DNA from: Phycisphaerae bacterium
GTDB taxonomy: Bacteria > Planctomycetota > Phycisphaerae > Sedimentisphaerales > SM23-30
NCBI GenBank assembly: GCA_016342495.1
Contig: JAEIOG010000005.1
Coordinates: 1-64,000 of the forward strand
DNA length: 64,000 nt
Direction: 5' to 3'
Made by a program: the position numbers and the translations under genes. Shown in pieces: positions 1 to 64,000 of this stretch. The notes beneath the pieces are model-generated. The model made no database searches. It was given only the letters and a program-made list of their open reading frames with translations, and was not told where the DNA came from. Positions within the stretch are counted from its first letter, which is position 1, and each line of letters starts with the position of its first letter.

Positions 1-684
1 CGCCAACTACAGCTCAAAATCGCAGAAAATATTTTTATTTTTAACGATTTATAGCCATAAGTGCGAAATTTGGGTTAAAATGAATAAATCGATAGAACAA
101 TACTTTTTACAACTATCCAGCTTGACAGGATTATTATCAATAGCTGAAAAAACAGGAAATCTCAACGCAAAAGTCGCTAGAGCCGCAAAAGATGTTATAT
201 AACGCTGTCTTCTTAACCTTGCGTCTCTTGCGACTTTTGCGTTAAGTAATCATTTTAGATCGGTTTTGGGCTATTTACCGGCTTAATCGGCTTAAATCAT
301 GCTTAATTGCATTTAATTCCGGCCAAAATCATCTTTACAAGCCCAAGATGTAAATTTGCATTTGACGATTGTAAGCTTGCATTTAATGATTACAGAGTTG
401 CAAATGCCACCGGCGTCGTTGCCGCCTGCATCCGGCTGAATGTCGAAAGCGGGGGACAAATGTTAATAAATTCATTCCAGCAAAATGACTCATTCAAATA
501 AGTAAGCCGTGCGATTAGCACCCTGCTTGACATTGGTTTCATTTTTAGGCTGCCTGGGATAAATGACAAGCAGGATGCTTGTCCTACTTTGCTGAATGTC
601 AGGGTCACCGGAACAAGCAATAAACCAATTCATTCCAACATAATGACTCATTCTATAAGTGAGCCGTGCGCTTAGCACCCTGCT

Positions 685-1746
685 TTAAGCTAGGAGGTTT
701 ATCGCGGCATTGGCTGCTCCGTAGAGGCTGATCGAATAGTCTTTGATAATATAAACCGGGATAGTCTTGAGCACCCGCCTTATATTGGGATTGACATGTT
801 TTTCAAACTCGGTCATGAAATCATTATCACGCTGGAAATATTTTTCATTTTTGGCGACAATGCCGCCAGCTAGATAGAGCCCGGCAGTTGGCATCAGGGC
901 CGCGACCACATCGGTGGCATAATTGCCATTGGCCCGGACAAACAGTCTCATTATATCATCGCAAACCGGGTCAGCGGCGGCATTTTTGGCAATGGCTGCC
1001 GGCTTGTCATCATCATCTAAGGCATCGATTGCTTTGAGAGTGTCGCTGAGCTTGACTTTGAGGAAATCCCGATAGAACTTAAAGATATTGGTAATACCCG
1101 GCCCGGAAATCACCAGTTCGCTACTGGGATAAACCCCTTCACGAGCGAGTAGATATTGATGCAGCTGGCATGACAATGGGTCAAAACCCGAGAAACTCAT
1201 ATGCCCGCCTTCAGATGGACATGCTATCGCCCGGCCATGATCATCCCAGACAAAGCCCAGGCCCAGCCCGGTGCCGGCACCAATAACCGCCCGCATCTGG
1301 CCATAGGACTTTGGGCAGCTGCCATCGAGATGATTCAGTTTGGAGATCATCTCAGAATTATTAATATCCAGTAAGGGCAGGCTATAGCTGATAGCGGTGA
1401 AATCATTAATTATTCGGGTCGGAATAGAAAATGTCTTTTCAATCAGGTTGCCATCGACATTCCATTCAAGATTAGTGGTCGTGCAATAATTATCCTTGAC
1501 TGGCCCGGCGGCACTGAGACAGCAAAGCCTCGGGGCCAGACCACGGCCTTTGGCTTCGGCGATAGTCTGGGTCAAAGGTTGAATAATATCGGTTATATCC
1601 TCACTGGCAAAAACGCATTCCAGAATAATCACGAATTCGCTGTCACACTGGCCAACAATCGCCAGATTCGTATTAGTCCCGCCAATATCGCCGGCCAATA
1701 TCAATCGATCAAATTGTTTATCTGTTGCATGGAAGTTAATCTGCAT
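685..1746 (-). CDS. glk: Glucokinase (Glk family)
   Basis: ORF 685-1791. Phosphate-binding motif LAGDIGGTNTNLAIVG, plus VIGAGTGLGLGFV and GGHMSFSGFDPLSCQLHQYL. Start placed at the internal ATG at 1746 (AAGGA upstream), which removes the overlap with the neighbouring gene. Confidence 0.9.
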   Translation of the reverse strand: MQINFHATDKQFDRLILAGDIGGTNTNLAIVGQCDSEFVIILECVFASEDITDIIQPLTQTIAEAKGRGLAPRLCCLSAAGPVKDNYCTTTNLEWNVDGNLIEKTFSIPTRIINDFTAISYSLPLLDINNSEMISKLNHLDGSCPKSYGQMRAVIGAGTGLGLGFVWDDHGRAIACPSEGGHMSFSGFDPLSCQLHQYLLAREGVYPSSELVISGPGITNIFKFYRDFLKVKLSDTLKAIDALDDDDKPAAIAKNAAADPVCDDIMRLFVRANGNYATDVVAALMPTAGLYLAGGIVAKNEKYFQRDNDFMTEFEKHVNPNIRRVLKTIPVYIIKDYSISLYGAANAAINLLA

Positions 1747-1765
1747 TTCATCAATCCTTATCAAA

Positions 1766-3472
1766 TCAGTCTTTAATCGCTTCTTCGCCAACTTTAATAT
1801 TATTATATCGCAGCAGAGTGCCCTGGGCCCGATAGTAATTCATAATCGCCAGATCATAATTGATCATTGTCTGCACCAGGTAAAACTGGCTATTAGTCAT
1901 ACGCTGGTCGGCACTGACCTTTCGATCAATAAAATCAGGGGTCAGCGAAGTGCGGGCATCATTATCCTGGGAAATCATATAGCTGAGCAATTCTTCTTTG
2001 TCGGTCTGAGCTTTATTGGCCCGGCCCGCTAATTCATCATAAGTATATTGAACATTATGGGCAGCGATATTGACATCGGCGATTATCTGCTCCTGGATAT
2101 TCTTTAGAGATAATCTGGCCTGCTGCAATTGCCGCTGAGATTTCAGATAATCGGCCTGAGCGGCCCGGTTGGCAATTGGCAGTTCAATATTGACGCCAAA
2201 AGTATAACTGGTCGTCTGGCCATCCCATTGGCTGTCCCAGGCATCGGAACCTTCCACGCCAGCGCCGGTGATTCTCTGTTTTAATACCATATCAAGCCGG
2301 GGCAGCCGCTGATTTTTAGCGACATCTTTGACTATCTCGGAACTCTTTAGCCTTAGCCGCTGATTAATCAATTCAGGCCTTACCCGCAAAGCAATTTCGG
2401 TTGCTCCTGCGGCATCAGGGTTAAATTCTCTATTAGAAGGATTATCCAGGGTAATCAATTCCCACTTACCACTGATCGGCAGTTCCGGGTCATTCAATGA
2501 AGCCAACAGAATTTCCTGCTGCTTCTGAACATTATTGATGGCAGAGACCATATCGGCCTTGCCCTGTTCCAAGACTCCTTTGATACGCGAAACCGACAAG
2601 CTCCGGCCATCATAGTCATCACGCTGATGGGCCCTTTGCAATGACTGTTCGGACCGGTCAATAAGCTGTTGGAGAATTTTCACCTGCTGACGAGCCTGGA
2701 AAAGACGCCAGTAATTGGTTTCAACAGAAGCCGCTATCTCAATAACGGTCTGCTGGAACTCTTGTTTGCTGGCCCGGTAATCATTTTTATAAATTTCAAT
2801 TCGGGCCCGATTAACTTCAATGCCAAAATCCCGCAGTAAAGGCTGATTCAATTGCATTTCCAGACCATATTCCCAGAATGGGTCATAATATCTGGTATCA
2901 TCTTCATACATATCCCGATAGCGTCTTAAAGTCTGAGCCACTTCGACGGTAGCACCGGTGGGCAGCTTTTTATTAATACCAATGGAATACTGATCCGAAT
3001 GAGTTCTCACAAAGGGATCGACAGGAATACGGATAACTTTGGATCGGCCATTTGAGGTAATTGTCCGATCATAAAATGTCGCATCAATATTAGCTCTGTC
3101 ATCCCGGCCCCATTGCGATGAACCAAACAATACCGCATCAAAGGCCGCCTCTGCCGATGTGACATCAGCCATCTTAATCGAAGGTTCAAAACGACTGACC
3201 TGAATATCAAGATTGTGCTTCAATGCCCGGGCAATTAATTCCGACAAAGAAATTTCCATAACCGTGCGGCCTTGCGAATCAAGAATCGAGGACTTGTCGT
3301 TGATAATATCTGATATTAGTAGCAGTTTGCCTTGGTACTCCTGCTCCATATCAACATTTTGCTCTTCTGCAAAAACAGTATTGACGGCAATAACTGCTAC
3401 AATGACAACCAAACCGGTAATCAGACAATTGGCATTCCAACATCTTTGTTTTCCTTGAACTTCATGCTTCAT
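1766..3472 (-). CDS. TolC-family outer membrane efflux protein
   Basis: Signal peptide, two-fold coiled-coil OMP architecture (QPLLRDFGIEVNRARIEIYKNDYRASKQEFQQTVIEIAASVETNYWRLFQARQQV). Shine-Dalgarno AAAGGAA upstream. Confidence 0.85.
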   Translation of the reverse strand: MKHEVQGKQRCWNANCLITGLVVIVAVIAVNTVFAEEQNVDMEQEYQGKLLLISDIINDKSSILDSQGRTVMEISLSELIARALKHNLDIQVSRFEPSIKMADVTSAEAAFDAVLFGSSQWGRDDRANIDATFYDRTITSNGRSKVIRIPVDPFVRTHSDQYSIGINKKLPTGATVEVAQTLRRYRDMYEDDTRYYDPFWEYGLEMQLNQPLLRDFGIEVNRARIEIYKNDYRASKQEFQQTVIEIAASVETNYWRLFQARQQVKILQQLIDRSEQSLQRAHQRDDYDGRSLSVSRIKGVLEQGKADMVSAINNVQKQQEILLASLNDPELPISGKWELITLDNPSNREFNPDAAGATEIALRVRPELINQRLRLKSSEIVKDVAKNQRLPRLDMVLKQRITGAGVEGSDAWDSQWDGQTTSYTFGVNIELPIANRAAQADYLKSQRQLQQARLSLKNIQEQIIADVNIAAHNVQYTYDELAGRANKAQTDKEELLSYMISQDNDARTSLTPDFIDRKVSADQRMTNSQFYLVQTMINYDLAIMNYYRAQGTLLRYNNIKVGEEAIKD

Positions 3473-3624
3473 ACGTAATATTCCTTTCGCCTGCGCGAAT
3501 TTATGATATCTTAAAGTTTAACTTAAGCATTATTTAAAATTAGCATTTACCGCAGGTAAATACCGCAACTGTTCACTTTTAACTGTTAGTTTTTAACTTC
3601 AAACGAACTCTCAGTCAGTTTGAT

Positions 3625-6600
3625 TTAGTTTATTTCAACAGTCTGCTCAAAAAGCGTCTCATCATCATCATTTACAATAGTTATGGTCAAATCCTGAACC
3701 GGCTTTGCCAGAGCGGATTTTTTCATATAGAGAGAAAACGCCGAACGCCCCCAGTCAATAATAATACTGCGAACTGTCCCGCTCGAACGATAAGTATATT
3801 TGTCTGACTTACCTGAACGTTTGAAATTTTCTGCCGGAATCGTTTCGGTTGTCGTACCATATTTGACAGTCACTTTTTTGTCAGTTAAGTCTATGGTTCC
3901 CAGAGAAGAAGTTATCTGACCCTTTACTTTCAATTTATTGTCGGCAGCTCCACCATTATAAACATGATATGAACTGAGCTTCAAAAGTTTATCAGCATAT
4001 CCCTGGCAGAATTTAAGCGATGTTTTTTTGGAGCCTTTACGTTCAGCAGCGCCCTGGGCATAATAATTACCCACCGCAATAGTAACAGGCACCGGCTCAG
4101 CTAAACCGGTAAGGTCAAGCTTCTTGCCGGTAACAGCAAATATTTTCTTATCCAGATCAAGATGCAATGAAATATACGAACCATCATCCAGCTTCGTCTT
4201 ATATGAATATCTGTTCTTAGTGGAAGACTTCTTGAAATCTTCGCTACTGGTGTCAATGGTAAACTGCCATGGACCAATACTCATAAAGTAAGTCGAATCC
4301 AATACATCCAAAGGCGTCGCCTCAATCGGACCAACTACCGTTAAGGAATCGGTACTGGATTCTCTGCTGCGGCCGGGGTTGGCTTTGATATAAAGCCCGG
4401 CTAATACAGCCGGCTCGGCTAGTAACCAACCGTCGCCATCGACTAATATTTTAGTCGGATCATCGACATTAGGGTCAGCATCTTCCGGATCAAAGAAATT
4501 ATCCCATAAATCCAGAACCTTGCCATAATTGTCATCATAATAAGTCCATTGCATATTAGTATGGCTATCAGTTTCGCTATAGCGTACCAAAGTCAATTCA
4601 TCAGCATCACCGCTGGCTTCATTATCTTCATCAGGCCAGTCGGCGAGCTCGGCATCAACAGCGAATATTCTTTCGCTAACCAGATCATCGCCCTGACCGG
4701 TAACAACTTCATCACCAACTTCAAAGCCGCCAGCTAATATACGCTGATATATCGCCGGATACAGGTCAAAGGCCACTGCCTGATCAGAATTATCGACTTG
4801 GAAAGCTGCCAGACCATCAAATTCAACCTTGAACACCCATAATTTACCTGCGGTATCCTTGGCCAGCCAGGCGGCAAAATTTTTCTTGCCATATTCAGGG
4901 ACGGCTGTCTCTTCATAACGCAGACAATTCACACCTGCAATGGTTTCCTGACTGCAGATAAATCTAAAGCTTGTCCCGGCATAACCACCCTGTCCGCGGT
5001 AAAATCTTAATGTCCCCGGTTTAGCCTTAATAAAATCTACTTCAGAAAAGTCTGAGCTGTTACCGCTGAAAACCGGCAACACCTTGCCATAATAAGCCAA
5101 ACGCCAGCCATCAAGATTATTGTTGGCTACCATGTCGGCATCACTCGGATCAAAATAATTATCATCTTCGGTATCCAGCAATGTCGTATCCCAAAGCTCC
5201 AGCATCAAACCGACATCCGCATGGAAATATTGCCATTGATTACGGGTGTCAGGGTCAACATCCGTGGAAGTTTTAACCCGAACAATCGATTCGTTAAAGA
5301 TTGGCTGCCAGAGCCATTGCTCAGTGAATGAATCAAATTCTTTCACGAAAAGTTCATCGCCTTCACCAGTTTGGAATTTATTTATCGCTGCGGTCAAATC
5401 ATCCGCAGCATAATCACCGGCGATAAGTTTGAAATGGAATCTGTCACTGGCCTTATAAATCACATCATCATCCAGCTCACTTAATAGTTTAACTTCATAA
5501 ATATCCGATGGCGTGCCCGGCCTTGGGAATTCATAATTGCTACCGAGCTTATATCTATAAACCCAAATCGCACCCAGCGAATCCTTTGCGATATATAAAT
5601 TGAATGATGGGACAACCAAAACAGTATCATCTTCATCTTCGGTAGCTTCATTAGGCACACTGACAGCAGTCCTTACCCATTTCAACCATCTCACCGAACT
5701 GAATGTTATCTCATTGAATGTATCGGTAAATTCATAGCCTTCATATTTGCCCTGCCCGAGATAAGTCTTCACATCACCATTACCAGCTGCCAGATAAGGC
5801 CATTGCGAAAAATCTGCACTATCAGATTCAAAATACCCGCCCCAAAATGCCAGACGCCAGCCATTGGCATTATAAACCGTTTGGCCATCACGCTGATTTA
5901 ATACCAAACCCACACGATGATGATAATAATTAATATTATCTGCATTTTCAGTAGCTCCGGTCCAGACTTTCACCGCAATTAACTCACCATCATAATGAGG
6001 GACAAAATCAATCGTCTCGGTAAAGCTGATTATCTTGCTGGTCACCGCGTCATCACCTGACCCCACCACCAGCGTATTGGATGCATCATTTACATCATCA
6101 GCATTGACATCGCCGGCAATCAACTTAAACAAAATATGGTCATCAGCGATTGTGCTGAAAGCTACAGCATCCAATATAGTCTCAGCATCTACCAGAAGCT
6201 TATCATTATATTCATAACGCAGCACCCAGATATTACCTTCTTTATCCCTGGCTAAATGCAGAGTAAATGGATAAATACCCGCCGCGGCCAAAGTTGGCTT
6301 ATCAATAATGCTTTGGGCTTGCTGTTCCCATTTCATATAACGCACACCGCTTAGTTCTGTGGTCGGATAGGTGAACTTCTGATAATACAGCACCCCATCT
6401 TTATTGCCATTACCGACAAATGTCCGGGTTATTGTCTGGTCGCTGGGAACACCAATAAAATTAACATTCTCAAAATTATCGCTGTCCTGATCAAATTCTC
6501 TTGCCTGCCGCCATGAGTCACCGGCAGGGTCATCTGCATCATCAAGCACATGAAAATATAAACCTTTTCCAGGGCTATAATAATACCAGTCAATATCAGT

Positions 6601-7782
6601 TTCTGCGCCGAAAGGCCCACGATACCATTTCACTTTCACCAAATCAGCATCGTCATAACCTGGTGCAGTTGCGCCAAAGGCGACAATTTGCGATGTCACC
6701 ATCTGCTGACCTGAACCAATTGAGATTGAATTCGATAAATTATTTACATCATTAATATTATAATCGCCAGCCATCAGCTTAAAAATCATATACTGCTCAG
6801 CCAACTGCTCAAATGTAACCGCTTCCAATAGATTGGTGGCATCAACTATCACCTGTTCATCAACAGTATCTTCATTTATAATATAATAAAGCACCCACTG
6901 CATACCATCGGCATCGGTTGCCATAATAATAGTAAAATCATCTATCTCCGAGGAGCTGTCCGCTTCCTGTGTCCATTGCAATGCATTTACGCCAAGATAA
7001 GTAATATCAGTAAAGGACTGCTGATATACCAGACCATCATATTGACCGCCTCCGACATATCTGCGAACGGTCTGATTAGCCGCTTTAGCAAAAGGCACTT
7101 CGGAAAAATCATCGCTGTCATCACCAAAAGCCCGCACCACTTCAACGCTATTTATCTTGATAGGCTCTGCCGGGATACTTTTTAATAAACCACCCTGAAC
7201 TTCATTGACCTCATCATCATTTAACAGTTCAGCGTCTTTCATCAAATCTAAAACTTCCAGACCATCGACAACCATACCAAAAACAGCGTAACCTGGATTA
7301 CTGGAAGAGGGATTCCATTGCGGGTTATCTTCGATATTCAAGAAGAATTGGGCCGTAGCAGAATCCTGACTGCTGGTACGAGCCATCGCTATGGTTCCCC
7401 TTACATGCTTAATCGCAGCATCGGTCTCCAGTTCTATCGGAGCCCCAGGTTTATGATAAAAATTAGGGTCTGTCATATCAATATCATCAGCGTCAAAATC
7501 ATCCGCTGTTATGAAATCATACAGATCTTCATCATATATACCAGCCTGAGCGATATAAAAATCTTCGGTTACCAACCGATGAACAATAACATCTTCATAA
7601 AAATCATCTTCGACATAGCCCAGAAAGTTTTCCACCGTAATCGGTGCCAGGTCATCATAAAGCTCTATGGTCATATCGCCATAATTCGTGCTCATTTTCA
7701 CGATTGTTCTATTAGCCAATACATTTCCGGCCAATAATAACAGCAAAAAGCTAATTAGTAAAAATCGATATGCAGTTTTCAT
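3625..7782 (-). CDS. Secreted cyclophilin-type peptidyl-prolyl isomerase with four ~225-aa C-terminal repeats and a two-fold repeated tail
   Basis: Signal peptide; cyclophilin motifs STNYGDMTIELYDDLAPITVENFLGYV, VHRLV, GTIAMARTSSQDSATAQFFLNI. Repeats marked by RRYVGGGQYDGLVY / RTFVGNGNKDGVLY / KTYLGQGKYEGYEF / RFYRGQGGYAGTSF. Confidence 0.88.
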   Translation of the reverse strand: MKTAYRFLLISFLLLLLAGNVLANRTIVKMSTNYGDMTIELYDDLAPITVENFLGYVEDDFYEDVIVHRLVTEDFYIAQAGIYDEDLYDFITADDFDADDIDMTDPNFYHKPGAPIELETDAAIKHVRGTIAMARTSSQDSATAQFFLNIEDNPQWNPSSSNPGYAVFGMVVDGLEVLDLMKDAELLNDDEVNEVQGGLLKSIPAEPIKINSVEVVRAFGDDSDDFSEVPFAKAANQTVRRYVGGGQYDGLVYQQSFTDITYLGVNALQWTQEADSSSEIDDFTIIMATDADGMQWVLYYIINEDTVDEQVIVDATNLLEAVTFEQLAEQYMIFKLMAGDYNINDVNNLSNSISIGSGQQMVTSQIVAFGATAPGYDDADLVKVKWYRGPFGAETDIDWYYYSPGKGLYFHVLDDADDPAGDSWRQAREFDQDSDNFENVNFIGVPSDQTITRTFVGNGNKDGVLYYQKFTYPTTELSGVRYMKWEQQAQSIIDKPTLAAAGIYPFTLHLARDKEGNIWVLRYEYNDKLLVDAETILDAVAFSTIADDHILFKLIAGDVNADDVNDASNTLVVGSGDDAVTSKIISFTETIDFVPHYDGELIAVKVWTGATENADNINYYHHRVGLVLNQRDGQTVYNANGWRLAFWGGYFESDSADFSQWPYLAAGNGDVKTYLGQGKYEGYEFTDTFNEITFSSVRWLKWVRTAVSVPNEATEDEDDTVLVVPSFNLYIAKDSLGAIWVYRYKLGSNYEFPRPGTPSDIYEVKLLSELDDDVIYKASDRFHFKLIAGDYAADDLTAAINKFQTGEGDELFVKEFDSFTEQWLWQPIFNESIVRVKTSTDVDPDTRNQWQYFHADVGLMLELWDTTLLDTEDDNYFDPSDADMVANNNLDGWRLAYYGKVLPVFSGNSSDFSEVDFIKAKPGTLRFYRGQGGYAGTSFRFICSQETIAGVNCLRYEETAVPEYGKKNFAAWLAKDTAGKLWVFKVEFDGLAAFQVDNSDQAVAFDLYPAIYQRILAGGFEVGDEVVTGQGDDLVSERIFAVDAELADWPDEDNEASGDADELTLVRYSETDSHTNMQWTYYDDNYGKVLDLWDNFFDPEDADPNVDDPTKILVDGDGWLLAEPAVLAGLYIKANPGRSRESSTDSLTVVGPIEATPLDVLDSTYFMSIGPWQFTIDTSSEDFKKSSTKNRYSYKTKLDDGSYISLHLDLDKKIFAVTGKKLDLTGLAEPVPVTIAVGNYYAQGAAERKGSKKTSLKFCQGYADKLLKLSSYHVYNGGAADNKLKVKGQITSSLGTIDLTDKKVTVKYGTTTETIPAENFKRSGKSDKYTYRSSGTVRSIIIDWGRSAFSLYMKKSALAKPVQDLTITIVNDDDETLFEQTVEIN

Positions 7783-8343
7783 CTATGCACCTTTCGTCTC
7801 TGGACAAAATATTAAAAAACCTCTAAAAACCTGTCATTTCTCTTTTTATTTTGGGAAACAAGTCTCAAATTTGATTTCTAGTGGCTATTTTCAGCAAAAA
7901 TCGTCAGCTCAGAGCCAACCCGTTCCAACTATAAACCCAATAATCAGTTAATTGGGCCTAAGATGCTTTATTATAAGGTTTTATTGCAACTTGTCAACGA
8001 CAACAAATAGCAATTATATCCTCAGGATTCATGCATATTCATAGGTGAAATTCAAAAAAAACACTACAAAGCAGACCAAATGCATAAAAACAGCCCCGCT
8101 GATTACTGAAGATTTTAACCTGACAGGGACTAGTTTATGATGAAGTGGCTATAACAGAGCTAAAACGGTTGGCCATTCTTTTGACTTTGAGTATTTGACT
8201 GTAACGCAGCTAATGACGATATGTGTGGTATTTAGGAGCTGTAAAGGGGGAAGATACTACAAACGCTAGTGTGAATATTATACCTTTGGCAGTGTCCCTG
8301 GCAAGTAATATCCCAACATGTAGTCCAATTAAATGCAATAAAA

Positions 8344-8365
8344 CCCCCAACCTAAAAGTTGGGGG
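8344..8365 (-). terminator. Rho-independent terminator after the DUF1080 gene
   Basis: CCCCCAAC-CTAAAA-GTTGGGGG perfect 8-bp stem, followed on the minus strand by TTTTATT; lies just downstream of 8379. Confidence 0.75.
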
Positions 8366-8378
8366 TCAAATAATCCAA

Positions 8379-9056
8379 TTAATCTAAATCTTTAATCTTA
8401 ATATTACGGAACTCAATAGGCCCGCCTTCAGATTGCAGGCAAATATAACCCTTAGTTATAGAGGCCTTGGTGCCGACATTCTGCAAAGCACCATTGACCC
8501 GAACCTGAATAGTATCATCTTTACAGATAATATCATAAGAATTCCATTCGCCGGGTTTCTTTTCTGTAGAAGCCATCCACTTTGGTGCCTTCAGGAAAAA
8601 CTTCTCATCATCCTGATAATCCTCACCTTTAACCGTCAGAGCCGTATGACCCATGATAATAAAATCACCGGCATTGCCCGCCTGCAATTGTGCTTCAACA
8701 CATTTAGGCCAGACATTGTCAGGCATCTGGGCATGTAGTAAAACGCCGGAATTAGTCGGGGCCCCCGGCCAGCGCCATTCAAGGTGCAGGCGATAATTGC
8801 TATATTGTTTTTCGGTACGCATATAACCATTAGGTTTACCGGTACAATAAACTACGCCATCTTTAACGGACCAGACGGTATTGACATCGACCTTTTCATC
8901 CGGGATAAAAAGCTTCCAGCCATCCAGGTTCTTGCCATTGAACAACATCCCTTTATCAGCGGCGGCACCGCTAAACGGGCATTTACACCCACTAATCACA
9001 ACAGTCAGCATACCAACTGCCAACAACATCAAAACTCTGTTTCTTAATTTAGTCAT
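8379..9056 (-). CDS. DUF1080 (3-keto-disaccharide hydrolase-like) lipoprotein
   Basis: Lipobox VISGC, then LFNGKNLDGWKLF, GVVYCTG, NYRLHLEWRWPGAPTNSGVLLHAQ, GYICLQSEGGPIEFRNIKI. Confidence 0.88.
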   Translation of the reverse strand: MTKLRNRVLMLLAVGMLTVVISGCKCPFSGAAADKGMLFNGKNLDGWKLFIPDEKVDVNTVWSVKDGVVYCTGKPNGYMRTEKQYSNYRLHLEWRWPGAPTNSGVLLHAQMPDNVWPKCVEAQLQAGNAGDFIIMGHTALTVKGEDYQDDEKFFLKAPKWMASTEKKPGEWNSYDIICKDDTIQVRVNGALQNVGTKASITKGYICLQSEGGPIEFRNIKIKDLD

Positions 9057-9106
9057 AGTTTACCTTTCATGAAATTGTTAAAACCATTAATTACATAATG
9101 ATATAT

Positions 9107-9931
9107 CTAGTCTATCAGACGCACAACCCGAAATCCCAAGTCTGTGCCATAATACGAATTTAAATCCATTCTTCTTATCGTTGCTGTAGATATTTCAGGA
9201 CCTAAATAAATATTACCGCCTCGAACAACATAGCCAGAATAATATTTTGGGCCTACAGGGTCAATGTTTGAGCTATTTTCATAATCTCTGGCAAAAGTGT
9301 CCAATGTCCATTCAGCTACATTACCATGCATATCATGTATACCCCATTTATTAGGTTTTTTTTGCCCAACAGGACAGGTTAGAATTATAAACCTTGCATG
9401 TCCTTCAGAATCAGGCGGAAGGTCGGTTGGCACCACATTATCATCATACCATGCATAATCACCTAACTCGTCCTCAGAATCGCCAAAACAATACTTAGCA
9501 TCACTGCCAGCTCGACAGGCATATTCCCATTGAGCTTCGGTTGGCAAAGTATAAGCCACATCTTCTTTATCGCTAAGTTTTTTACAAAATTCTAAAACAT
9601 CATCTCGCCTTACATTATCAGCTGGATGGTCAAGCCGGGACCTCGCCGGATCTTTACCCATAATCTTTTGATATTGTTCTTGGGTAACTTCATATTTCCC
9701 TATCCAAAAACCTTTAGTTATTACTACCTCATGAACAGGTTTTTCAATTTCAGCCCCAGTGTCGCTACCCATATTAAACTTACCAGCTGGCACCCATACA
9801 AATTCCATGCCAATACTATCGACCATCGTATCGCCAGGTTCTAAGCCAATTGAAGATTGCGACGATTTTTCAGAACAACCAGATAATACCATCAATATAG
9901 CAATTATACTTAAATAAGACTTCACAAACAT
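9107..9931 (-). CDS. Formylglycine-generating-enzyme (SUMF1)-fold lipoprotein
   Basis: FVWVPAGKFNMGSDTGAEIEKPVHEVVITKGFWIGKYEVTQEQYQ; YTLPTEAQWEYACRAG; GNVAEWTLD; LGFRVVR. Start placed at internal ATG 9931 (MFVKSYLSIIAILMVLSGC lipoprotein signal). Confidence 0.88.
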   Translation of the reverse strand: MFVKSYLSIIAILMVLSGCSEKSSQSSIGLEPGDTMVDSIGMEFVWVPAGKFNMGSDTGAEIEKPVHEVVITKGFWIGKYEVTQEQYQKIMGKDPARSRLDHPADNVRRDDVLEFCKKLSDKEDVAYTLPTEAQWEYACRAGSDAKYCFGDSEDELGDYAWYDDNVVPTDLPPDSEGHARFIILTCPVGQKKPNKWGIHDMHGNVAEWTLDTFARDYENSSNIDPVGPKYYSGYVVRGGNIYLGPEISTATIRRMDLNSYYGTDLGFRVVRLID

Positions 9932-9947
9932 TACTTCCTTATAAAAA

Positions 9948-11552
9948 CTAATCCTTAACACTAAGCTGTTTATCCAGCCACAGACTAATATCATCGGCCC
10001 ACATCTCGGCCATCTTTTTCAATCCTTTTGGGCTGAAATGAATCCCCTTGCCATCGAAATCACGATATTCTTCTTTGAGCATATCGGTATCGGGCCCTTG
10101 CAATGCTATGTGATCATCCCATAATTTCTGATGGGCATTGCGAACCGCTTCATTAAGCTGTGGCTGAGCCTGAGGAATATAAGAAACCTTAGCAACCACC
10201 CAGACTACCGGATATCCAGCTGCCTGTTGGCTGGCCCGAATTATCCTGACCATATTATTATAAGTTTTCTCGGTGGAATTATAGCCGCAATCGCTTTCAC
10301 CCTGATGCCACAAAACCGCCCGGAAACCACCGGGGCCCAGCTGCCATATTCTGGTCATGGTATGATGAAACAAACCATTTTTATCATTGTTGGGCTGCCA
10401 TTGATCAGTGTTCGTCCCGCCATGGCCGCTAACAGCAAAACCTATTGGCACATGATAGCGACCATAAAGCACATCACCTAATGATGCCCAGGTGCTACCG
10501 CCGCCGGAAGTATCATGAGTCCCCCAGAAAGGATCATCACCTCGGCGCCAATCCAGACCATTAAATGCCGCAACCATGCCGGATTCCTGCTTGGTCTTAA
10601 CCTGACCACAATTGGTAGAATTACTCTGGCCGGCAGTGACAAAAACTTCACCAACACCAAACTTCTCAACAACAATCGGCTCTTTTACCTGAGCTGCGGT
10701 CAGCACCATTTTGTACCAGCCGCCGGCGGGCAAATCAACAACCGCATCAAAACCACCAGTTTTTACATCCACCGGAATATTCATTTGCTTATCAATTGCT
10801 TTACCATCTTTATCGATACCGCTGACAGCTGCCCCAATCATCGAGCATCCACAACGCACTACACCGCTAATCCGCACCGGACCGCTATTTACAGTCTGCC
10901 GCTGATAAACCTGCCAGTCCTTCGGACTAAAAACTTCAATATCAGCCAGTTTATTCTGAGCCAGATCAGCTTCGGTCTGAACCGGTGGCTGGGGCATGGC
11001 ATCAATAAACTTCTGCTCAGAATCAGTAACAATCCGACCCTTAAAGGTTATCTGGGAAGTTTTACCCGCTGGCAACGCCATTTCCACCACTGTCGTATCA
11101 CCGGACCAGGGCCACAGGGCATTGTGACCGCTAATTTCCAGCACTTTACCGTTATAATACCAGCTGGATTGCCGGGCATTGGTCTTATTTGCCAATGGCC
11201 GGGTGCTTTGCATAGCCCCATTATCAATCTTACAGGCCTGCACTTCACTGCGCAAAATAGCGAAAAACACCGCCGCTTTCCCGCTTTTATTAGTCACCGA
11301 AGCGGTAAAGCTGTCGTTCTCCACTGGACTGTAGCTCAGTTCAAAGGGGCAATTCTCCTTTTTAAGATTAATAACACCGCCCTGATGAATATAAGTTCCC
11401 CGCGAAATATCGACCCTAGCATTAAAAAACTCCACCCCATCGACTTGCAGTGATTCCAGATACCCATCGGCTGCCAAAGGCCCCTTGACCAAGACATCAG
11501 CATTGACAATACCGGCCAGCATTAAAACCAAAAGCATAAACAATCTTCGCAT
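9948..11552 (-). CDS. Secreted SGNH/sialate O-acetylesterase-like esterase
   Basis: Signal peptide; VGEVFVTAGQSNSTN (catalytic Ser block), AVLWHQGESDCG, KGIHFSPKGLKKMAEMW. Confidence 0.85.
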   Translation of the reverse strand: MRRLFMLLVLMLAGIVNADVLVKGPLAADGYLESLQVDGVEFFNARVDISRGTYIHQGGVINLKKENCPFELSYSPVENDSFTASVTNKSGKAAVFFAILRSEVQACKIDNGAMQSTRPLANKTNARQSSWYYNGKVLEISGHNALWPWSGDTTVVEMALPAGKTSQITFKGRIVTDSEQKFIDAMPQPPVQTEADLAQNKLADIEVFSPKDWQVYQRQTVNSGPVRISGVVRCGCSMIGAAVSGIDKDGKAIDKQMNIPVDVKTGGFDAVVDLPAGGWYKMVLTAAQVKEPIVVEKFGVGEVFVTAGQSNSTNCGQVKTKQESGMVAAFNGLDWRRGDDPFWGTHDTSGGGSTWASLGDVLYGRYHVPIGFAVSGHGGTNTDQWQPNNDKNGLFHHTMTRIWQLGPGGFRAVLWHQGESDCGYNSTEKTYNNMVRIIRASQQAAGYPVVWVVAKVSYIPQAQPQLNEAVRNAHQKLWDDHIALQGPDTDMLKEEYRDFDGKGIHFSPKGLKKMAEMWADDISLWLDKQLSVKD

Positions 11553-11885
11553 AACAGCCTCCTGAAAGTAATTAAATAACTCAAACAGCCAATCATAAGC
11601 GCCACTTAACGGTCATTTTTTGACTATATAGTGAAACGGCAGCCCGGGACTATATAGTCTTGGGGCCAAAGACTGGCTAACCCGGTTTTATCAGGTATTA
11701 ACGGCAATAATGCCATGCATCAGCCTAAAAGCATACTAATAAGTCAACCACAGCAACCTATTATCAACAAATATCCCCAATCGTCAAGTAAACACTCGAT
11801 AATAAAGCAATTCAGTCACCCATAAATCCAACATTTGCCCCAGACAAATACCAACCAGTGATCCTTATGTTAGTTGGGTGCAGGC

Positions 11886-13751
11886 TCAGCCTGCTGGGTC
11901 TATCTGCCGTTGTCGCTTGCCTAGTAATATCAAGTCCCGCAGGGCTTCGGGGTTTTTGGCTTTGAGCCAGCGCTGGGAAAAATCATCTTCCTGAACAATC
12001 TGAGCGATAGCGGCCAGGGCCATCAGATGCCCCCGCCGCTGGTCACGGGTACCGATCAGGACAATCACTGCCTTGATACTGGTAGATTCAGCGGAAAAAT
12101 GAATCCCCTCACTGCAGCGAAACATCAAAACATCAAAATGCTTTTCACCGGGGATGACAATATGGGGAATCGCCAGCAAGGGACTCAGGGCCGTACAGCC
12201 CTGCTGTTCCCGCTGGATCAGCGACTGCAACACCGTTTCGATCTCAATACCGAGATCTTCCCCTATGACATCGGCGGCGATGCCAAAGAACTCATCCCGG
12301 GTCAGCGGCCCGGCTATATCCATCACCGGACAGCTTTCGACCAGTCGATCAAAACCATCCTTGAGCACTTCATCCCGCTCATGGATGATGTCTTTTAGTT
12401 CTCGCTCCAGCGAATGAGAAGTAAACTCCTGAGCCGTTATCCTGCCTATCAAATGCAAAAGAGCATATTCCTGACTGGCACGTTGACGGCCATAAAACCA
12501 ATACACCACAAAACCCAGCAAGGCCAGTCCCAGTGAAACAAATAAAGGTGTAGGGCCCATCTCAGCCATCAAGGCAATCAAACCCAATGCCCCTATAACC
12601 TGAACCCAGGGATATAACGGACTCTTAAACTGGGGGCGATAGTTCTGTACCTTGCTCTCCCGCAAAATCACCACCGCGGCATTGGTAAATATATAGGTCA
12701 TAATCAGCACACATGAGGCAGCCTTAACCAGAACCTTAATATCAAAAAACAAGGCAATCGCTATTACAATACCGGTAAGTATCAATGAATTAATCGGAGT
12801 CTCGAATTTACTGCTGATATTGCCCAGCCAGGGTGGCAGCATCTTATCCCGGGACAGGGCCAAAGGATAACGCGAGGCCGCCATTATCCCGGAATTAACT
12901 GCCGAAATAACCGCCAGTATCGCAATGATAGCAAAGAATATCCGATAGCCATTACCCATCACCAGATTAGCGGTTTGGGAGATAGGGGCTTCCTTGAAAA
13001 GCATGGTTTTGAGGATTCCCGGGGTAACCTGTTCACCGATAAGCATAAAAATAATCAGCAGATAAGAAAGCTGAACCACCGCCAGCGACATCAACATCGC
13101 TCTGGGCAGGGTTTTGCCGGGATCTTTGACTTCCTCGGCAACACTGGCAACCTTCAATAATCCGCCAAAACTGATAAATACCAGCCCTGCTGTCGCGAAT
13201 ATACTGGAAAAGCCATTCGGGTTAAATGGCGAGAAATTCTGGGTCTGGCAATACCCAAATGACTTTATCACAAAAACTACTAAAGCCCCCAATATCACCA
13301 ACACAATATATGTCTGCATACGACCTGCCTCTTTGACTCCAAAAATATTCAGAGCGATAAAGCAACAGCACAATACCAATGCCAACGGAATCATGAGATG
13401 CTGATTAAGATGGCCCAGAACAATAATCGCCGTGGACATAAATACCAGTTCAAAGGCACTTTTCAGCACAATAGCCAGCCAGGTTATTAAACCATAAACC
13501 GTCCCTACCGCCGAGCCCATCGACCGGGTAACATAAAAGTAAGTCCCCCCGGCCTTAGGCATCGCCGAAGCCAACTCTGCCTGACTAAGCAAACCCGTCA
13601 AAGCCAGAGCCCCGGCTATCAAATATGACACCAGCACCGCTGAACCTGCGGTTTCATAGGCCAGGGCAGGCAAAATAAATACCCCCGAAAGCATCGCTCC
13701 AGTCGAAATACTAAAGACATCCAAGACTGTCAAAACCTTTTTTAAGCTCAT
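11886..13751 (-). CDS. APC-family permease with C-terminal PTS EIIA type-2-like domain
   Basis: APC N-terminus (VLDVFSISTGAMLSGVFILPALAYETAG; PKAGGTYFYVTRSMGSAVGTVYGLITW). C-terminus with ALSPLLAIPHIVIPGEKHFDVLMFRCSEGIHF, typical of EIIA-Ntr/Fru around the phospho-His. Confidence 0.85.
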   Translation of the reverse strand: MSLKKVLTVLDVFSISTGAMLSGVFILPALAYETAGSAVLVSYLIAGALALTGLLSQAELASAMPKAGGTYFYVTRSMGSAVGTVYGLITWLAIVLKSAFELVFMSTAIIVLGHLNQHLMIPLALVLCCCFIALNIFGVKEAGRMQTYIVLVILGALVVFVIKSFGYCQTQNFSPFNPNGFSSIFATAGLVFISFGGLLKVASVAEEVKDPGKTLPRAMLMSLAVVQLSYLLIIFMLIGEQVTPGILKTMLFKEAPISQTANLVMGNGYRIFFAIIAILAVISAVNSGIMAASRYPLALSRDKMLPPWLGNISSKFETPINSLILTGIVIAIALFFDIKVLVKAASCVLIMTYIFTNAAVVILRESKVQNYRPQFKSPLYPWVQVIGALGLIALMAEMGPTPLFVSLGLALLGFVVYWFYGRQRASQEYALLHLIGRITAQEFTSHSLERELKDIIHERDEVLKDGFDRLVESCPVMDIAGPLTRDEFFGIAADVIGEDLGIEIETVLQSLIQREQQGCTALSPLLAIPHIVIPGEKHFDVLMFRCSEGIHFSAESTSIKAVIVLIGTRDQRRGHLMALAAIAQIVQEDDFSQRWLKAKNPEALRDLILLGKRQRQIDPAG

Positions 13752-13940
13752 GGCATTCCCGCTATAATCCGCCGGATTTCACCAGCAAACATAAAATTGT
13801 CTATATTCAATAAGCTCCCAATACTGCAGGAACCACATTTACCCCAGTATTATAGTCTATCAATTTCACAACGACAAGGCTAACTATTATTATCTTATCA
13901 ATAATTTTTTATCTTACTATCTTGCTCTCTTATTTAAAAC

Positions 13941-13967
13941 AAAAAAACCCTCAGCCATAACCAAGGG
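13941..13967 (-). terminator. Rho-independent terminator after the clpP pair
   Basis: Minus-strand CCCTTGGTTATGGCTGAGGG hairpin followed by TTTTTTTGTTTT, directly after the stop at 13991. Confidence 0.8.
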
Positions 13968-13990
13968 TCATTAAATCATTCAAATTAAGT

Positions 13991-14596
13991 TTATTCTTCT
14001 TTGGCTGGCATCTTATCCAGGACCTTATCAACAATGCCATACTCAACTGCTTCAGTTGCGTCCATCCAGTTATTGCGATCACAATCTTCTAATACCTGCT
14101 CAAAGCTCTTGCCGGTATGCTCGCCAATAATCTTATACAGACGATCACGAACCCGCAGCATTTCTTCGGCTTCAATTTGCAAATCAGTCGCTGGGCCGGT
14201 AATATGACCGCCAATTAAAGGTTGATGAATCATAACTGTGCTATTAGGCAGCATATAACGCTTGCCAGCAGTTCCACTCAACAGTAAAACCGCGCCCATC
14301 GATGCGGCCATACCCATACAATATGTACAAACATCGCATCGCAAAAAACGCATAGTATCATAAATCGCTAAACCTGCTGAAACCGACCCACCCGGCGAAT
14401 TAACATAAAAATGTATATCACTTTTTGAATCTTCATTACTGAGAAACAACATCTGAGCAATAATCAAATTCGCCGAATCATCCGTTACCGGACCACCTAA
14501 AAAGATAACTCTGTCTTTCAGCAAACGTGAATAAATATCATATGCACGTTCGCCACGACCTGTCGTCTCTACTACCATTGGAATCAAACCGGACAT
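13991..14596 (-). CDS. clpP: ATP-dependent Clp protease proteolytic subunit (second copy)
   Basis: [32 protein letters not shown]; the Ser and His positions are intact, while the Asp position reads as Asn in [21 protein letters not shown]. Confidence 0.95.
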
Positions 14597-14652
14597 AACT
14601 GTCCTCCTATTTATTAATTCTTAATTGCTAATTATCAATTGTTAATTAATAA

Positions 14653-15291
14653 TTATTTCTTATCAGTTTCTTCATGAGCCAGAATCTCATCAACCACACC
14701 ATAATCCAATGCCTCCTGGGCATCCATATATCGGTCACGTTCGATTTCTCTTTCAATTTTCTCTAATGGCTGGCCGGTATGATTTACTAATATCTGATTA
14801 ATCATTTTCTTAGTCTTAATGATTTCTTCAGCCTGAATCTGTATATCACTTGCCTGACCTGAAACCCCACCCCATGGCTGATGTAACATCACCTTGGAAT
14901 GTGGCAAAGCAAAACGCTTACCCTTAGTGCCCGCTGCCAGAATAATTGCTCCACCAGAAGCTGCCCGGCCTATACAATAAGTACAAATATCCGAATGAAT
15001 AAACTGCATCGTATCATAAATCGCCATCGTATCATCGACACTGCCACCGGGGCAATTCACATATAAATGAATATCACTGCCACGCTTCATATTATCTAAG
15101 TACAATAAAGACTTGATTATCACCGAAGCGATTGTCCCCAGTGAGGTCAAATATGATGGATCCAAGGGCATATCTAAAAAGATACACCGGTTCTCCAGCA
15201 ACATTTCATTCAGACCCATTTCACGAGTCCGCTGATAGCCCGAAGGCCCCATCCGGGGCGATATATACATCTGTGGTGTTTCCAGATTCAT
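14653..15291 (-). CDS. clpP: ATP-dependent Clp protease proteolytic subunit (first copy)
   Basis: IGRAASGGAIILAAGTKGKRFALPHSKVMLHQPWGG; ERDRYMDAQEALDYGVVDEIL. Confidence 0.95.
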   Translation of the reverse strand: MNLETPQMYISPRMGPSGYQRTREMGLNEMLLENRCIFLDMPLDPSYLTSLGTIASVIIKSLLYLDNMKRGSDIHLYVNCPGGSVDDTMAIYDTMQFIHSDICTYCIGRAASGGAIILAAGTKGKRFALPHSKVMLHQPWGGVSGQASDIQIQAEEIIKTKKMINQILVNHTGQPLEKIEREIERDRYMDAQEALDYGVVDEILAHEETDKK

Positions 15292-15500
15292 CTGCTTTTC
15301 CTTATTTTAACAGTTAACGTCCTATAATTAACATCATTTCTCTATCTCGATAGCTACAAGAACTCATAAATATTCAGCATGCTGACTATGTGACATAATA
15401 ACAATCTATATCACCTGTCCAACCTTCGCCTTAGATACTCGCATACACACCATCAAACAAAGAAATTCACGCCCGATAACTATATCAAGCCTTAAATGTC

Positions 15501-15528
15501 GATGGCCAACACTTCTGCGTTGGCCATC
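15501..15528 (-). other. Hairpin downstream of tig (possible terminator or processing signal)
   Basis: GATGGCCAAC-ACTTCTGC-GTTGGCCATC, perfect 10-bp stem, 14 nt beyond the tig stop; no strong U-run. Confidence 0.5.
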
Positions 15529-15542
15529 AAACTATTCACTTA

Positions 15543-17045
15543 TTACTTATCGGTTTTCGGTGGCGTTCTTTTGACTTTTTTTTGTTCATCATCGGTAGAT
15601 TTTTCATCTTCGTCAGTTACAGCCTTCTTTACAGTCTTCTTTGTGGTTTTTTTCTTAGTTGCTTTCTTTGTAGTTTTTTTCTCGGTAGGCTTAGCATCTT
15701 CTGCCGGTGCATCTACAACTTCTGCCATCTCTAAGATTCGTTCCAAAGCCTTCTGATCGCAAATCTGCTGGGCAATACCTTCTAAACGGCCTTCTTTTGC
15801 CAGTTCATCGCGAACTTTTTCAGGACGACGACGATACATTCCTGCAATCTGAGCAATTGCGGCATTTACTTCGCCATCAGTTGTTTCGATTTCCAAAGTC
15901 TCAGCAACTTTTTCCATAATGAAGCTCATCTTCAGTTCATTACGAGCTTCTTCGCCTACTGATGCACGAAGCTGTTCGATATTCTGATTGATCTGTTCTG
16001 CCGGCATTCCATTGCGAAGTAATTCATAATAACGATTAGCCAATGCTCTTTCGCTGTGACGCGCCGCTGCTGCTTCTGGCAGCTCAAATTCAACATTACT
16101 ACTTAGATATTCACGAACCTGAGCAGTCATTGCATTTCTTGAATCCTGATCTGCCTGATCTTCAAGATTTTCTTCAATCATGCGTTCCAATTCACTTTGG
16201 TCAGAAGTGCCAAACATTGTAAAGAACTCGTCGTTCATCTCGGCAGGTTCCAAACGCTTGATTGCTTTGACTTCTATGGTAATTTCAGCTTTTTTGCCGC
16301 GCCATTCGCTCATTGGATGACTTTCGGGAACTTCAACTGTAAATTCTTTCTTATCGCCAGGTTTGGTGCCATCAAGAATCTCAGCCATATTTTCAACCCG
16401 AATGCCTCTTACTGAACATGGGCTCACCCACAATGGACATTCTTCTACAACGACTGGTTCATCAATACCTTCAAGCTTGATGGTAGCTGATCCGTCAATA
16501 GAGTCATCGGTCTGGGCTTTTTCGATATCAGTCATCTTGCCATGACGACGACGTAGCTGTTCCACTGTTTCTTTTACGCGATCTTCGGTAATATCAACGA
16601 TTTTCTTTTCGATCTTAATGCCTTCCAGCTTTGGCAATTCAAATACAGGTTTGACTTCTACTTCATATTCAAAAGTAAAATCACCTGTTTCAGGCAAAAT
16701 AATGTCATCAGGTTTGATGTCTGGTTCGCCTAAGATATCAAAATCTTCTGAATCTTCGATCTGCTCAAATGCCTGAGCCAGCAAACGGAACTTGGCCTGG
16801 TCGATAATTTCACTGCCAAAACGCTTTTCGATCAGGCGACGAGGTGCCCGACCCTTACGAAATCCCGGAACCGCCGCTTCTTTGCCCAGATCACCATATT
16901 GACTATCCAATTCCTTATCAATTTCTTCGCGTGGCACGACAACACTGATTTTCTTTTTCCATGGACCGCTTTCTTCGATATTAACGGTACAGTTCATTTT
17001 TTCTTCTACTTCTTCTAATTGTTCTTTTGCCTGTTCTTCTGACAT
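15543..17045 (-). CDS. tig: Trigger factor
   Basis: N-terminal KKISVVVPREEIDKELDSQYGDLGKEAAVPGFRKGRAPRRLIEKRFG signature; PPIase and C-terminal chaperone regions; adjacent to clpP as in many bacteria. Confidence 0.95.
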   Translation of the reverse strand: MSEEQAKEQLEEVEEKMNCTVNIEESGPWKKKISVVVPREEIDKELDSQYGDLGKEAAVPGFRKGRAPRRLIEKRFGSEIIDQAKFRLLAQAFEQIEDSEDFDILGEPDIKPDDIILPETGDFTFEYEVEVKPVFELPKLEGIKIEKKIVDITEDRVKETVEQLRRRHGKMTDIEKAQTDDSIDGSATIKLEGIDEPVVVEECPLWVSPCSVRGIRVENMAEILDGTKPGDKKEFTVEVPESHPMSEWRGKKAEITIEVKAIKRLEPAEMNDEFFTMFGTSDQSELERMIEENLEDQADQDSRNAMTAQVREYLSSNVEFELPEAAAARHSERALANRYYELLRNGMPAEQINQNIEQLRASVGEEARNELKMSFIMEKVAETLEIETTDGEVNAAIAQIAGMYRRRPEKVRDELAKEGRLEGIAQQICDQKALERILEMAEVVDAPAEDAKPTEKKTTKKATKKKTTKKTVKKAVTDEDEKSTDDEQKKVKRTPPKTDK

Positions 17046-17079
17046 AATTATGTCTCTCCTGTTTCTGGGCCTACAAAAA

Positions 17080-17143
17080 AGGCCAACTTGAATTTACAAC
17101 AGCCGTGCGTCAAACAACAGCTGATCCAAATTCAATTTGGCCT
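17080..17143 (-). promoter_or_regulatory. Terminator/attenuator-like hairpin in the tig leader
   Basis: Arms 17080-17095 and 17128-17143 (15/16 complementary), followed on the minus strand by a T6 run, about 35 nt before the tig ATG. Confidence 0.5.
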
Positions 17144-17387
17144 CATTATTTGCACGCGACTTTCGACCAACGCTAAACCTAACATAATCGTCCGTCGATC
17201 TCTGATCAACCCGATGGCTTAGTACCTCGTTGTCGCAAACTTATTTTATTTTAATCTTTGCTAACCCAAATAGCAAAATCCGGGGCATAGGCTCTGCCCA
17301 CAACGATAATAACCTATGAGCGAAGCAAATACCACAACTTTTAACTGTTAGTTTTTAACTTTCAAACTGACTATCGGTCAGTTTGAG

Positions 17388-17500
17388 TCAATAACACACA
17401 CCATTATCGCTTAATATGCAATTCTGAGCCAGGTTTCCAACGGAAACCGAAACAAAAACCAACCAGTCTCATGCGATCCAAGTTGTGTGCAGCTTCAAGC
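17388..17500. repeat. Intergenic direct repeat copy 1 (113 bp)
   Basis: Starts TCAATAACACACACCATTATCGCTTAATA, ends AGTTGTGTGCAGCTTCAAGC; near-identical to 17509-17619. Confidence 0.9.
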
Positions 17501-17508
17501 TTCTTAAC

Positions 17509-17619
17509 TCAATAACACACGCCATTATCGCTTAATAAGCAATTAAAGCAGGTTTCCAACGGAAACCGAAACAAAAACCAACCAGTCTCATGCGCTCTAA
17601 GTTGTGTGCAGCTTCAAGC
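17509..17619. repeat. Intergenic direct repeat copy 2 (111 bp)
   Basis: Near-identical to 17388-17500; both contain the perfect hairpin GGTTTCC-AAC-GGAAACC. Confidence 0.9.
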
Positions 17620-17677
17620 TGCCTGCAAAAAAAGCCATTTACCCTGACTGCTCAAGATGAATGACTTTATTTTGAAA

Positions 17678-17748
17678 GCGGGTGATGAGATTCGAACCCA
17701 CGACCCTCACGTTGGCAACGTGATGCTCTACCACTGAGCTACACCCGC
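17678..17748 (-). tRNA. tRNA-Gly (GCC)
   Basis: Minus strand GCGGGTGTAGCTCAGTGGTAGAGCATCACGTTGCCAACGTGAGGGTCGTGGGTTCGAATCTCATCACCCGC: complete cloverleaf, anticodon GCC, no encoded CCA. Confidence 0.96.
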
Positions 17749-18311
17749 ATACTATTAACTTATAACTTGCAACCTTCGCCACAAGTGTCCAGATATAATA
17801 GCTTTACGTTTCCAGTTTGCAACCCTTTTTTTTATTTTTTTTGCATTTTTTAGACTTTTTTCCCCTTTTAACCCTAAAAATAAGCTTCAGTAGTGCAAAC
17901 ATCACACCAAAACACCCCCAATTTCATATTAATAGCCACTTGGGGTATATACTGACTAGTTAGCAAGGGTTCGCACAATTCTGCTCAAAGCTATTTAGCC
18001 AGGTTGGGTAAATCATTTACCTGTCCCGTTATCATGTTTTGCCCCAACCGCAAACACCAAGCAACCAAAACAACAAATGCACCTACCCGCGATCAGGGGC
18101 AGGGGCAGGCCATGCCCGCGCTGACAAAATCACATAGACATAGCCAATTCCTTATTTACACAAATTACCGTTTCGCTGATTGCATTATTTGCCGCTCATT
18201 CTGCTGGCTGGTGCCGATTACTCCGTGTTTGCGATTGTAACACGCCCGCCCTTGACTATAGCTACAATAGGGTTTGCTCAAGGGTTTTGTTTGATCCTAA
18301 ATCTCCTTGCC

Positions 18312-20792
18312 TTATTCCAGAGTTGGCATCGCGATTTCTTGACGCAGTTGAGCCTGAGCACCGTCTTTTTCATATACACCATAGAAGTTCGAAAGTGAAT
18401 CCAGCCAAACAGTGATCCGATACATTTCTGCATCAGTCAACTTAACATCATTGTGGCCTTTTTTAAGCATTGGATAGAGTTTCGATGCATTAGCTCCAAA
18501 CCTCCCAGGTGTTGTGCGGTATTGATCGCCATAAGTATAGAAAGCATAATTGATCAGACTGTCATATGACCGGTAAACTTCCGTTCCTCTAAGAGCTTTT
18601 GATTTTACAATCTTACTATCCAGTGGCGGCGCACCTTTAGCAAAATTCTTCTCATGACAGCTAACACATTTTCTGTCAAGCACCGGCTGAACCAGTCTGG
18701 GATAACTGAAAGTATTTGTGCCATCGACATCCGGTGTGGGAACAGATGGGGTCCGGCTCAAAGCTATCGGCATTTTTTTAGGCTGGGCAACTGCACGATA
18801 TTTAGGTTCATGGCAGCCATAACAGGTCAGGCTTTCACCGGGCTGAACCCAGGTAGCTGACCGCATCGATTGAACTGCCAACCCATCTTCATCAAGAGCC
18901 TGAAAATATATTTCCTTCAGAGCCGGAACTGTAAAGTATGCGCTGCCATCTGCTTCGACAGGAACCGTTCCCAGTATACGCCTTGCCAGATTAATTGAAT
19001 CGCCAGCTTCCGTTATACGCCTGCCCGTTTCATGTGGCAATAGATTTGCCGCCGAAGGGCCAGAACAAGGGAAAATCTGGTAAATACGAAGTGCCTTGAT
19101 TTTCGTTCCTTCGGGCCATGGTAAAAGACTGTCATAAACATTTATAACAGCCATCGTTCCATTAGCCGGAGGTTTCTCTGCCAGACGTTGGCTTCGCGCT
19201 GGAACCTGCGGTGGCTGGGTTCTGGCCCGCAATGGCATAGGACTTAAACAGGCTATTTCAGGGTCACGCCAAATCAATTCCTTATTACCAAAGGCATCCA
19301 GAAGATAGATACTATATTCTTTACCATTTCTCGATCTATCTGAATGTGCGATACTTCCTGCCCGCATCTTTGCATCATAAACACATAAATAATAGTTTTC
19401 ATTTAATGGCCATGGTGTCCCATAAACCCATCTGCCTCCCTGACTTTCGGGGAAACCCACATCTGGCGTTACTCGTTTGACAGGAGCTAAGGCATCATCA
19501 TCAGCTATCCGCGGGTCAAACATTATAATCGAACCATAAGCCATACCATGATGAGGGGCGGCGGTTCCTATAATTTTATGCGAATCGGGAATAGCTCGAA
19601 GATCCATTTCCATGTCGGCTCTTTTTGCTTTGGTCGAAAAATTTCCATGCATCGCACGGGAGTCCCGGCCATCTGGTGTCATTATCCATGGATGATGAGC
19701 GGTGCAGCCGTGACGGTCAACATAGTCCCAGCGTGTATAAAGGATCATTCCATCATGGGTAACGCTGGGTTGCCATTCATTGTTTTCATGCGGGCTAAGG
19801 ACTCTGATATCTGTACCATCGGGCTTCATGTCAAAAACAGTATAAGAAGGACACTCTCGGCCACATCGCAGATATCCACCCCGCCGTTCAGAAATAAAAG
19901 CCAGCCTTCCATTGGGCAGCAGACAAGGATCAAAATCATTAAATGTCCCATCAGTAAGCTGGTGTAGCTGACTTATCTCGATATCATTTATTGATGCAGA
20001 GTTTATCTGGGCTGAAAAAATATGATAACATCTCCCCCGGTTCCAGTGCCCATTTTCCGCATGGTCCAGATGGGTAATGTGCCCTCTGTCGCCATCACAT
20101 TCAACATAAGCGAAAAATATGGTTTTGCCATCATAGGAAAGCTCTGGCGATAAGAAACTACCTTTATTTAGCTGAGTGCCTTTAAGTCGTCCACTTTCGA
20201 CATTAACATCTTCAAGTAAATTTATTTCTTTGGCATTATCACTAAAAGGATCTGATAAGACAAAAACCCCACCGCCAGCAACAGCATTTCTTCCATAAAA
20301 TTGATCACACATATGGTCAGGTTCAGGAAGAGGCCGATGACGTTTAATAAATAGGAGCTTGTCAAAATCCAGTAAAGGATTAGAAAATGCTATCTTTCTG
20401 CGGAGCATAAATGCCCTGCCAAATATCTCTCGTCGTTTTTGGACATCTTTGACATCAATACCTCTGGCTTGTAATTCAAGTTCTTTCAACTGATTTGCTA
20501 TATCTGAAATGTTCTGGATATTGTCCATTTTTATAATATCATCCAGAAGGGACCGGCTGCGGCGCACGATAATATCCAGCGGGTCGCGGTCATTAGCAAA
20601 TACCAGCGAAGCAGAATTAAAAGTCTCATCCTTAAATGAATCAAAACGCCTGATATCTTTGATATCCTGCTGAAAAGTGCGATACTGATTTTCAATTTCT
20701 GCCTCCAGGTCGACAGTAGCATCTAAGGCCCGGCAAAGTGTGACATTAAATGAAAATATTATTAACATAGATATTATTATTTGTTTGTACAT
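18312..20792 (-). CDS. HzsA-related protein: beta-propeller-like region plus c-type heme CxxCH motifs
   Basis: SPELSYDGKTIFFAYVECDGDRGHITHLD, LAFISERRGGYLRCGRECPSYTVFDMKPDG; heme motifs CYGCH and CVSCH. Start moved to 20792 (signal peptide MYKQIIISMLIIFSFNVTLCRA) to avoid overlap. Confidence 0.82.
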   Translation of the reverse strand: MYKQIIISMLIIFSFNVTLCRALDATVDLEAEIENQYRTFQQDIKDIRRFDSFKDETFNSASLVFANDRDPLDIIVRRSRSLLDDIIKMDNIQNISDIANQLKELELQARGIDVKDVQKRREIFGRAFMLRRKIAFSNPLLDFDKLLFIKRHRPLPEPDHMCDQFYGRNAVAGGGVFVLSDPFSDNAKEINLLEDVNVESGRLKGTQLNKGSFLSPELSYDGKTIFFAYVECDGDRGHITHLDHAENGHWNRGRCYHIFSAQINSASINDIEISQLHQLTDGTFNDFDPCLLPNGRLAFISERRGGYLRCGRECPSYTVFDMKPDGTDIRVLSPHENNEWQPSVTHDGMILYTRWDYVDRHGCTAHHPWIMTPDGRDSRAMHGNFSTKAKRADMEMDLRAIPDSHKIIGTAAPHHGMAYGSIIMFDPRIADDDALAPVKRVTPDVGFPESQGGRWVYGTPWPLNENYYLCVYDAKMRAGSIAHSDRSRNGKEYSIYLLDAFGNKELIWRDPEIACLSPMPLRARTQPPQVPARSQRLAEKPPANGTMAVINVYDSLLPWPEGTKIKALRIYQIFPCSGPSAANLLPHETGRRITEAGDSINLARRILGTVPVEADGSAYFTVPALKEIYFQALDEDGLAVQSMRSATWVQPGESLTCYGCHEPKYRAVAQPKKMPIALSRTPSVPTPDVDGTNTFSYPRLVQPVLDRKCVSCHEKNFAKGAPPLDSKIVKSKALRGTEVYRSYDSLINYAFYTYGDQYRTTPGRFGANASKLYPMLKKGHNDVKLTDAEMYRITVWLDSLSNFYGVYEKDGAQAQLRQEIAMPTLE

Positions 20793-20811
20793 AACAGTCT
20801 TCCTGTGAAAA

Positions 20812-22653
20812 TTAAAGTGATAGAATATATTCTGCCAGATCCTGAATTTCCTGATCGGTGAGGTTTGAGGTAGTTCCGTGTTCATCGACTTTGTTATTGA
20901 TTTTAAAGATATCATAAACAGTTTTAGCTCGCCCATCATTTAAATATGGAGCGGTTCGCCAAAGTTCAATCAGAGTTGGCGTATCAAATGATTTATCTTT
21001 ATCTAACCCTGTACCAGTTCCAACATCATATGATCTTTGATTAGTAAACATTTCCCCATTGTGACAGGAAACACATTTTGCACTTTCAAATACTTTTCCC
21101 CCTCGCTGAGCAGAAATGCTAAGTTTGTCATTAACCAAATGCGGGCTGGCTATTGGTTTTAATGATTTTAAATAGGCATCAATGGCAACTGCATCGCGTT
21201 CTTGTGGCATGGCAAAGAGAATATGATTGATTCCAGAGCGTACCGCCGATTCTGCATCAGCTCGCACACCTAATGCCATCGCCGGAGCAGTGCGATGCGA
21301 ATAAAGCAGGCTTTTAGTATTTTTAGGGTTGCCACTGCCATCATTGAGTAAATCCCAATTCAGGCCATCGACGCGTCCCTGACCCGGATGGCAGCTTGCG
21401 CAACTTTGCCATTGCTGATAGCAGATGCCTGCATCATGAAAAAGCATATTCCCTTTTCGTATAGCTGTAAGAGTCTGGGCCGGGCCTAAAGGCAGAGAAC
21501 TGGTTTTTTGTTTTTTATCATCGGTAAGTTTTACTTTTGCGATCGTATCTGAAAAAAATTCGGCTACATAAACGGTATCATCAACAATAGCCAATCCACG
21601 CGGGCCTTTCCCAGGTAAGCTTATTCTCTGACGAATATCTGTGAGAAATGTCAAGTCATATGGCACATCATCTGGAGAATCGCTAACCCGAGAAGGATTT
21701 TTATCTGTTCCGACCAAAGCAAGCTTTTTCAACATAGCCTGCTGGTCAATAACCGACAGCTCATGCGAACCGGAATGGCTAATACAAAGATATTTCCCAT
21801 CGGCACTACAAGTTGGCTGCCATGGATTAGCCGCCCCACGGTCAACATCATCCAGTAATATCGTATTTAACAAGGTGAAATTAGCCACATTAATTATGCT
21901 TATGGCATTAGTGTTTATCCAGCCCCGTTCAATCTGGGTTGTTGGCATTTTGTAGCGAGCCATAATGTGAGTGACATATGCAAATTTACCATCAGGTGAT
22001 AAACAGATACCCTGTGCAGCGGTGCTACCATCAGGTAGCCGAATCGTTTGAAAAACTTCGAGCCTCTCAGTATCAATAACCGATATTTCCGCTGCTGCAT
22101 AATCTTTACTTGAACTATTATCAGGAAGATGATTGACAACGAATAAATGATTCCCGTCCTGTGTTAACATCGCTGCTATCGGCTCCCTTAAAACTGAGAT
22201 ATTCTTTATGACCCGACATGTTTTCAAGTCGATTACCGATACTCTATTGTCATATCGATTAGAAACATATAGGCGTTGCCGCTCACTATCCAGAATTGGA
22301 GATGTTGGCGTATGACCAGCTGAAATTAAATCATTAATTTTATGCGTCTTGAGATCAATACTACTAATCACCCCATTGCTCTGACCACAGGTAACATATA
22401 ATAAGTTCTGATCTTCCGAACAAATCAGCCCACCGGGAGTTCCAGAAAGATTATAGCGACGATGAATCTGTCCAGTATTGATATCCATAACCGAAATAGT
22501 ATTGCTGGTTTCCTCTGATATAAATAATAATGTTCCGGCCTTATTTACTGCAATAAAATTCGGTGACCGATAAAGATTTTCTGTTGCGGCATAAACTCCA
22601 TTAACTAAAATAAGTAAAATTATCGCAATATATTGCCTTATTCTGAATTTCAT
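20812..22653 (-). CDS. YVTN/YncE-type beta-propeller fused to a cytochrome c peroxidase/MauG-like domain
   Basis: Repeats such as NTISVMDINTGQIHRRYNLSGTPGGLICSEDQNLLYVTC; CASCH and CVSCH motifs; TPTLIELWRTAPYLNDGRAKTVYDIF. Start placed at internal ATG 22653. Confidence 0.85.
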   Translation of the reverse strand: MKFRIRQYIAIILLILVNGVYAATENLYRSPNFIAVNKAGTLLFISEETSNTISVMDINTGQIHRRYNLSGTPGGLICSEDQNLLYVTCGQSNGVISSIDLKTHKINDLISAGHTPTSPILDSERQRLYVSNRYDNRVSVIDLKTCRVIKNISVLREPIAAMLTQDGNHLFVVNHLPDNSSSKDYAAAEISVIDTERLEVFQTIRLPDGSTAAQGICLSPDGKFAYVTHIMARYKMPTTQIERGWINTNAISIINVANFTLLNTILLDDVDRGAANPWQPTCSADGKYLCISHSGSHELSVIDQQAMLKKLALVGTDKNPSRVSDSPDDVPYDLTFLTDIRQRISLPGKGPRGLAIVDDTVYVAEFFSDTIAKVKLTDDKKQKTSSLPLGPAQTLTAIRKGNMLFHDAGICYQQWQSCASCHPGQGRVDGLNWDLLNDGSGNPKNTKSLLYSHRTAPAMALGVRADAESAVRSGINHILFAMPQERDAVAIDAYLKSLKPIASPHLVNDKLSISAQRGGKVFESAKCVSCHNGEMFTNQRSYDVGTGTGLDKDKSFDTPTLIELWRTAPYLNDGRAKTVYDIFKINNKVDEHGTTSNLTDQEIQDLAEYILSL

Positions 22654-22800
22654 AGTTGAACCTGTTCTTAGAAAACGCACTTTCAATATCAAAAATATAA
22701 TAACATTTTAGCCATATGTAGGACAAACACCCTGCTTGTCTCTCAATTCCAATCATCGTCAAATTGGCTTTGGACATTGCATCGGCCCAAATGCCGGCAG

Positions 22801-22832
22801 GCTTGAAGACAAGGCATGCCTTGTCTTCAAGC
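22801..22832. repeat. Perfect 32-bp palindrome
   Basis: GCTTGAAGACAAGGCATGCCTTGTCTTCAAGC equals its own reverse complement. Confidence 0.95.
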
Positions 22833-22972
22833 TACGACCAGATGTCAAAAGCGAGGGAAACATATTAATTTTAGAAAGTCCGATCAAACTGCAGTCTCAG
22901 CCACTAAATCACATCGGGCCAACCACAATCAACCATCAATCCAAATACATTCCAATCGGGCAATTTGAATAA

Positions 22973-24760
22973 TTATTTATCGCCCTTTTTCATCATCTCT
23001 TTCAGTTCATCTAAATATATCTGATAAACCCTGCGTGGCAAGACATCCTTTTCTTTGCATATCGCCGCAGCCATCCCTACTATCTCACCCATCATTCCGG
23101 TGGTAACCATTACCCGGGTCGTCCCCAAAGCTTCATGTGTCACACTGATATTTCGCCCTGCCATAAACAGATTTTCAATATTCCGGGAATACAAACATCG
23201 ATAAGGCACCCAATAAGGCCGATCATAACTGGTATGATAATCCTTGGATATAAAACCATCCCCTTCAAATCCTTCTACATAAGACCTGTGGGGCAAATGA
23301 ACATCAATTGACCAGCTCGTTGGCACACAGCCATCGGCATATTTCACACCCTTTATCAGATCATCCTGAGTCAATATAATATCACCCAAAAGCCTGCGTG
23401 ATTCTCGTTTACCCGCAACATAAGCCGCCCACTCAATCTCATGGGTTTCATATTTGCCTTTTACATTTTTCAATGCATCCCAGGCACCATACATCGCCCG
23501 GAAATTCCAGTCACGAATATATTCGCTTTTATTTATTGGATCATGGTCAAACCCGCTTTCCCAAAACCAGTCCCCCAATCCACCTTCAGGAAATGGCTTA
23601 CTGCTCAAATCCAATGCCCACGGGCATTTTGGAAATGTTGTATCCTTTTTGGTATCTATCACCCGCCATAAATTACTTGGGCCCATATGCGATTTCTCTG
23701 TCATCTCAAAATCAGCCCCGGCCAAAAATCCAATCACCCCGCAACCCGTACAATCAGCAAATGTTCTGCTCGTAAAACGCAGCCGCTTACCAGTTTTAAC
23801 ATCCTCGGCGATAACAGCCTTTATTTTTCCACCAGCCATCTCAACTTCATTCCCACGATAATTCAAAAATAGTGAAATATTCTTTTCTGCCTTAACTAAT
23901 GCTATTTTCTTGGCATTATCATAATAATATGCCGGCCCACGATTGCCATGATGCCCTGTCTGCATCGAATCAATAATATCGCCAAGATGAGGATATGGCT
24001 CAAAATTTGATTTGCCACCTAAATGCACCCGCACTTCCTCACTGTTATTGCCACCCAAAACACCTCGATCTTGAATCAAAGCAACCTTCAAACCATGCCT
24101 TGCCCCGGAAACCGCCGCACATATCCCTGCAGTACCGCCACCTACGACAACCAAATCATACTCTCCAGCTTCGGTTGCCCTATCAGCAATCCCTAACAAA
24201 TCCCGTCGCCATTTCTTCATAACCGGATCAGCGTTTGGTGGAACAAATGAACTATCTTTACTAAACAAAATCGCATCACATCGCCCTTCAAATCCGGTCA
24301 AATCATGTATTTTAATCTTTACAACCTTGTTAGCTATCTCAACAAACCCGCCATCCTGCCAATGCCAGCTGTCACCTTGATTACCAAAGGTCGCTGCCAA
24401 TTCTTTGCCATCAATACTAACCTTAAATACTCCAGGGGTTCCCTTTGCCTGCTTAGCTGGTGGCGTATCGGCCTTTTTCCAAGGACTTACCCAATCCATT
24501 GTCCGCACCCAAACCTTGTATTTGCCAACTGAAGGGAACTTGACCTCTGTGTTCGCATCTTCAACTGGATGGCCCAAACCATGAGCCAACAAATAAGATG
24601 AACCCATCTGATCCATAAATTGCTGATCAAGCTTCCACCCGCCATAATTATCAAAACCTTCGGCTTCAACCAGCACCGTTTCGCCAGCATAAAGCCAACC
24701 ACACAAACCTGAAATTACCAAAAAACCGATAAAAGCATACTTCTTAAATTCATTCATCAT
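22973..24760 (-). CDS. Secreted FAD-dependent oxidoreductase with N-terminal carbohydrate-binding-like domain
   Basis: YDLVVVGGGTAGICAAVSGARHGLKVALIQDRGVLGGNNSEEVRVHLGG; C-terminal NLFMAGRNISVTHEALGTTRVMVTTGMMGEIVGMAAAICKE. Confidence 0.85.
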   Translation of the reverse strand: MMNEFKKYAFIGFLVISGLCGWLYAGETVLVEAEGFDNYGGWKLDQQFMDQMGSSYLLAHGLGHPVEDANTEVKFPSVGKYKVWVRTMDWVSPWKKADTPPAKQAKGTPGVFKVSIDGKELAATFGNQGDSWHWQDGGFVEIANKVVKIKIHDLTGFEGRCDAILFSKDSSFVPPNADPVMKKWRRDLLGIADRATEAGEYDLVVVGGGTAGICAAVSGARHGLKVALIQDRGVLGGNNSEEVRVHLGGKSNFEPYPHLGDIIDSMQTGHHGNRGPAYYYDNAKKIALVKAEKNISLFLNYRGNEVEMAGGKIKAVIAEDVKTGKRLRFTSRTFADCTGCGVIGFLAGADFEMTEKSHMGPSNLWRVIDTKKDTTFPKCPWALDLSSKPFPEGGLGDWFWESGFDHDPINKSEYIRDWNFRAMYGAWDALKNVKGKYETHEIEWAAYVAGKRESRRLLGDIILTQDDLIKGVKYADGCVPTSWSIDVHLPHRSYVEGFEGDGFISKDYHTSYDRPYWVPYRCLYSRNIENLFMAGRNISVTHEALGTTRVMVTTGMMGEIVGMAAAICKEKDVLPRRVYQIYLDELKEMMKKGDK

Positions 24761-24915
24761 TAAAATCCTATCTTTTCCTGTTCACATTGGTTGGCCATGA
24801 ATACATATAGTGCCTATAATATAATATATGATGTTCAATATATGTAAATAAATAATTTTGGGCACTCCAAATCAAATGCCCATTAACTAAACTATATTTC
24901 CTTGGGAGGTGTATT

Positions 24916-25365
24916 ATGCATATAAAAAAAATATTATGCCCAACTGATTATTCTGACCATTCAGCAATTGCCGTCGAATATGCTCAAAAATTCACCGAAA
25001 AGTTCAATGCACAGCTGCATTTGCTCCATGTTATCGACGATGTCTATCAATATTGGGTAGCAGGCACCGAAAACGCCGCCCCTTTCATTATTTCCACTAC
25101 CGAAATAATGGATGCGGCCAACAATAATATGCAAAACTTTATCGACAAATATTTCACCAACTTTAATGGCGAACTGATTCGGGCCACCGCTCAAGGCAAA
25201 CCATATGTCGCTATTACTGACTATGCCAAAGAGCATGACATCGACATGATTATCATCTCAACCCATGGCCATTCTGCCCTGACCCAAATGCTCATTGGCT
25301 CAGTAACTGAAAGAGTAATACGAAAAGCCCATTGTCCGGTATTGACCATCCGTGACAGGAAATAA
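24916..25365 (+). CDS. Universal stress protein (UspA family)
   Basis: KKILCPTDYSDHSAIAVEYA... IISTHGHSALTQMLIGSVTERVIRKAHCPVLTIR; SD GGGAGG upstream. Confidence 0.92.
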   Translation: MHIKKILCPTDYSDHSAIAVEYAQKFTEKFNAQLHLLHVIDDVYQYWVAGTENAAPFIISTTEIMDAANNNMQNFIDKYFTNFNGELIRATAQGKPYVAITDYAKEHDIDMIIISTHGHSALTQMLIGSVTERVIRKAHCPVLTIRDRK

Positions 25366-25378
25366 AAGCATAACGCAA

Positions 25379-26263
25379 CTATAAATATTTACCAATAATA
25401 GACTTAAGCGTATTGTAGGCAGGGTCGTTTATCTCTTTCTTATCAGTCATAATCGCCATTTCCAAAGCGCTATGATGCTCACATGGTTGGCTTAATAGTT
25501 TACCAATATCCTCGATGGCTGCTTCAATAAGCTTTATGCCTTTTTTTGTGACATTAGCTAGATTACTGGTGATTTCTTTCATAAGTTCTTGGCTATCAAC
25601 ATCTTCTTCATTTTTGCGCCAACAGTCATAATCCGTCACTAAAGCCATTAATCCATAGCACATTTCTGCTTCCCTGGCTAGTTTTGCTTCGGGCATACAG
25701 GTCATACCAATTAGATCGCCACCCCACTGCCGATGCATGAGAGATTCCGCTTTACTACTGAATTGCGGCCCTTCCATACACACATATGTCCCGCCATCGC
25801 GTACACTAAAGGGCAGTTTAAGAGCAGAATTATGCAAAATTTTGCTGATTTTTGCACAAAAAGGGCAAGAAAAGTCAACATGTGCCGCTAAGAAACCAGC
25901 GAAAAAACTCGTTTCCCGCTTAAATGTCTTATCAATTACCTGATCTACTATAACAACATCACCGGGTTGGATCTCTTGTCTCAATGACCCACAGGCAGCG
26001 GTAGCTATGATATACCTGACCCCCAATTCCTTTAAGGCAAAGATATTGGCCCGATAAGGCACATCCGAAGGGCCATAGATATGGCCACGGCCATGCCGGG
26101 GCAAGAATACTATTTCAACGCCATTAATATCAGCGATAACTATCGGTCCGGAAGGCTTGCCAAAGGGGGTATCGACATCATTTTCAACCCCATCTAGCCT
26201 GCGGCCAAACTCACGGCCAAGTCCACTGCCGCCAATTATCCCAATTCTTCTGGGTTCTGCCAT
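25379..26263 (-). CDS. mtnP: S-methyl-5'-thioadenosine phosphorylase
   Basis: IGIIGGSGLG, FLPRHGRGHIYGPSDVPYRANIFALKELGVRYIIATAACGSL, YVCMEGPQFSSKAESLMHRQWGGDLIGMTCMPEAKLAREAEMCY. Confidence 0.93.
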   Translation of the reverse strand: MAEPRRIGIIGGSGLGREFGRRLDGVENDVDTPFGKPSGPIVIADINGVEIVFLPRHGRGHIYGPSDVPYRANIFALKELGVRYIIATAACGSLRQEIQPGDVVIVDQVIDKTFKRETSFFAGFLAAHVDFSCPFCAKISKILHNSALKLPFSVRDGGTYVCMEGPQFSSKAESLMHRQWGGDLIGMTCMPEAKLAREAEMCYGLMALVTDYDCWRKNEEDVDSQELMKEITSNLANVTKKGIKLIEAAIEDIGKLLSQPCEHHSALEMAIMTDKKEINDPAYNTLKSIIGKYL

Positions 26264-26326
26264 CGTTTTTCTCCTTTTTTGTCAATAATATTACTATATA
26301 TCATCGGTAATACTTTGATTTTTGGC

Positions 26327-26512
26327 AACATTTTAGCCATATGTATCAAAACAGCTGGTAGCGGCAGCGCCGTGCTAAGCCATTATGCCATATTCAATGA
26401 TGATTAAAACAATTTTAGCATTAAACCACAATTTACGTTTTTAGCTGGGCGCTGCCGCTACCAGCTGTTTGTTGGTTAATTAACACCATTTACTCCAAGC
26501 CACTAAAATGTT
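26327..26512. repeat. MITE-like nested inverted-repeat element
   Basis: Outer AACATTTTA / TAAAATGTT; inner perfect 23-bp arms AAACAGCTGGTAGCGGCAGCGCC (26349-26371) and GGCGCTGCCGCTACCAGCTGTTT (26448-26470). Confidence 0.8.
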
Positions 26513-26689
26513 ACGATTTTTTTCCAATATTTTATCTGTTCCTGCGAACAACCGATCTTGCCAAAACGTACGAAATCAAATACAATACATTTCTAAGTCA
26601 ATATTCAGTTATGATACTAGTAGAAGGTATTGGCTAAAAACATATTGATTAATCTGGCCTGAAGCCTTCTCTTATAGGAGTATACGAAG

Positions 26690-27550
26690 TTGTCCGACCA
26701 TCATCACTCAAAAACCAAATATATTATCCATCAACTCAAAGCTCACGCCCCGTTTACTTTCATCGGGGCAATTTTGGGGGTTGGCTTCATGTTTATTTTT
26801 CGAGCTCTTTTGACTAATGATGTCAGTGAAAAAATGTTTTTGGTTTTTCATCCAGCTCATGTGATTTTAAGTGCTATCGCCACCGCGGCGATGCTTATTA
26901 AGCACAATAAGAAGATTAATATCATTGCCCTTTTCGTACTGGGTTATATCGGAGCGGTGGGCGTAGCGACCCTCAGCGATACGGTTATTCCTTTTGCCAG
27001 TCAGAAAATCCTGGGTATACGAATCGACGCCCATGCCCACGCCCATGCCGAAGATGAACCTGCTGATATTCATGAAGAAGATAAGCACATCGAAGATGCC
27101 GCTGGCCATGAATCTGAAGTCAAACCAGACAACGATATAGTCTCCGCCCATGAGCAAGAAGATGCTGACCATCCAGCCACCGGAGAAACTGAAGTTGATG
27201 ACCATGCGAATTGCAGCCATGATCCTGTCGATGCCGGCCATGAAGGTCATCTGCGGCTGCCTTTCATTGAAGAATGGCATATCATTACCCCGTCGGCTTT
27301 ACTTGGGGTATTAATCGCGATGTTCTGGACCAATACTAAATTCCCTCATTTTGGCCATGTGCTGCTGAGTATCTGGGCATCACTGTCATGCGTATTAGCT
27401 GACATGGGTGGCACATTAGGCATAGGCCAATGGATCGGTTTGACCTTTGCCCTGTTTTTGGCGGTGTGGATACCATGCTGCATCAGCGACATCGTATTCC
27501 CGCTGCTGTTCGTAAAACCCGGCGAACCATTGCCTGAACATAAGCATTAA
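26690..27550 (+). CDS. Membrane protein with a His/Asp/Glu-rich soluble loop (putative metal-related), TTG start
   Basis: SD TAGGAG before TTG; hydrophobic segments on either side of HAHAHAEDEPADIHEEDKHIEDAAGHE...HANCSHDPVDAGHEGH. Confidence 0.75.
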   Translation: MSDHHHSKTKYIIHQLKAHAPFTFIGAILGVGFMFIFRALLTNDVSEKMFLVFHPAHVILSAIATAAMLIKHNKKINIIALFVLGYIGAVGVATLSDTVIPFASQKILGIRIDAHAHAHAEDEPADIHEEDKHIEDAAGHESEVKPDNDIVSAHEQEDADHPATGETEVDDHANCSHDPVDAGHEGHLRLPFIEEWHIITPSALLGVLIAMFWTNTKFPHFGHVLLSIWASLSCVLADMGGTLGIGQWIGLTFALFLAVWIPCCISDIVFPLLFVKPGEPLPEHKH

Positions 27551-27931
27551 AAGGCAGAGGGGTTTTCAACAGGCTCACTGTTACCTATTCTCGTTTTCAA
27601 TCCCTAGCTTACAAACAGATTTCATACTGCGTCTTCAGCCTGTACATCGCTTTCGACGATTTTAGCGAAATGATTAAATACGGTCATAACATTTGCATAA
27701 GCTTCTGATATTTGCCCATTTGTCCGATTCTTGAGATCGCATAGCCATTACCGCAAACAGGTAAATACCATCGATGTAATTTAAAGGTTGTGACAACTTC
27801 CCCATCGACCTGCTGTCGCAGGACGTTGCCACGGCATTTGTTTATTAAGATTTTGAGGGTTGCAAGCACCCGGCGATAAATAAGTAACAAATGCTGGGAA
27901 ATACTCCATGTATTAATGAGTCAAGCGAGGA

Positions 27932-30900
27932 TTATTGTACAAAAATGCCATTGGCCAGCCAGTTCTGACATAGGATTGCCATATCATTTATGTCGATGAG
28001 TTCATCCCCATTTAGATCGCATTGCGGCAATATTGAAGAATCGCCGAGCCACTCCTGGGATAAAGCCGCGAAGTCGCCCAGTTCCACTTTCATATTATCA
28101 TTAATATCACCAGCGGGGAACTGCCATGCTAATAGCGGATAGGCTGGCTTATCACTGCGGAATTTCCAAACTGGTGGCGTACCATCATCAGAACCGAAAT
28201 CCCAGTCAGAGCCAGTAAAAGAGGTGCTGTCCTGAAGTTCAGCAGTAGTTAGTGCCATTCCCGCACTTGCTGTTGCAACCCCGGCGACGTCACTATCCCA
28301 GGCACATTGCAGAACAGTGCCGCTGTCTGGCGGGCAGAAACCATGAGCATTTTCATTTTCTGGAGGGACATTTAACTCTACCGCGGCATAACAGTTTTCA
28401 ATGGTTTTGGTATTATGAGATATAAATCCCGCAATAGTAATACCTGGGCTGACTGCATTTATTGTGCCTGATGCATAGCAATTCTGAATTGAATTACGAT
28501 ATATACCGCCTGTATATCGTGCAAAACCCGCGGCAAAGCCATCTTTACTGTTAATGTCTATAGTTACATTGCTAAAACAATTTTCAATTATATTTTCGTT
28601 AATTGTGTGGCAAAAAGCACCTACAAAGCAAGTAGGGCTGTTTATTGTTATTGTACCAGTTACATAGCAATTTCTTATAATAATTTCACCGGCATTACCA
28701 GCATTTGGGGGATTGCCTGAAATAGCGCAAAGCCCACCTATTATCTCATAGTTTTTCCCATTGTAAATGTAGTTGATATTGGTCAGGCCAAAGTTTGTAA
28801 TATTGAAATCATATTGACAAAAATTAATTATTCCAAAAAACCCCAATGGTTCAAAGTAACTATGACTGACAGATTTATTATCGTCAAGGTTGATAGTAAA
28901 GTTATCTATAATATGTCCATCACCATCAAATTTTCCAGCAAAAGGATATGCTGTGTTTGTATTACCATACATAAAAAGCCCTGAGGCAATAAATGCTTTC
29001 TGGAAAGTGTGACCTGCCAGATCAATGTCACTGGTTAGTCGAAAGCATCTATTCCATAATAGTTTTTCCGTTCGAAAAGCAAACAGACAATCAATGTCAT
29101 TGATAAGGAACGGCTCTTGTTGTGTGCCGCGGCCATCTAAGGGGATATGGATGCCGTGATCATTTTGATTTTTAAGTTTTGGACCATAGCCCGGATCAAG
29201 CTGCCAGATTTCGGTATCCCAGCCGGGGAAACTGGCCGGGTCCTGCATTTCAGATAATGTAAGCATGATTTCATCATGATAATTGCCATAGGCGCAGCTT
29301 TTACAGCCGTTGACGGTCCCGGTATTTTTACCGCAGATTGAACCAGCAGTGTTTTCCCATTCAGGCAAGGAGCAATCAATAAAGGTGCTGGCATAACAAT
29401 TAGCTATAGTGCCGCTATTTTCGCCACAGATAGCTGCCAGATATTTGGGATTAATGCCTGAATCACCGCCATCAATATAATAATCAATATACATGTTCAT
29501 TTTAACGAAGCAATTCTGGATTGTTCCAGCATTTTGCCCGCAAATTCCTGCGATATGTTGCGGTGGAGCTGTGTTTTCAAGTTTAATATTATAGCTATTG
29601 TTGGACATGGCAATATTTTTGACCACGCCTGAATTTACTATACCGCCAAATAATGCCAGATGGCTATAATGCTTTTCAAAATCGTTGCGAAAAATAATGT
29701 TAAATGTCAGATTATTTATCGCATGGCCATTTCCATCAAAACAGCCACTGAAAGGAGTTCCCTGAAAATCAGATTCATGCAAAGCAGTGTCCGGAGCTAT
29801 TACTGCCCGATCAAAATACCAGCTTCCCAGATCAATATCGCTGGTCAGCATGAAATTATTTTCCCATAGTCCCGGACATTTCCCTGCATAGGTCAAGGCT
29901 TCTACACTGTCAATGATAAATGGATTTTCAGCAGTGCCAGCTCCGTAAAACGGGATTTTCGGAGCCTGATTATTGACATGCTGGTTGGGTCGGGGCAGAT
30001 AGCCATTTGTGATTATCCAGTTGGTATTTTCACTGAAAGTAGTCAGGGCTTGCGGGGTTATAGGGAAGGCTATGCCATTGTCGTTTCCGCTGTGATAGCC
30101 AAAATGGCAATCATTTATTTCGCCATAATTATCCAGACAGAACGCTGCTCGTTGGGCATTATATGAGGAGGTTGTTCCCCAGCTGTAACAGTGTTCTATC
30201 TGGCTAGAACTTGCCGCTACAAAACCGGCTATTCGGTTATCATTTGAAGAATCGCTTGTATCAATGATATTGCAAACTGAATAGCAATCGCTAATCTGAG
30301 GGGTATAATCTATCGCAAGACTGAAACCGCACAATCCCGCAATGCTGTAACGATAATTATTGTAGTAGATTGCATCCATAAGCTCAATTTTACCGGTTGT
30401 ATAGCATTGTTTGATGGTGCCAGCATTATTGCTGCATAACAAGCCTGCTATTACTGCATTGGCATAAAAATAAGATTCTTGGCTTTGATAATTGAGTTTT
30501 ATATGAGCGTTTTCAATACCGAGGTTTTCAATCATGCCGGTTGACTTGCCAAATAAGCCGATATTGGAATACTGTTGTCTTGGGTTTTCATAGTCTACAA
30601 TTTTACCGGTATCGATTTGCATGTTTCTTATCACATGTCCATTCCCATTAAAATGACCTGTGAATCCCTGTTCTTCATATGAATTGTATTGTTGACCAGG
30701 TGTTTCATCAGTGATAATGGCACCGCAAAATATCTTATCAGCATCGAAAACAATATCAGCGGTCATGATAAAATTCCGGTCAAATATCGCTGGCATCATT
30801 CCGATCAATTCCAGGTCCATCTGACAGGCAATAGGGAAGGGCATTTCATTTGAACCATCGCCGTTGTTGCCGATGGATATATAAATATCAACCGGTTGGC

Positions 30901-31966
30901 CCGGCGGACAATGGCCGCCGATGCTGTAAGATAAGCCAATAGCAGTATTGAACATACCAAAGAGACTGTTGACATGGTGAATACTGCCAACTGTCAGGCC
31001 AGCCTGTTCTATTAAATCACATGTTTCCGGCAAATCGCAGCCAATTACATCTGGGATGCGGCAATAATGAAAAGCAGCCAGCTGCGGCATCTGGCCATCT
31101 ATTGCGACCCAGGCCCCTGCGCCATAGCTTTCGGAAGTTATAAAATCCCAGCCAATATCGATGAAATTATGTGGATTATAAAATTGGTGACTGGTTAAGG
31201 CTCGGAGATTGGAAAAATTGTAAGGATAATTTGATTCGGAAAAAGGAAAGTTTGGTGCCAGTTCGCAGTTCCAGATGCAGTTTTCTATAGTGTCATTATA
31301 GTGGTCATAGCCAAAAGCATTGCCGCTGGTATTACCGCTGTAATAGCAGTTAAGCATTTTTCCGGAATTGAGATCACAAAATCCTATTGCGTCATGAAGA
31401 ATATCGACTGTTGAGTAACAATTTTTAATTTGTGCATTAGGCCCGATCCCCCAGGCAAAAGAACAATTGCCATAACCGGTGCTGTCTATCTGGCCGGTAC
31501 AGAAACATTGTTCAATAATTCCTTGATTTGCATATACAAATGGAGCAGATTCGTCCATATTGCCACTGAAATTGATGTCAGCAAGCCCTACCCGAAAAAC
31601 ACTACCATTGACTTCATGAATAAAACAGGCTTCACCATCACTGATAATGGTCAGATTAGAGATAATATGGCCATCACCTTCCAGCGTGCCGTTAAATTCT
31701 CCCTCATAAAAGGCTCTGTTAAAGCTGCCATCAGGATTATCGCCATAGCCATTGGCTTTGAGTATATCTGGGTGAATATCGATATCGTCGGTAAGGATGA
31801 AGTGGTCATCGCTGCTGACATTCACATCACGCAGTGCCATCAAATCAGCCAGATTGGCTATTTGATAAGGGTTTTCCGCAGTGCCGTCCCCGCCGCTGTA
31901 GGCCAAAAGCCCTGTTGTTAATAAATTTAACAAACCAAATACTGCTATAACACTAAATTTCTTCAT
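27932..31966 (-). CDS. Very large secreted GLUG-motif repeat protein with a PASTA-like segment and dockerin-like C-terminus
   Basis: GGDGTAENPYQIANLADLMALRD...FILTDDIDI modules; AGICGQNAGTIQNCF and AAICGENSGTIANCYAS GLUG motifs; VIGCDLPETCDLIEQAGLTVGSI PASTA-like; C-term GDINDNMKVELGDFAALSQEWL...CDLNGDELIDINDMAILCQNWL. Confidence 0.87.
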   Translation of the reverse strand: MKKFSVIAVFGLLNLLTTGLLAYSGGDGTAENPYQIANLADLMALRDVNVSSDDHFILTDDIDIHPDILKANGYGDNPDGSFNRAFYEGEFNGTLEGDGHIISNLTIISDGEACFIHEVNGSVFRVGLADINFSGNMDESAPFVYANQGIIEQCFCTGQIDSTGYGNCSFAWGIGPNAQIKNCYSTVDILHDAIGFCDLNSGKMLNCYYSGNTSGNAFGYDHYNDTIENCIWNCELAPNFPFSESNYPYNFSNLRALTSHQFYNPHNFIDIGWDFITSESYGAGAWVAIDGQMPQLAAFHYCRIPDVIGCDLPETCDLIEQAGLTVGSIHHVNSLFGMFNTAIGLSYSIGGHCPPGQPVDIYISIGNNGDGSNEMPFPIACQMDLELIGMMPAIFDRNFIMTADIVFDADKIFCGAIITDETPGQQYNSYEEQGFTGHFNGNGHVIRNMQIDTGKIVDYENPRQQYSNIGLFGKSTGMIENLGIENAHIKLNYQSQESYFYANAVIAGLLCSNNAGTIKQCYTTGKIELMDAIYYNNYRYSIAGLCGFSLAIDYTPQISDCYSVCNIIDTSDSSNDNRIAGFVAASSSQIEHCYSWGTTSSYNAQRAAFCLDNYGEINDCHFGYHSGNDNGIAFPITPQALTTFSENTNWIITNGYLPRPNQHVNNQAPKIPFYGAGTAENPFIIDSVEALTYAGKCPGLWENNFMLTSDIDLGSWYFDRAVIAPDTALHESDFQGTPFSGCFDGNGHAINNLTFNIIFRNDFEKHYSHLALFGGIVNSGVVKNIAMSNNSYNIKLENTAPPQHIAGICGQNAGTIQNCFVKMNMYIDYYIDGGDSGINPKYLAAICGENSGTIANCYASTFIDCSLPEWENTAGSICGKNTGTVNGCKSCAYGNYHDEIMLTLSEMQDPASFPGWDTEIWQLDPGYGPKLKNQNDHGIHIPLDGRGTQQEPFLINDIDCLFAFRTEKLLWNRCFRLTSDIDLAGHTFQKAFIASGLFMYGNTNTAYPFAGKFDGDGHIIDNFTINLDDNKSVSHSYFEPLGFFGIINFCQYDFNITNFGLTNINYIYNGKNYEIIGGLCAISGNPPNAGNAGEIIIRNCYVTGTITINSPTCFVGAFCHTINENIIENCFSNVTIDINSKDGFAAGFARYTGGIYRNSIQNCYASGTINAVSPGITIAGFISHNTKTIENCYAAVELNVPPENENAHGFCPPDSGTVLQCAWDSDVAGVATASAGMALTTAELQDSTSFTGSDWDFGSDDGTPPVWKFRSDKPAYPLLAWQFPAGDINDNMKVELGDFAALSQEWLGDSSILPQCDLNGDELIDINDMAILCQNWLANGIFVQ

Positions 31967-32174
31967 AAATCACCCTTTAATCTATCGTTACCGTTAATAG
32001 CTCCTTATTATTATAGCTATTTTTTGGGGAGGAGCAATAGTTTAATTTCGGACTTGGAGGTTTAAAATAATACTTTATCGCCATTGATGCCTTTCTGGCA
32101 GATACAGATTGATATTTAACGCAAGTGATACCAAAGGGCTTACTTTTGCCTTTTTGCTTGAATGTTTCTGAATT

Positions 32175-32425
32175 TCATATCGTAATGGCAATCGTATTAC
32201 CGGGCAGGCTGGCACCGGAATCGTTGATCGCTATGATACGATATTCCCGATCTTCTCTGACAGTGGTTTTGGCTTTATTCAGGCGATAGGAATTGACAGT
32301 GGTAAAGTTTTCCAGCTGCCATTTATCTTTACCATCAGCTAAACGATACTGAACCAGATAGCCCTTGACCGGACGGCGAGGAAATTTTGTATTGTCTCCT
32401 ACGAAAATATACCTTCATAGTCCAT
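32175..32425 (-). pseudogene. Small Fn3-like ORF interrupted by one frameshift
   Basis: SD AAGGA plus ATG at 32425 reads MDYEGIFS-stop; the -1 frame continues VGDNTKFPRRPVKGYLVQYRLADGKDKWQLENFTTVNSYRLNKAKTTVREDREYRIIAINDSGASLPGNTIAITI-stop at 32175. Confidence 0.65.
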
Positions 32426-32486
32426 TATTATTCCTTTATAAATCTGTGTAAATCCGCCCAATCAGTCAAAATCCGTGTCCTAATTC

Positions 32487-34271
32487 TCATTCGCCTATCT
32501 TTAAATCAATCGCCATCAATTCCACTGAGCTATTGCCATTAAACCGATTAATCACCGGCTCAAAAACCATATCAAAACTATTGGCTCCGGCCAGCGGTTT
32601 TTCCCATTTGGCGGTCTTACTAAAAGCCACCACTCTGAACATCGCATTGCGGCCAAACTGCTGGTCTTGGGGCTTATCTGTTACGATCATCGAAAGATGA
32701 TTTCCCTTTTGCCCCATCCGCCGGGTTGGCTCAACTAATCGCAAATTCCGCACGACAAGCTTAACTGAAGGATTCCCCTGGCCAAATGGCCCCAGCTTTT
32801 CGATATGTTCGACAGCATTCAATGTCAGCATATCAAGAGAAATTTCCCCATCAATCTCTAATTTACTTACTAAACCATCTTCTCTAATATTTTCTTTTAC
32901 ATATTCATTAAAAGCTTCACGGAAATCATCAATTTTATCAGCATCAATTTTCAAACCCGCCGCCATCGCATGGCCACCAAATCCATTTAGATGTTCACTG
33001 CAAGCCGACAATGCCGCATGAATATCGAAACCCGGCACCGACCGACATGAACCCATCGGTTTGCCATTATCCAGTGAAATAACAATTGTTGGCTTATTAT
33101 ATTTATCAATAATTCGCGAAGCGACAATGCCAATAACCCCGCCATGCCAGTTCTCATCAGCTACAACAATCCCGCTGTATTTTTCCTTATCCATTCCCAA
33201 ATCAATGATTTGTTTTTTTGCCTGTTCGACAATTTCTTTTTCAACTTTTTGGCGAAGTCTATTTTGCGATTCCAGGTAAGCAGCGATTTCCAATGCTTTT
33301 TGCAAATTACTCTTGGTAAACATTTCAATGGCCAACCGCGCATGGCCCATACGGCCGGCAGCATTCAATTTCGGCGCCAGTTTAAAACCAATATCCATAC
33401 TAGAAAGTTTTTCACCAGTTAAACCCGATGCCTTTATCAATGCCAGTATCCCCGGATCATTACTGTTGGCCAGACCCTGCATCCCAAATGCTGCCAATAC
33501 CCGATTTTCACCTAATAACGGCACTACATCAGCAATCGTTCCTAATGCGGCCATACTGGTAGCAGACAACAGAAATTCTCGGAAATTCTCCGAAACTTTT
33601 TTCGATTCCGAAAAACTTTGGGCGATCGCCCAGGCCAATTTAAATGCCACCCCTGCCCCGCAAAGATTAGCATTAGCATAATTCTGCCCCGGCAAATCTG
33701 GGTGCAGTACCGCCACGGCTTTGGCTGGCTTGTCGCCAACTTTATGATGATCGGTAATAATTAATTCGATCCCAAGTTCAGCGGCCCGGTCAGCTGCTTC
33801 ATAAGCTGTAATGCCGCAATCTACTGTTATTATTAGACTAACATTTTTTTCTGCCAGCAATTCAATTGCTTCAATATTCAATCCATAACCTTCATCCAGG
33901 CGATGGGGCACATAGAATTCAACTTCGCGACCAGCCTGTTTCAGGCATTGCCACAGGATAGCTGTTGACATTATGCCATCGACATCATAATCGCCATAGA
34001 TTACTATCTTTTCCTTATCGACTATCGCTTTGCGGATGCGGGAGACGGCTTTGTCAATGTTGAGCAGATTTGACGGATCGATAAGATCCATAAGTGACGG
34101 TTTTAGAAAGCTTTGCGCAGTTTTAGTGTCACGGATGCCGCGATTGTAGAGCAGTTGGGCTATCAATTTAGGGAGGGAGGTTTCTTTAGCGAAATCGTCG
34201 ATATCAGTAGTGGTTGGGGCGATTTGCCACAGTGCACCTTCTTTATGACGTTTTTGTAACGTCCGTGCCAT
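32487..34271 (-). CDS. recJ: Single-stranded-DNA-specific exonuclease RecJ
   Basis: VIYGDYDVDGIMSTAIL, ITVDCGITAYEAADRAAELGIELIITDHHK, LCGAGVAFKLAWA, KLNAAGRMGHA, GGHAMAAGLKI. Confidence 0.95.
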   Translation of the reverse strand: MARTLQKRHKEGALWQIAPTTTDIDDFAKETSLPKLIAQLLYNRGIRDTKTAQSFLKPSLMDLIDPSNLLNIDKAVSRIRKAIVDKEKIVIYGDYDVDGIMSTAILWQCLKQAGREVEFYVPHRLDEGYGLNIEAIELLAEKNVSLIITVDCGITAYEAADRAAELGIELIITDHHKVGDKPAKAVAVLHPDLPGQNYANANLCGAGVAFKLAWAIAQSFSESKKVSENFREFLLSATSMAALGTIADVVPLLGENRVLAAFGMQGLANSNDPGILALIKASGLTGEKLSSMDIGFKLAPKLNAAGRMGHARLAIEMFTKSNLQKALEIAAYLESQNRLRQKVEKEIVEQAKKQIIDLGMDKEKYSGIVVADENWHGGVIGIVASRIIDKYNKPTIVISLDNGKPMGSCRSVPGFDIHAALSACSEHLNGFGGHAMAAGLKIDADKIDDFREAFNEYVKENIREDGLVSKLEIDGEISLDMLTLNAVEHIEKLGPFGQGNPSVKLVVRNLRLVEPTRRMGQKGNHLSMIVTDKPQDQQFGRNAMFRVVAFSKTAKWEKPLAGANSFDMVFEPVINRFNGNSSVELMAIDLKIGE

Positions 34272-34708
34272 CCAGCACTCCTTTGCTATAGTTATTATTA
34301 ATTAGTAAGATTTTAGATATGATACCTTATGGCCTTGGCAATGACAAGTAGCAAAAAAAGCAATATGATCCATACCATTTGCGCACTTTGGTAAATTTCA
34401 GGTGAAGATCACGGGCACGAAAAGGCAGTTTTTCCCCGAAAATGTCTGAAAATACTCTGAAAATTACAAAAAAGGGAAGTTTTTTACAAAAATTACTTGT
34501 CATTAAACAACAAAAGTGCGTAAATGGCTTTCATGGTAAGCCCATATTATGCTCTATTTAATTAGTTCTAATATTAATATGGTATTATCAAAGTTATAGT
34601 GTAATATTGACGATAAAATACTTGAAGGTTATTATTATTTTGGATTTACCTGAGGTTGGAGTTTTATATTATAGAAGCACTCCGGCCTCAAAATAGGGGT
34701 CCGGCTCG

Positions 34709-34751
34709 CATATGCGGGAAATAAAGGCAATAATTTTAAAACTATTGCCAA
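34709..34751 (+). promoter_or_regulatory. Structured leader upstream of the response regulator gene
   Basis: Palindrome CGCATATGCG (34709-34718), then hairpin GGCAATA-N10-TATTGCC (34728-34734 / 34745-34751), followed directly by the AGAGGG ribosome-binding region and ATG at 34765. Confidence 0.45.
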
Positions 34752-34764
34752 GAGGGATAGTTGT

Positions 34765-35214
34765 ATGAACCAGCAAAAATTAGCGGTAAATATGAATATC
34801 ATATTGAGGTCAGATATTGAATTTCTGATTGTTGAAGATGAGCGGGCCCATTTTGTGTTGGCCCGGATTTGTCTTGAAAGAGCCGGGATAGAAAATAAAA
34901 TAAACTGGTTTGAAAATGGTCAGGAAGTTTTGGATTTCCTGCGAGGCTCTGGCCATCCATCAATAAATAATAAAAAATATATCATGCTATTGGATGTCAG
35001 GATGCCCAGTATGGATGGCATCGAGGTTCTGCGAAGAATAAAAAGCGATGATATGTTAAAGTCGATTCAGGTAATAATGCTGACAACCAGTGATGACCAG
35101 CAGCAGGCGAAGGTTTGCTATGAACTAGGTTGCATAGCTCATGTGACCAAGCCTCCAAATGAAGCTTTATTGTCGGCAATAAAGCGGGCATCACATCGGC
35201 CACAGATAGCCTGA
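34765..35214 (+). CDS. Single-domain response regulator (Rcp1/CheY-like receiver)
   Basis: FLIVEDERAHFVLARICLERAG...YIMLLDVRMPSMDGIEVLRRIKSDDMLKSIQVIMLTTSDD...CIAHVTKP. Confidence 0.92.
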   Translation: MNQQKLAVNMNIILRSDIEFLIVEDERAHFVLARICLERAGIENKINWFENGQEVLDFLRGSGHPSINNKKYIMLLDVRMPSMDGIEVLRRIKSDDMLKSIQVIMLTTSDDQQQAKVCYELGCIAHVTKPPNEALLSAIKRASHRPQIA

Positions 35215-35300
35215 TGGGGCGTTAAAACTAAAAGTCCAAAGTTTTAGTGTTGCTGGTGCGTAGGGTTTTGAAATGATTTGTTCGCAGAGGCACGCAGATT

Positions 35301-36638
35301 TTAAGGGATAATAAAGGGGTATTTTTCTTGTAGGATATCGATTGGGGTTTTTCCCTGATTATCTTTTATTGTCAGGTCGGCACCTGCATTGACAAGTTTT
35401 TCAAGATTATGTAAATACCCATACCGAGTAGCCAGATGAGCTGGAGTCTGGCCTTTTTTGTCTTGGATATTGACTTTGGCACCTTTTTTGATTAATTCAC
35501 TAACAAGAAAATATTGGTCATATGATTTAGCTGTTAAATGCAAAGCTGTTTGGCCTTCATCATCTGTAATATTAACATTTGTAACTTCCACTAATTTTTT
35601 AAGTAGATTGTATATGCTACCTTGCTTGCCTTGATTTGGCCAACCGAGACGGCCACCCCATTTGTTATCGTAAAAAACCAACAGGGGAGTGCGGCCATAA
35701 CTGTCTTTAGCGTTAGCGTTAGCACCTTTGGAAAGTAGATATAAAACAGATGATTCATTATGGCATTGCACGGCCAAGTGTAATGGTGTTGTTCCGCATG
35801 CATGTGCATTAATATCAGCTCCTTTTTCAACCATCGCTTGCACGCTGTCAATATCATTAGCCCAATGTAGCGGGGTGAAGCCATCATTGTTAACCGTATT
35901 AACCTTTGCTCCTTTTTCCAGTAAAAGCTTAACGATATCAGGTGTGGGTGCCAGATGCAGCGCAGTGTTTCCTTTATTATCTTTAATATTCACATCGATG
36001 CCATCCACCAATCTTTGATGGAATTCTACCAGTTTTTTGTTTCCATTAAAGTGTGGCCATGCATCCCAATTGGTATCAGTAGCATAGAAGTAAAATAAAG
36101 CGGTCCTGCCATCGCCATCTTCGATTTTCGGATCAGCTCCCTTTGATAATAAATATAAACCTAATGGAGCATCATGGATATAAGCAGCTATTTGTAATGG
36201 GGTTTCGCTACCATTATTACTAACATTGACATTAGCTCCATTTTCAACAAAGACATTAGCAATATCGGTATTGTGTGCATAATGGAGCGGAGTCGCCCCA
36301 AAAATATTAATGGAATTGACACTTGCACCATTTTTGATTAATAATTCGGCCATCTTCGCACTTTTGACATAGTGCAAAGTCATATTGTTATCTTCATTGA
36401 ATAATATAGAAGCTAAGTTGGGATCAATCTCAAGAATCTTTTGCATCAAGGCTTGCCAGTCATTATCGATGGTTTGCTTAATGAGTTTAGCTTGCTCGGC
36501 TTTTTCCAGTCTGACTATGTCAGGCAGGGACGCTATAAGATTGTTTTCGGCTGGCTGTATTCTGTATGAATTACTGGGATTGTAACAGCCTGTCAATAAG
36601 AACAGAGTTAAGCAGTAAAAAAATATTTTTATATTCAT
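35301..36638 (-). CDS. Ankyrin-repeat lipoprotein
   Basis: Lipobox FLLTGC; repeats such as GATPLHYAHNTDIANVFVENGANVN, GTTPLHLAVQCHNESSVLYLLSKGANANAKDSYGRTPL. Start placed at internal ATG 36638. Confidence 0.92.
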   Translation of the reverse strand: MNIKIFFYCLTLFLLTGCYNPSNSYRIQPAENNLIASLPDIVRLEKAEQAKLIKQTIDNDWQALMQKILEIDPNLASILFNEDNNMTLHYVKSAKMAELLIKNGASVNSINIFGATPLHYAHNTDIANVFVENGANVNVSNNGSETPLQIAAYIHDAPLGLYLLSKGADPKIEDGDGRTALFYFYATDTNWDAWPHFNGNKKLVEFHQRLVDGIDVNIKDNKGNTALHLAPTPDIVKLLLEKGAKVNTVNNDGFTPLHWANDIDSVQAMVEKGADINAHACGTTPLHLAVQCHNESSVLYLLSKGANANAKDSYGRTPLLVFYDNKWGGRLGWPNQGKQGSIYNLLKKLVEVTNVNITDDEGQTALHLTAKSYDQYFLVSELIKKGAKVNIQDKKGQTPAHLATRYGYLHNLEKLVNAGADLTIKDNQGKTPIDILQEKYPFIIP

Positions 36639-36974
36639 AATTATCTCCAAAACTAATCTATTTAGTTGACCTTCTATTAATTTAACTGATTTATGATAAT
36701 TGAGCAAGTAAGAATTTATGGTTTTGAACAGTATTTTATATTGACCTTTCAGACCGATGAACTGGCTGTTGTCGTATACACAAGGGATAGATCTTAGAAC
36801 CTAAGGGGTTTTGTTGTGATTGTCAATGTTGATGATAAGGTAATTAACCCTGGCGTAAACGACGATAATTCACAGATTGTTAGACCAGTTTAACAATGCT
36901 CTGCTTCGTAGAATATTGCCACCTTAATAGGTTTTTGAGCTGTTATCTATTTTTTGATGTGGTATAATAGGGCC

Positions 36975-37442
36975 ATGAAGTTGTATCTTAAGAATAAGAA
37001 GTACCATAGCGACCCGCAGTTTAATATGACGCCTATGATCGACGTTGTGTTTTTACTGATCGTGTTTTTTATGCTGGTATGTCAATTCATTTCCCAGGAA
37101 AATTATCGTCTCGTTGTCCCTGATGATTGTCAAACCGTCATAAAGCCCGAAGATCCTGACCCCCAGGCGATTATTGTGAATGTCTATCTTGAAGATGTCC
37201 AGATTGTCTATGCCGTTGGCGGTAAGGAAATTCGCCATACCGATGATACTGAGCAACTAACCGAGATACTTACCGAAGCCATCCGGGAAAAGAATACAAC
37301 AAAAACCCAACCCCGGATACTGCTACGGGCTCATCGTAATCTGGAAAGTAAAAATGTTTATCCGGTAATGCAGGCGGCATCAAATGCCAATATTGGCTTG
37401 ATAAAATTAGCAGCCTTTGACCAGATTCAGGCTGCCAGATAA
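36975..37442 (+). CDS. ExbD/TolR-family biopolymer transport protein
   Basis: FNMTPMIDVVFLLIVFFMLVCQF signature; C-terminal YPVMQAASNANIGLIKLAAFDQ. Start placed at ATG 36975. Confidence 0.9.
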   Translation: MKLYLKNKKYHSDPQFNMTPMIDVVFLLIVFFMLVCQFISQENYRLVVPDDCQTVIKPEDPDPQAIIVNVYLEDVQIVYAVGGKEIRHTDDTEQLTEILTEAIREKNTTKTQPRILLRAHRNLESKNVYPVMQAASNANIGLIKLAAFDQIQAAR

Positions 37443-37489
37443 AATCATACCCTTTGGGTATAAATCTAAAAAACAGAAAGGCTATTGTC

Positions 37490-38560
37490 ATGTTAAAAAG
37501 ATTATTTGCGATTGTGCTTCTATTAGGTTCGGTTTGTTATGGTCTGGATCGGCAGAAAATTAACTTTCCTGATATCGAAGGTTATAAAACCCTTAAATGT
37601 GATTTCCACATGCACACTGTTATTTCCGATGGTCAGGTTTCACCTCAGGTCCGAGTTAATGAAGCGTGGCTGGAAGGTCTCGATGCCATCTCTATTACCG
37701 ATCATATTGAATATCAGCCTAATAAAGTTTATGTTTCCACTGAGCTGAACCGGGTTTATGATATGGCTAAAAAGGCAGTGGGCAAAAAAGACCTCATTCT
37801 AATTGAAGGGGCAGAAATGACCCATAATAAACCCAAACCCTGGCATTTCAATTGTCTGTTTATTAATGACCCGGAAAAATTTCGTGATAAAAACATTTTA
37901 GAGCAGGCTCAGGAATGTAAAAAACAGGGCGGGCTTCTCATCTGGAATCATCCCAGCTGGAAAGGCCCGGAAAATGGCCAATGGGATAAACCTATCCAGC
38001 AATTATATGAACTGGGTTTACTTCATGCAATAGAAGCAGCCAATGGCAGGCATATTCAGCCCGATGGCGTAGAATGGGCCCATACCAAAGGTTTGGCATG
38101 GATGGGCTGCAGCGATATTCACAGCCCTTCGGGATGGATTTATCCCCAGGTCCCCGGTCATCGCACCATTTCATTAATTCTAGCCAAAGAAAAAACCGCT
38201 GAATCTATTAAAGAAGCTATGCTTGCCAGACGCACGATTGCCTGGGCCAATGATATGTTGCTGGGCCCGGAAAAACATCTGCGAGAAATGTTTAATGCCG
38301 CAGTTAAAGTTGGCAAAGCAAAATCAACCGACAAAGGCCTGACTTTCGAACTGACTAATAATTGCGATGTCCCTCTGAAACTCAAACATGGCGACAATAT
38401 CATCGATGTCCCTGCCAATGGCAAAGTAACGGTCAAAACCGATAAGAAAGCTACCGCAGGAAAAATCGAACTGCAATACAAGCTAACCAACTTTATTTAC
38501 GCTCCAGAGAAATCATTAGATGTCAAAGTGGTTGTGGAGCTGGACAAGGCTAAAGCATGA
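37490..38560 (+). CDS. Secreted PHP-domain protein
   Basis: Signal peptide; KCDFHMHTVISDGQVSPQVRVNEAWLEGLDAISITDHIEY, LILIEGAEMT, GCSDIHSPSG. Start ATG 37490. Confidence 0.88.
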   Translation: MLKRLFAIVLLLGSVCYGLDRQKINFPDIEGYKTLKCDFHMHTVISDGQVSPQVRVNEAWLEGLDAISITDHIEYQPNKVYVSTELNRVYDMAKKAVGKKDLILIEGAEMTHNKPKPWHFNCLFINDPEKFRDKNILEQAQECKKQGGLLIWNHPSWKGPENGQWDKPIQQLYELGLLHAIEAANGRHIQPDGVEWAHTKGLAWMGCSDIHSPSGWIYPQVPGHRTISLILAKEKTAESIKEAMLARRTIAWANDMLLGPEKHLREMFNAAVKVGKAKSTDKGLTFELTNNCDVPLKLKHGDNIIDVPANGKVTVKTDKKATAGKIELQYKLTNFIYAPEKSLDVKVVVELDKAKA

Positions 38561-38574
38561 GATTAAATTGTGTC

Positions 38575-38594
38575 ATTACCGCATAGGCGGTAAT
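38575..38594 (+). other. Hairpin downstream of the PHP gene
   Basis: ATTACCGC-ATAG-GCGGTAAT perfect 8-bp stem, 14 nt after the stop; no U-run. Confidence 0.4.
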
Positions 38595-38691
38595 CCATGT
38601 TTTCAGCCGGGTAGGTTGAGTGAAACCTAAAGTGAGCTACGGCCAACACTGAGTAATAAACTAAGAAAAGTCTTCAATAAGAAGATTATAT

Positions 38692-38982
38692 ATGGAGTCA
38701 AAAATGAGTAGAAGCCATAGGAAGCCTATTTTGACAATTACCAATAAAATCGATAAAGACAAAGCCCATAAGGCCGTTCGTAATACAATCAAGTCTCGTT
38801 TATCCCAAATCCAAAATGCCGATGACCTGGTTGAAATTGATCAGTTAATATTTAATGATGATATTCGGGCCATGCAAAAAGAAGAATGGGGGACAAAGTT
38901 AGGATGGCAATGGATTAATATAAAGGATGGCAACGAAGATGAAGGCAATATAGAATGTGCCAAAAAACATAGCCGGAAATAA
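38692..38982 (+). CDS. Small hypothetical protein
   Basis: 96-aa ORF in a non-overlapping position, good composition (internal Met at aa 5 is an alternative start); no family recognised. Confidence 0.55.
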   Translation: MESKMSRSHRKPILTITNKIDKDKAHKAVRNTIKSRLSQIQNADDLVEIDQLIFNDDIRAMQKEEWGTKLGWQWINIKDGNEDEGNIECAKKHSRK

Positions 38983-39051
38983 CTCATCCTACCGGGCTGC
39001 CTATCCCTAGTTTCAAATTTGGTATAGTATAATTTTTAATGAAAGGGAAAT

Positions 39052-39486
39052 ATGAAGATTACTTTAATTTTCTTTATGCTACTTTGTTTCTGTGGTTGCC
39101 ATCAATACAGGGTTACAAGGATACAAATCAAGCCAGATTCAGTTAAAGCAGAAGGAGCACGAATTGTTTCAGATAATATTGCGTGCGTGCAAAAAGTAAT
39201 AAGAAGTGCTGCTTATGGATTGGGCTGGCGTAAGCATGTTATAGAGGAATGCTATCGTGAAACGATAATTGATTATTATATTTTTGATGAAATTCATTTG
39301 TCACTATATGGCAAATTGGGTGACAACAATGAATATATTGAAATCATAATTGTAGAAAGTCCATATTGTTCTTATAGTGACGTGTTTGAGAAAACTTTTA
39401 ATGATGTGCTTAGAAATCTAAATCCGGAATTTTCTCCAAAAAGAATTGATGTGATTGCGAAACATAAAATTCGCTGGCCTTTGTGA
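39052..39486 (+). CDS. Hypothetical lipoprotein
   Basis: MKITLIFFMLLCFCGCHQYR lipoprotein signal; SD GAAAGGG upstream. Confidence 0.65.
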   Translation: MKITLIFFMLLCFCGCHQYRVTRIQIKPDSVKAEGARIVSDNIACVQKVIRSAAYGLGWRKHVIEECYRETIIDYYIFDEIHLSLYGKLGDNNEYIEIIIVESPYCSYSDVFEKTFNDVLRNLNPEFSPKRIDVIAKHKIRWPL

Positions 39487-39619
39487 TTGATAAATTAGCC
39501 GGGCGGGTGGCAGCCAACGCATTCTTAGCCCAAAAACAGTCCTTCATGCCTATCTCAAACATTAACCATTATAATCAAAGAATTTACGCATATTTCAGTT
39601 AGAAACGGGACGTACAGAT

Positions 39620-39979
39620 TTATTCACACCAAAATTTTAATATTAAACGCACGGCTGAGAAAAAAGAGGGCATAATCAATATACACATTGACACTTGGTA
39701 AAAAATATTTTTCTTTTTTATCTTTATCAATTCTGTTTCACCAAAATCTTCCTCACCAAAAATAAATTTTAACGATCGGAAACTATTAAAACAACCAGGT
39801 CCAAAAAACGGCCCACTGGTAATATAGACCCAGAGTTCTTTATGGTTTTCATAAAGATAAGTACGAAGTTTAATTGCATAATAAAAACTCATGATTACAG
39901 AAAAAATAAATGAAGCTACAAAAAAAATCATAATTATCATAAAGCTCTCCATGTAAATTACAAAAATCAATTTGAACAA
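39620..39979 (-). CDS. Hypothetical membrane protein
   Basis: Two hydrophobic segments; non-overlapping ORF; no family recognised. Confidence 0.5.
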   Translation of the reverse strand: MFKLIFVIYMESFMIIMIFFVASFIFSVIMSFYYAIKLRTYLYENHKELWVYITSGPFFGPGCFNSFRSLKFIFGEEDFGETELIKIKKKNIFYQVSMCILIMPSFFSAVRLILKFWCE

Positions 39980-40143
39980 TATTATTACTGATCCAAACGC
40001 ATAAACACCTATTTAATCCCAAAAACACTGTTCCATGTTCTCTAACCCCTCCCCGTTCCAAACTATTCGAAACTGAAATCTCTGCCATTTTTATTGATAG
40101 ATATTAAAATTCAGCTGGAGGGGTTTATATCAAGTGCACACAA

Positions 40144-40851
40144 CTAATTATCTTCTTTAAATAAAAGTACCCCATCCAAAATCTTTACCTCATAAAAATC
40201 AAAATATTGTATTAAATAATCAAAATCAGTTATATCTTCCGAATCAGCGATTATCATTCCCCAATGGCTCATTCCCCCTCCCCAAACGAAATGCACATAA
40301 CGGTTATTATTGTTTATCCAGATATATTTATATCGCGGCATAGTCATCCCTTCAGCTTCAAAAGGAAAAGCTTGCTTTGAAATATCAGTCATAAACCAAT
40401 TAGAATCACCAACACTATTACCAAATTTTAATTGTTCCCAATCAGATTGCACAAGCCATTTTCGAATATCGCCAAGGGGAACATTATTATCAAGCCTATC
40501 GCTTAATCCGCCAAGTAGCGAGGCTGAAGGGTTATAATAAATATTTGAAAAACTTAAATCTGCAAGCCACCCAATACTAAATGAGATTATCATCACGTAT
40601 ACGAAAGCAAATCTTTTACAACTAATATTCTTTACAATTAACCAAATAGCACAAATCACTAGCCCCAGCAACAATACAACACAGAACATACCCAGAAAAC
40701 TGCCTTTGACTAACCATTTTGCTTCACCATAATACCCCGCCTTATACTCTAGATTTGAGACTATAACTCGAAATCCAACACTTATTATTGCCCAGAACAA
40801 AAATGGCAATAAAATTGCAAGACAATATTTTCTGGAAAAAAACAATCGCAT
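40144..40851 (-). CDS. Hypothetical membrane protein
   Basis: 235 aa with three N-terminal hydrophobic segments followed by a soluble domain (MPRYKYIWINNNNRYVHFVWGGGMSHWGMIIA). Confidence 0.65.
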   Translation of the reverse strand: MRLFFSRKYCLAILLPFLFWAIISVGFRVIVSNLEYKAGYYGEAKWLVKGSFLGMFCVVLLLGLVICAIWLIVKNISCKRFAFVYVMIISFSIGWLADLSFSNIYYNPSASLLGGLSDRLDNNVPLGDIRKWLVQSDWEQLKFGNSVGDSNWFMTDISKQAFPFEAEGMTMPRYKYIWINNNNRYVHFVWGGGMSHWGMIIADSEDITDFDYLIQYFDFYEVKILDGVLLFKEDN

Positions 40852-41215
40852 TCTTCAAAGTATCCCCAAGTTAGCATCTACAAACATACGAGCAAAAGAC
40901 AACGGACCAAATTCAATCTCTTTCTTCCTTGCAATAGCAATATTTTTTCCCATAGCACTTTGATTAATTCAGGCATGTTTGCAGGTAAATCTATAACAAC
41001 CACCGTTGCCAAACGAATAAAAAGAACTGTTTGACCAAAAATCCTCAGGCAGAGCCCCAATCAAACAGATATAGTTTACCATTTCGCTTGATTATCCATT
41101 CCATACCCCTGCGTTTTGAATCGGTTGTCCGACTCTGACTAAACTAAACCAGAGAAATAATACCCCGGCAGAATATGCCGTAAGTCCTTGTAAAATAAAG
41201 CTTTAAAGCAAAAAA

Positions 41216-41237
41216 GCCACAGAGGGTAATCTGTGGC
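41216..41237. terminator. Terminator downstream of tRNA-Asn
   Basis: GCCACAGA-GGGTAA-TCTGTGGC perfect 8-bp stem, T-runs on both sides. Confidence 0.7.
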
Positions 41238-41286
41238 TTTTGGTGTTAGCAGTTGGGTTGCCATGATTAGCAACCCAAAAAAAAAC

Positions 41287-41358
41287 TCCTCGAGCTGGAC
41301 TCGAACCAGCAACCTAGCGGTTAACAGCCGCTCGCTCTACCAATTGAGCTATCGAGGA
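41287..41358 (-). tRNA. tRNA-Asn (GTT)
   Basis: Minus strand TCCTCGATAGCTCAATTGGTAGAGCGAGCGGCTGTTAACCGCTAGGTTGCTGGTTCGAGTCCAGCTCGAGGA: complete cloverleaf, anticodon GTT. Confidence 0.96.
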
Positions 41359-41488
41359 AGATAGCATACGCAATGGTACGCTTGAGCCACAAATTATATC
41401 ATGGAATTGCGAGGTGTCAAGCAAAACTGCAATTTTTTTATTTTTATTGTAAATAGTTTATTAGCAACCACTTAAGTAAATAAAAAGC

Positions 41489-42562
41489 CTAGATATTACC
41501 AAATTTATAGCCAGTATCTGACAAAGCCATTACATTTTCCGTCGGGACATCGTTTTGCAGCACATGGCAAGGGGACAAAATAAACCCGCCACCCGGTGCT
41601 AAAATATCCATCCTTCGTTTTGTTTCAGTTGCCACATCTTCAGGTGAGCCATTGGGCAACAAATACTGAGTACAAATCGAACCATGCAAACATACCCGAT
41701 CACCAAAACGTTCTTTGAGTTTTTCAGGCTCCATATCCGTAGCTGCCGCCTGTAAAGGATCAAGTATATCAATTCCAATATCAATTAAATCATCGACTAA
41801 GCTACTAATTGCTCCGCAGGAATGAAAAAAGAACTTCGTCCCATGACTATGAGCCATATCTACCAGGTTTTTAAGCCTTGGCGCAATCATTTTCTTGAAC
41901 ATCCTTGGACTAACCAGTAGCCCAATCTGCGTTCCCAGATCATCAGCACAGCGTAAAATATCAATTTTCCCCTTAGCCGCAGTCAGCATTTTATCAAAAT
42001 AAGCCAGATAGAAATCCGTATAGCCATCCATCAAATATTCTGCAATTTCTGGATTCAAAGCCAAATCCATCATAAATTGCTCCATACCTCGCAAATAAGT
42101 TGGATGCTGAAAAACACTGCAGCTACTGACCATCACAGCGAAATCCTGCCATTGATCAAGTCTTTTATCATAATCAGTAAAGTCAAACCAATCAACCTTG
42201 GGCCAGGTGAAAACCTTTTCCATATCTTCTATGGATTTAGCATCCTGCAGGATAAATTCATCATTATCGGCTTCGGTTCCGCTGGCTGTCTCAAAAACCC
42301 TTACTACCCAACCCAGATAATTTTTATAGACATTGGGCCTAATTTCCTCATTTGCCACCCTCGGGCCCACATAAACCGGGTCAACAATGCCTTTAATATC
42401 GACAATATCACTGCGCAGTTTAAGCATCAATTCTTTATGGCTTTTACATCCTAAATCCCGACATAATCTTTCCTGCACCCATTTGGTCCCATGAATTGCC
42501 ATGGGAACCCGATCTGGCTTTTCCAGATTAACAGCACACAACACGAGCTCTTTACTATTCAT
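41489..42562 (-). CDS. Uroporphyrinogen decarboxylase (URO-D/MtaA-like) family protein
   Basis: AVNLEKPDRVPMAIHG, HGTKFFFHSCGAISSLVDDLIDIGIDILDPLQ, LHGSICTQYLLPNGSPEDV, GGGFILSPCHVLQNDVPTENV. Confidence 0.88.
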   Translation of the reverse strand: MNSKELVLCAVNLEKPDRVPMAIHGTKWVQERLCRDLGCKSHKELMLKLRSDIVDIKGIVDPVYVGPRVANEEIRPNVYKNYLGWVVRVFETASGTEADNDEFILQDAKSIEDMEKVFTWPKVDWFDFTDYDKRLDQWQDFAVMVSSCSVFQHPTYLRGMEQFMMDLALNPEIAEYLMDGYTDFYLAYFDKMLTAAKGKIDILRCADDLGTQIGLLVSPRMFKKMIAPRLKNLVDMAHSHGTKFFFHSCGAISSLVDDLIDIGIDILDPLQAAATDMEPEKLKERFGDRVCLHGSICTQYLLPNGSPEDVATETKRRMDILAPGGGFILSPCHVLQNDVPTENVMALSDTGYKFGNI

Positions 42563-42697
42563 TTAGCTTTCCTTAAAAACACACCCGATGGGTATTCCAC
42601 ACAATTTCACCTTCGGCTCCCACACAACATGCCTATTATAACAATCTGCTATCGCTAAACAAAAAGATTATTGTCATTTTAGACAAAAAGCGGACAA

Positions 42698-44251
42698 CTA
42701 TTTTATTTTTTGGCCCCAATCCATAACCGCTTTATATTTGGGAGATTTTTTAATATTATCGTCCCAATACTGCAAGGCACCCCAGCTGCCCCATTTACTC
42801 CACTTGCTAACCGATGAGAAATAACAAAATAAACCGCCACCGGCTTTTTCCCATGCATCAAAATATTTCGTATAAATTTCGCCCATACGCTGATGGCTGT
42901 TGCAGGCATAAAACAACTCATTCATCTGCTCATTATTTTCGCCGCCAGCAATTCCCACCATATGTTGACCACCTTCATAAGCTAATAATTCCAGACCATA
43001 TTTATCAGCCACTTGCTTTGACGCGTTAATTGCTTTAATCGACTTCGGCAAAGCTTCTTTTTCGAGAAAATCTAAAATTTCATTTACTGTCCATTTGGCC
43101 ACCTGCTCCGCTGTTAAATTTTTACCATTGGCTGGAACTCCCATACCAATATAAGGAGCTATCGCAAGTGCATCAGCATCTTTATACGCATCTTCATAAG
43201 TTAGAACAACATTTTCCATCCACCAGGTATTACCCGACTGCCAGGCTAAAACTCGCACAACACGCTCTTTATTATCGAAAACCTTCCGGAAAATCTTAAA
43301 TATTTCCACCGAACGTTTGGCATAATACATGCCTCCGCCTTCCCATGGCCGCTCTTTATTTCCGAGTGCCAACTCTTTAGCCTTTTGCTGAGCGTAGTGG
43401 TTCTGGGCAAACATTGAATTCCAAACTTCATTGGAGTATTCAACATATACTTTTAGTTCAGGGGCAAGGTTTGAATTTACATATCTGGCGAAATTACGTA
43501 TATAGTCATCATTGGCCTTATGCGGCATACAGAACCATGCATCAACTTTTAATCGATTACAAAGCTCAACCATTACTTCTACTGGAATACCTTTAGCAGA
43601 ATAAGTTGCATCAAGCAGTTCGGGTCTGTCTGACCATGAAACAATATCCGAACCATTAGTTTCCATCCAGTCCATAAATCGAATGCATTTAACATCTTTC
43701 CATCTTTTAAGCAATGAAGGATGAAAAATCTGTTTTTGATAATTCTTTTCATAGCCAGGCATAATCATTTTAATGTCGTGCACCGGATCAGTTGCATCAG
43801 TTTCCATGAGCCGCAGGAAAATTGTTCCTTTTTTTGAATCAACTTTAACGACCAACTTCCCTGGTTCTCTTGATACAATAGAGCCAGAGCCACCGAATTC
43901 CAATCGCCCTTTCCCTTCGTATAAAACAGTATAGTTTCCACTGGGATAATGCCCGCCATCTATCGTACACATTAGTGTCTCTGCCCAGCAGTTGTCTTTA
44001 AGCTTTTTAACCCAGCCCTTGCTATCCAGTTCTAAGGCTGGACCTTTGCCCCATGGCTGCCCTTTTTGCTGGCTTATCCACTTGCGTGAAAGACGAAAAA
44101 CATCTACGAAAGGTAATTCAGTATTCCAATCGGCAGGCCCGGCAAGATTAATCCCTAACTCAGGAGAAATCTTTTTATTCTCATCTGCCAACACTAAACC
44201 CTGCAATACAATAATTGAAATAAAAACGGAAATATACATTATTCTTTTCAT
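42698..44251 (-). CDS. Secreted cellulose-binding/glycosyl-hydrolase-like protein
   Basis: Signal peptide; GINLAGPADWNTELPFVDVFRLSRKW, VYVEYSNEVWNSMFAQNHYA, LLAYEGGQHM. Resembles clan-A hydrolase acid/base and nucleophile blocks. Confidence 0.7.
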   Translation of the reverse strand: MKRIMYISVFISIIVLQGLVLADENKKISPELGINLAGPADWNTELPFVDVFRLSRKWISQQKGQPWGKGPALELDSKGWVKKLKDNCWAETLMCTIDGGHYPSGNYTVLYEGKGRLEFGGSGSIVSREPGKLVVKVDSKKGTIFLRLMETDATDPVHDIKMIMPGYEKNYQKQIFHPSLLKRWKDVKCIRFMDWMETNGSDIVSWSDRPELLDATYSAKGIPVEVMVELCNRLKVDAWFCMPHKANDDYIRNFARYVNSNLAPELKVYVEYSNEVWNSMFAQNHYAQQKAKELALGNKERPWEGGGMYYAKRSVEIFKIFRKVFDNKERVVRVLAWQSGNTWWMENVVLTYEDAYKDADALAIAPYIGMGVPANGKNLTAEQVAKWTVNEILDFLEKEALPKSIKAINASKQVADKYGLELLAYEGGQHMVGIAGGENNEQMNELFYACNSHQRMGEIYTKYFDAWEKAGGGLFCYFSSVSKWSKWGSWGALQYWDDNIKKSPKYKAVMDWGQKIK

Positions 44252-44287
44252 TATTCAGCTCCATTTGTTTTTGAGATAACAGTTAGC

Positions 44288-45622
44288 CTAACATAAATCA
44301 TCTAATGTCATAGCACTGAGATTGCCATCAGTCCGCTGCTTGAACTTATCAATCGCCAAAGCTAACTTTTTATTAGGGTTATTTTCATTGATATGAACAT
44401 CCCAGTCATTAAGCTCTACGATTGTGCCTATACAAATACTGGTCAAAGGCTTAGCTGGCAAATATGCCTGGTCTTTTTCAGATTCAATGGCACAAAGCAC
44501 TCCATTTTCCACTAAGCGTTCCAATAATATATTCAGCGACTGATCCGGCAGACTCAATTTATCACGAATATGCGAAAACTCAACGGCCCCATTGCCATCT
44601 TGATAGCCGTTGGCCACCACAATGGCAGCTGCCAGCATATCGGTAGGTTTCAATCTTATCCGTGAAGCCATCTCTGCCTGCTGCATAGTTGATAAATTGG
44701 CGGCAGTATGAGAAACTTCCGCACCAAACAAAAATATCAGCCATGACAAATTCACCCACATTAAAAACAATGGCAGTAAACCTAATGCTCCATATAAACT
44801 TTTGCCACTAACCTGTTTGACATAAATTCCAAACCCCCATTTGGCCAACAGCCACAACGGTACCGCAATCAATGCTCCAACCATCGCTGCTCTTAGGCCG
44901 ACTCTGGTATTAGGCATCATCTTATATAACAAACCCAACAAAATAACCCCGACAATGACCGGGCCCAACCAGGAGGTAAAACCTAATAATCCAGCCCAGA
45001 AACCTGCAACAGGAAAAGATTCTCGCATATTTTTGAACATATAATTAGCCGCTGTCAGAACCAAAGGTCCCAGAGTTATCACCGACCAGTAAAATAAAAT
45101 CCTTTTGCCAATAGCCCGATTAGACCGCGCCCCATAAATCCGGTTTAAACTTCGCTCCATCGTTGTCAGCAAAGTTATCGAGGCCCATATCAATAGTAAG
45201 ATACCGGTGGTTCCCAAGGTTTCAAAAGTCAACATTCCGCTAATATTGTCTACCAGTTCACTAATAACATTAGAAACGCTTTGCACTTCCTGGCCATCAA
45301 CTCCATCGGTGGTTATATTAGCAATACCGGCAACAACCATTAAGTCATTAAGTGATCCTTTGGCACGTTCAACACCGCCATAAGATTTTAGCGTTACAAC
45401 TATTAATACTATGGTTGGAATCAAGGCAAATATCGTCCGAAACGACAAAGCCGCACTCATGGCCATAGCATTATTTTTACTCAATCTGCGGGCACAGAAT
45501 TTCCATAGCTGAATCTGAAAACGCAGGAATCTGGCCCATCGGCCCAGTTCCTCACCTGGCGTAAATAATAAACTTTCGATCCGCTGTTTTAATTTATTAA
45601 TAATTTTCATATATATACTCAT
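44288..45622 (-). CDS. YihY/BrkB-family membrane protein
   Basis: NNAMAMSAALSFRTIFALIPTIVLIV, WASITLLTTMERSLNRIYG, LPLFLMWVNLSWLIFLFGAEVSHT. Confidence 0.9.
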   Translation of the reverse strand: MSIYMKIINKLKQRIESLLFTPGEELGRWARFLRFQIQLWKFCARRLSKNNAMAMSAALSFRTIFALIPTIVLIVVTLKSYGGVERAKGSLNDLMVVAGIANITTDGVDGQEVQSVSNVISELVDNISGMLTFETLGTTGILLLIWASITLLTTMERSLNRIYGARSNRAIGKRILFYWSVITLGPLVLTAANYMFKNMRESFPVAGFWAGLLGFTSWLGPVIVGVILLGLLYKMMPNTRVGLRAAMVGALIAVPLWLLAKWGFGIYVKQVSGKSLYGALGLLPLFLMWVNLSWLIFLFGAEVSHTAANLSTMQQAEMASRIRLKPTDMLAAAIVVANGYQDGNGAVEFSHIRDKLSLPDQSLNILLERLVENGVLCAIESEKDQAYLPAKPLTSICIGTIVELNDWDVHINENNPNKKLALAIDKFKQRTDGNLSAMTLDDLC

Positions 45623-45650
45623 AACTATTGAGTTTGTCCATTTTACCTGC

Positions 45651-46346
45651 CTACTTTACTTTATGCAATAACTGTTCAGCAGTCACTGCGGTCTCGGCTG
45701 CAAGGTTATCAATCTTATTCCGCAATATCCCATAGCTGGCCAAAGCCGGTATCGCAACAGCCATCCCCCACCAGGTCGTTACCAATGCTGTCGAAATCCC
45801 TTTAGCCAAGTCAGGTACATCCGGCTGACCGCCGGCCTGAACAATACCATTGAAAGCATCGATCATGCCCCAGACCGTACCAAAAAGCCCTACCATTGGG
45901 GCAACATTGCCGATCATATTGAGCCATTCGATTTTACGCATGAGAGATGTTGAATCCTGCTCGAGCATTTCAATCATCGCAGTATCCATCGCTGCCCGCC
46001 CATTGCATGACTCATCGATACCAGTTTTGAGTACCCGTGCTAACATCGAATTATCATTATCCATCGCATTGGCGGCGGTTCCCAGCTGATTATTAGCCAA
46101 CATATCCCTGATGCCAGCGACTGTTTTAGAAGGAATAAGCTTAGAACGGGTAATAGAAATAAACATTTGAACAATAATACTGACAGTCACCAAAGACAAA
46201 GGCAGCAAAACCACCCAGACCAAAGGGCCGCCAGCCATGAAAAACTTGTCAAAATTGGAGCCACCAGCATCTGCGCCAAAAGCAGAATCAACCATTAACA
46301 TCAACAAAACGATAAAACTAAACTTCTTCATAATCAACTTATCCAC
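45651..46346 (-). CDS. MotA/TolQ/ExbB proton-channel family protein
   Basis: MIGNVAPMVGLFGTVWGMIDAFNGI, DLAKGISTALVTTWWGMAVAIPALASY. Confidence 0.92.
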   Translation of the reverse strand: MDKLIMKKFSFIVLLMLMVDSAFGADAGGSNFDKFFMAGGPLVWVVLLPLSLVTVSIIVQMFISITRSKLIPSKTVAGIRDMLANNQLGTAANAMDNDNSMLARVLKTGIDESCNGRAAMDTAMIEMLEQDSTSLMRKIEWLNMIGNVAPMVGLFGTVWGMIDAFNGIVQAGGQPDVPDLAKGISTALVTTWWGMAVAIPALASYGILRNKIDNLAAETAVTAEQLLHKVK

Positions 46347-46739
46347 AAAAAAACTTAAAAATGCTAATAATCAGGCTTGATATTAACTTATTAGGAGCTA
46401 AAAAGCAATTATATATTGTTTTATGGTAAAAGGTAAATGGGAAAGACGGACCTTGGGTCCTGTCAGTTGAAAAAGAGGATAAAAGATGTGACATGCTATA
46501 TTGGGTGACATTGCCAGATGTAATGCTGAGCTTATCGCATGTACGGAAGATGTGAAGGAAACCTGTATTTTACCTTAATCCAGATTTCCTGCCACCTAAA
46601 TGAATAACAGTCAAAACAGTAATTAATGAAAAACAACAGCAGTGTCAAGTAACTAAAACAAGTTGCATTTATTTGCTATTAGCTTACGAAAATACCCAAA
46701 CCAGAAAATTTGAATAAAACCGTCTAAGAAATCGTTCTT

Positions 46740-47870
46740 TTAGCGGAATTGTTTTATATACGCCACAGTCCTGCGGACGGTTTTTTCGCCTGCTCGTGGA
46801 TGCAGTGGCAGATTGATAGTTTCCCGACAAGCTTTTTCGGCTTCAGGGCATTGGCCTTTAGTGTAATCGTAAAGATGCATTGGTGTTTCTATCGGATGGA
46901 GTGGGCATTCAAACCAGCTACCAATTTCAACGCCTGCAGCAGGGGCACCAGCCAAGGCTTTTTCTTTGTCAGAGACCCGAAGTGGGTAACGAACCAAAAC
47001 TGGATCCATATAGTCAGGAATAGTTGGAATGTCGAAATCGGCTTCTGAGAGAAGTTTATCGTAAAGTTTGGCCATCTGTTGACGATGGGCGATATTTTTA
47101 TTTATTTTATTCATTTGGCTTGTACCGGCGGCAACCTGCATAGACCCCATTTTAGTAAGAAAATCTTCAGCCATTTCAGGCATAAATTCAGCACATGAAG
47201 ATGAACCAACAACAAGACCTTTTTTTGTCATCCAACGGAACAAATTAGTGATCATAGCTGTTGTTCGCGGATAAATGACGGTTCGATAAACCATTCGCTG
47301 AGCCTTCAGCATCGACTGAGCCTTCAAGCCCGGTGTTGCCGCTTGTTGATAGATGTCCTGCATAGGCTCGATCAAATCTTTGTCATTAATACTGACCATG
47401 CCACCTAAGCCTGTGGTAAAAGGCTTGTTCCACTGGAAAGAAAAGTATGCCGCTTTACCAAAAGTGCCACAAAGTTTATTTTTATATTGAGACCCCAAAG
47501 CCAGGCAACAATCTTCGACAACAGGTATATTATATTTGTTTGCTATTTCGAAGATGGCATTCATTTCACAAGGATAGCCATAAGTATGCTGGGCAAGGAT
47601 TAGTTTTGTATTTGTGGTAATAGCTTGTTCGAGCAAATCAACATTCATATTAAACATAACAGGTTCAATATCAACATAAACTGGTTTAGCACCAACATAT
47701 TTAATCGGGTTAACATCCATGACACAGGTATAACCTGGTAGGACAACCTCATCGTCGGGGCCAATGTTCATAGCCCGCAAAAGAGCATATAAACCTACCC
47801 GAGCTTTCCAGAAAGCAAAAGCCTGCTGGGCGGAGAAATAATCAGTAAATTGTGTTTCGAATTTGTTCAT
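46740..47870 (-). CDS. DegT/DnrJ/EryC1/StrS-family aminotransferase
   Basis: DDEVVLPGYTCVMDVNPIKYVGAKPVYVDIEP; YFSFQWNKPFTTGLGGMVSI (PLP Lys region); NLPLHPRAGEKTVRRTV. Confidence 0.88.
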   Translation of the reverse strand: MNKFETQFTDYFSAQQAFAFWKARVGLYALLRAMNIGPDDEVVLPGYTCVMDVNPIKYVGAKPVYVDIEPVMFNMNVDLLEQAITTNTKLILAQHTYGYPCEMNAIFEIANKYNIPVVEDCCLALGSQYKNKLCGTFGKAAYFSFQWNKPFTTGLGGMVSINDKDLIEPMQDIYQQAATPGLKAQSMLKAQRMVYRTVIYPRTTAMITNLFRWMTKKGLVVGSSSCAEFMPEMAEDFLTKMGSMQVAAGTSQMNKINKNIAHRQQMAKLYDKLLSEADFDIPTIPDYMDPVLVRYPLRVSDKEKALAGAPAAGVEIGSWFECPLHPIETPMHLYDYTKGQCPEAEKACRETINLPLHPRAGEKTVRRTVAYIKQFR

Positions 47871-48490
47871 CAGGAATTCTCGTCTGTAAAATCATATATA
47901 TAACGGTTCATATTTCTACCTTCAGCGGTCTGATATGTGGCTTCAATTTCCCAGCCAAGCTTTTGGTAGAAACCATTAACAGCTTCATTATTATCAGTAT
48001 CGGTAGTAAGGAAACATCCCTGGCTACCACGTTTTTTGGTTTCAGCGACCCATGCATCTACAAGAGCTTTGCCAACACCTTTACCTTGAGTGTCAGGTGC
48101 AACAGCTATTGAGCTAAGCAAAGAACGTTTCGGGCCATTTTCAGGAGATTCACCACGATAGAAAACCGCACGAAAAAGCCTTTTAATTGTCGAAGGTTTT
48201 TTCAGAACTGCAGAAATGCTAGCCAGGCAAAAAGCCCACCAGCGTCTTTTGAGTAGTCTTTTAAAATAGCCATCGGGGATAAGTGGCCCAACAACAGCAC
48301 CTAAGACTTTATTGTTTTCCAAGGCAACAAATCCAATACCAGCATCATCGGTACAAAAAGATGCATAAAACTCTGTTAGAAATTTTGGGCCAAGAAAAGT
48401 AAGGAAAAAATCAGGGAAAGCATTCACATGAACTTTAACCACATCATTAATATATTTTTTTTCAAGAGAAATAATTTTAATATCGGCCAT
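47870..48490 (-). CDS. GNAT-family N-acetyltransferase
   Basis: SSIAVAPDTQGKGVGKALVDAWVAETKKRGSQGCFLTTDTDNNEAVNGFYQKLGW. Confidence 0.87.
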   Translation of the reverse strand: MADIKIISLEKKYINDVVKVHVNAFPDFFLTFLGPKFLTEFYASFCTDDAGIGFVALENNKVLGAVVGPLIPDGYFKRLLKRRWWAFCLASISAVLKKPSTIKRLFRAVFYRGESPENGPKRSLLSSIAVAPDTQGKGVGKALVDAWVAETKKRGSQGCFLTTDTDNNEAVNGFYQKLGWEIEATYQTAEGRNMNRYIYDFTDENS

Positions 48491-48504
48491 AATAATACCT
48501 TATT

Positions 48505-49728
48505 CTAATATTTAGTGCTTCGAAAAATACTTTCCAGCTTACTTACTGCGATGGGAAAATCCATTTCATTATTATAGAAAGCTTTAGCATTATTTGCCAT
48601 TTTCACCAAATCTTTTTGGGTCATAGTCCTTAATCTAATGGCAGCATCAGCTATGCTCTGCGGATTTTGTGGCTGGCAGGCAATGCCGGCATTGGCTTTT
48701 TCGACCAGATTAGCCGCATCGCCTTTGACGGCCATAAGTATGGATTTGCCGATAGCCATATAAGCCTGAGTTTTAGATGGGATAGTGATACTAAATAGAG
48801 GATCATCGCGTAAATGTACAAGCAAGACATCAGCTAAATTCAAAATTGCGCCTATTTCTACAACTGGTTTACGCGGATGGAAAATAACATTATTCAAATT
48901 CTGGTTTTGGGCTCGTTTTTTAAGATCATCGACACTGACGCCACTACCAATAAAGACAAATTGTATATCAGGGCACTGCTTTTGCACAATAGCAGCAGCA
49001 TCAATAACAGCATCAAGAGCCTGAGCTGCGCCCATATTACCAGCAAAGACGATATTGAATTTATCTGTCATTTGTAAATCATGCCTCAAGCTATCACTAT
49101 CCTGCAAAGATGAATTGGCCAAAGTCTGATCACACCAGTTATAAACAACATCAATTTTAGATTCTGGGACGCCACGATCAATAAGGGTCTGTTTCATTCC
49201 TGGGGTTATAACCACTATTTTAGTCGCCTGTTTATAGACGAAATTACACCATCGATGTAATAATCGCATTCCAAAACCATTATTAAACATTCCTGTTGAA
49301 CACAGAGAATCTGGCCAAATATCCTGAATATGATATACAAAAGGAATACGCTTAAACCATTTCATCACAATTGCAGGTAAGCCTAATGTTGCCGGGCCCT
49401 GCACAATATAAGCGATATCTGCTTTTTTGGTAAGCCAGGGTCCCATAATTGTTTTAGTAAGAGCCAGAGATGCATAACATAAGAATCTTTTGAGGCCAGA
49501 TTGATTATGACTAGGATAGAGAGGCAAACGCACAACTGAAACACCATCCATCATTTGGCGTTGCCAGCACCGCATTTTATACCCATCATATATTTTACCG
49601 CCAGGATAATTAGGGTAGCCAGTCAGGACTTCAACTTGATGCCCCCTTTTTTGTAATTCAATGACAAAAGGTAAGCCGAAAAACATCGGTTCCGGCTGGA
49701 AATAATGTGTGATAAACAATATTTTCAT
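48505..49728 (-). CDS. WbuB-like GT4 glycosyltransferase (putative FucNAc transferase)
   Basis: ITHYFQPEPMFFGLPFVIELQKRGHQVEVLTGYPNYPGGKIYDGYK; FAGNMGAAQALDAVIDAA; gene order next to fnlC-like epimerase. Confidence 0.85.
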   Translation of the reverse strand: MKILFITHYFQPEPMFFGLPFVIELQKRGHQVEVLTGYPNYPGGKIYDGYKMRCWQRQMMDGVSVVRLPLYPSHNQSGLKRFLCYASLALTKTIMGPWLTKKADIAYIVQGPATLGLPAIVMKWFKRIPFVYHIQDIWPDSLCSTGMFNNGFGMRLLHRWCNFVYKQATKIVVITPGMKQTLIDRGVPESKIDVVYNWCDQTLANSSLQDSDSLRHDLQMTDKFNIVFAGNMGAAQALDAVIDAAAIVQKQCPDIQFVFIGSGVSVDDLKKRAQNQNLNNVIFHPRKPVVEIGAILNLADVLLVHLRDDPLFSITIPSKTQAYMAIGKSILMAVKGDAANLVEKANAGIACQPQNPQSIADAAIRLRTMTQKDLVKMANNAKAFYNNEMDFPIAVSKLESIFRSTKY

Positions 49729-49731
49729 ATT

Positions 49732-50862
49732 TTAACCCAAATCATTGTATTTTATGCCATTCCACTGATTAGAGAGTTTGGCGGTGCCGATGATTAGTTT
49801 TACGACCCGATGCGAAACGTTCTCGATTTGATAATCAGCCGGAACAGTTATTGGTTTACTGGTTATGCTATCAGAAGTTTGCAGTTTAATGGCAGCAATC
49901 ATGGTTTCAGGGTCAAGGCCAGTTACAACGATTGAACCGGTGTCCATGGCTTCAGGACGTTCAATGGCATTACGACAAGTAATCGCAGGGAAGCCCAGCA
50001 TGGAAGACTCCTCACAGATGGTACCGCTGTCGGAAATAACGCATTTGGCGTTCATTTGCAGATTAACGTAATCGAAGAAGCCAAATGGTTTCATGAATAT
50101 AACTTTATCAGAAACTTTACGGCCCAGAGATTCAAGGCGATTGCGGGTACGAGGATGTGTAGATACAATAACAGGATAATCATATTCCTGGACGAGTAAT
50201 TCAAATGCGTCCAATAGTTGCGAAAGACTTTCTTTGCGATCAACATTTTCTTCACGATGGGTAGAGACCAGAAAATACTTATTTTTTTCGAGTTTAAGTT
50301 CTTCTAAAGCATTAGAAGATTTTATCTGATCAATATGGTCGTTAAGAACTTCTTTAATAGGTGAACCTGTGACATAAATACGACGATGAGGGAGGCCTTC
50401 GCTTAGAAGATGGCGGCGGGCATGTTCGGTATAAACCAGATTAAAGTCGCTGATATGATCAATGATGCGCCGATTAATTTCTTCCGGGACATTAAAATCA
50501 TAAGAGCGATTACCGGCTTCCATATGATATATCGGAATTTTCATGCGTTTGGCAATGATGCCCGCGATAGAACTATTAGTATCACCCAAAATCAGAACAG
50601 CGTCTGGTTTTTCCTCAAGGAAGATTTCTTCAGCTTTGATCAAAATATTGCCATAGACTTTACCGAGGGAACTGGTATCAACATTCATAAAATGGTCAGG
50701 TTTACGAACGCCAAGCTCATTAAAGAAGATTTCATTGAGTTCATAGTCATAGTTTTGGCCAGTATGCACGATTACATGATCGACATGTTTATCGAGTAAT
50801 TTCATTACCGCAGCTAAACGGATTATTTCAGGTCTGGTACCCAGAACGGTTAGGACTTTCAT
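49732..50862 (-). CDS. fnlC: UDP-N-acetylglucosamine 2-epimerase, non-hydrolysing (FnlC/CapG/WecB type)
   Basis: VLTVLGTRPEIIRLAAVMKLLD, VHTGQNYDYELNEIFFNELGVRKPDHFM, VLGDTNSS, VISDSGTICEESSMLGFPAITCRNAIERPEA. Confidence 0.9.
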   Translation of the reverse strand: MKVLTVLGTRPEIIRLAAVMKLLDKHVDHVIVHTGQNYDYELNEIFFNELGVRKPDHFMNVDTSSLGKVYGNILIKAEEIFLEEKPDAVLILGDTNSSIAGIIAKRMKIPIYHMEAGNRSYDFNVPEEINRRIIDHISDFNLVYTEHARRHLLSEGLPHRRIYVTGSPIKEVLNDHIDQIKSSNALEELKLEKNKYFLVSTHREENVDRKESLSQLLDAFELLVQEYDYPVIVSTHPRTRNRLESLGRKVSDKVIFMKPFGFFDYVNLQMNAKCVISDSGTICEESSMLGFPAITCRNAIERPEAMDTGSIVVTGLDPETMIAAIKLQTSDSITSKPITVPADYQIENVSHRVVKLIIGTAKLSNQWNGIKYNDLG

Positions 50863-50885
50863 TTTTTATTTCCTTTAATATTTTC

Positions 50886-50974
50886 TAGATAGGATATAAG
50901 GATTGAAAAGATTTGAGATCAAATATAATATTTGTTTTTATCATTTTTTATCCTCTATATCCTTCAATCCTATC
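50886..50974. repeat. Inverted-repeat element in the fnlB-fnlC gap (copy 1)
   Basis: TAGATAGGATATAAGGATTGAAAAGAT...TATCCTCTATATCCTTCAATCCTATC; left arm 23/27 identical to that of copy 2 at 52165. Confidence 0.8.
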
Positions 50975-50985
50975 AAATATGCTAA

Positions 50986-52110
50986 TTAAATTTCTACTTG
51001 TTCATAGAAGGTGTCGGGATCTTCGGGATTGAAGTGTTCGTTTATCCAGAAAAGAGTGACAAGTTCAGAATCGCCAATATTAGAAATATTATGGGTGTGA
51101 TAAATGGGCATTTCAACCCATGCCGGTTTATCACCTGATACTTTATACTCAATCACCTTATCGGTGCCAATGCGACGCAGTTTAATACTGGCATGGCCAC
51201 TGATGACACAGAACTTTTCATTTTTCCTTATATGATAATGGTTGCCACGGGTAATGCCGGGTTTGGTAGTGGAAAATGATACCTGGCCACCCTTTTCAAG
51301 CTTGAATACTTCAATAAATGAACCCCGATCATCGGTATTTAATTTCAGGTTTCGCTGCCAATCGCGTTCATCCATATAGGTGATAAAGCAATTATATAAA
51401 TCGCGTTCAAATTCATTATTAACAGCGGGTACCATGCCACATTCGGTATAGCCAGCCTGGAATTTTTTTAATAAAGCTAAAACTTCAGAAACCTTAATAT
51501 CAACCCTGGGCTTAATATATTCAACGGAGTATCCTTTTCTATTTTGCTGGATCAGGTCATAAATATCATCGACCAGATTATTAATATAAATCATACTCAT
51601 CTGGCCGTCATTCTGAATGGTTGGCTCATCACCATGAGTAACCTGATAGCAAAAAGTCGCGACAACAGAATTATAGAAAGGTTTACCATTATCGCCAAAG
51701 ACATTAGGAACAACCATAGAAATTCCAGTGCTACCTTTAGTCTGGCAAAATTGTTCTAAAAGTTCCATGCCTCGTTTTTTGGCGCGGCCATATTCATTAT
51801 CCCGATCGATCTGGGTTGAAGCTGAAAATAGAATGGGGGGATAATTATTGGCTTTATCACAATAATCCAGCAATTTCTGCATCAGTTCTATATTTTTATT
51901 GTAAATCACTTCAGGTTCATCACGATTGACACCGGCAAGGTGGACAATGACGTCAGCCTGACCAGCAAAATCAATAAACCTGCCAGGGTTATCATAGAAG
52001 CTATCTTCAAATGGAAGAACTTCAATGCCATCCTCACGGGCGAGCCTGTCGCGTAAATGGGAGCCAACAAAACCAGCCATACCTGTTATGCCTACTGTTA
52101 TTTTAGCCAT
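50986..52110 (-). CDS. fnlB: Bifunctional reductase/cupin protein of FnlB/CapF/WbjC type
   Basis: N-terminal SDR (VGITGMAGFVGSHLRDRLAREDGIEVLPFEDSFYDNPGRF); C-terminal cupin (KGGQVSFSTTKPGITRGNHYHIRKNEKFCVISGHASIKLRRIG). Confidence 0.92.
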   Translation of the reverse strand: MAKITVGITGMAGFVGSHLRDRLAREDGIEVLPFEDSFYDNPGRFIDFAGQADVIVHLAGVNRDEPEVIYNKNIELMQKLLDYCDKANNYPPILFSASTQIDRDNEYGRAKKRGMELLEQFCQTKGSTGISMVVPNVFGDNGKPFYNSVVATFCYQVTHGDEPTIQNDGQMSMIYINNLVDDIYDLIQQNRKGYSVEYIKPRVDIKVSEVLALLKKFQAGYTECGMVPAVNNEFERDLYNCFITYMDERDWQRNLKLNTDDRGSFIEVFKLEKGGQVSFSTTKPGITRGNHYHIRKNEKFCVISGHASIKLRRIGTDKVIEYKVSGDKPAWVEMPIYHTHNISNIGDSELVTLFWINEHFNPEDPDTFYEQVEI

Positions 52111-52164
52111 TAATTTCCTTTCTTAATCGTTCACGGAAATCCGAGAATTAATATAATACTTTTT

Positions 52165-52277
52165 TAGATAGGATTTAAGGATCGAGAGGATAATACGAAA
52201 TTGAAAATATTTAATGCAAAGGCAAATCAATACTTCTTATCCACTCTCTTATCCTACCTATTTTATAATCCTATCTA
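52165..52277. repeat. Inverted-repeat element in the fnlA-fnlB gap (copy 2)
   Basis: Perfect 11-bp terminal inverted repeat TAGATAGGATT / AATCCTATCTA. Confidence 0.8.
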
Positions 52278-52294
52278 AATATTCTTAGATTTTA

Positions 52295-53353
52295 TTATTT
52301 TGCTTTTCCAGTCTCAGGATTCCAGTTTTCAAGTTCACTTTGCACATATGGCAAAGTTAAAAGCAGTTCTTCCATTTGTTTGACATCCATCTGTTCAGTA
52401 TTATGCGAGTGATAGTCCTGGAGTTTGGTTTCTTCTTTGTCGCCTTCGGTGAAATAAACGGTATAATTAAGGTCACGGTCATCAAGATGGACACGGAAAT
52501 AATCGCCCATATCTTCGGCGCGGCCCACTTCTTCAACTGTCAGCAGAGTTTCAAAAAGTTTTTCGCCGTGCCGAATACCAATTTCACGAATATCCTGAGG
52601 AATACCAAAAATATTGCAAACCGCTTTGGCAAGAATTTCTATCGTACAGGCTGGAGCCTTACGCACAAACATATCGCCATGACTGCCATGTTCAAAAGCA
52701 AAAAGAACCAGTGAGACAGCATCACGCAGTGGCAGCATAAAACGTGTCATTTCCGGGACGGTGACCGTAATAGGTTTACCTTGCCTGATCTGGTTAACAA
52801 ACAACGGGATAACCGAGCCACGAGAACACATAACATTGCCATAACGAACAGAACAGACAACGGTATCGCCGGAAGCATTTTGACGGGAAGCGGCCTGGGC
52901 AACTTTTTCCATCATGGCTTTACTGATACCCATTGCGTTAATCGGATAGGCAGCTTTGTCGGTACTTAAACAAACGATTTTTTCAACTTTGTGCCTGATA
53001 GCTGCCTGAATGACATTATTGCTGCCAACAACATTGGTTAAGACCGCCTGCATGGGAAAGAATTCACAAGATGGAACCTGCTTGAGAGCGGCAGCGTGGA
53101 AAACCAGGTCAACGCCCAACATGGCATTTTCAACTGAATCGCGGTCACGAACATCGCCAATATAAAATTTTAGGCGAGGCTCAGCAAAATCGATTCGCAT
53201 GAGTTCCTGCTTGAGTTCATCGCGACTAAAGATACGAATTTCTTTGACATCGGTTTCGAGTAAACCTTTGACAACAGTTTTGCCAAATGAGCCAGTACCG
53301 CCAGTAATTAAGACAGTTTTATTTGATAGTTTTTGCGATAAGTTTTTCATCAA
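52295..53353 (-). CDS. fnlA: UDP-GlcNAc 4,6-dehydratase/5-epimerase (FnlA/CapE/WbjB type)
   Basis: KTVLITGGTGSFGKTVVKGLLETDVKEIRIFSRDELKQELMR, HAAALKQVPSCEFFPMQAVLTNVVGSNNVIQAA, CLSTDKAAYPINAMGISKAMMEK. Confidence 0.93.
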   Translation of the reverse strand: MMKNLSQKLSNKTVLITGGTGSFGKTVVKGLLETDVKEIRIFSRDELKQELMRIDFAEPRLKFYIGDVRDRDSVENAMLGVDLVFHAAALKQVPSCEFFPMQAVLTNVVGSNNVIQAAIRHKVEKIVCLSTDKAAYPINAMGISKAMMEKVAQAASRQNASGDTVVCSVRYGNVMCSRGSVIPLFVNQIRQGKPITVTVPEMTRFMLPLRDAVSLVLFAFEHGSHGDMFVRKAPACTIEILAKAVCNIFGIPQDIREIGIRHGEKLFETLLTVEEVGRAEDMGDYFRVHLDDRDLNYTVYFTEGDKEETKLQDYHSHNTEQMDVKQMEELLLTLPYVQSELENWNPETGKAK

Positions 53354-53372
53354 ATTTCCTTTATTAATAAGA

Positions 53373-53987
53373 CTAAATCATATTTTTTAATAACAAATGG
53401 GCTTCATATTCAGCATTTTTTGACTTGATTAATTTATCAATTGATTCATTGTGCTTTTCTTGTTGTTCTATTGTAAAACGATATTTTATAATTTTAGCAG
53501 GGCAACCACCAACAATAGCATAAGCTGGTACATCTTTAGTTACAACCGAACCAGCTGCAATAATAGCGCCTCTGCCAATATTAACTCCAGCCATAATTAT
53601 ACAACCATGACCAACCCAAACATCATCACCAATCACCGTCAATAAATCATCCAAACCATCCCTGCCAGTAAATCTGGCCGGAATACCAACTATATCAAAA
53701 CGATGATCACCGCCTACTATTGCAACATCACATGCTAACATTGTAAAATGACCTATTTTCACATTAGCATGGATATGTGCCCTGGCACCAATAAAAACAT
53801 AATCACCTGCATCAATCGCATTTTTCTTAAAACCTGATTTAAGATCAGAAACAGTAAAGCATTTACCATAGGACCTAAATCGGTAGCCAAATAGAAAACC
53901 AATAATAAAACGCAGGCGGCGTTTTTGCCATGCTAACCAAATGATTAACTTTTCTTTTTTCGTAATATTATCAATATTATTACTCAT
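53373..53987 (-). CDS. Hexapeptide-repeat acyltransferase (LbH family)
   Basis: DDVWVGHGCIIMAGVNIGRGAIIAAGSVVTKDVPAYAIVGGCPAKIIKYRF. Confidence 0.9.
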   Translation of the reverse strand: MSNNIDNITKKEKLIIWLAWQKRRLRFIIGFLFGYRFRSYGKCFTVSDLKSGFKKNAIDAGDYVFIGARAHIHANVKIGHFTMLACDVAIVGGDHRFDIVGIPARFTGRDGLDDLLTVIGDDVWVGHGCIIMAGVNIGRGAIIAAGSVVTKDVPAYAIVGGCPAKIIKYRFTIEQQEKHNESIDKLIKSKNAEYEAHLLLKNMI

Positions 53988-54065
53988 AAAGCCCTCATTT
54001 TCCTTCTATCTGATTGATACATCCAACTACTCCACGCGTTATTACTTCCAGATAAATAATTGCCT

Positions 54066-55208
54066 CTACTTCTGACCCATAACAGCCTCATTAATAACCT
54101 TTACTTGATAACACGGATTGTAATAATCATCAATAATTTTATAACAGAGTTCTTTATTATTGCCTTTTTTAATCCATTTTTCGATTTTAACAGCTAAATC
54201 CTCGATATTATCGCCGGCAAAAAAATCACCTGTTTTGTCGGGCTCAATAGCTTCAAATTCCGGGCCTTGTATATCAAATTTATCACTGGTTATAACAGAT
54301 TTGCCATAAATCAATGAATGCATAGCCGTAAGACCAATATTACCGGGAGATATACATATATCGCAAGCCATAATTAATGGCGCTAGTTCCTGTTCATTAT
54401 GGCATTTGCCATAAAACACGACTTTATCTTGCAAATCAAGCTCTTTTGCCAACGATCTAAGATTATCAGTTTCACTGCCATCGCCTATAAATAATAGATT
54501 GGCATTAATTCTTTTTTTGGCAAGTAAATGCATAGCTTGCAAAATCATATTCAATTTTTTGCTTTTAATCAGCCTGCCAATAAAAAATAATGCCGGCAAT
54601 TCCGGATTAGCAAAGATTTTACCTCGCAGGTCTTTTACTTGTTGTTCGTCAATAGCATCTCTTGCCTGAATTTGTTTATCATAATCCAGCGAATTATAAA
54701 CCACATAAAGATTATCAGGCGAAAAACCTTTGTCTATCATAATCTTTCTGGCTCGATTACCATAAAGCAACATAGCATTTGCTAATTTATAGAAGGTTTT
54801 CCTAATTAACCCTTTTATGCCATTCTCATTTCGCAGAAAGCCATGCGACCACATCAAGGTTCGCTTGCCCATTAATCTAGCAAGACTACAACTAAACCAG
54901 GTTGAGATATATTGAGCATCACCAAGATAAATAATACAATCAAATTCTTTGCTAAAGGCTAATTTTACAATACTTGTTTGCCAGAGAAAATTACGACAAT
55001 AAAAATTTTTAACAAAATGCCAACGCAAACCACCTTTTTCTATTGGCAATGAAGCTTTAGCAGGATCTATAACTTCAACAGAATTAAAAGTATTACTCTC
55101 ATCAGAAAAAAAGGTATATTCAATATCATCAGATTCATGGCAAAGACGATGAAATATTGGTTCTCTATAGTGTGCTAACACTTGATATACAACAGCAACT
55201 TTTTTCAT
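54066..55208 (-). CDS. GT4-family glycosyltransferase
   Basis: LFFIGRLIKSKKLNMILQAMHLL, LLFIGDGSETDNLRSLAKELDLQDKVVFYGK. Confidence 0.85.
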   Translation of the reverse strand: MKKVAVVYQVLAHYREPIFHRLCHESDDIEYTFFSDESNTFNSVEVIDPAKASLPIEKGGLRWHFVKNFYCRNFLWQTSIVKLAFSKEFDCIIYLGDAQYISTWFSCSLARLMGKRTLMWSHGFLRNENGIKGLIRKTFYKLANAMLLYGNRARKIMIDKGFSPDNLYVVYNSLDYDKQIQARDAIDEQQVKDLRGKIFANPELPALFFIGRLIKSKKLNMILQAMHLLAKKRINANLLFIGDGSETDNLRSLAKELDLQDKVVFYGKCHNEQELAPLIMACDICISPGNIGLTAMHSLIYGKSVITSDKFDIQGPEFEAIEPDKTGDFFAGDNIEDLAVKIEKWIKKGNNKELCYKIIDDYYNPCYQVKVINEAVMGQK

Positions 55209-55250
55209 AATATATTAATAATCTCTAAAAAAATAAAATATAGAAGTGAA

Positions 55251-56486
55251 TCAGTCAGAAGTGATAATTTCTAAATAATTCTCATACAACACATTTCTAT
55301 CAAAAACATCGCTGGCCTGACTGGCCGAAGAGGTTTTCATTGCTGCCAGCATTATATCATCGTTTAAGATTTTCATAATAGCATCAGCACAACTTTGGAC
55401 ATTGCCAGCTTGATAGTCAAGGCCACAGTGGGCATTTTCCACAATTTGGCTACATTGGCCGGGGATGGTATTTAATACCGCAAGCCCAGCGGCGAAATAG
55501 TAGAATATTTTGTTCGGCAGATAAATCATGGCTTGGGGAAAACTGGCATTAAAGCCAATATCACACTGGCTAAGTAAATATGCCCATTGAGGAAAATCCA
55601 GGAAACCGGTTTGTATTACGCTGTCAGATTGATATTCATTGATAATATTTTTCAATTCATCGGCGAGTTGGCCCCTGCCGGTAATGAATAATTTAGCTTT
55701 GCACGGAAGCTTAGATTCAACTTCAAGAAAAGCTTTGGCCAAAGTAAGACAATCATAACTGACATTTAAGCTACCGGTATAAGCAAACCAAATTTCATCA
55801 TAGGGTTTAGTGTACTGTTCACAAATCCCAGCTTTGGCAGATTCGTTAAACTGTTGCAGGTCGATACCCAGCGGAACGGTAGTCTTAGCCACGGGATTGG
55901 CTCCCAATTGAATAGCCCGGTTGACATATTGATCGGCCACGCCAACAATAGCATCGGCATTTCGATAAGCATAAGCCGAAGCCCGATGCCAGGGATAGAA
56001 GCCCGTGGCAAGCAATAATTTTACAACTTTTGGGCCTAGGCGATAAAAAGTTTCGGGCCAAAGGTCCTGAATATCAACGATTGATTTGACATTTAATTTT
56101 TTTGCGGTTTTAACTGCCGCTTGGGCCAGAAATGGTGGAGGGGCACTGGCCAAGATAATATCGGGTTTATTGTGCATTGCCGCAATTTTATTAAATTGTT
56201 TTGCCAATACCATATGATTCCAAAGTCTTTTTATGCTGATATTCTTTGAATAACTGGGTGATTCCAAAAAGACCAGATTGATACCAAGAGAATCGCAGGT
56301 TTCTTTTAAGGCCACCTGATCAACAGGTTTTTTAAATCTATGGCTAAAGCTACTGGTCCACCAGGTCACCGCATGGCCACGGGCAACAAGCATCCGGGCA
56401 AGGGTTGCATAACGCCCCTCTTGTTCGGGGTCGCCGGGCAGTGGATCAAATGGATTAACAAGCCAGATATGCATAAGTAAGTTCAA
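55251..56486 (-). CDS. GT4-family glycosyltransferase
   Basis: HIWLVNPFDPLPGDPEQEGRYATLARMLVARGHAVTWWTS; FAYTGSLNVSYDCLTLAKAFLEV. The start could be the internal Met at 56474. Confidence 0.87.
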   Translation of the reverse strand: MNLLMHIWLVNPFDPLPGDPEQEGRYATLARMLVARGHAVTWWTSSFSHRFKKPVDQVALKETCDSLGINLVFLESPSYSKNISIKRLWNHMVLAKQFNKIAAMHNKPDIILASAPPPFLAQAAVKTAKKLNVKSIVDIQDLWPETFYRLGPKVVKLLLATGFYPWHRASAYAYRNADAIVGVADQYVNRAIQLGANPVAKTTVPLGIDLQQFNESAKAGICEQYTKPYDEIWFAYTGSLNVSYDCLTLAKAFLEVESKLPCKAKLFITGRGQLADELKNIINEYQSDSVIQTGFLDFPQWAYLLSQCDIGFNASFPQAMIYLPNKIFYYFAAGLAVLNTIPGQCSQIVENAHCGLDYQAGNVQSCADAIMKILNDDIMLAAMKTSSASQASDVFDRNVLYENYLEIITSD

Positions 56487-56489
56487 TCT

Positions 56490-57608
56490 CTAATTAAGAC
56501 ATTTTTGGTAACATTTGAGTAAATTTTTAAATTCAATATTCCAATTATATTTTTCACGGATGGCTTCATATCCAGCCCGACTCATTCTTTCTAGAGTCTC
56601 AGGGTCATCAAGCATTTCAGAGCAGACTTTGGTTATCTGGTCGATATCAAGTGGATTAACCATACGGCCACTGCCAACACCATCGACATACGGTCGCCAA
56701 AGTTCAAAGTCTGAGGCAAGAGTCGGCACGCCTACCATCATATATTCGAGAATTTTGGTAGCAAGACATGAAGTGTAATTTGGTTCGGGTAAAAGTATAC
56801 ACAAGCCAATAGTAGCCTTAGAGACTATTGGCATAGCCTGATCCCAGGGGATTCTACCAGCGATCTTCACACAATCATGTAATTGATGTTTTTCAATATA
56901 ATCATTCATTTTTTTACCAAGGGCCGGATTGTAATGGCCAATGAGAATCATAGTGAACTGTCGGCCTGAATTTTTCAGATTTTTGGCTAATTGTAGGTAA
57001 AGCATCACGCCGCGAATTTCTTCGAGAGCACCAATATAAACAATTGAGGGTATCGTATTGCTTTGCTTATTTTCCTGCTGGAAATCATTAACGATAACCG
57101 GATAATTCTGCACCAGGAAAGCCCTGTCAGGATAATCTTCCTTACTTTTGGCATTGGCAACTATGATCTGCTGGCCAACAAGAAAAATCGATTCGGCAAA
57201 ACTATAAATATAACCAACGGCCTTACGACACCATTTAGGTAAATAAGCTTTACTCATTACCTGGCGGGTAAAGGTTTCATGTATATCAAAAATAACCGCT
57301 TTCGTAAAAAAACATCTTAAAATAAAGCCAACAAAGATGAGTTCGGGGTCATGATAATGAATAATTTTCGCCTTGGTTTTAAGGGCCTTGGCCATCACTA
57401 CCCAAGGCATAAAAATCATACGAAACAATCTGCTTTTCACAGGTTTTAAGGCATGAACATGAACATTATTTTTTTTGCAATCATTTTCCGCTGTTATAAC
57501 AAGATGGACTTCATAGCCATTAGCCGCCAGAGACATACATTCCCGGTAGAATATACGGACATCATCATCATGATGAACAGTTGAGATGTGGCAGATGACT
57601 GGTTGCAT
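56490..57608 (-). CDS. GT4-family glycosyltransferase
   Basis: MQPVICHISTVHHDDDVRIFYRECMSLAANGYEVHLV; VYIGALEEIRGVMLYLQLAKNL. Start placed at internal ATG 57608, removing overlap. Confidence 0.85.
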   Translation of the reverse strand: MQPVICHISTVHHDDDVRIFYRECMSLAANGYEVHLVITAENDCKKNNVHVHALKPVKSRLFRMIFMPWVVMAKALKTKAKIIHYHDPELIFVGFILRCFFTKAVIFDIHETFTRQVMSKAYLPKWCRKAVGYIYSFAESIFLVGQQIIVANAKSKEDYPDRAFLVQNYPVIVNDFQQENKQSNTIPSIVYIGALEEIRGVMLYLQLAKNLKNSGRQFTMILIGHYNPALGKKMNDYIEKHQLHDCVKIAGRIPWDQAMPIVSKATIGLCILLPEPNYTSCLATKILEYMMVGVPTLASDFELWRPYVDGVGSGRMVNPLDIDQITKVCSEMLDDPETLERMSRAGYEAIREKYNWNIEFKNLLKCYQKCLN

Positions 57609-57615
57609 TTGAATA

Positions 57616-58512
57616 TTAATTTTTGGTATCCACTTTACGTTCAAAGACGGGAACTTCAAGTTCAAAAAACTTTTTAACAGCTTGTCTTTTACAGACGTTG
57701 CGTTTAGACAAAGTATATGGTAATGAAATCAAAACATATGAAACAGCTTTGACGTATTGCAAAAAAGTACCTTGCACTACTCCCCAGCGAAAATCGGACA
57801 ATACCCTTCTTGCCAAATATTTCCACATTAAAAAACCAGGAAAGAGCCTTGTAATAACAAGCATATTATTTCTAAATCTCAAATATGCCCATTTTTTACT
57901 TGTGCTACTGCCAATTCTAGGATGCCACATAATAATATCAGGCTGAGCAACTATTCTATAGCCAGCATCAAGGAACTTAAATGACAGATATGTTTCTTCT
58001 GCATAAAGGAAAAAATCTTCAGGATAAAGTCCGGTTTTCTTCAAAGCGTCAGCACCAAAAGCAGATACACCACCACGAAAAAGTCCTACATCTTGAATTG
58101 AGTCACTGGGCACACGCTCTTGTTCAAGCGGTTCATCAACAAAACGCTGGGTAAAAGCCACAACCCCAACATTGTCTTCTTTTTCAAAAACGTCAACAAT
58201 AAGTCTAACAGCATTATCTTCGAGATATCCATCATCATCAATATTAATAATGATATCCCCCGTGGAATTCGCATAAATATGATTCCTGCCACCGGGACAT
58301 CCTAGATTTCTCGGCAAACATACCAATTTAATATCGGGATATTTTTGACGGATGAACTCTGCGGTACCATCTGTAGATGCAGCATCAACAACAATAATTT
58401 CGATTTCGTAACTATCAATTTCTTTCTGGCTATACACAGAGTCGATAGCTTTAGCCACAGTATCTTTTCGATTATATGTTAATATTCCAGCTGTGATCTT
58501 TTTTATTTTCAT
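57616..58512 (-). CDS. GT2-family glycosyltransferase
   Basis: ITAGILTYNRKDTVAKAIDSVYSQ...EIIVVDAASTDGTAEFIRQKYPDIKLVCLPRNLGCPGGRNHIYANSTGDIIINIDDDG. Start ATG 58512. Confidence 0.9.
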   Translation of the reverse strand: MKIKKITAGILTYNRKDTVAKAIDSVYSQKEIDSYEIEIIVVDAASTDGTAEFIRQKYPDIKLVCLPRNLGCPGGRNHIYANSTGDIIINIDDDGYLEDNAVRLIVDVFEKEDNVGVVAFTQRFVDEPLEQERVPSDSIQDVGLFRGGVSAFGADALKKTGLYPEDFFLYAEETYLSFKFLDAGYRIVAQPDIIMWHPRIGSSTSKKWAYLRFRNNMLVITRLFPGFLMWKYLARRVLSDFRWGVVQGTFLQYVKAVSYVLISLPYTLSKRNVCKRQAVKKFFELEVPVFERKVDTKN

Positions 58513-58535
58513 CGGCAAAATACTCCACATTTAAA

Positions 58536-59687
58536 TTAACTATCAATGCTTTCATCAATAGTTAAAGCTGATTTCAAATACGCTTCTGCTTTCAATGTTT
58601 CAGATTCAATAATAGCATTTGTACTTGAATAATCAATTTTCTGCTCCAATATGTGTTCTATTTCATTGGGATGTTTAACAATCCTATCTGTCAATTCAAA
58701 TTGTTTCAACAATGAACCTAATTTATTAGCATTTGAATCACGAATAATTGTACAAAAATTTCTATTATATTTCATAGAAAAAATTGACCCATGGAAAGTA
58801 TCAGTTACGATATAATCAGCATAAGCAAAATATGCTAAAAGCTCAAAAGGATCTATCGGAGTTATGCATTTATCACTCCAAACATAATATGAATATAAAG
58901 AAATAATTTGCTTATTTTTTGATTTGGCATATTTCTTAATTGCATTAATAGTCGCTGAATCAGTTATTCTTCCTTGATATGTATATACAATCAAATAATC
59001 TTTTTCTGGAACATCATCAGGTAAATAAGCATCAAAATTATAAATAATTACTGGATCAACACATAATTCCGATTTGTTGCCAGTCAACTGTTTTATTGAT
59101 TCGGAAGAATTCTCATCTCTTACTGATATTTCAGAGATATTAGAAAGTGCCTCCTGTATTCTTTCTTTTAACCCCAGTTTTTCTAAATCCGATACTGTCG
59201 TATACCCAAAAGAAGCAGCATAAGAAATAACTTTTTTCGCATTTATCCCTTCCCCGAATAATTGCATAGTGCGGTTCAAAGAGTTGGCTTGCGTGCAATT
59301 AAATACCTCATCACTACCAATAATGACTACATCAAATTCCTTTTCATATTCATATTTTGATGGGTCAATCCCCAAAATCGGCAGAAAATCATTGTCATAC
59401 TTATGAGCGAAATCTTTTTGAAAAGCAACACTTTTAAGACGAGCGAAGAACTGTCCTTTTATCGTATAAAGAAAAGCAAGCCAAAGCAAGCTAAGCTTTC
59501 TTTTAAACGCTGAGCCTTTACTTTTGTTAAGTTCAAACAATTCTTCATTAGTCAAGCCCACGCCAGATTTTACATCCAGAAAAGAACAATCATGTCCTAA
59601 GTCCTCAACCTTTTTTTTAAGAGCAAAAGCCTGTAGAAATGACCCCCAATTCCTCACTCTTTGCATTGATAATATACCAACTTTCAT
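58536..59687 (-). CDS. Polysaccharide pyruvyl transferase family protein
   Basis: GILSMQRVRNWGSFLQAFALKKKVEDLGHDCSFLDV; DVVIIGSDEVFNCTQ; YADYIVTDTFHGSIFSMKYNRNFCTI. Confidence 0.9.
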   Translation of the reverse strand: MKVGILSMQRVRNWGSFLQAFALKKKVEDLGHDCSFLDVKSGVGLTNEELFELNKSKGSAFKRKLSLLWLAFLYTIKGQFFARLKSVAFQKDFAHKYDNDFLPILGIDPSKYEYEKEFDVVIIGSDEVFNCTQANSLNRTMQLFGEGINAKKVISYAASFGYTTVSDLEKLGLKERIQEALSNISEISVRDENSSESIKQLTGNKSELCVDPVIIYNFDAYLPDDVPEKDYLIVYTYQGRITDSATINAIKKYAKSKNKQIISLYSYYVWSDKCITPIDPFELLAYFAYADYIVTDTFHGSIFSMKYNRNFCTIIRDSNANKLGSLLKQFELTDRIVKHPNEIEHILEQKIDYSSTNAIIESETLKAEAYLKSALTIDESIDS

Positions 59688-60838
59688 AGTTTTTTTCCTT
59701 TGCGAAACTTAATTATGATGTCTACTTTCTGCATTATTTTTCTTGTAATCGCAACATATCTATATATACTCGCAAGCGATTTGCCTTTTGCCAAATCTTT
59801 TAAAACCTTAGTCCGTAAAAAGAGTTTTTTTAACCTATGTATCATTTGACCTTCTGAGACAATATCAACTAACTCTTCTTTGATCTCACAAGAACTATAT
59901 AATTTCCCTAAAACCTCTGCCCCCTTTTCGGTGTTTATTAAAACCGCAGAAAGTCCTTTGTCAATATTGCTATATTTTTCACTCCAAAGGTCCCCTATCC
60001 TTATGTCAGCGGCACTCTGAGTTCCTTTAAACTTACATTTATCATAACAAACAGCATTAAGACAAATATTGCCGAGAAAAAATCGATAAAATAGGTTATT
60101 ATCTTTTAACAATGAAGAAAAAATTTCCTTTTGCTCAGATTTCACCACCATCGCCCAGGAATTTCTTCCATGTCCATTTCTTTTATCTCGAAATGTCACA
60201 TCATCTATTGTGCTAATTTTGTTTGTTTTTTTAATAGAATTCAAATAATTATCCCACAAATGATATGAAGGAACACCATGACAGAAGAAATCCACAAGCA
60301 CAAAGTTTTTTTCTTTTTTTCGTAGCTTAATCCATCTTGCAAAAGAATCGATCTGACATGGCGTTCCAAAAACAACCCATTTATCGTTAATGTCGATCTT
60401 TTTAAAAGCATCAACAGTATAACTCTGTAGATATTTCGAACCTTTTGATTTTTCAAAACCACAAACATTATCAGCCACAAAATGCTCTGCTCTATTATCT
60501 TTGCTTGAATATTTCACCCCACAAGCTTGAAAACCTTGGCCAAACAATTCTTTCGATATTTCAAATCCAACCCCACCCGATGAACAACTCTTACATACCT
60601 GCCCATCTTTACTGCTAACAACATATCCTTTGATATCTATGGGGTCTCTTGCTAGCCCATCATTTAAAAAGGAACAAACTTTTTCGCATAAGCCACATTG
60701 GGTGCAGTTATCTTCCCTTGCAATCACAGGAACATAAGAACCTTCACTAGAAAGTTCAATTCTGATAACATCCACAGGACATACAACTGAACATAAACCA
60801 CAACCGTAGCATGAATTTAATTGTTTTATTTTTTCCAT
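59684..60838 (-). CDS. Coenzyme F420 hydrogenase/dehydrogenase beta-subunit family ferredoxin-like protein
   Basis: CYGCGLCSVVCPVDVI and NCTQCGLCEKVCSF 4Fe-4S motifs; SSGGVGFEISKELF; VVFGTPCQIDSFARWI; DFFCHGVPSYHLWDNYL; RIGDLW. Confidence 0.9.
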   Translation of the reverse strand: MEKIKQLNSCYGCGLCSVVCPVDVIRIELSSEGSYVPVIAREDNCTQCGLCEKVCSFLNDGLARDPIDIKGYVVSSKDGQVCKSCSSGGVGFEISKELFGQGFQACGVKYSSKDNRAEHFVADNVCGFEKSKGSKYLQSYTVDAFKKIDINDKWVVFGTPCQIDSFARWIKLRKKEKNFVLVDFFCHGVPSYHLWDNYLNSIKKTNKISTIDDVTFRDKRNGHGRNSWAMVVKSEQKEIFSSLLKDNNLFYRFFLGNICLNAVCYDKCKFKGTQSAADIRIGDLWSEKYSNIDKGLSAVLINTEKGAEVLGKLYSSCEIKEELVDIVSEGQMIHRLKKLFLRTKVLKDLAKGKSLASIYRYVAITRKIMQKVDIIIKFRKGKKL

Positions 60839-60864
60839 TACAACTCTTAAATGCTATAGAACTT

Positions 60865-62385
60865 TTATTTATTACGTGACAAAAATGATTTAAGCAATGT
60901 CTTTTCGTCTCTATTAATAAACACGAAATAACAAGAAGGAAAATATACTATTGCACCGATAATGGCAACAATAGCTAACCTTGGCATTGTTGCCAAGAAA
61001 AAATAATTACATAATAATTTTGCTAAAGCAAATACAATTGCAAATGCAATGCAACCAGCAACTATTTCCATAAAATATGTTTTCTTAGAAGTACCCGTTA
61101 TTATCGCAGCGTATATAGTTGTAAAAAATAAATTTTTAATTGTTAAACAAATCAACAGTGAAATCCCGACACCATACAGGCCTAAATCAGTGTTCGTAAC
61201 AAGAATTATTGACAACAATGCATTAACAAACCCTAAAACTAAAGTAACTAAAGCAGGTAGTTTGGCCTTATTCAGCCCTCTAAAAATTGCACTGCATGGT
61301 CTTGTTGAAATCGACACCAACCATGGTATCATAATGATCAAGAGCAATGGTGCTAAATCTACAAATTCATCACCAAGCCATCTTTGCAACACCGGATTAG
61401 CTAGCCCACACACCAAACCTATTGGATATGCCATAATCAAACAAATAAACTTCAATGTTCTTTTTAATTGCATAGCAAGCAAAACAAATTCATTTTTAGC
61501 AATATATTTATATGCAATCGGAGCAAAGACATTGGTTATCGAAGCGCCTAATAATGAGAATAACATAACAAGCTCAGCAATTGGACCGTATTGACCTCCC
61601 TGTTCAGAACCAAGAAAAACATTAATCACTATATAAGTAATGCTAATATAGAAAATAGCCCCTACAGACTCAACAACAATCCACGCACTCAAGCCACTCA
61701 TTTGCTTCAGTGCCTTACGACTAAATAACCGAGGATTGATAGTCAATTGTGGCACAAGTTGTCTGGAAATAATCATGAACGATATCAGCAAAAATAGTGC
61801 CATTGTCAAATAGGAAATCCCAAAATACACCAGCGAAGGTTTCAAACAGACAAAGCAAATAACCAAAACCCCAACTCTTAATGATTTACCAAGAACCTGA
61901 TTTATATTCTGTAAGTAAAATTTATTGGTTATCATAATGCTGACCATAAATGGACTTGATATTGCCATAATAAATGAACCTACAATAACCATAAAACAAA
62001 GCCAACTAGAAGCAAGTTCGTGGCCTGGAGGAACATTAAAAAAATAGCTAAAACACACAGAAATAACAATAACAGGGACAAACAACCCTCCACACAAAAG
62101 TAAAAGAGCTCCTAGTGCCGTATTAAAATAAATATTGCTCTCAACAAGGTCGTCTTTATTAAAGCTTACAGTAACAAATCTCCCTACTGATTGCGAGATA
62201 GAACTTGTTAATAAGTTAAAATACGTTATTAATGAAGTAACAAGAGGTATTATGCCATATACTTCAACTTCTAATGTTTTTATCAAATAAGGAGTAAGCC
62301 AAATGGTAATAATAGCGCTAATAAAAATTGCCAGAAAATTGCTGCCAACATTTATAATTAGGTTTTTCTTAGCATTAGTGGACAT
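60865..62385 (-). CDS. wzx: Polysaccharide flippase (Wzx/MATE-like)
   Basis: 12-14 hydrophobic segments; IINVGSNFLAIFISAIITIWLTPYLIKTLEVEVYGIIPLVTSLITYF. Confidence 0.85.
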   Translation of the reverse strand: MSTNAKKNLIINVGSNFLAIFISAIITIWLTPYLIKTLEVEVYGIIPLVTSLITYFNLLTSSISQSVGRFVTVSFNKDDLVESNIYFNTALGALLLLCGGLFVPVIVISVCFSYFFNVPPGHELASSWLCFMVIVGSFIMAISSPFMVSIMITNKFYLQNINQVLGKSLRVGVLVICFVCLKPSLVYFGISYLTMALFLLISFMIISRQLVPQLTINPRLFSRKALKQMSGLSAWIVVESVGAIFYISITYIVINVFLGSEQGGQYGPIAELVMLFSLLGASITNVFAPIAYKYIAKNEFVLLAMQLKRTLKFICLIMAYPIGLVCGLANPVLQRWLGDEFVDLAPLLLIIMIPWLVSISTRPCSAIFRGLNKAKLPALVTLVLGFVNALLSIILVTNTDLGLYGVGISLLICLTIKNLFFTTIYAAIITGTSKKTYFMEIVAGCIAFAIVFALAKLLCNYFFLATMPRLAIVAIIGAIVYFPSCYFVFINRDEKTLLKSFLSRNK

Positions 62386-62391
62386 ATGATA

Positions 62392-63768
62392 TCATTCAAT
62401 ATTAAGTGTATTTAAATCATTACCGTTGCAATAACTGTAAAAGTGATATTGCTTACGCTGATAGCTTATTCCACATAAAATCCCCATATAAGCAGCCCAG
62501 ATAGCGACTAACTCTACATTCCACAAGAAGTCTGCTGTTAATTCAAAAATCAAATGATTAACCAAGGCAGCTACCCCCATATAAACTATAGCCTTTTGCA
62601 GTTGCCTTGTTTCATTCAAACAACTAGAAACTCCTATAATGATTAAATATATAAGAAGCGACAGGTAAAGAATTGCACCTATTATACCGGTCCGAAGCAA
62701 CATCATGATATACCCGTTATCTGATAATTGAAAGGTAATTCTTGAAGCTCCCTCACCAAAAACAATGGATTCCTTGGCTGCTTCAAAACTTTTTTCCCAA
62801 AGGGCATAACGAGAGTAAATACCTTCCTCAACAGCACCTTCCTGGCCAGCTAAAACATCTTTTACTCTTTCATTCAAAGGTAAACTATGAATATTTACTT
62901 TGACCAAAAAATATAAGACAATAACCATAAACATCACAAATAAAATCCCAATTTTTGAATTCCCCTTCAAAGACATAATTAATACCATAAATGTTACAAT
63001 TACAAAAGCACCTAATGAAGTCCTTGAACCGGTAGTAATCAAAACAGCAAAACCTATAAATAAGTACAAAACAATATGCCAAAATCGATATCTTCCCTTT
63101 AGGTATATTGCAGAAGTAAGTGATGTAGTACCCAAAAAAACAAGTCCATATCCAAACATATTAGGATTACCAAAAGTACCTGCAACCCTCGAATAAATAC
63201 TGCTTGTTTCGATTTCCAGTCTCGTATATTCTACAGCATAAAGTTTTTCGATAATACCTGAAGCCATATACGGGAAAAACTTCTGCACGAAAGCCAATAA
63301 ACCTGCTAGAAAAACCCAGCTCATTATCCAGAAAGCAAATTGCCTCACCTGCTTATCTTTCCAGACAAAAGAAGAAGCTACCGAAGCAATCACAACCGCC
63401 CTGACAAAAGATACCGCCAAATTAAAATCTTTCAAAAAAAATGGTATCTTTCCAATAGCCACATTTATAAAAGTTGAAATAACAAGCACAAAAGTCAATA
63501 AAAGCATTAAAATACTAAAAACTTTATTAGCCGAAGAAAAAATGAACCCATTTTGATATCTTCCCAAATACAATCTGCTAAAGAAAAGGTAGACAATTAT
63601 AAAATCTACCACTCGAAAGGGGGGAAGTGACATAGTTGGCGTAGACCTGGGACCAAAGAACAACATACCCAAAAGCAAAGCAGCCCAAAAGCCATCGTGC
63701 TTAATCTTATTCTCATAGACAGGGTCATCGTAGCTCAGAAATGTATTATCCAACATATTATTCATCAT
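62392..63768 (-). CDS. wzy: O-antigen polymerase/ligase-like membrane protein
   Basis: Polytopic; ETSSIYSRVAGTFGNPNMFGYGLVFL, VLITTGSRTSLGAFVIVTFMVLI, SDNGYIMMLLRTGIIGAILYLSLL. Confidence 0.82.
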   Translation of the reverse strand: MMNNMLDNTFLSYDDPVYENKIKHDGFWAALLLGMLFFGPRSTPTMSLPPFRVVDFIIVYLFFSRLYLGRYQNGFIFSSANKVFSILMLLLTFVLVISTFINVAIGKIPFFLKDFNLAVSFVRAVVIASVASSFVWKDKQVRQFAFWIMSWVFLAGLLAFVQKFFPYMASGIIEKLYAVEYTRLEIETSSIYSRVAGTFGNPNMFGYGLVFLGTTSLTSAIYLKGRYRFWHIVLYLFIGFAVLITTGSRTSLGAFVIVTFMVLIMSLKGNSKIGILFVMFMVIVLYFLVKVNIHSLPLNERVKDVLAGQEGAVEEGIYSRYALWEKSFEAAKESIVFGEGASRITFQLSDNGYIMMLLRTGIIGAILYLSLLIYLIIIGVSSCLNETRQLQKAIVYMGVAALVNHLIFELTADFLWNVELVAIWAAYMGILCGISYQRKQYHFYSYCNGNDLNTLNIE

Positions 63769-64000
63769 ATAATCTCATTACTTCCATAAAAATAATTTTC
63801 ATATTAATTTTACTAAAGAATTCGTATTTCGGGTTACAATAAACCGATAATGCGAGATTAGCTTTTTGAGAGGCGACATTAAGAAAATCAATAGATAAAT
63901 CAATGCCCACTCGCATAATAAACAGTTAAATGCTTTATCATCCACTGATAAATAGAAAAAACAACCAACTCCAAAACATCCAACCCGGATATCATCAAAA

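Follow-up and report, generated by a model that had tools for sequence, protein, structure and literature searches.

The locus raises the question of why an exported prolyl isomerase should be joined to four copies of a long repeat, and of what such a protein might do. Within the window, by which we mean the whole stretch of 64,000 nucleotides that was analyzed, the gene lies on the minus strand and encodes 1385 aa. The original prediction had given its coordinates as 4405-7137, and the open reading frame is real, but that span covers the repeats only, the complete gene extending over 3625-7782. Secretion of the product, also predicted, is borne out by an N-terminal signal peptide, judged by eye to be hydrophobic and to have no lipobox cysteine. 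The features of the locus are the following:

3625-7782, minus strand: complete gene for the exported cyclophilin, its four repeats and its tail (1385 aa; open reading frame and translation)
7708-7782, minus strand: N-terminal signal peptide, residues 1-25 (translation inspected by eye)
7108-7710, minus strand: cyclophilin-type peptidyl-prolyl isomerase domain, residues 25-225 (PF00160, alignment of heads, PDB relatives)
6487-7119, minus strand: repeat 1, residues 222-432 (pairwise repeat alignment)
5824-6486, minus strand: repeat 2, residues 433-653 (pairwise repeat alignment)
5068-5826, minus strand: repeat 3, residues 653-905, containing insertions (pairwise repeat alignment)
4411-5064, minus strand: repeat 4, residues 907-1124, of the 'last' type (pairwise alignment, tree of units)
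3625-4410, minus strand: C-terminal tail, residues 1125-1385, internally two-fold (self-alignment, occurrence across the order)
7970-7997, minus strand: promoter-like site upstream of the cyclophilin gene (12/12 sigma-70 consensus positions; a consensus match only)
1769-3472, minus strand: TolC/OEP-type outer-membrane gene, the next gene, 152 bp from the cyclophilin gene (PF02321)

The four diverged repeats expected from the first inspection of the sequence proved genuine, with about 210-250 aa each and pairwise alignment scores of 119-314, far above those of shuffled sequences (mean about 36, top shuffle 75, z 13-42; 300 shuffles per pair). The motifs quoted at that time are present in the alignments, and those conserved across 25 units are R..Y.G.G, ARD..G..WV, YYH..GLVL and DGW.LA. 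The claim that the repeat is not a recognized one likewise stands at the level of sequence, since no unit scored above threshold in Pfam, a search of the whole protein against NCBIfam returned the cyclophilin only and no repeat or tail family, and a PDB sequence search with the repeat profile was empty even at E 10. A known Pfam, NCBIfam or PDB sequence family was accordingly rejected for repeat and tail alike, none having matched. Whole-genome searches located the repeat in 10 of the 13 genomes of the window's own Sedimentisphaerales family. All six matching genomes in a class-wide sample of 397 belong to this same family, as do both matching genomes in a phylum-wide sample of 392 and the one match in a pattern scan of GTDB species genomes, Sedimentisphaerales bacterium CSMAG_2046; no other family in the class sample, the phylum sample or the GTDB scan yielded the repeat. 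Judged by these comparisons, the repeat is a new sequence family of narrow distribution, and the proteins that carry it are of a known kind, the cyclophilin-headed secreted proteins. A literature search with a few sets of terms returned nothing on these proteins.

What is new at this locus, as judged from sequence, is the repeat, confined to one bacterial family, and what is ordinary in these bacteria is the joining of a cyclophilin to large exported proteins. Cyclophilin genes were found in 91 of 98 genomes of the order, and long cyclophilin-headed proteins among them carry seven FG-GAP repeats after the head (G158, G222) or two laminin-G domains (G116), while G400 has, in addition to its repeat-bearing gene, a cyclophilin head followed by an unmatched region of about 480 aa. 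The original prediction had regarded it as unusual that a large, beta-rich extracellular protein should start with a prolyl isomerase; this survey led us to reject that view, fusions to FG-GAP, laminin-G, CARDB or the tail alone being common in the order. For the order, the outcome that the prediction had itself named as refuting, namely that such fusions are common, has come about. The protein encoded in the window shares with these relatives the signal peptide, the N-terminal cyclophilin and the beta-rich extracellular modules, but differs from them in the module itself, in its own tail and in its TolC-type neighbor. With the periplasmic cyclophilins of the E. coli PpiA type it shares an exported PF00160 domain; PpiA, however, is a single domain, whereas here the domain has an insert after FxxQ and is extended by as many as four modules and by a tail. 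AquaCyps, described as cyclophilins of marine alphaproteobacteria that carry large extensions and insertions (PMC4898713), are likewise lineage-restricted bacterial cyclophilins with extra sequence, although they belong to a different phylum and are likened here by that description, not by a comparison of their extensions with the repeat. As a separate observation, a GH5-like enzyme of G093 (L130 2772-4454) has a cyclophilin at its C-terminus, and its gene is followed by another cyclophilin gene.

The surrounding DNA was read in all carrier genomes. Wherever the 5' end is readable, the gene begins with the cyclophilin and continues with a number of repeats, and the tail comes next if the contig is long enough to include it. 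Four repeats are present in the genome of the window and in G400, three in G235, two in G309, G399 and G259, and one in G008 and G253; G402 and G398, both cut by a contig end, have at least three and at least two, respectively. No repeat separates the cyclophilin from the tail in G397 (L125), and the place of the repeats is taken by two CARDB domains in G244 (L126; Pfam CARDB 1.1e-15). In a tree of 27 units, grouping follows position across genera. The clades recovered are those of the 'last', the 'first' and the type-2 units, beside a group of type-3 units; last and first units are split in 90% of bootstrap trees, while some inner forks stay open. Since the units group by position across genera, the unit types predate the genera, and on that reading, with a reservation for the inner forks, the short arrays would have arisen by loss. 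Different lineages kept different types, G008 retaining a type-3 unit and G253 and a paralogue in the window's own genome retaining type-4 units, so the repeat behaves as an exchangeable module, and no single unit is indispensable. These same facts, namely copies varying from 0 to 4, CARDB in the same place in G244 and no unit kept everywhere, are what would be expected if the repeats were a passive stalk, comparable to CARDB or Ig-like spacers, which holds the cyclophilin off the cell surface and has no binding role. This is the closest rival to the reading that we favor, and we regard it as somewhat unlikely, since the motifs conserved in 25 units exceed the needs of a simple spacer, though fold stability could explain them, and the half-barrel fold predicted for the repeat often binds ligands.

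That fold was predicted from an AlphaFold2 model of a single compact unit (unit 2 of L028), built on a shallow six-row alignment of sequences from the window and related loci. The model reached a pLDDT of 83.1 and a pTM of 0.79 and is nearly all beta, with one helix, in line with the beta-rich character first proposed for the protein. A Foldseek search of this model against the PDB placed DUF1849/EipB at ranks 1-3 (E 3e-4 to 9e-4, probability 1.00), followed by a YmcC-like protein, a putative lipoprotein (BDI_3050), RseB, LolA, LprG and others. Several unrelated depositions of one superfamily thus agree, at TM scores of 0.24-0.38 and rmsd values of 9-14 A for the leading matches (TM 0.31-0.38 for the top family), and no viral structural relative was found with E below 0.001. 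The model therefore suggests a weak resemblance, at TM below 0.4, to the LolA/RseB/EipB half-barrel fold, which we take as a lead. Half-barrels of this type have a curved antiparallel sheet of about 11-14 strands under a helical cover, and the strands and single helix of the model follow that style, though at the low TM scores given. The structural check proposed in the original prediction returned half-barrel-like matches, but with these TM scores and no support from profiles: hhalign of the repeat against planctomycete DUF3108 and LolA_like yielded probabilities of 0.1-0.3, which unrelated controls equaled, and no homology to either family was found. EipB of Brucella (DUF1849; PDB 6NTR), the best match together with the LolA/LolB/RseB half-barrels, is a periplasmic 14-stranded beta-spiral that has been likened to LolA/LolB, is encoded near bamA and has no precise role known (PMC10787603). 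The units of the window differ from all these proteins in being tandem and fused to an isomerase, and in having no sequence or profile similarity to them in the comparisons made, in which the profiles were those of DUF3108 and LolA_like. An earlier model of repeat 4 plus the tail, from six rows, reached a pLDDT of 66.8, the second half of the repeat being poorly modeled, and its Foldseek matches, mostly antibody Fabs and adhesins, had TM scores below 0.3; for the tail, this weak model gives only a hint of an Ig-like fold.

The head matches PF00160 at residues 27-212 with 108.4 bits (cut-off 21.7), and its best PDB matches are chains of E. coli PpiA. When compared with plain cyclophilins of the same genome, repeat-bearing heads have a family insert of about 25-30 aa after FxxQ, and most of them retain HR..., F[MV].Q (the canonical FMIQ in G235), MA[RN] and QFF/QFY. 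The copy in the window was first described as apparently active, a description that calls for a reservation. The catalytic-type Arg, the Phe...Gln pair and Q-F-F are retained, but this copy alone has one additional residue within F-x-x-Q (FYIAQ, where most relatives have F[MV].Q), and its pocket reads QW where relatives have L-D or L-N. We would expect isomerase activity in the heads of most relatives, as read from their residues, and are less sure of it for the window copy. In the tree of heads those of the locus do not form one clade, and the heads of G397 and G244 make up a separate supported pair, which points to a possible head replacement or strong divergence in these two genomes; orthology of the head is accordingly not proved for all loci. 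Elsewhere in the window's own genome, on contig C23, a paralogue of 607 aa (L008 3618-5441) has a signal peptide, the same tail and a single repeat, from which a part is deleted. Its head-length region has no PF00160 match and is missing the active-site blocks, and this cyclophilin is decayed and probably inactive, so an isomerase need not accompany the repeat and the tail for these to be of use. A different arrangement is seen on contig C139 (L010 2751-4631), where three cyclophilin domains are spread over two adjoining genes, one of them a double-cyclophilin gene.

The tail is two-fold inside, as originally proposed (self-alignment score 77 against a shuffled mean of 31 and a maximum of 67 in 300 shuffles). 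Of 148 genomes of the order, 24 encode the tail, in as many as 17 copies each, and it mostly ends within 25 aa of the stop in the proteins carrying it. The regions that precede it are beta-helix-like, RCC1-like, GLUG-like or LVIVD, several of these labels having been assigned by eye. From this occurrence, the tail behaves like a domain placed at the C-terminus of many secreted or surface proteins of the order. A tail family that has no Pfam match and sits on large secreted proteins order-wide (e.g. L084, L085, L087 and L009) merits a family model of its own. Taken with the paralogue that retains repeat and tail behind a decayed head, and with the laminin-G and FG-GAP domains fused to other cyclophilin heads, the large beta-rich secreted proteins that bear this tail would also suit a surface adhesin or matrix protein, in which repeats and tail attach to polysaccharide or another surface, and in which the cyclophilin only serves the folding or secretion of the protein itself, or survives as a relic. 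We consider this quite improbable, given that the head residues are largely retained in repeat-bearing orthologues with a readable head, that linkage to a TolC-type gene is untypical of adhesins, and that the repeat matches no carbohydrate-binding family.

The TolC-type neighbor matches PF02321 at 8.6e-23 (81.6 bits, cut-off 22). Nine loci have a contig that extends far enough, and in every one of them the cyclophilin gene lies directly 5' of such a gene on the same strand, the first Met of the TolC-type protein being 11-254 bp past the stop of the cyclophilin gene. The OEP subfamily of the window (E below 1e-119 to the window's copy) is confined to the window's family, the closest proteins elsewhere in the order being found at 1e-51. 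A terminator-like hairpin at 3564-3542 lies between the two genes and speaks against taking co-transcription for granted. The linkage might also be nothing but inherited gene order with no functional coupling, in a small family in which the order is common to all close relatives and in which glucokinase, a gene with no evident link, is also kept next in some members. This we judge to be unlikely: the same-strand, short-gap order persists over nine loci at 38-48% channel identity while the content of the cyclophilin gene changed, and the glucokinase neighbor is not universal, as seen in L033.

Head, tail and TolC-type neighbor thus stay while the middle changes, which suggests an exported isomerase whose tail keeps it in or on the envelope. 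Starting from what was computed, i.e. the domain order, the repeats, their phylogenetic restriction and variable copy number, the CARDB replacement and the gene linkage, we tentatively hypothesize a Sec-exported prolyl isomerase of the envelope or surface that works with the neighboring TolC-like channel, a function that we infer together with its isomerase activity, location, half-barrel fold, client, channel coupling and the role of the repeat. The conserved working unit would comprise three parts, the head with its cyclophilin domain, the tail at the C-terminus and the outer-membrane protein of the TolC type. The tail would probably provide attachment to the surface or the outer membrane, and the head would most likely isomerize prolines in exported or outer-membrane clients, possibly the TolC-type channel itself or its cargo. 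Between them, the repeats would form a replaceable array of beta half-barrels that determines how far the head extends, and may also offer hydrophobic clients a groove. Against this reading stand the low TM scores and the lack of a profile signal for the repeat, the hairpin between the two genes, the paralogue whose active site is lost, and the separate pairing of the G397 and G244 heads. A more far-reaching version, to which we give little credence, is that of a new accessory of outer-membrane biogenesis or export, in which an anchored isomerase with a variable LolA/EipB-like client-holding array is dedicated to a TolC-type channel. If both the half-barrel reading and the channel link were true, the protein would represent a foldase made for clients of the envelope. 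Little work has been done on outer-membrane assembly in this phylum, and the planctomycetes of the family are themselves poorly studied. The locus offers a natural series of 0, 1, 2, 3 and 4 units together with one CARDB swap, which makes the role of the module testable by comparison.

Several other genes were observed around the locus. In the window, the glucokinase gene (685-1791) overlaps the end of the TolC-type gene, and a glucokinase gene is also located downstream in G235 and G399. A GntR-type regulator with a C-terminal part that, by eye, is solute-binding-like lies just upstream of the cyclophilin gene in three relatives (L126 672-2048, L033 8213-9592 and L090 2789-4222) and is not found in the window. 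Also recognized by eye, two adjoining clpP-like genes stand beside a trigger-factor-like gene at 13991-17045 of the window, and a secreted protein of 1344 aa with many GLUG-like repeats and a dockerin-like C-terminus is encoded at 27932-31966.
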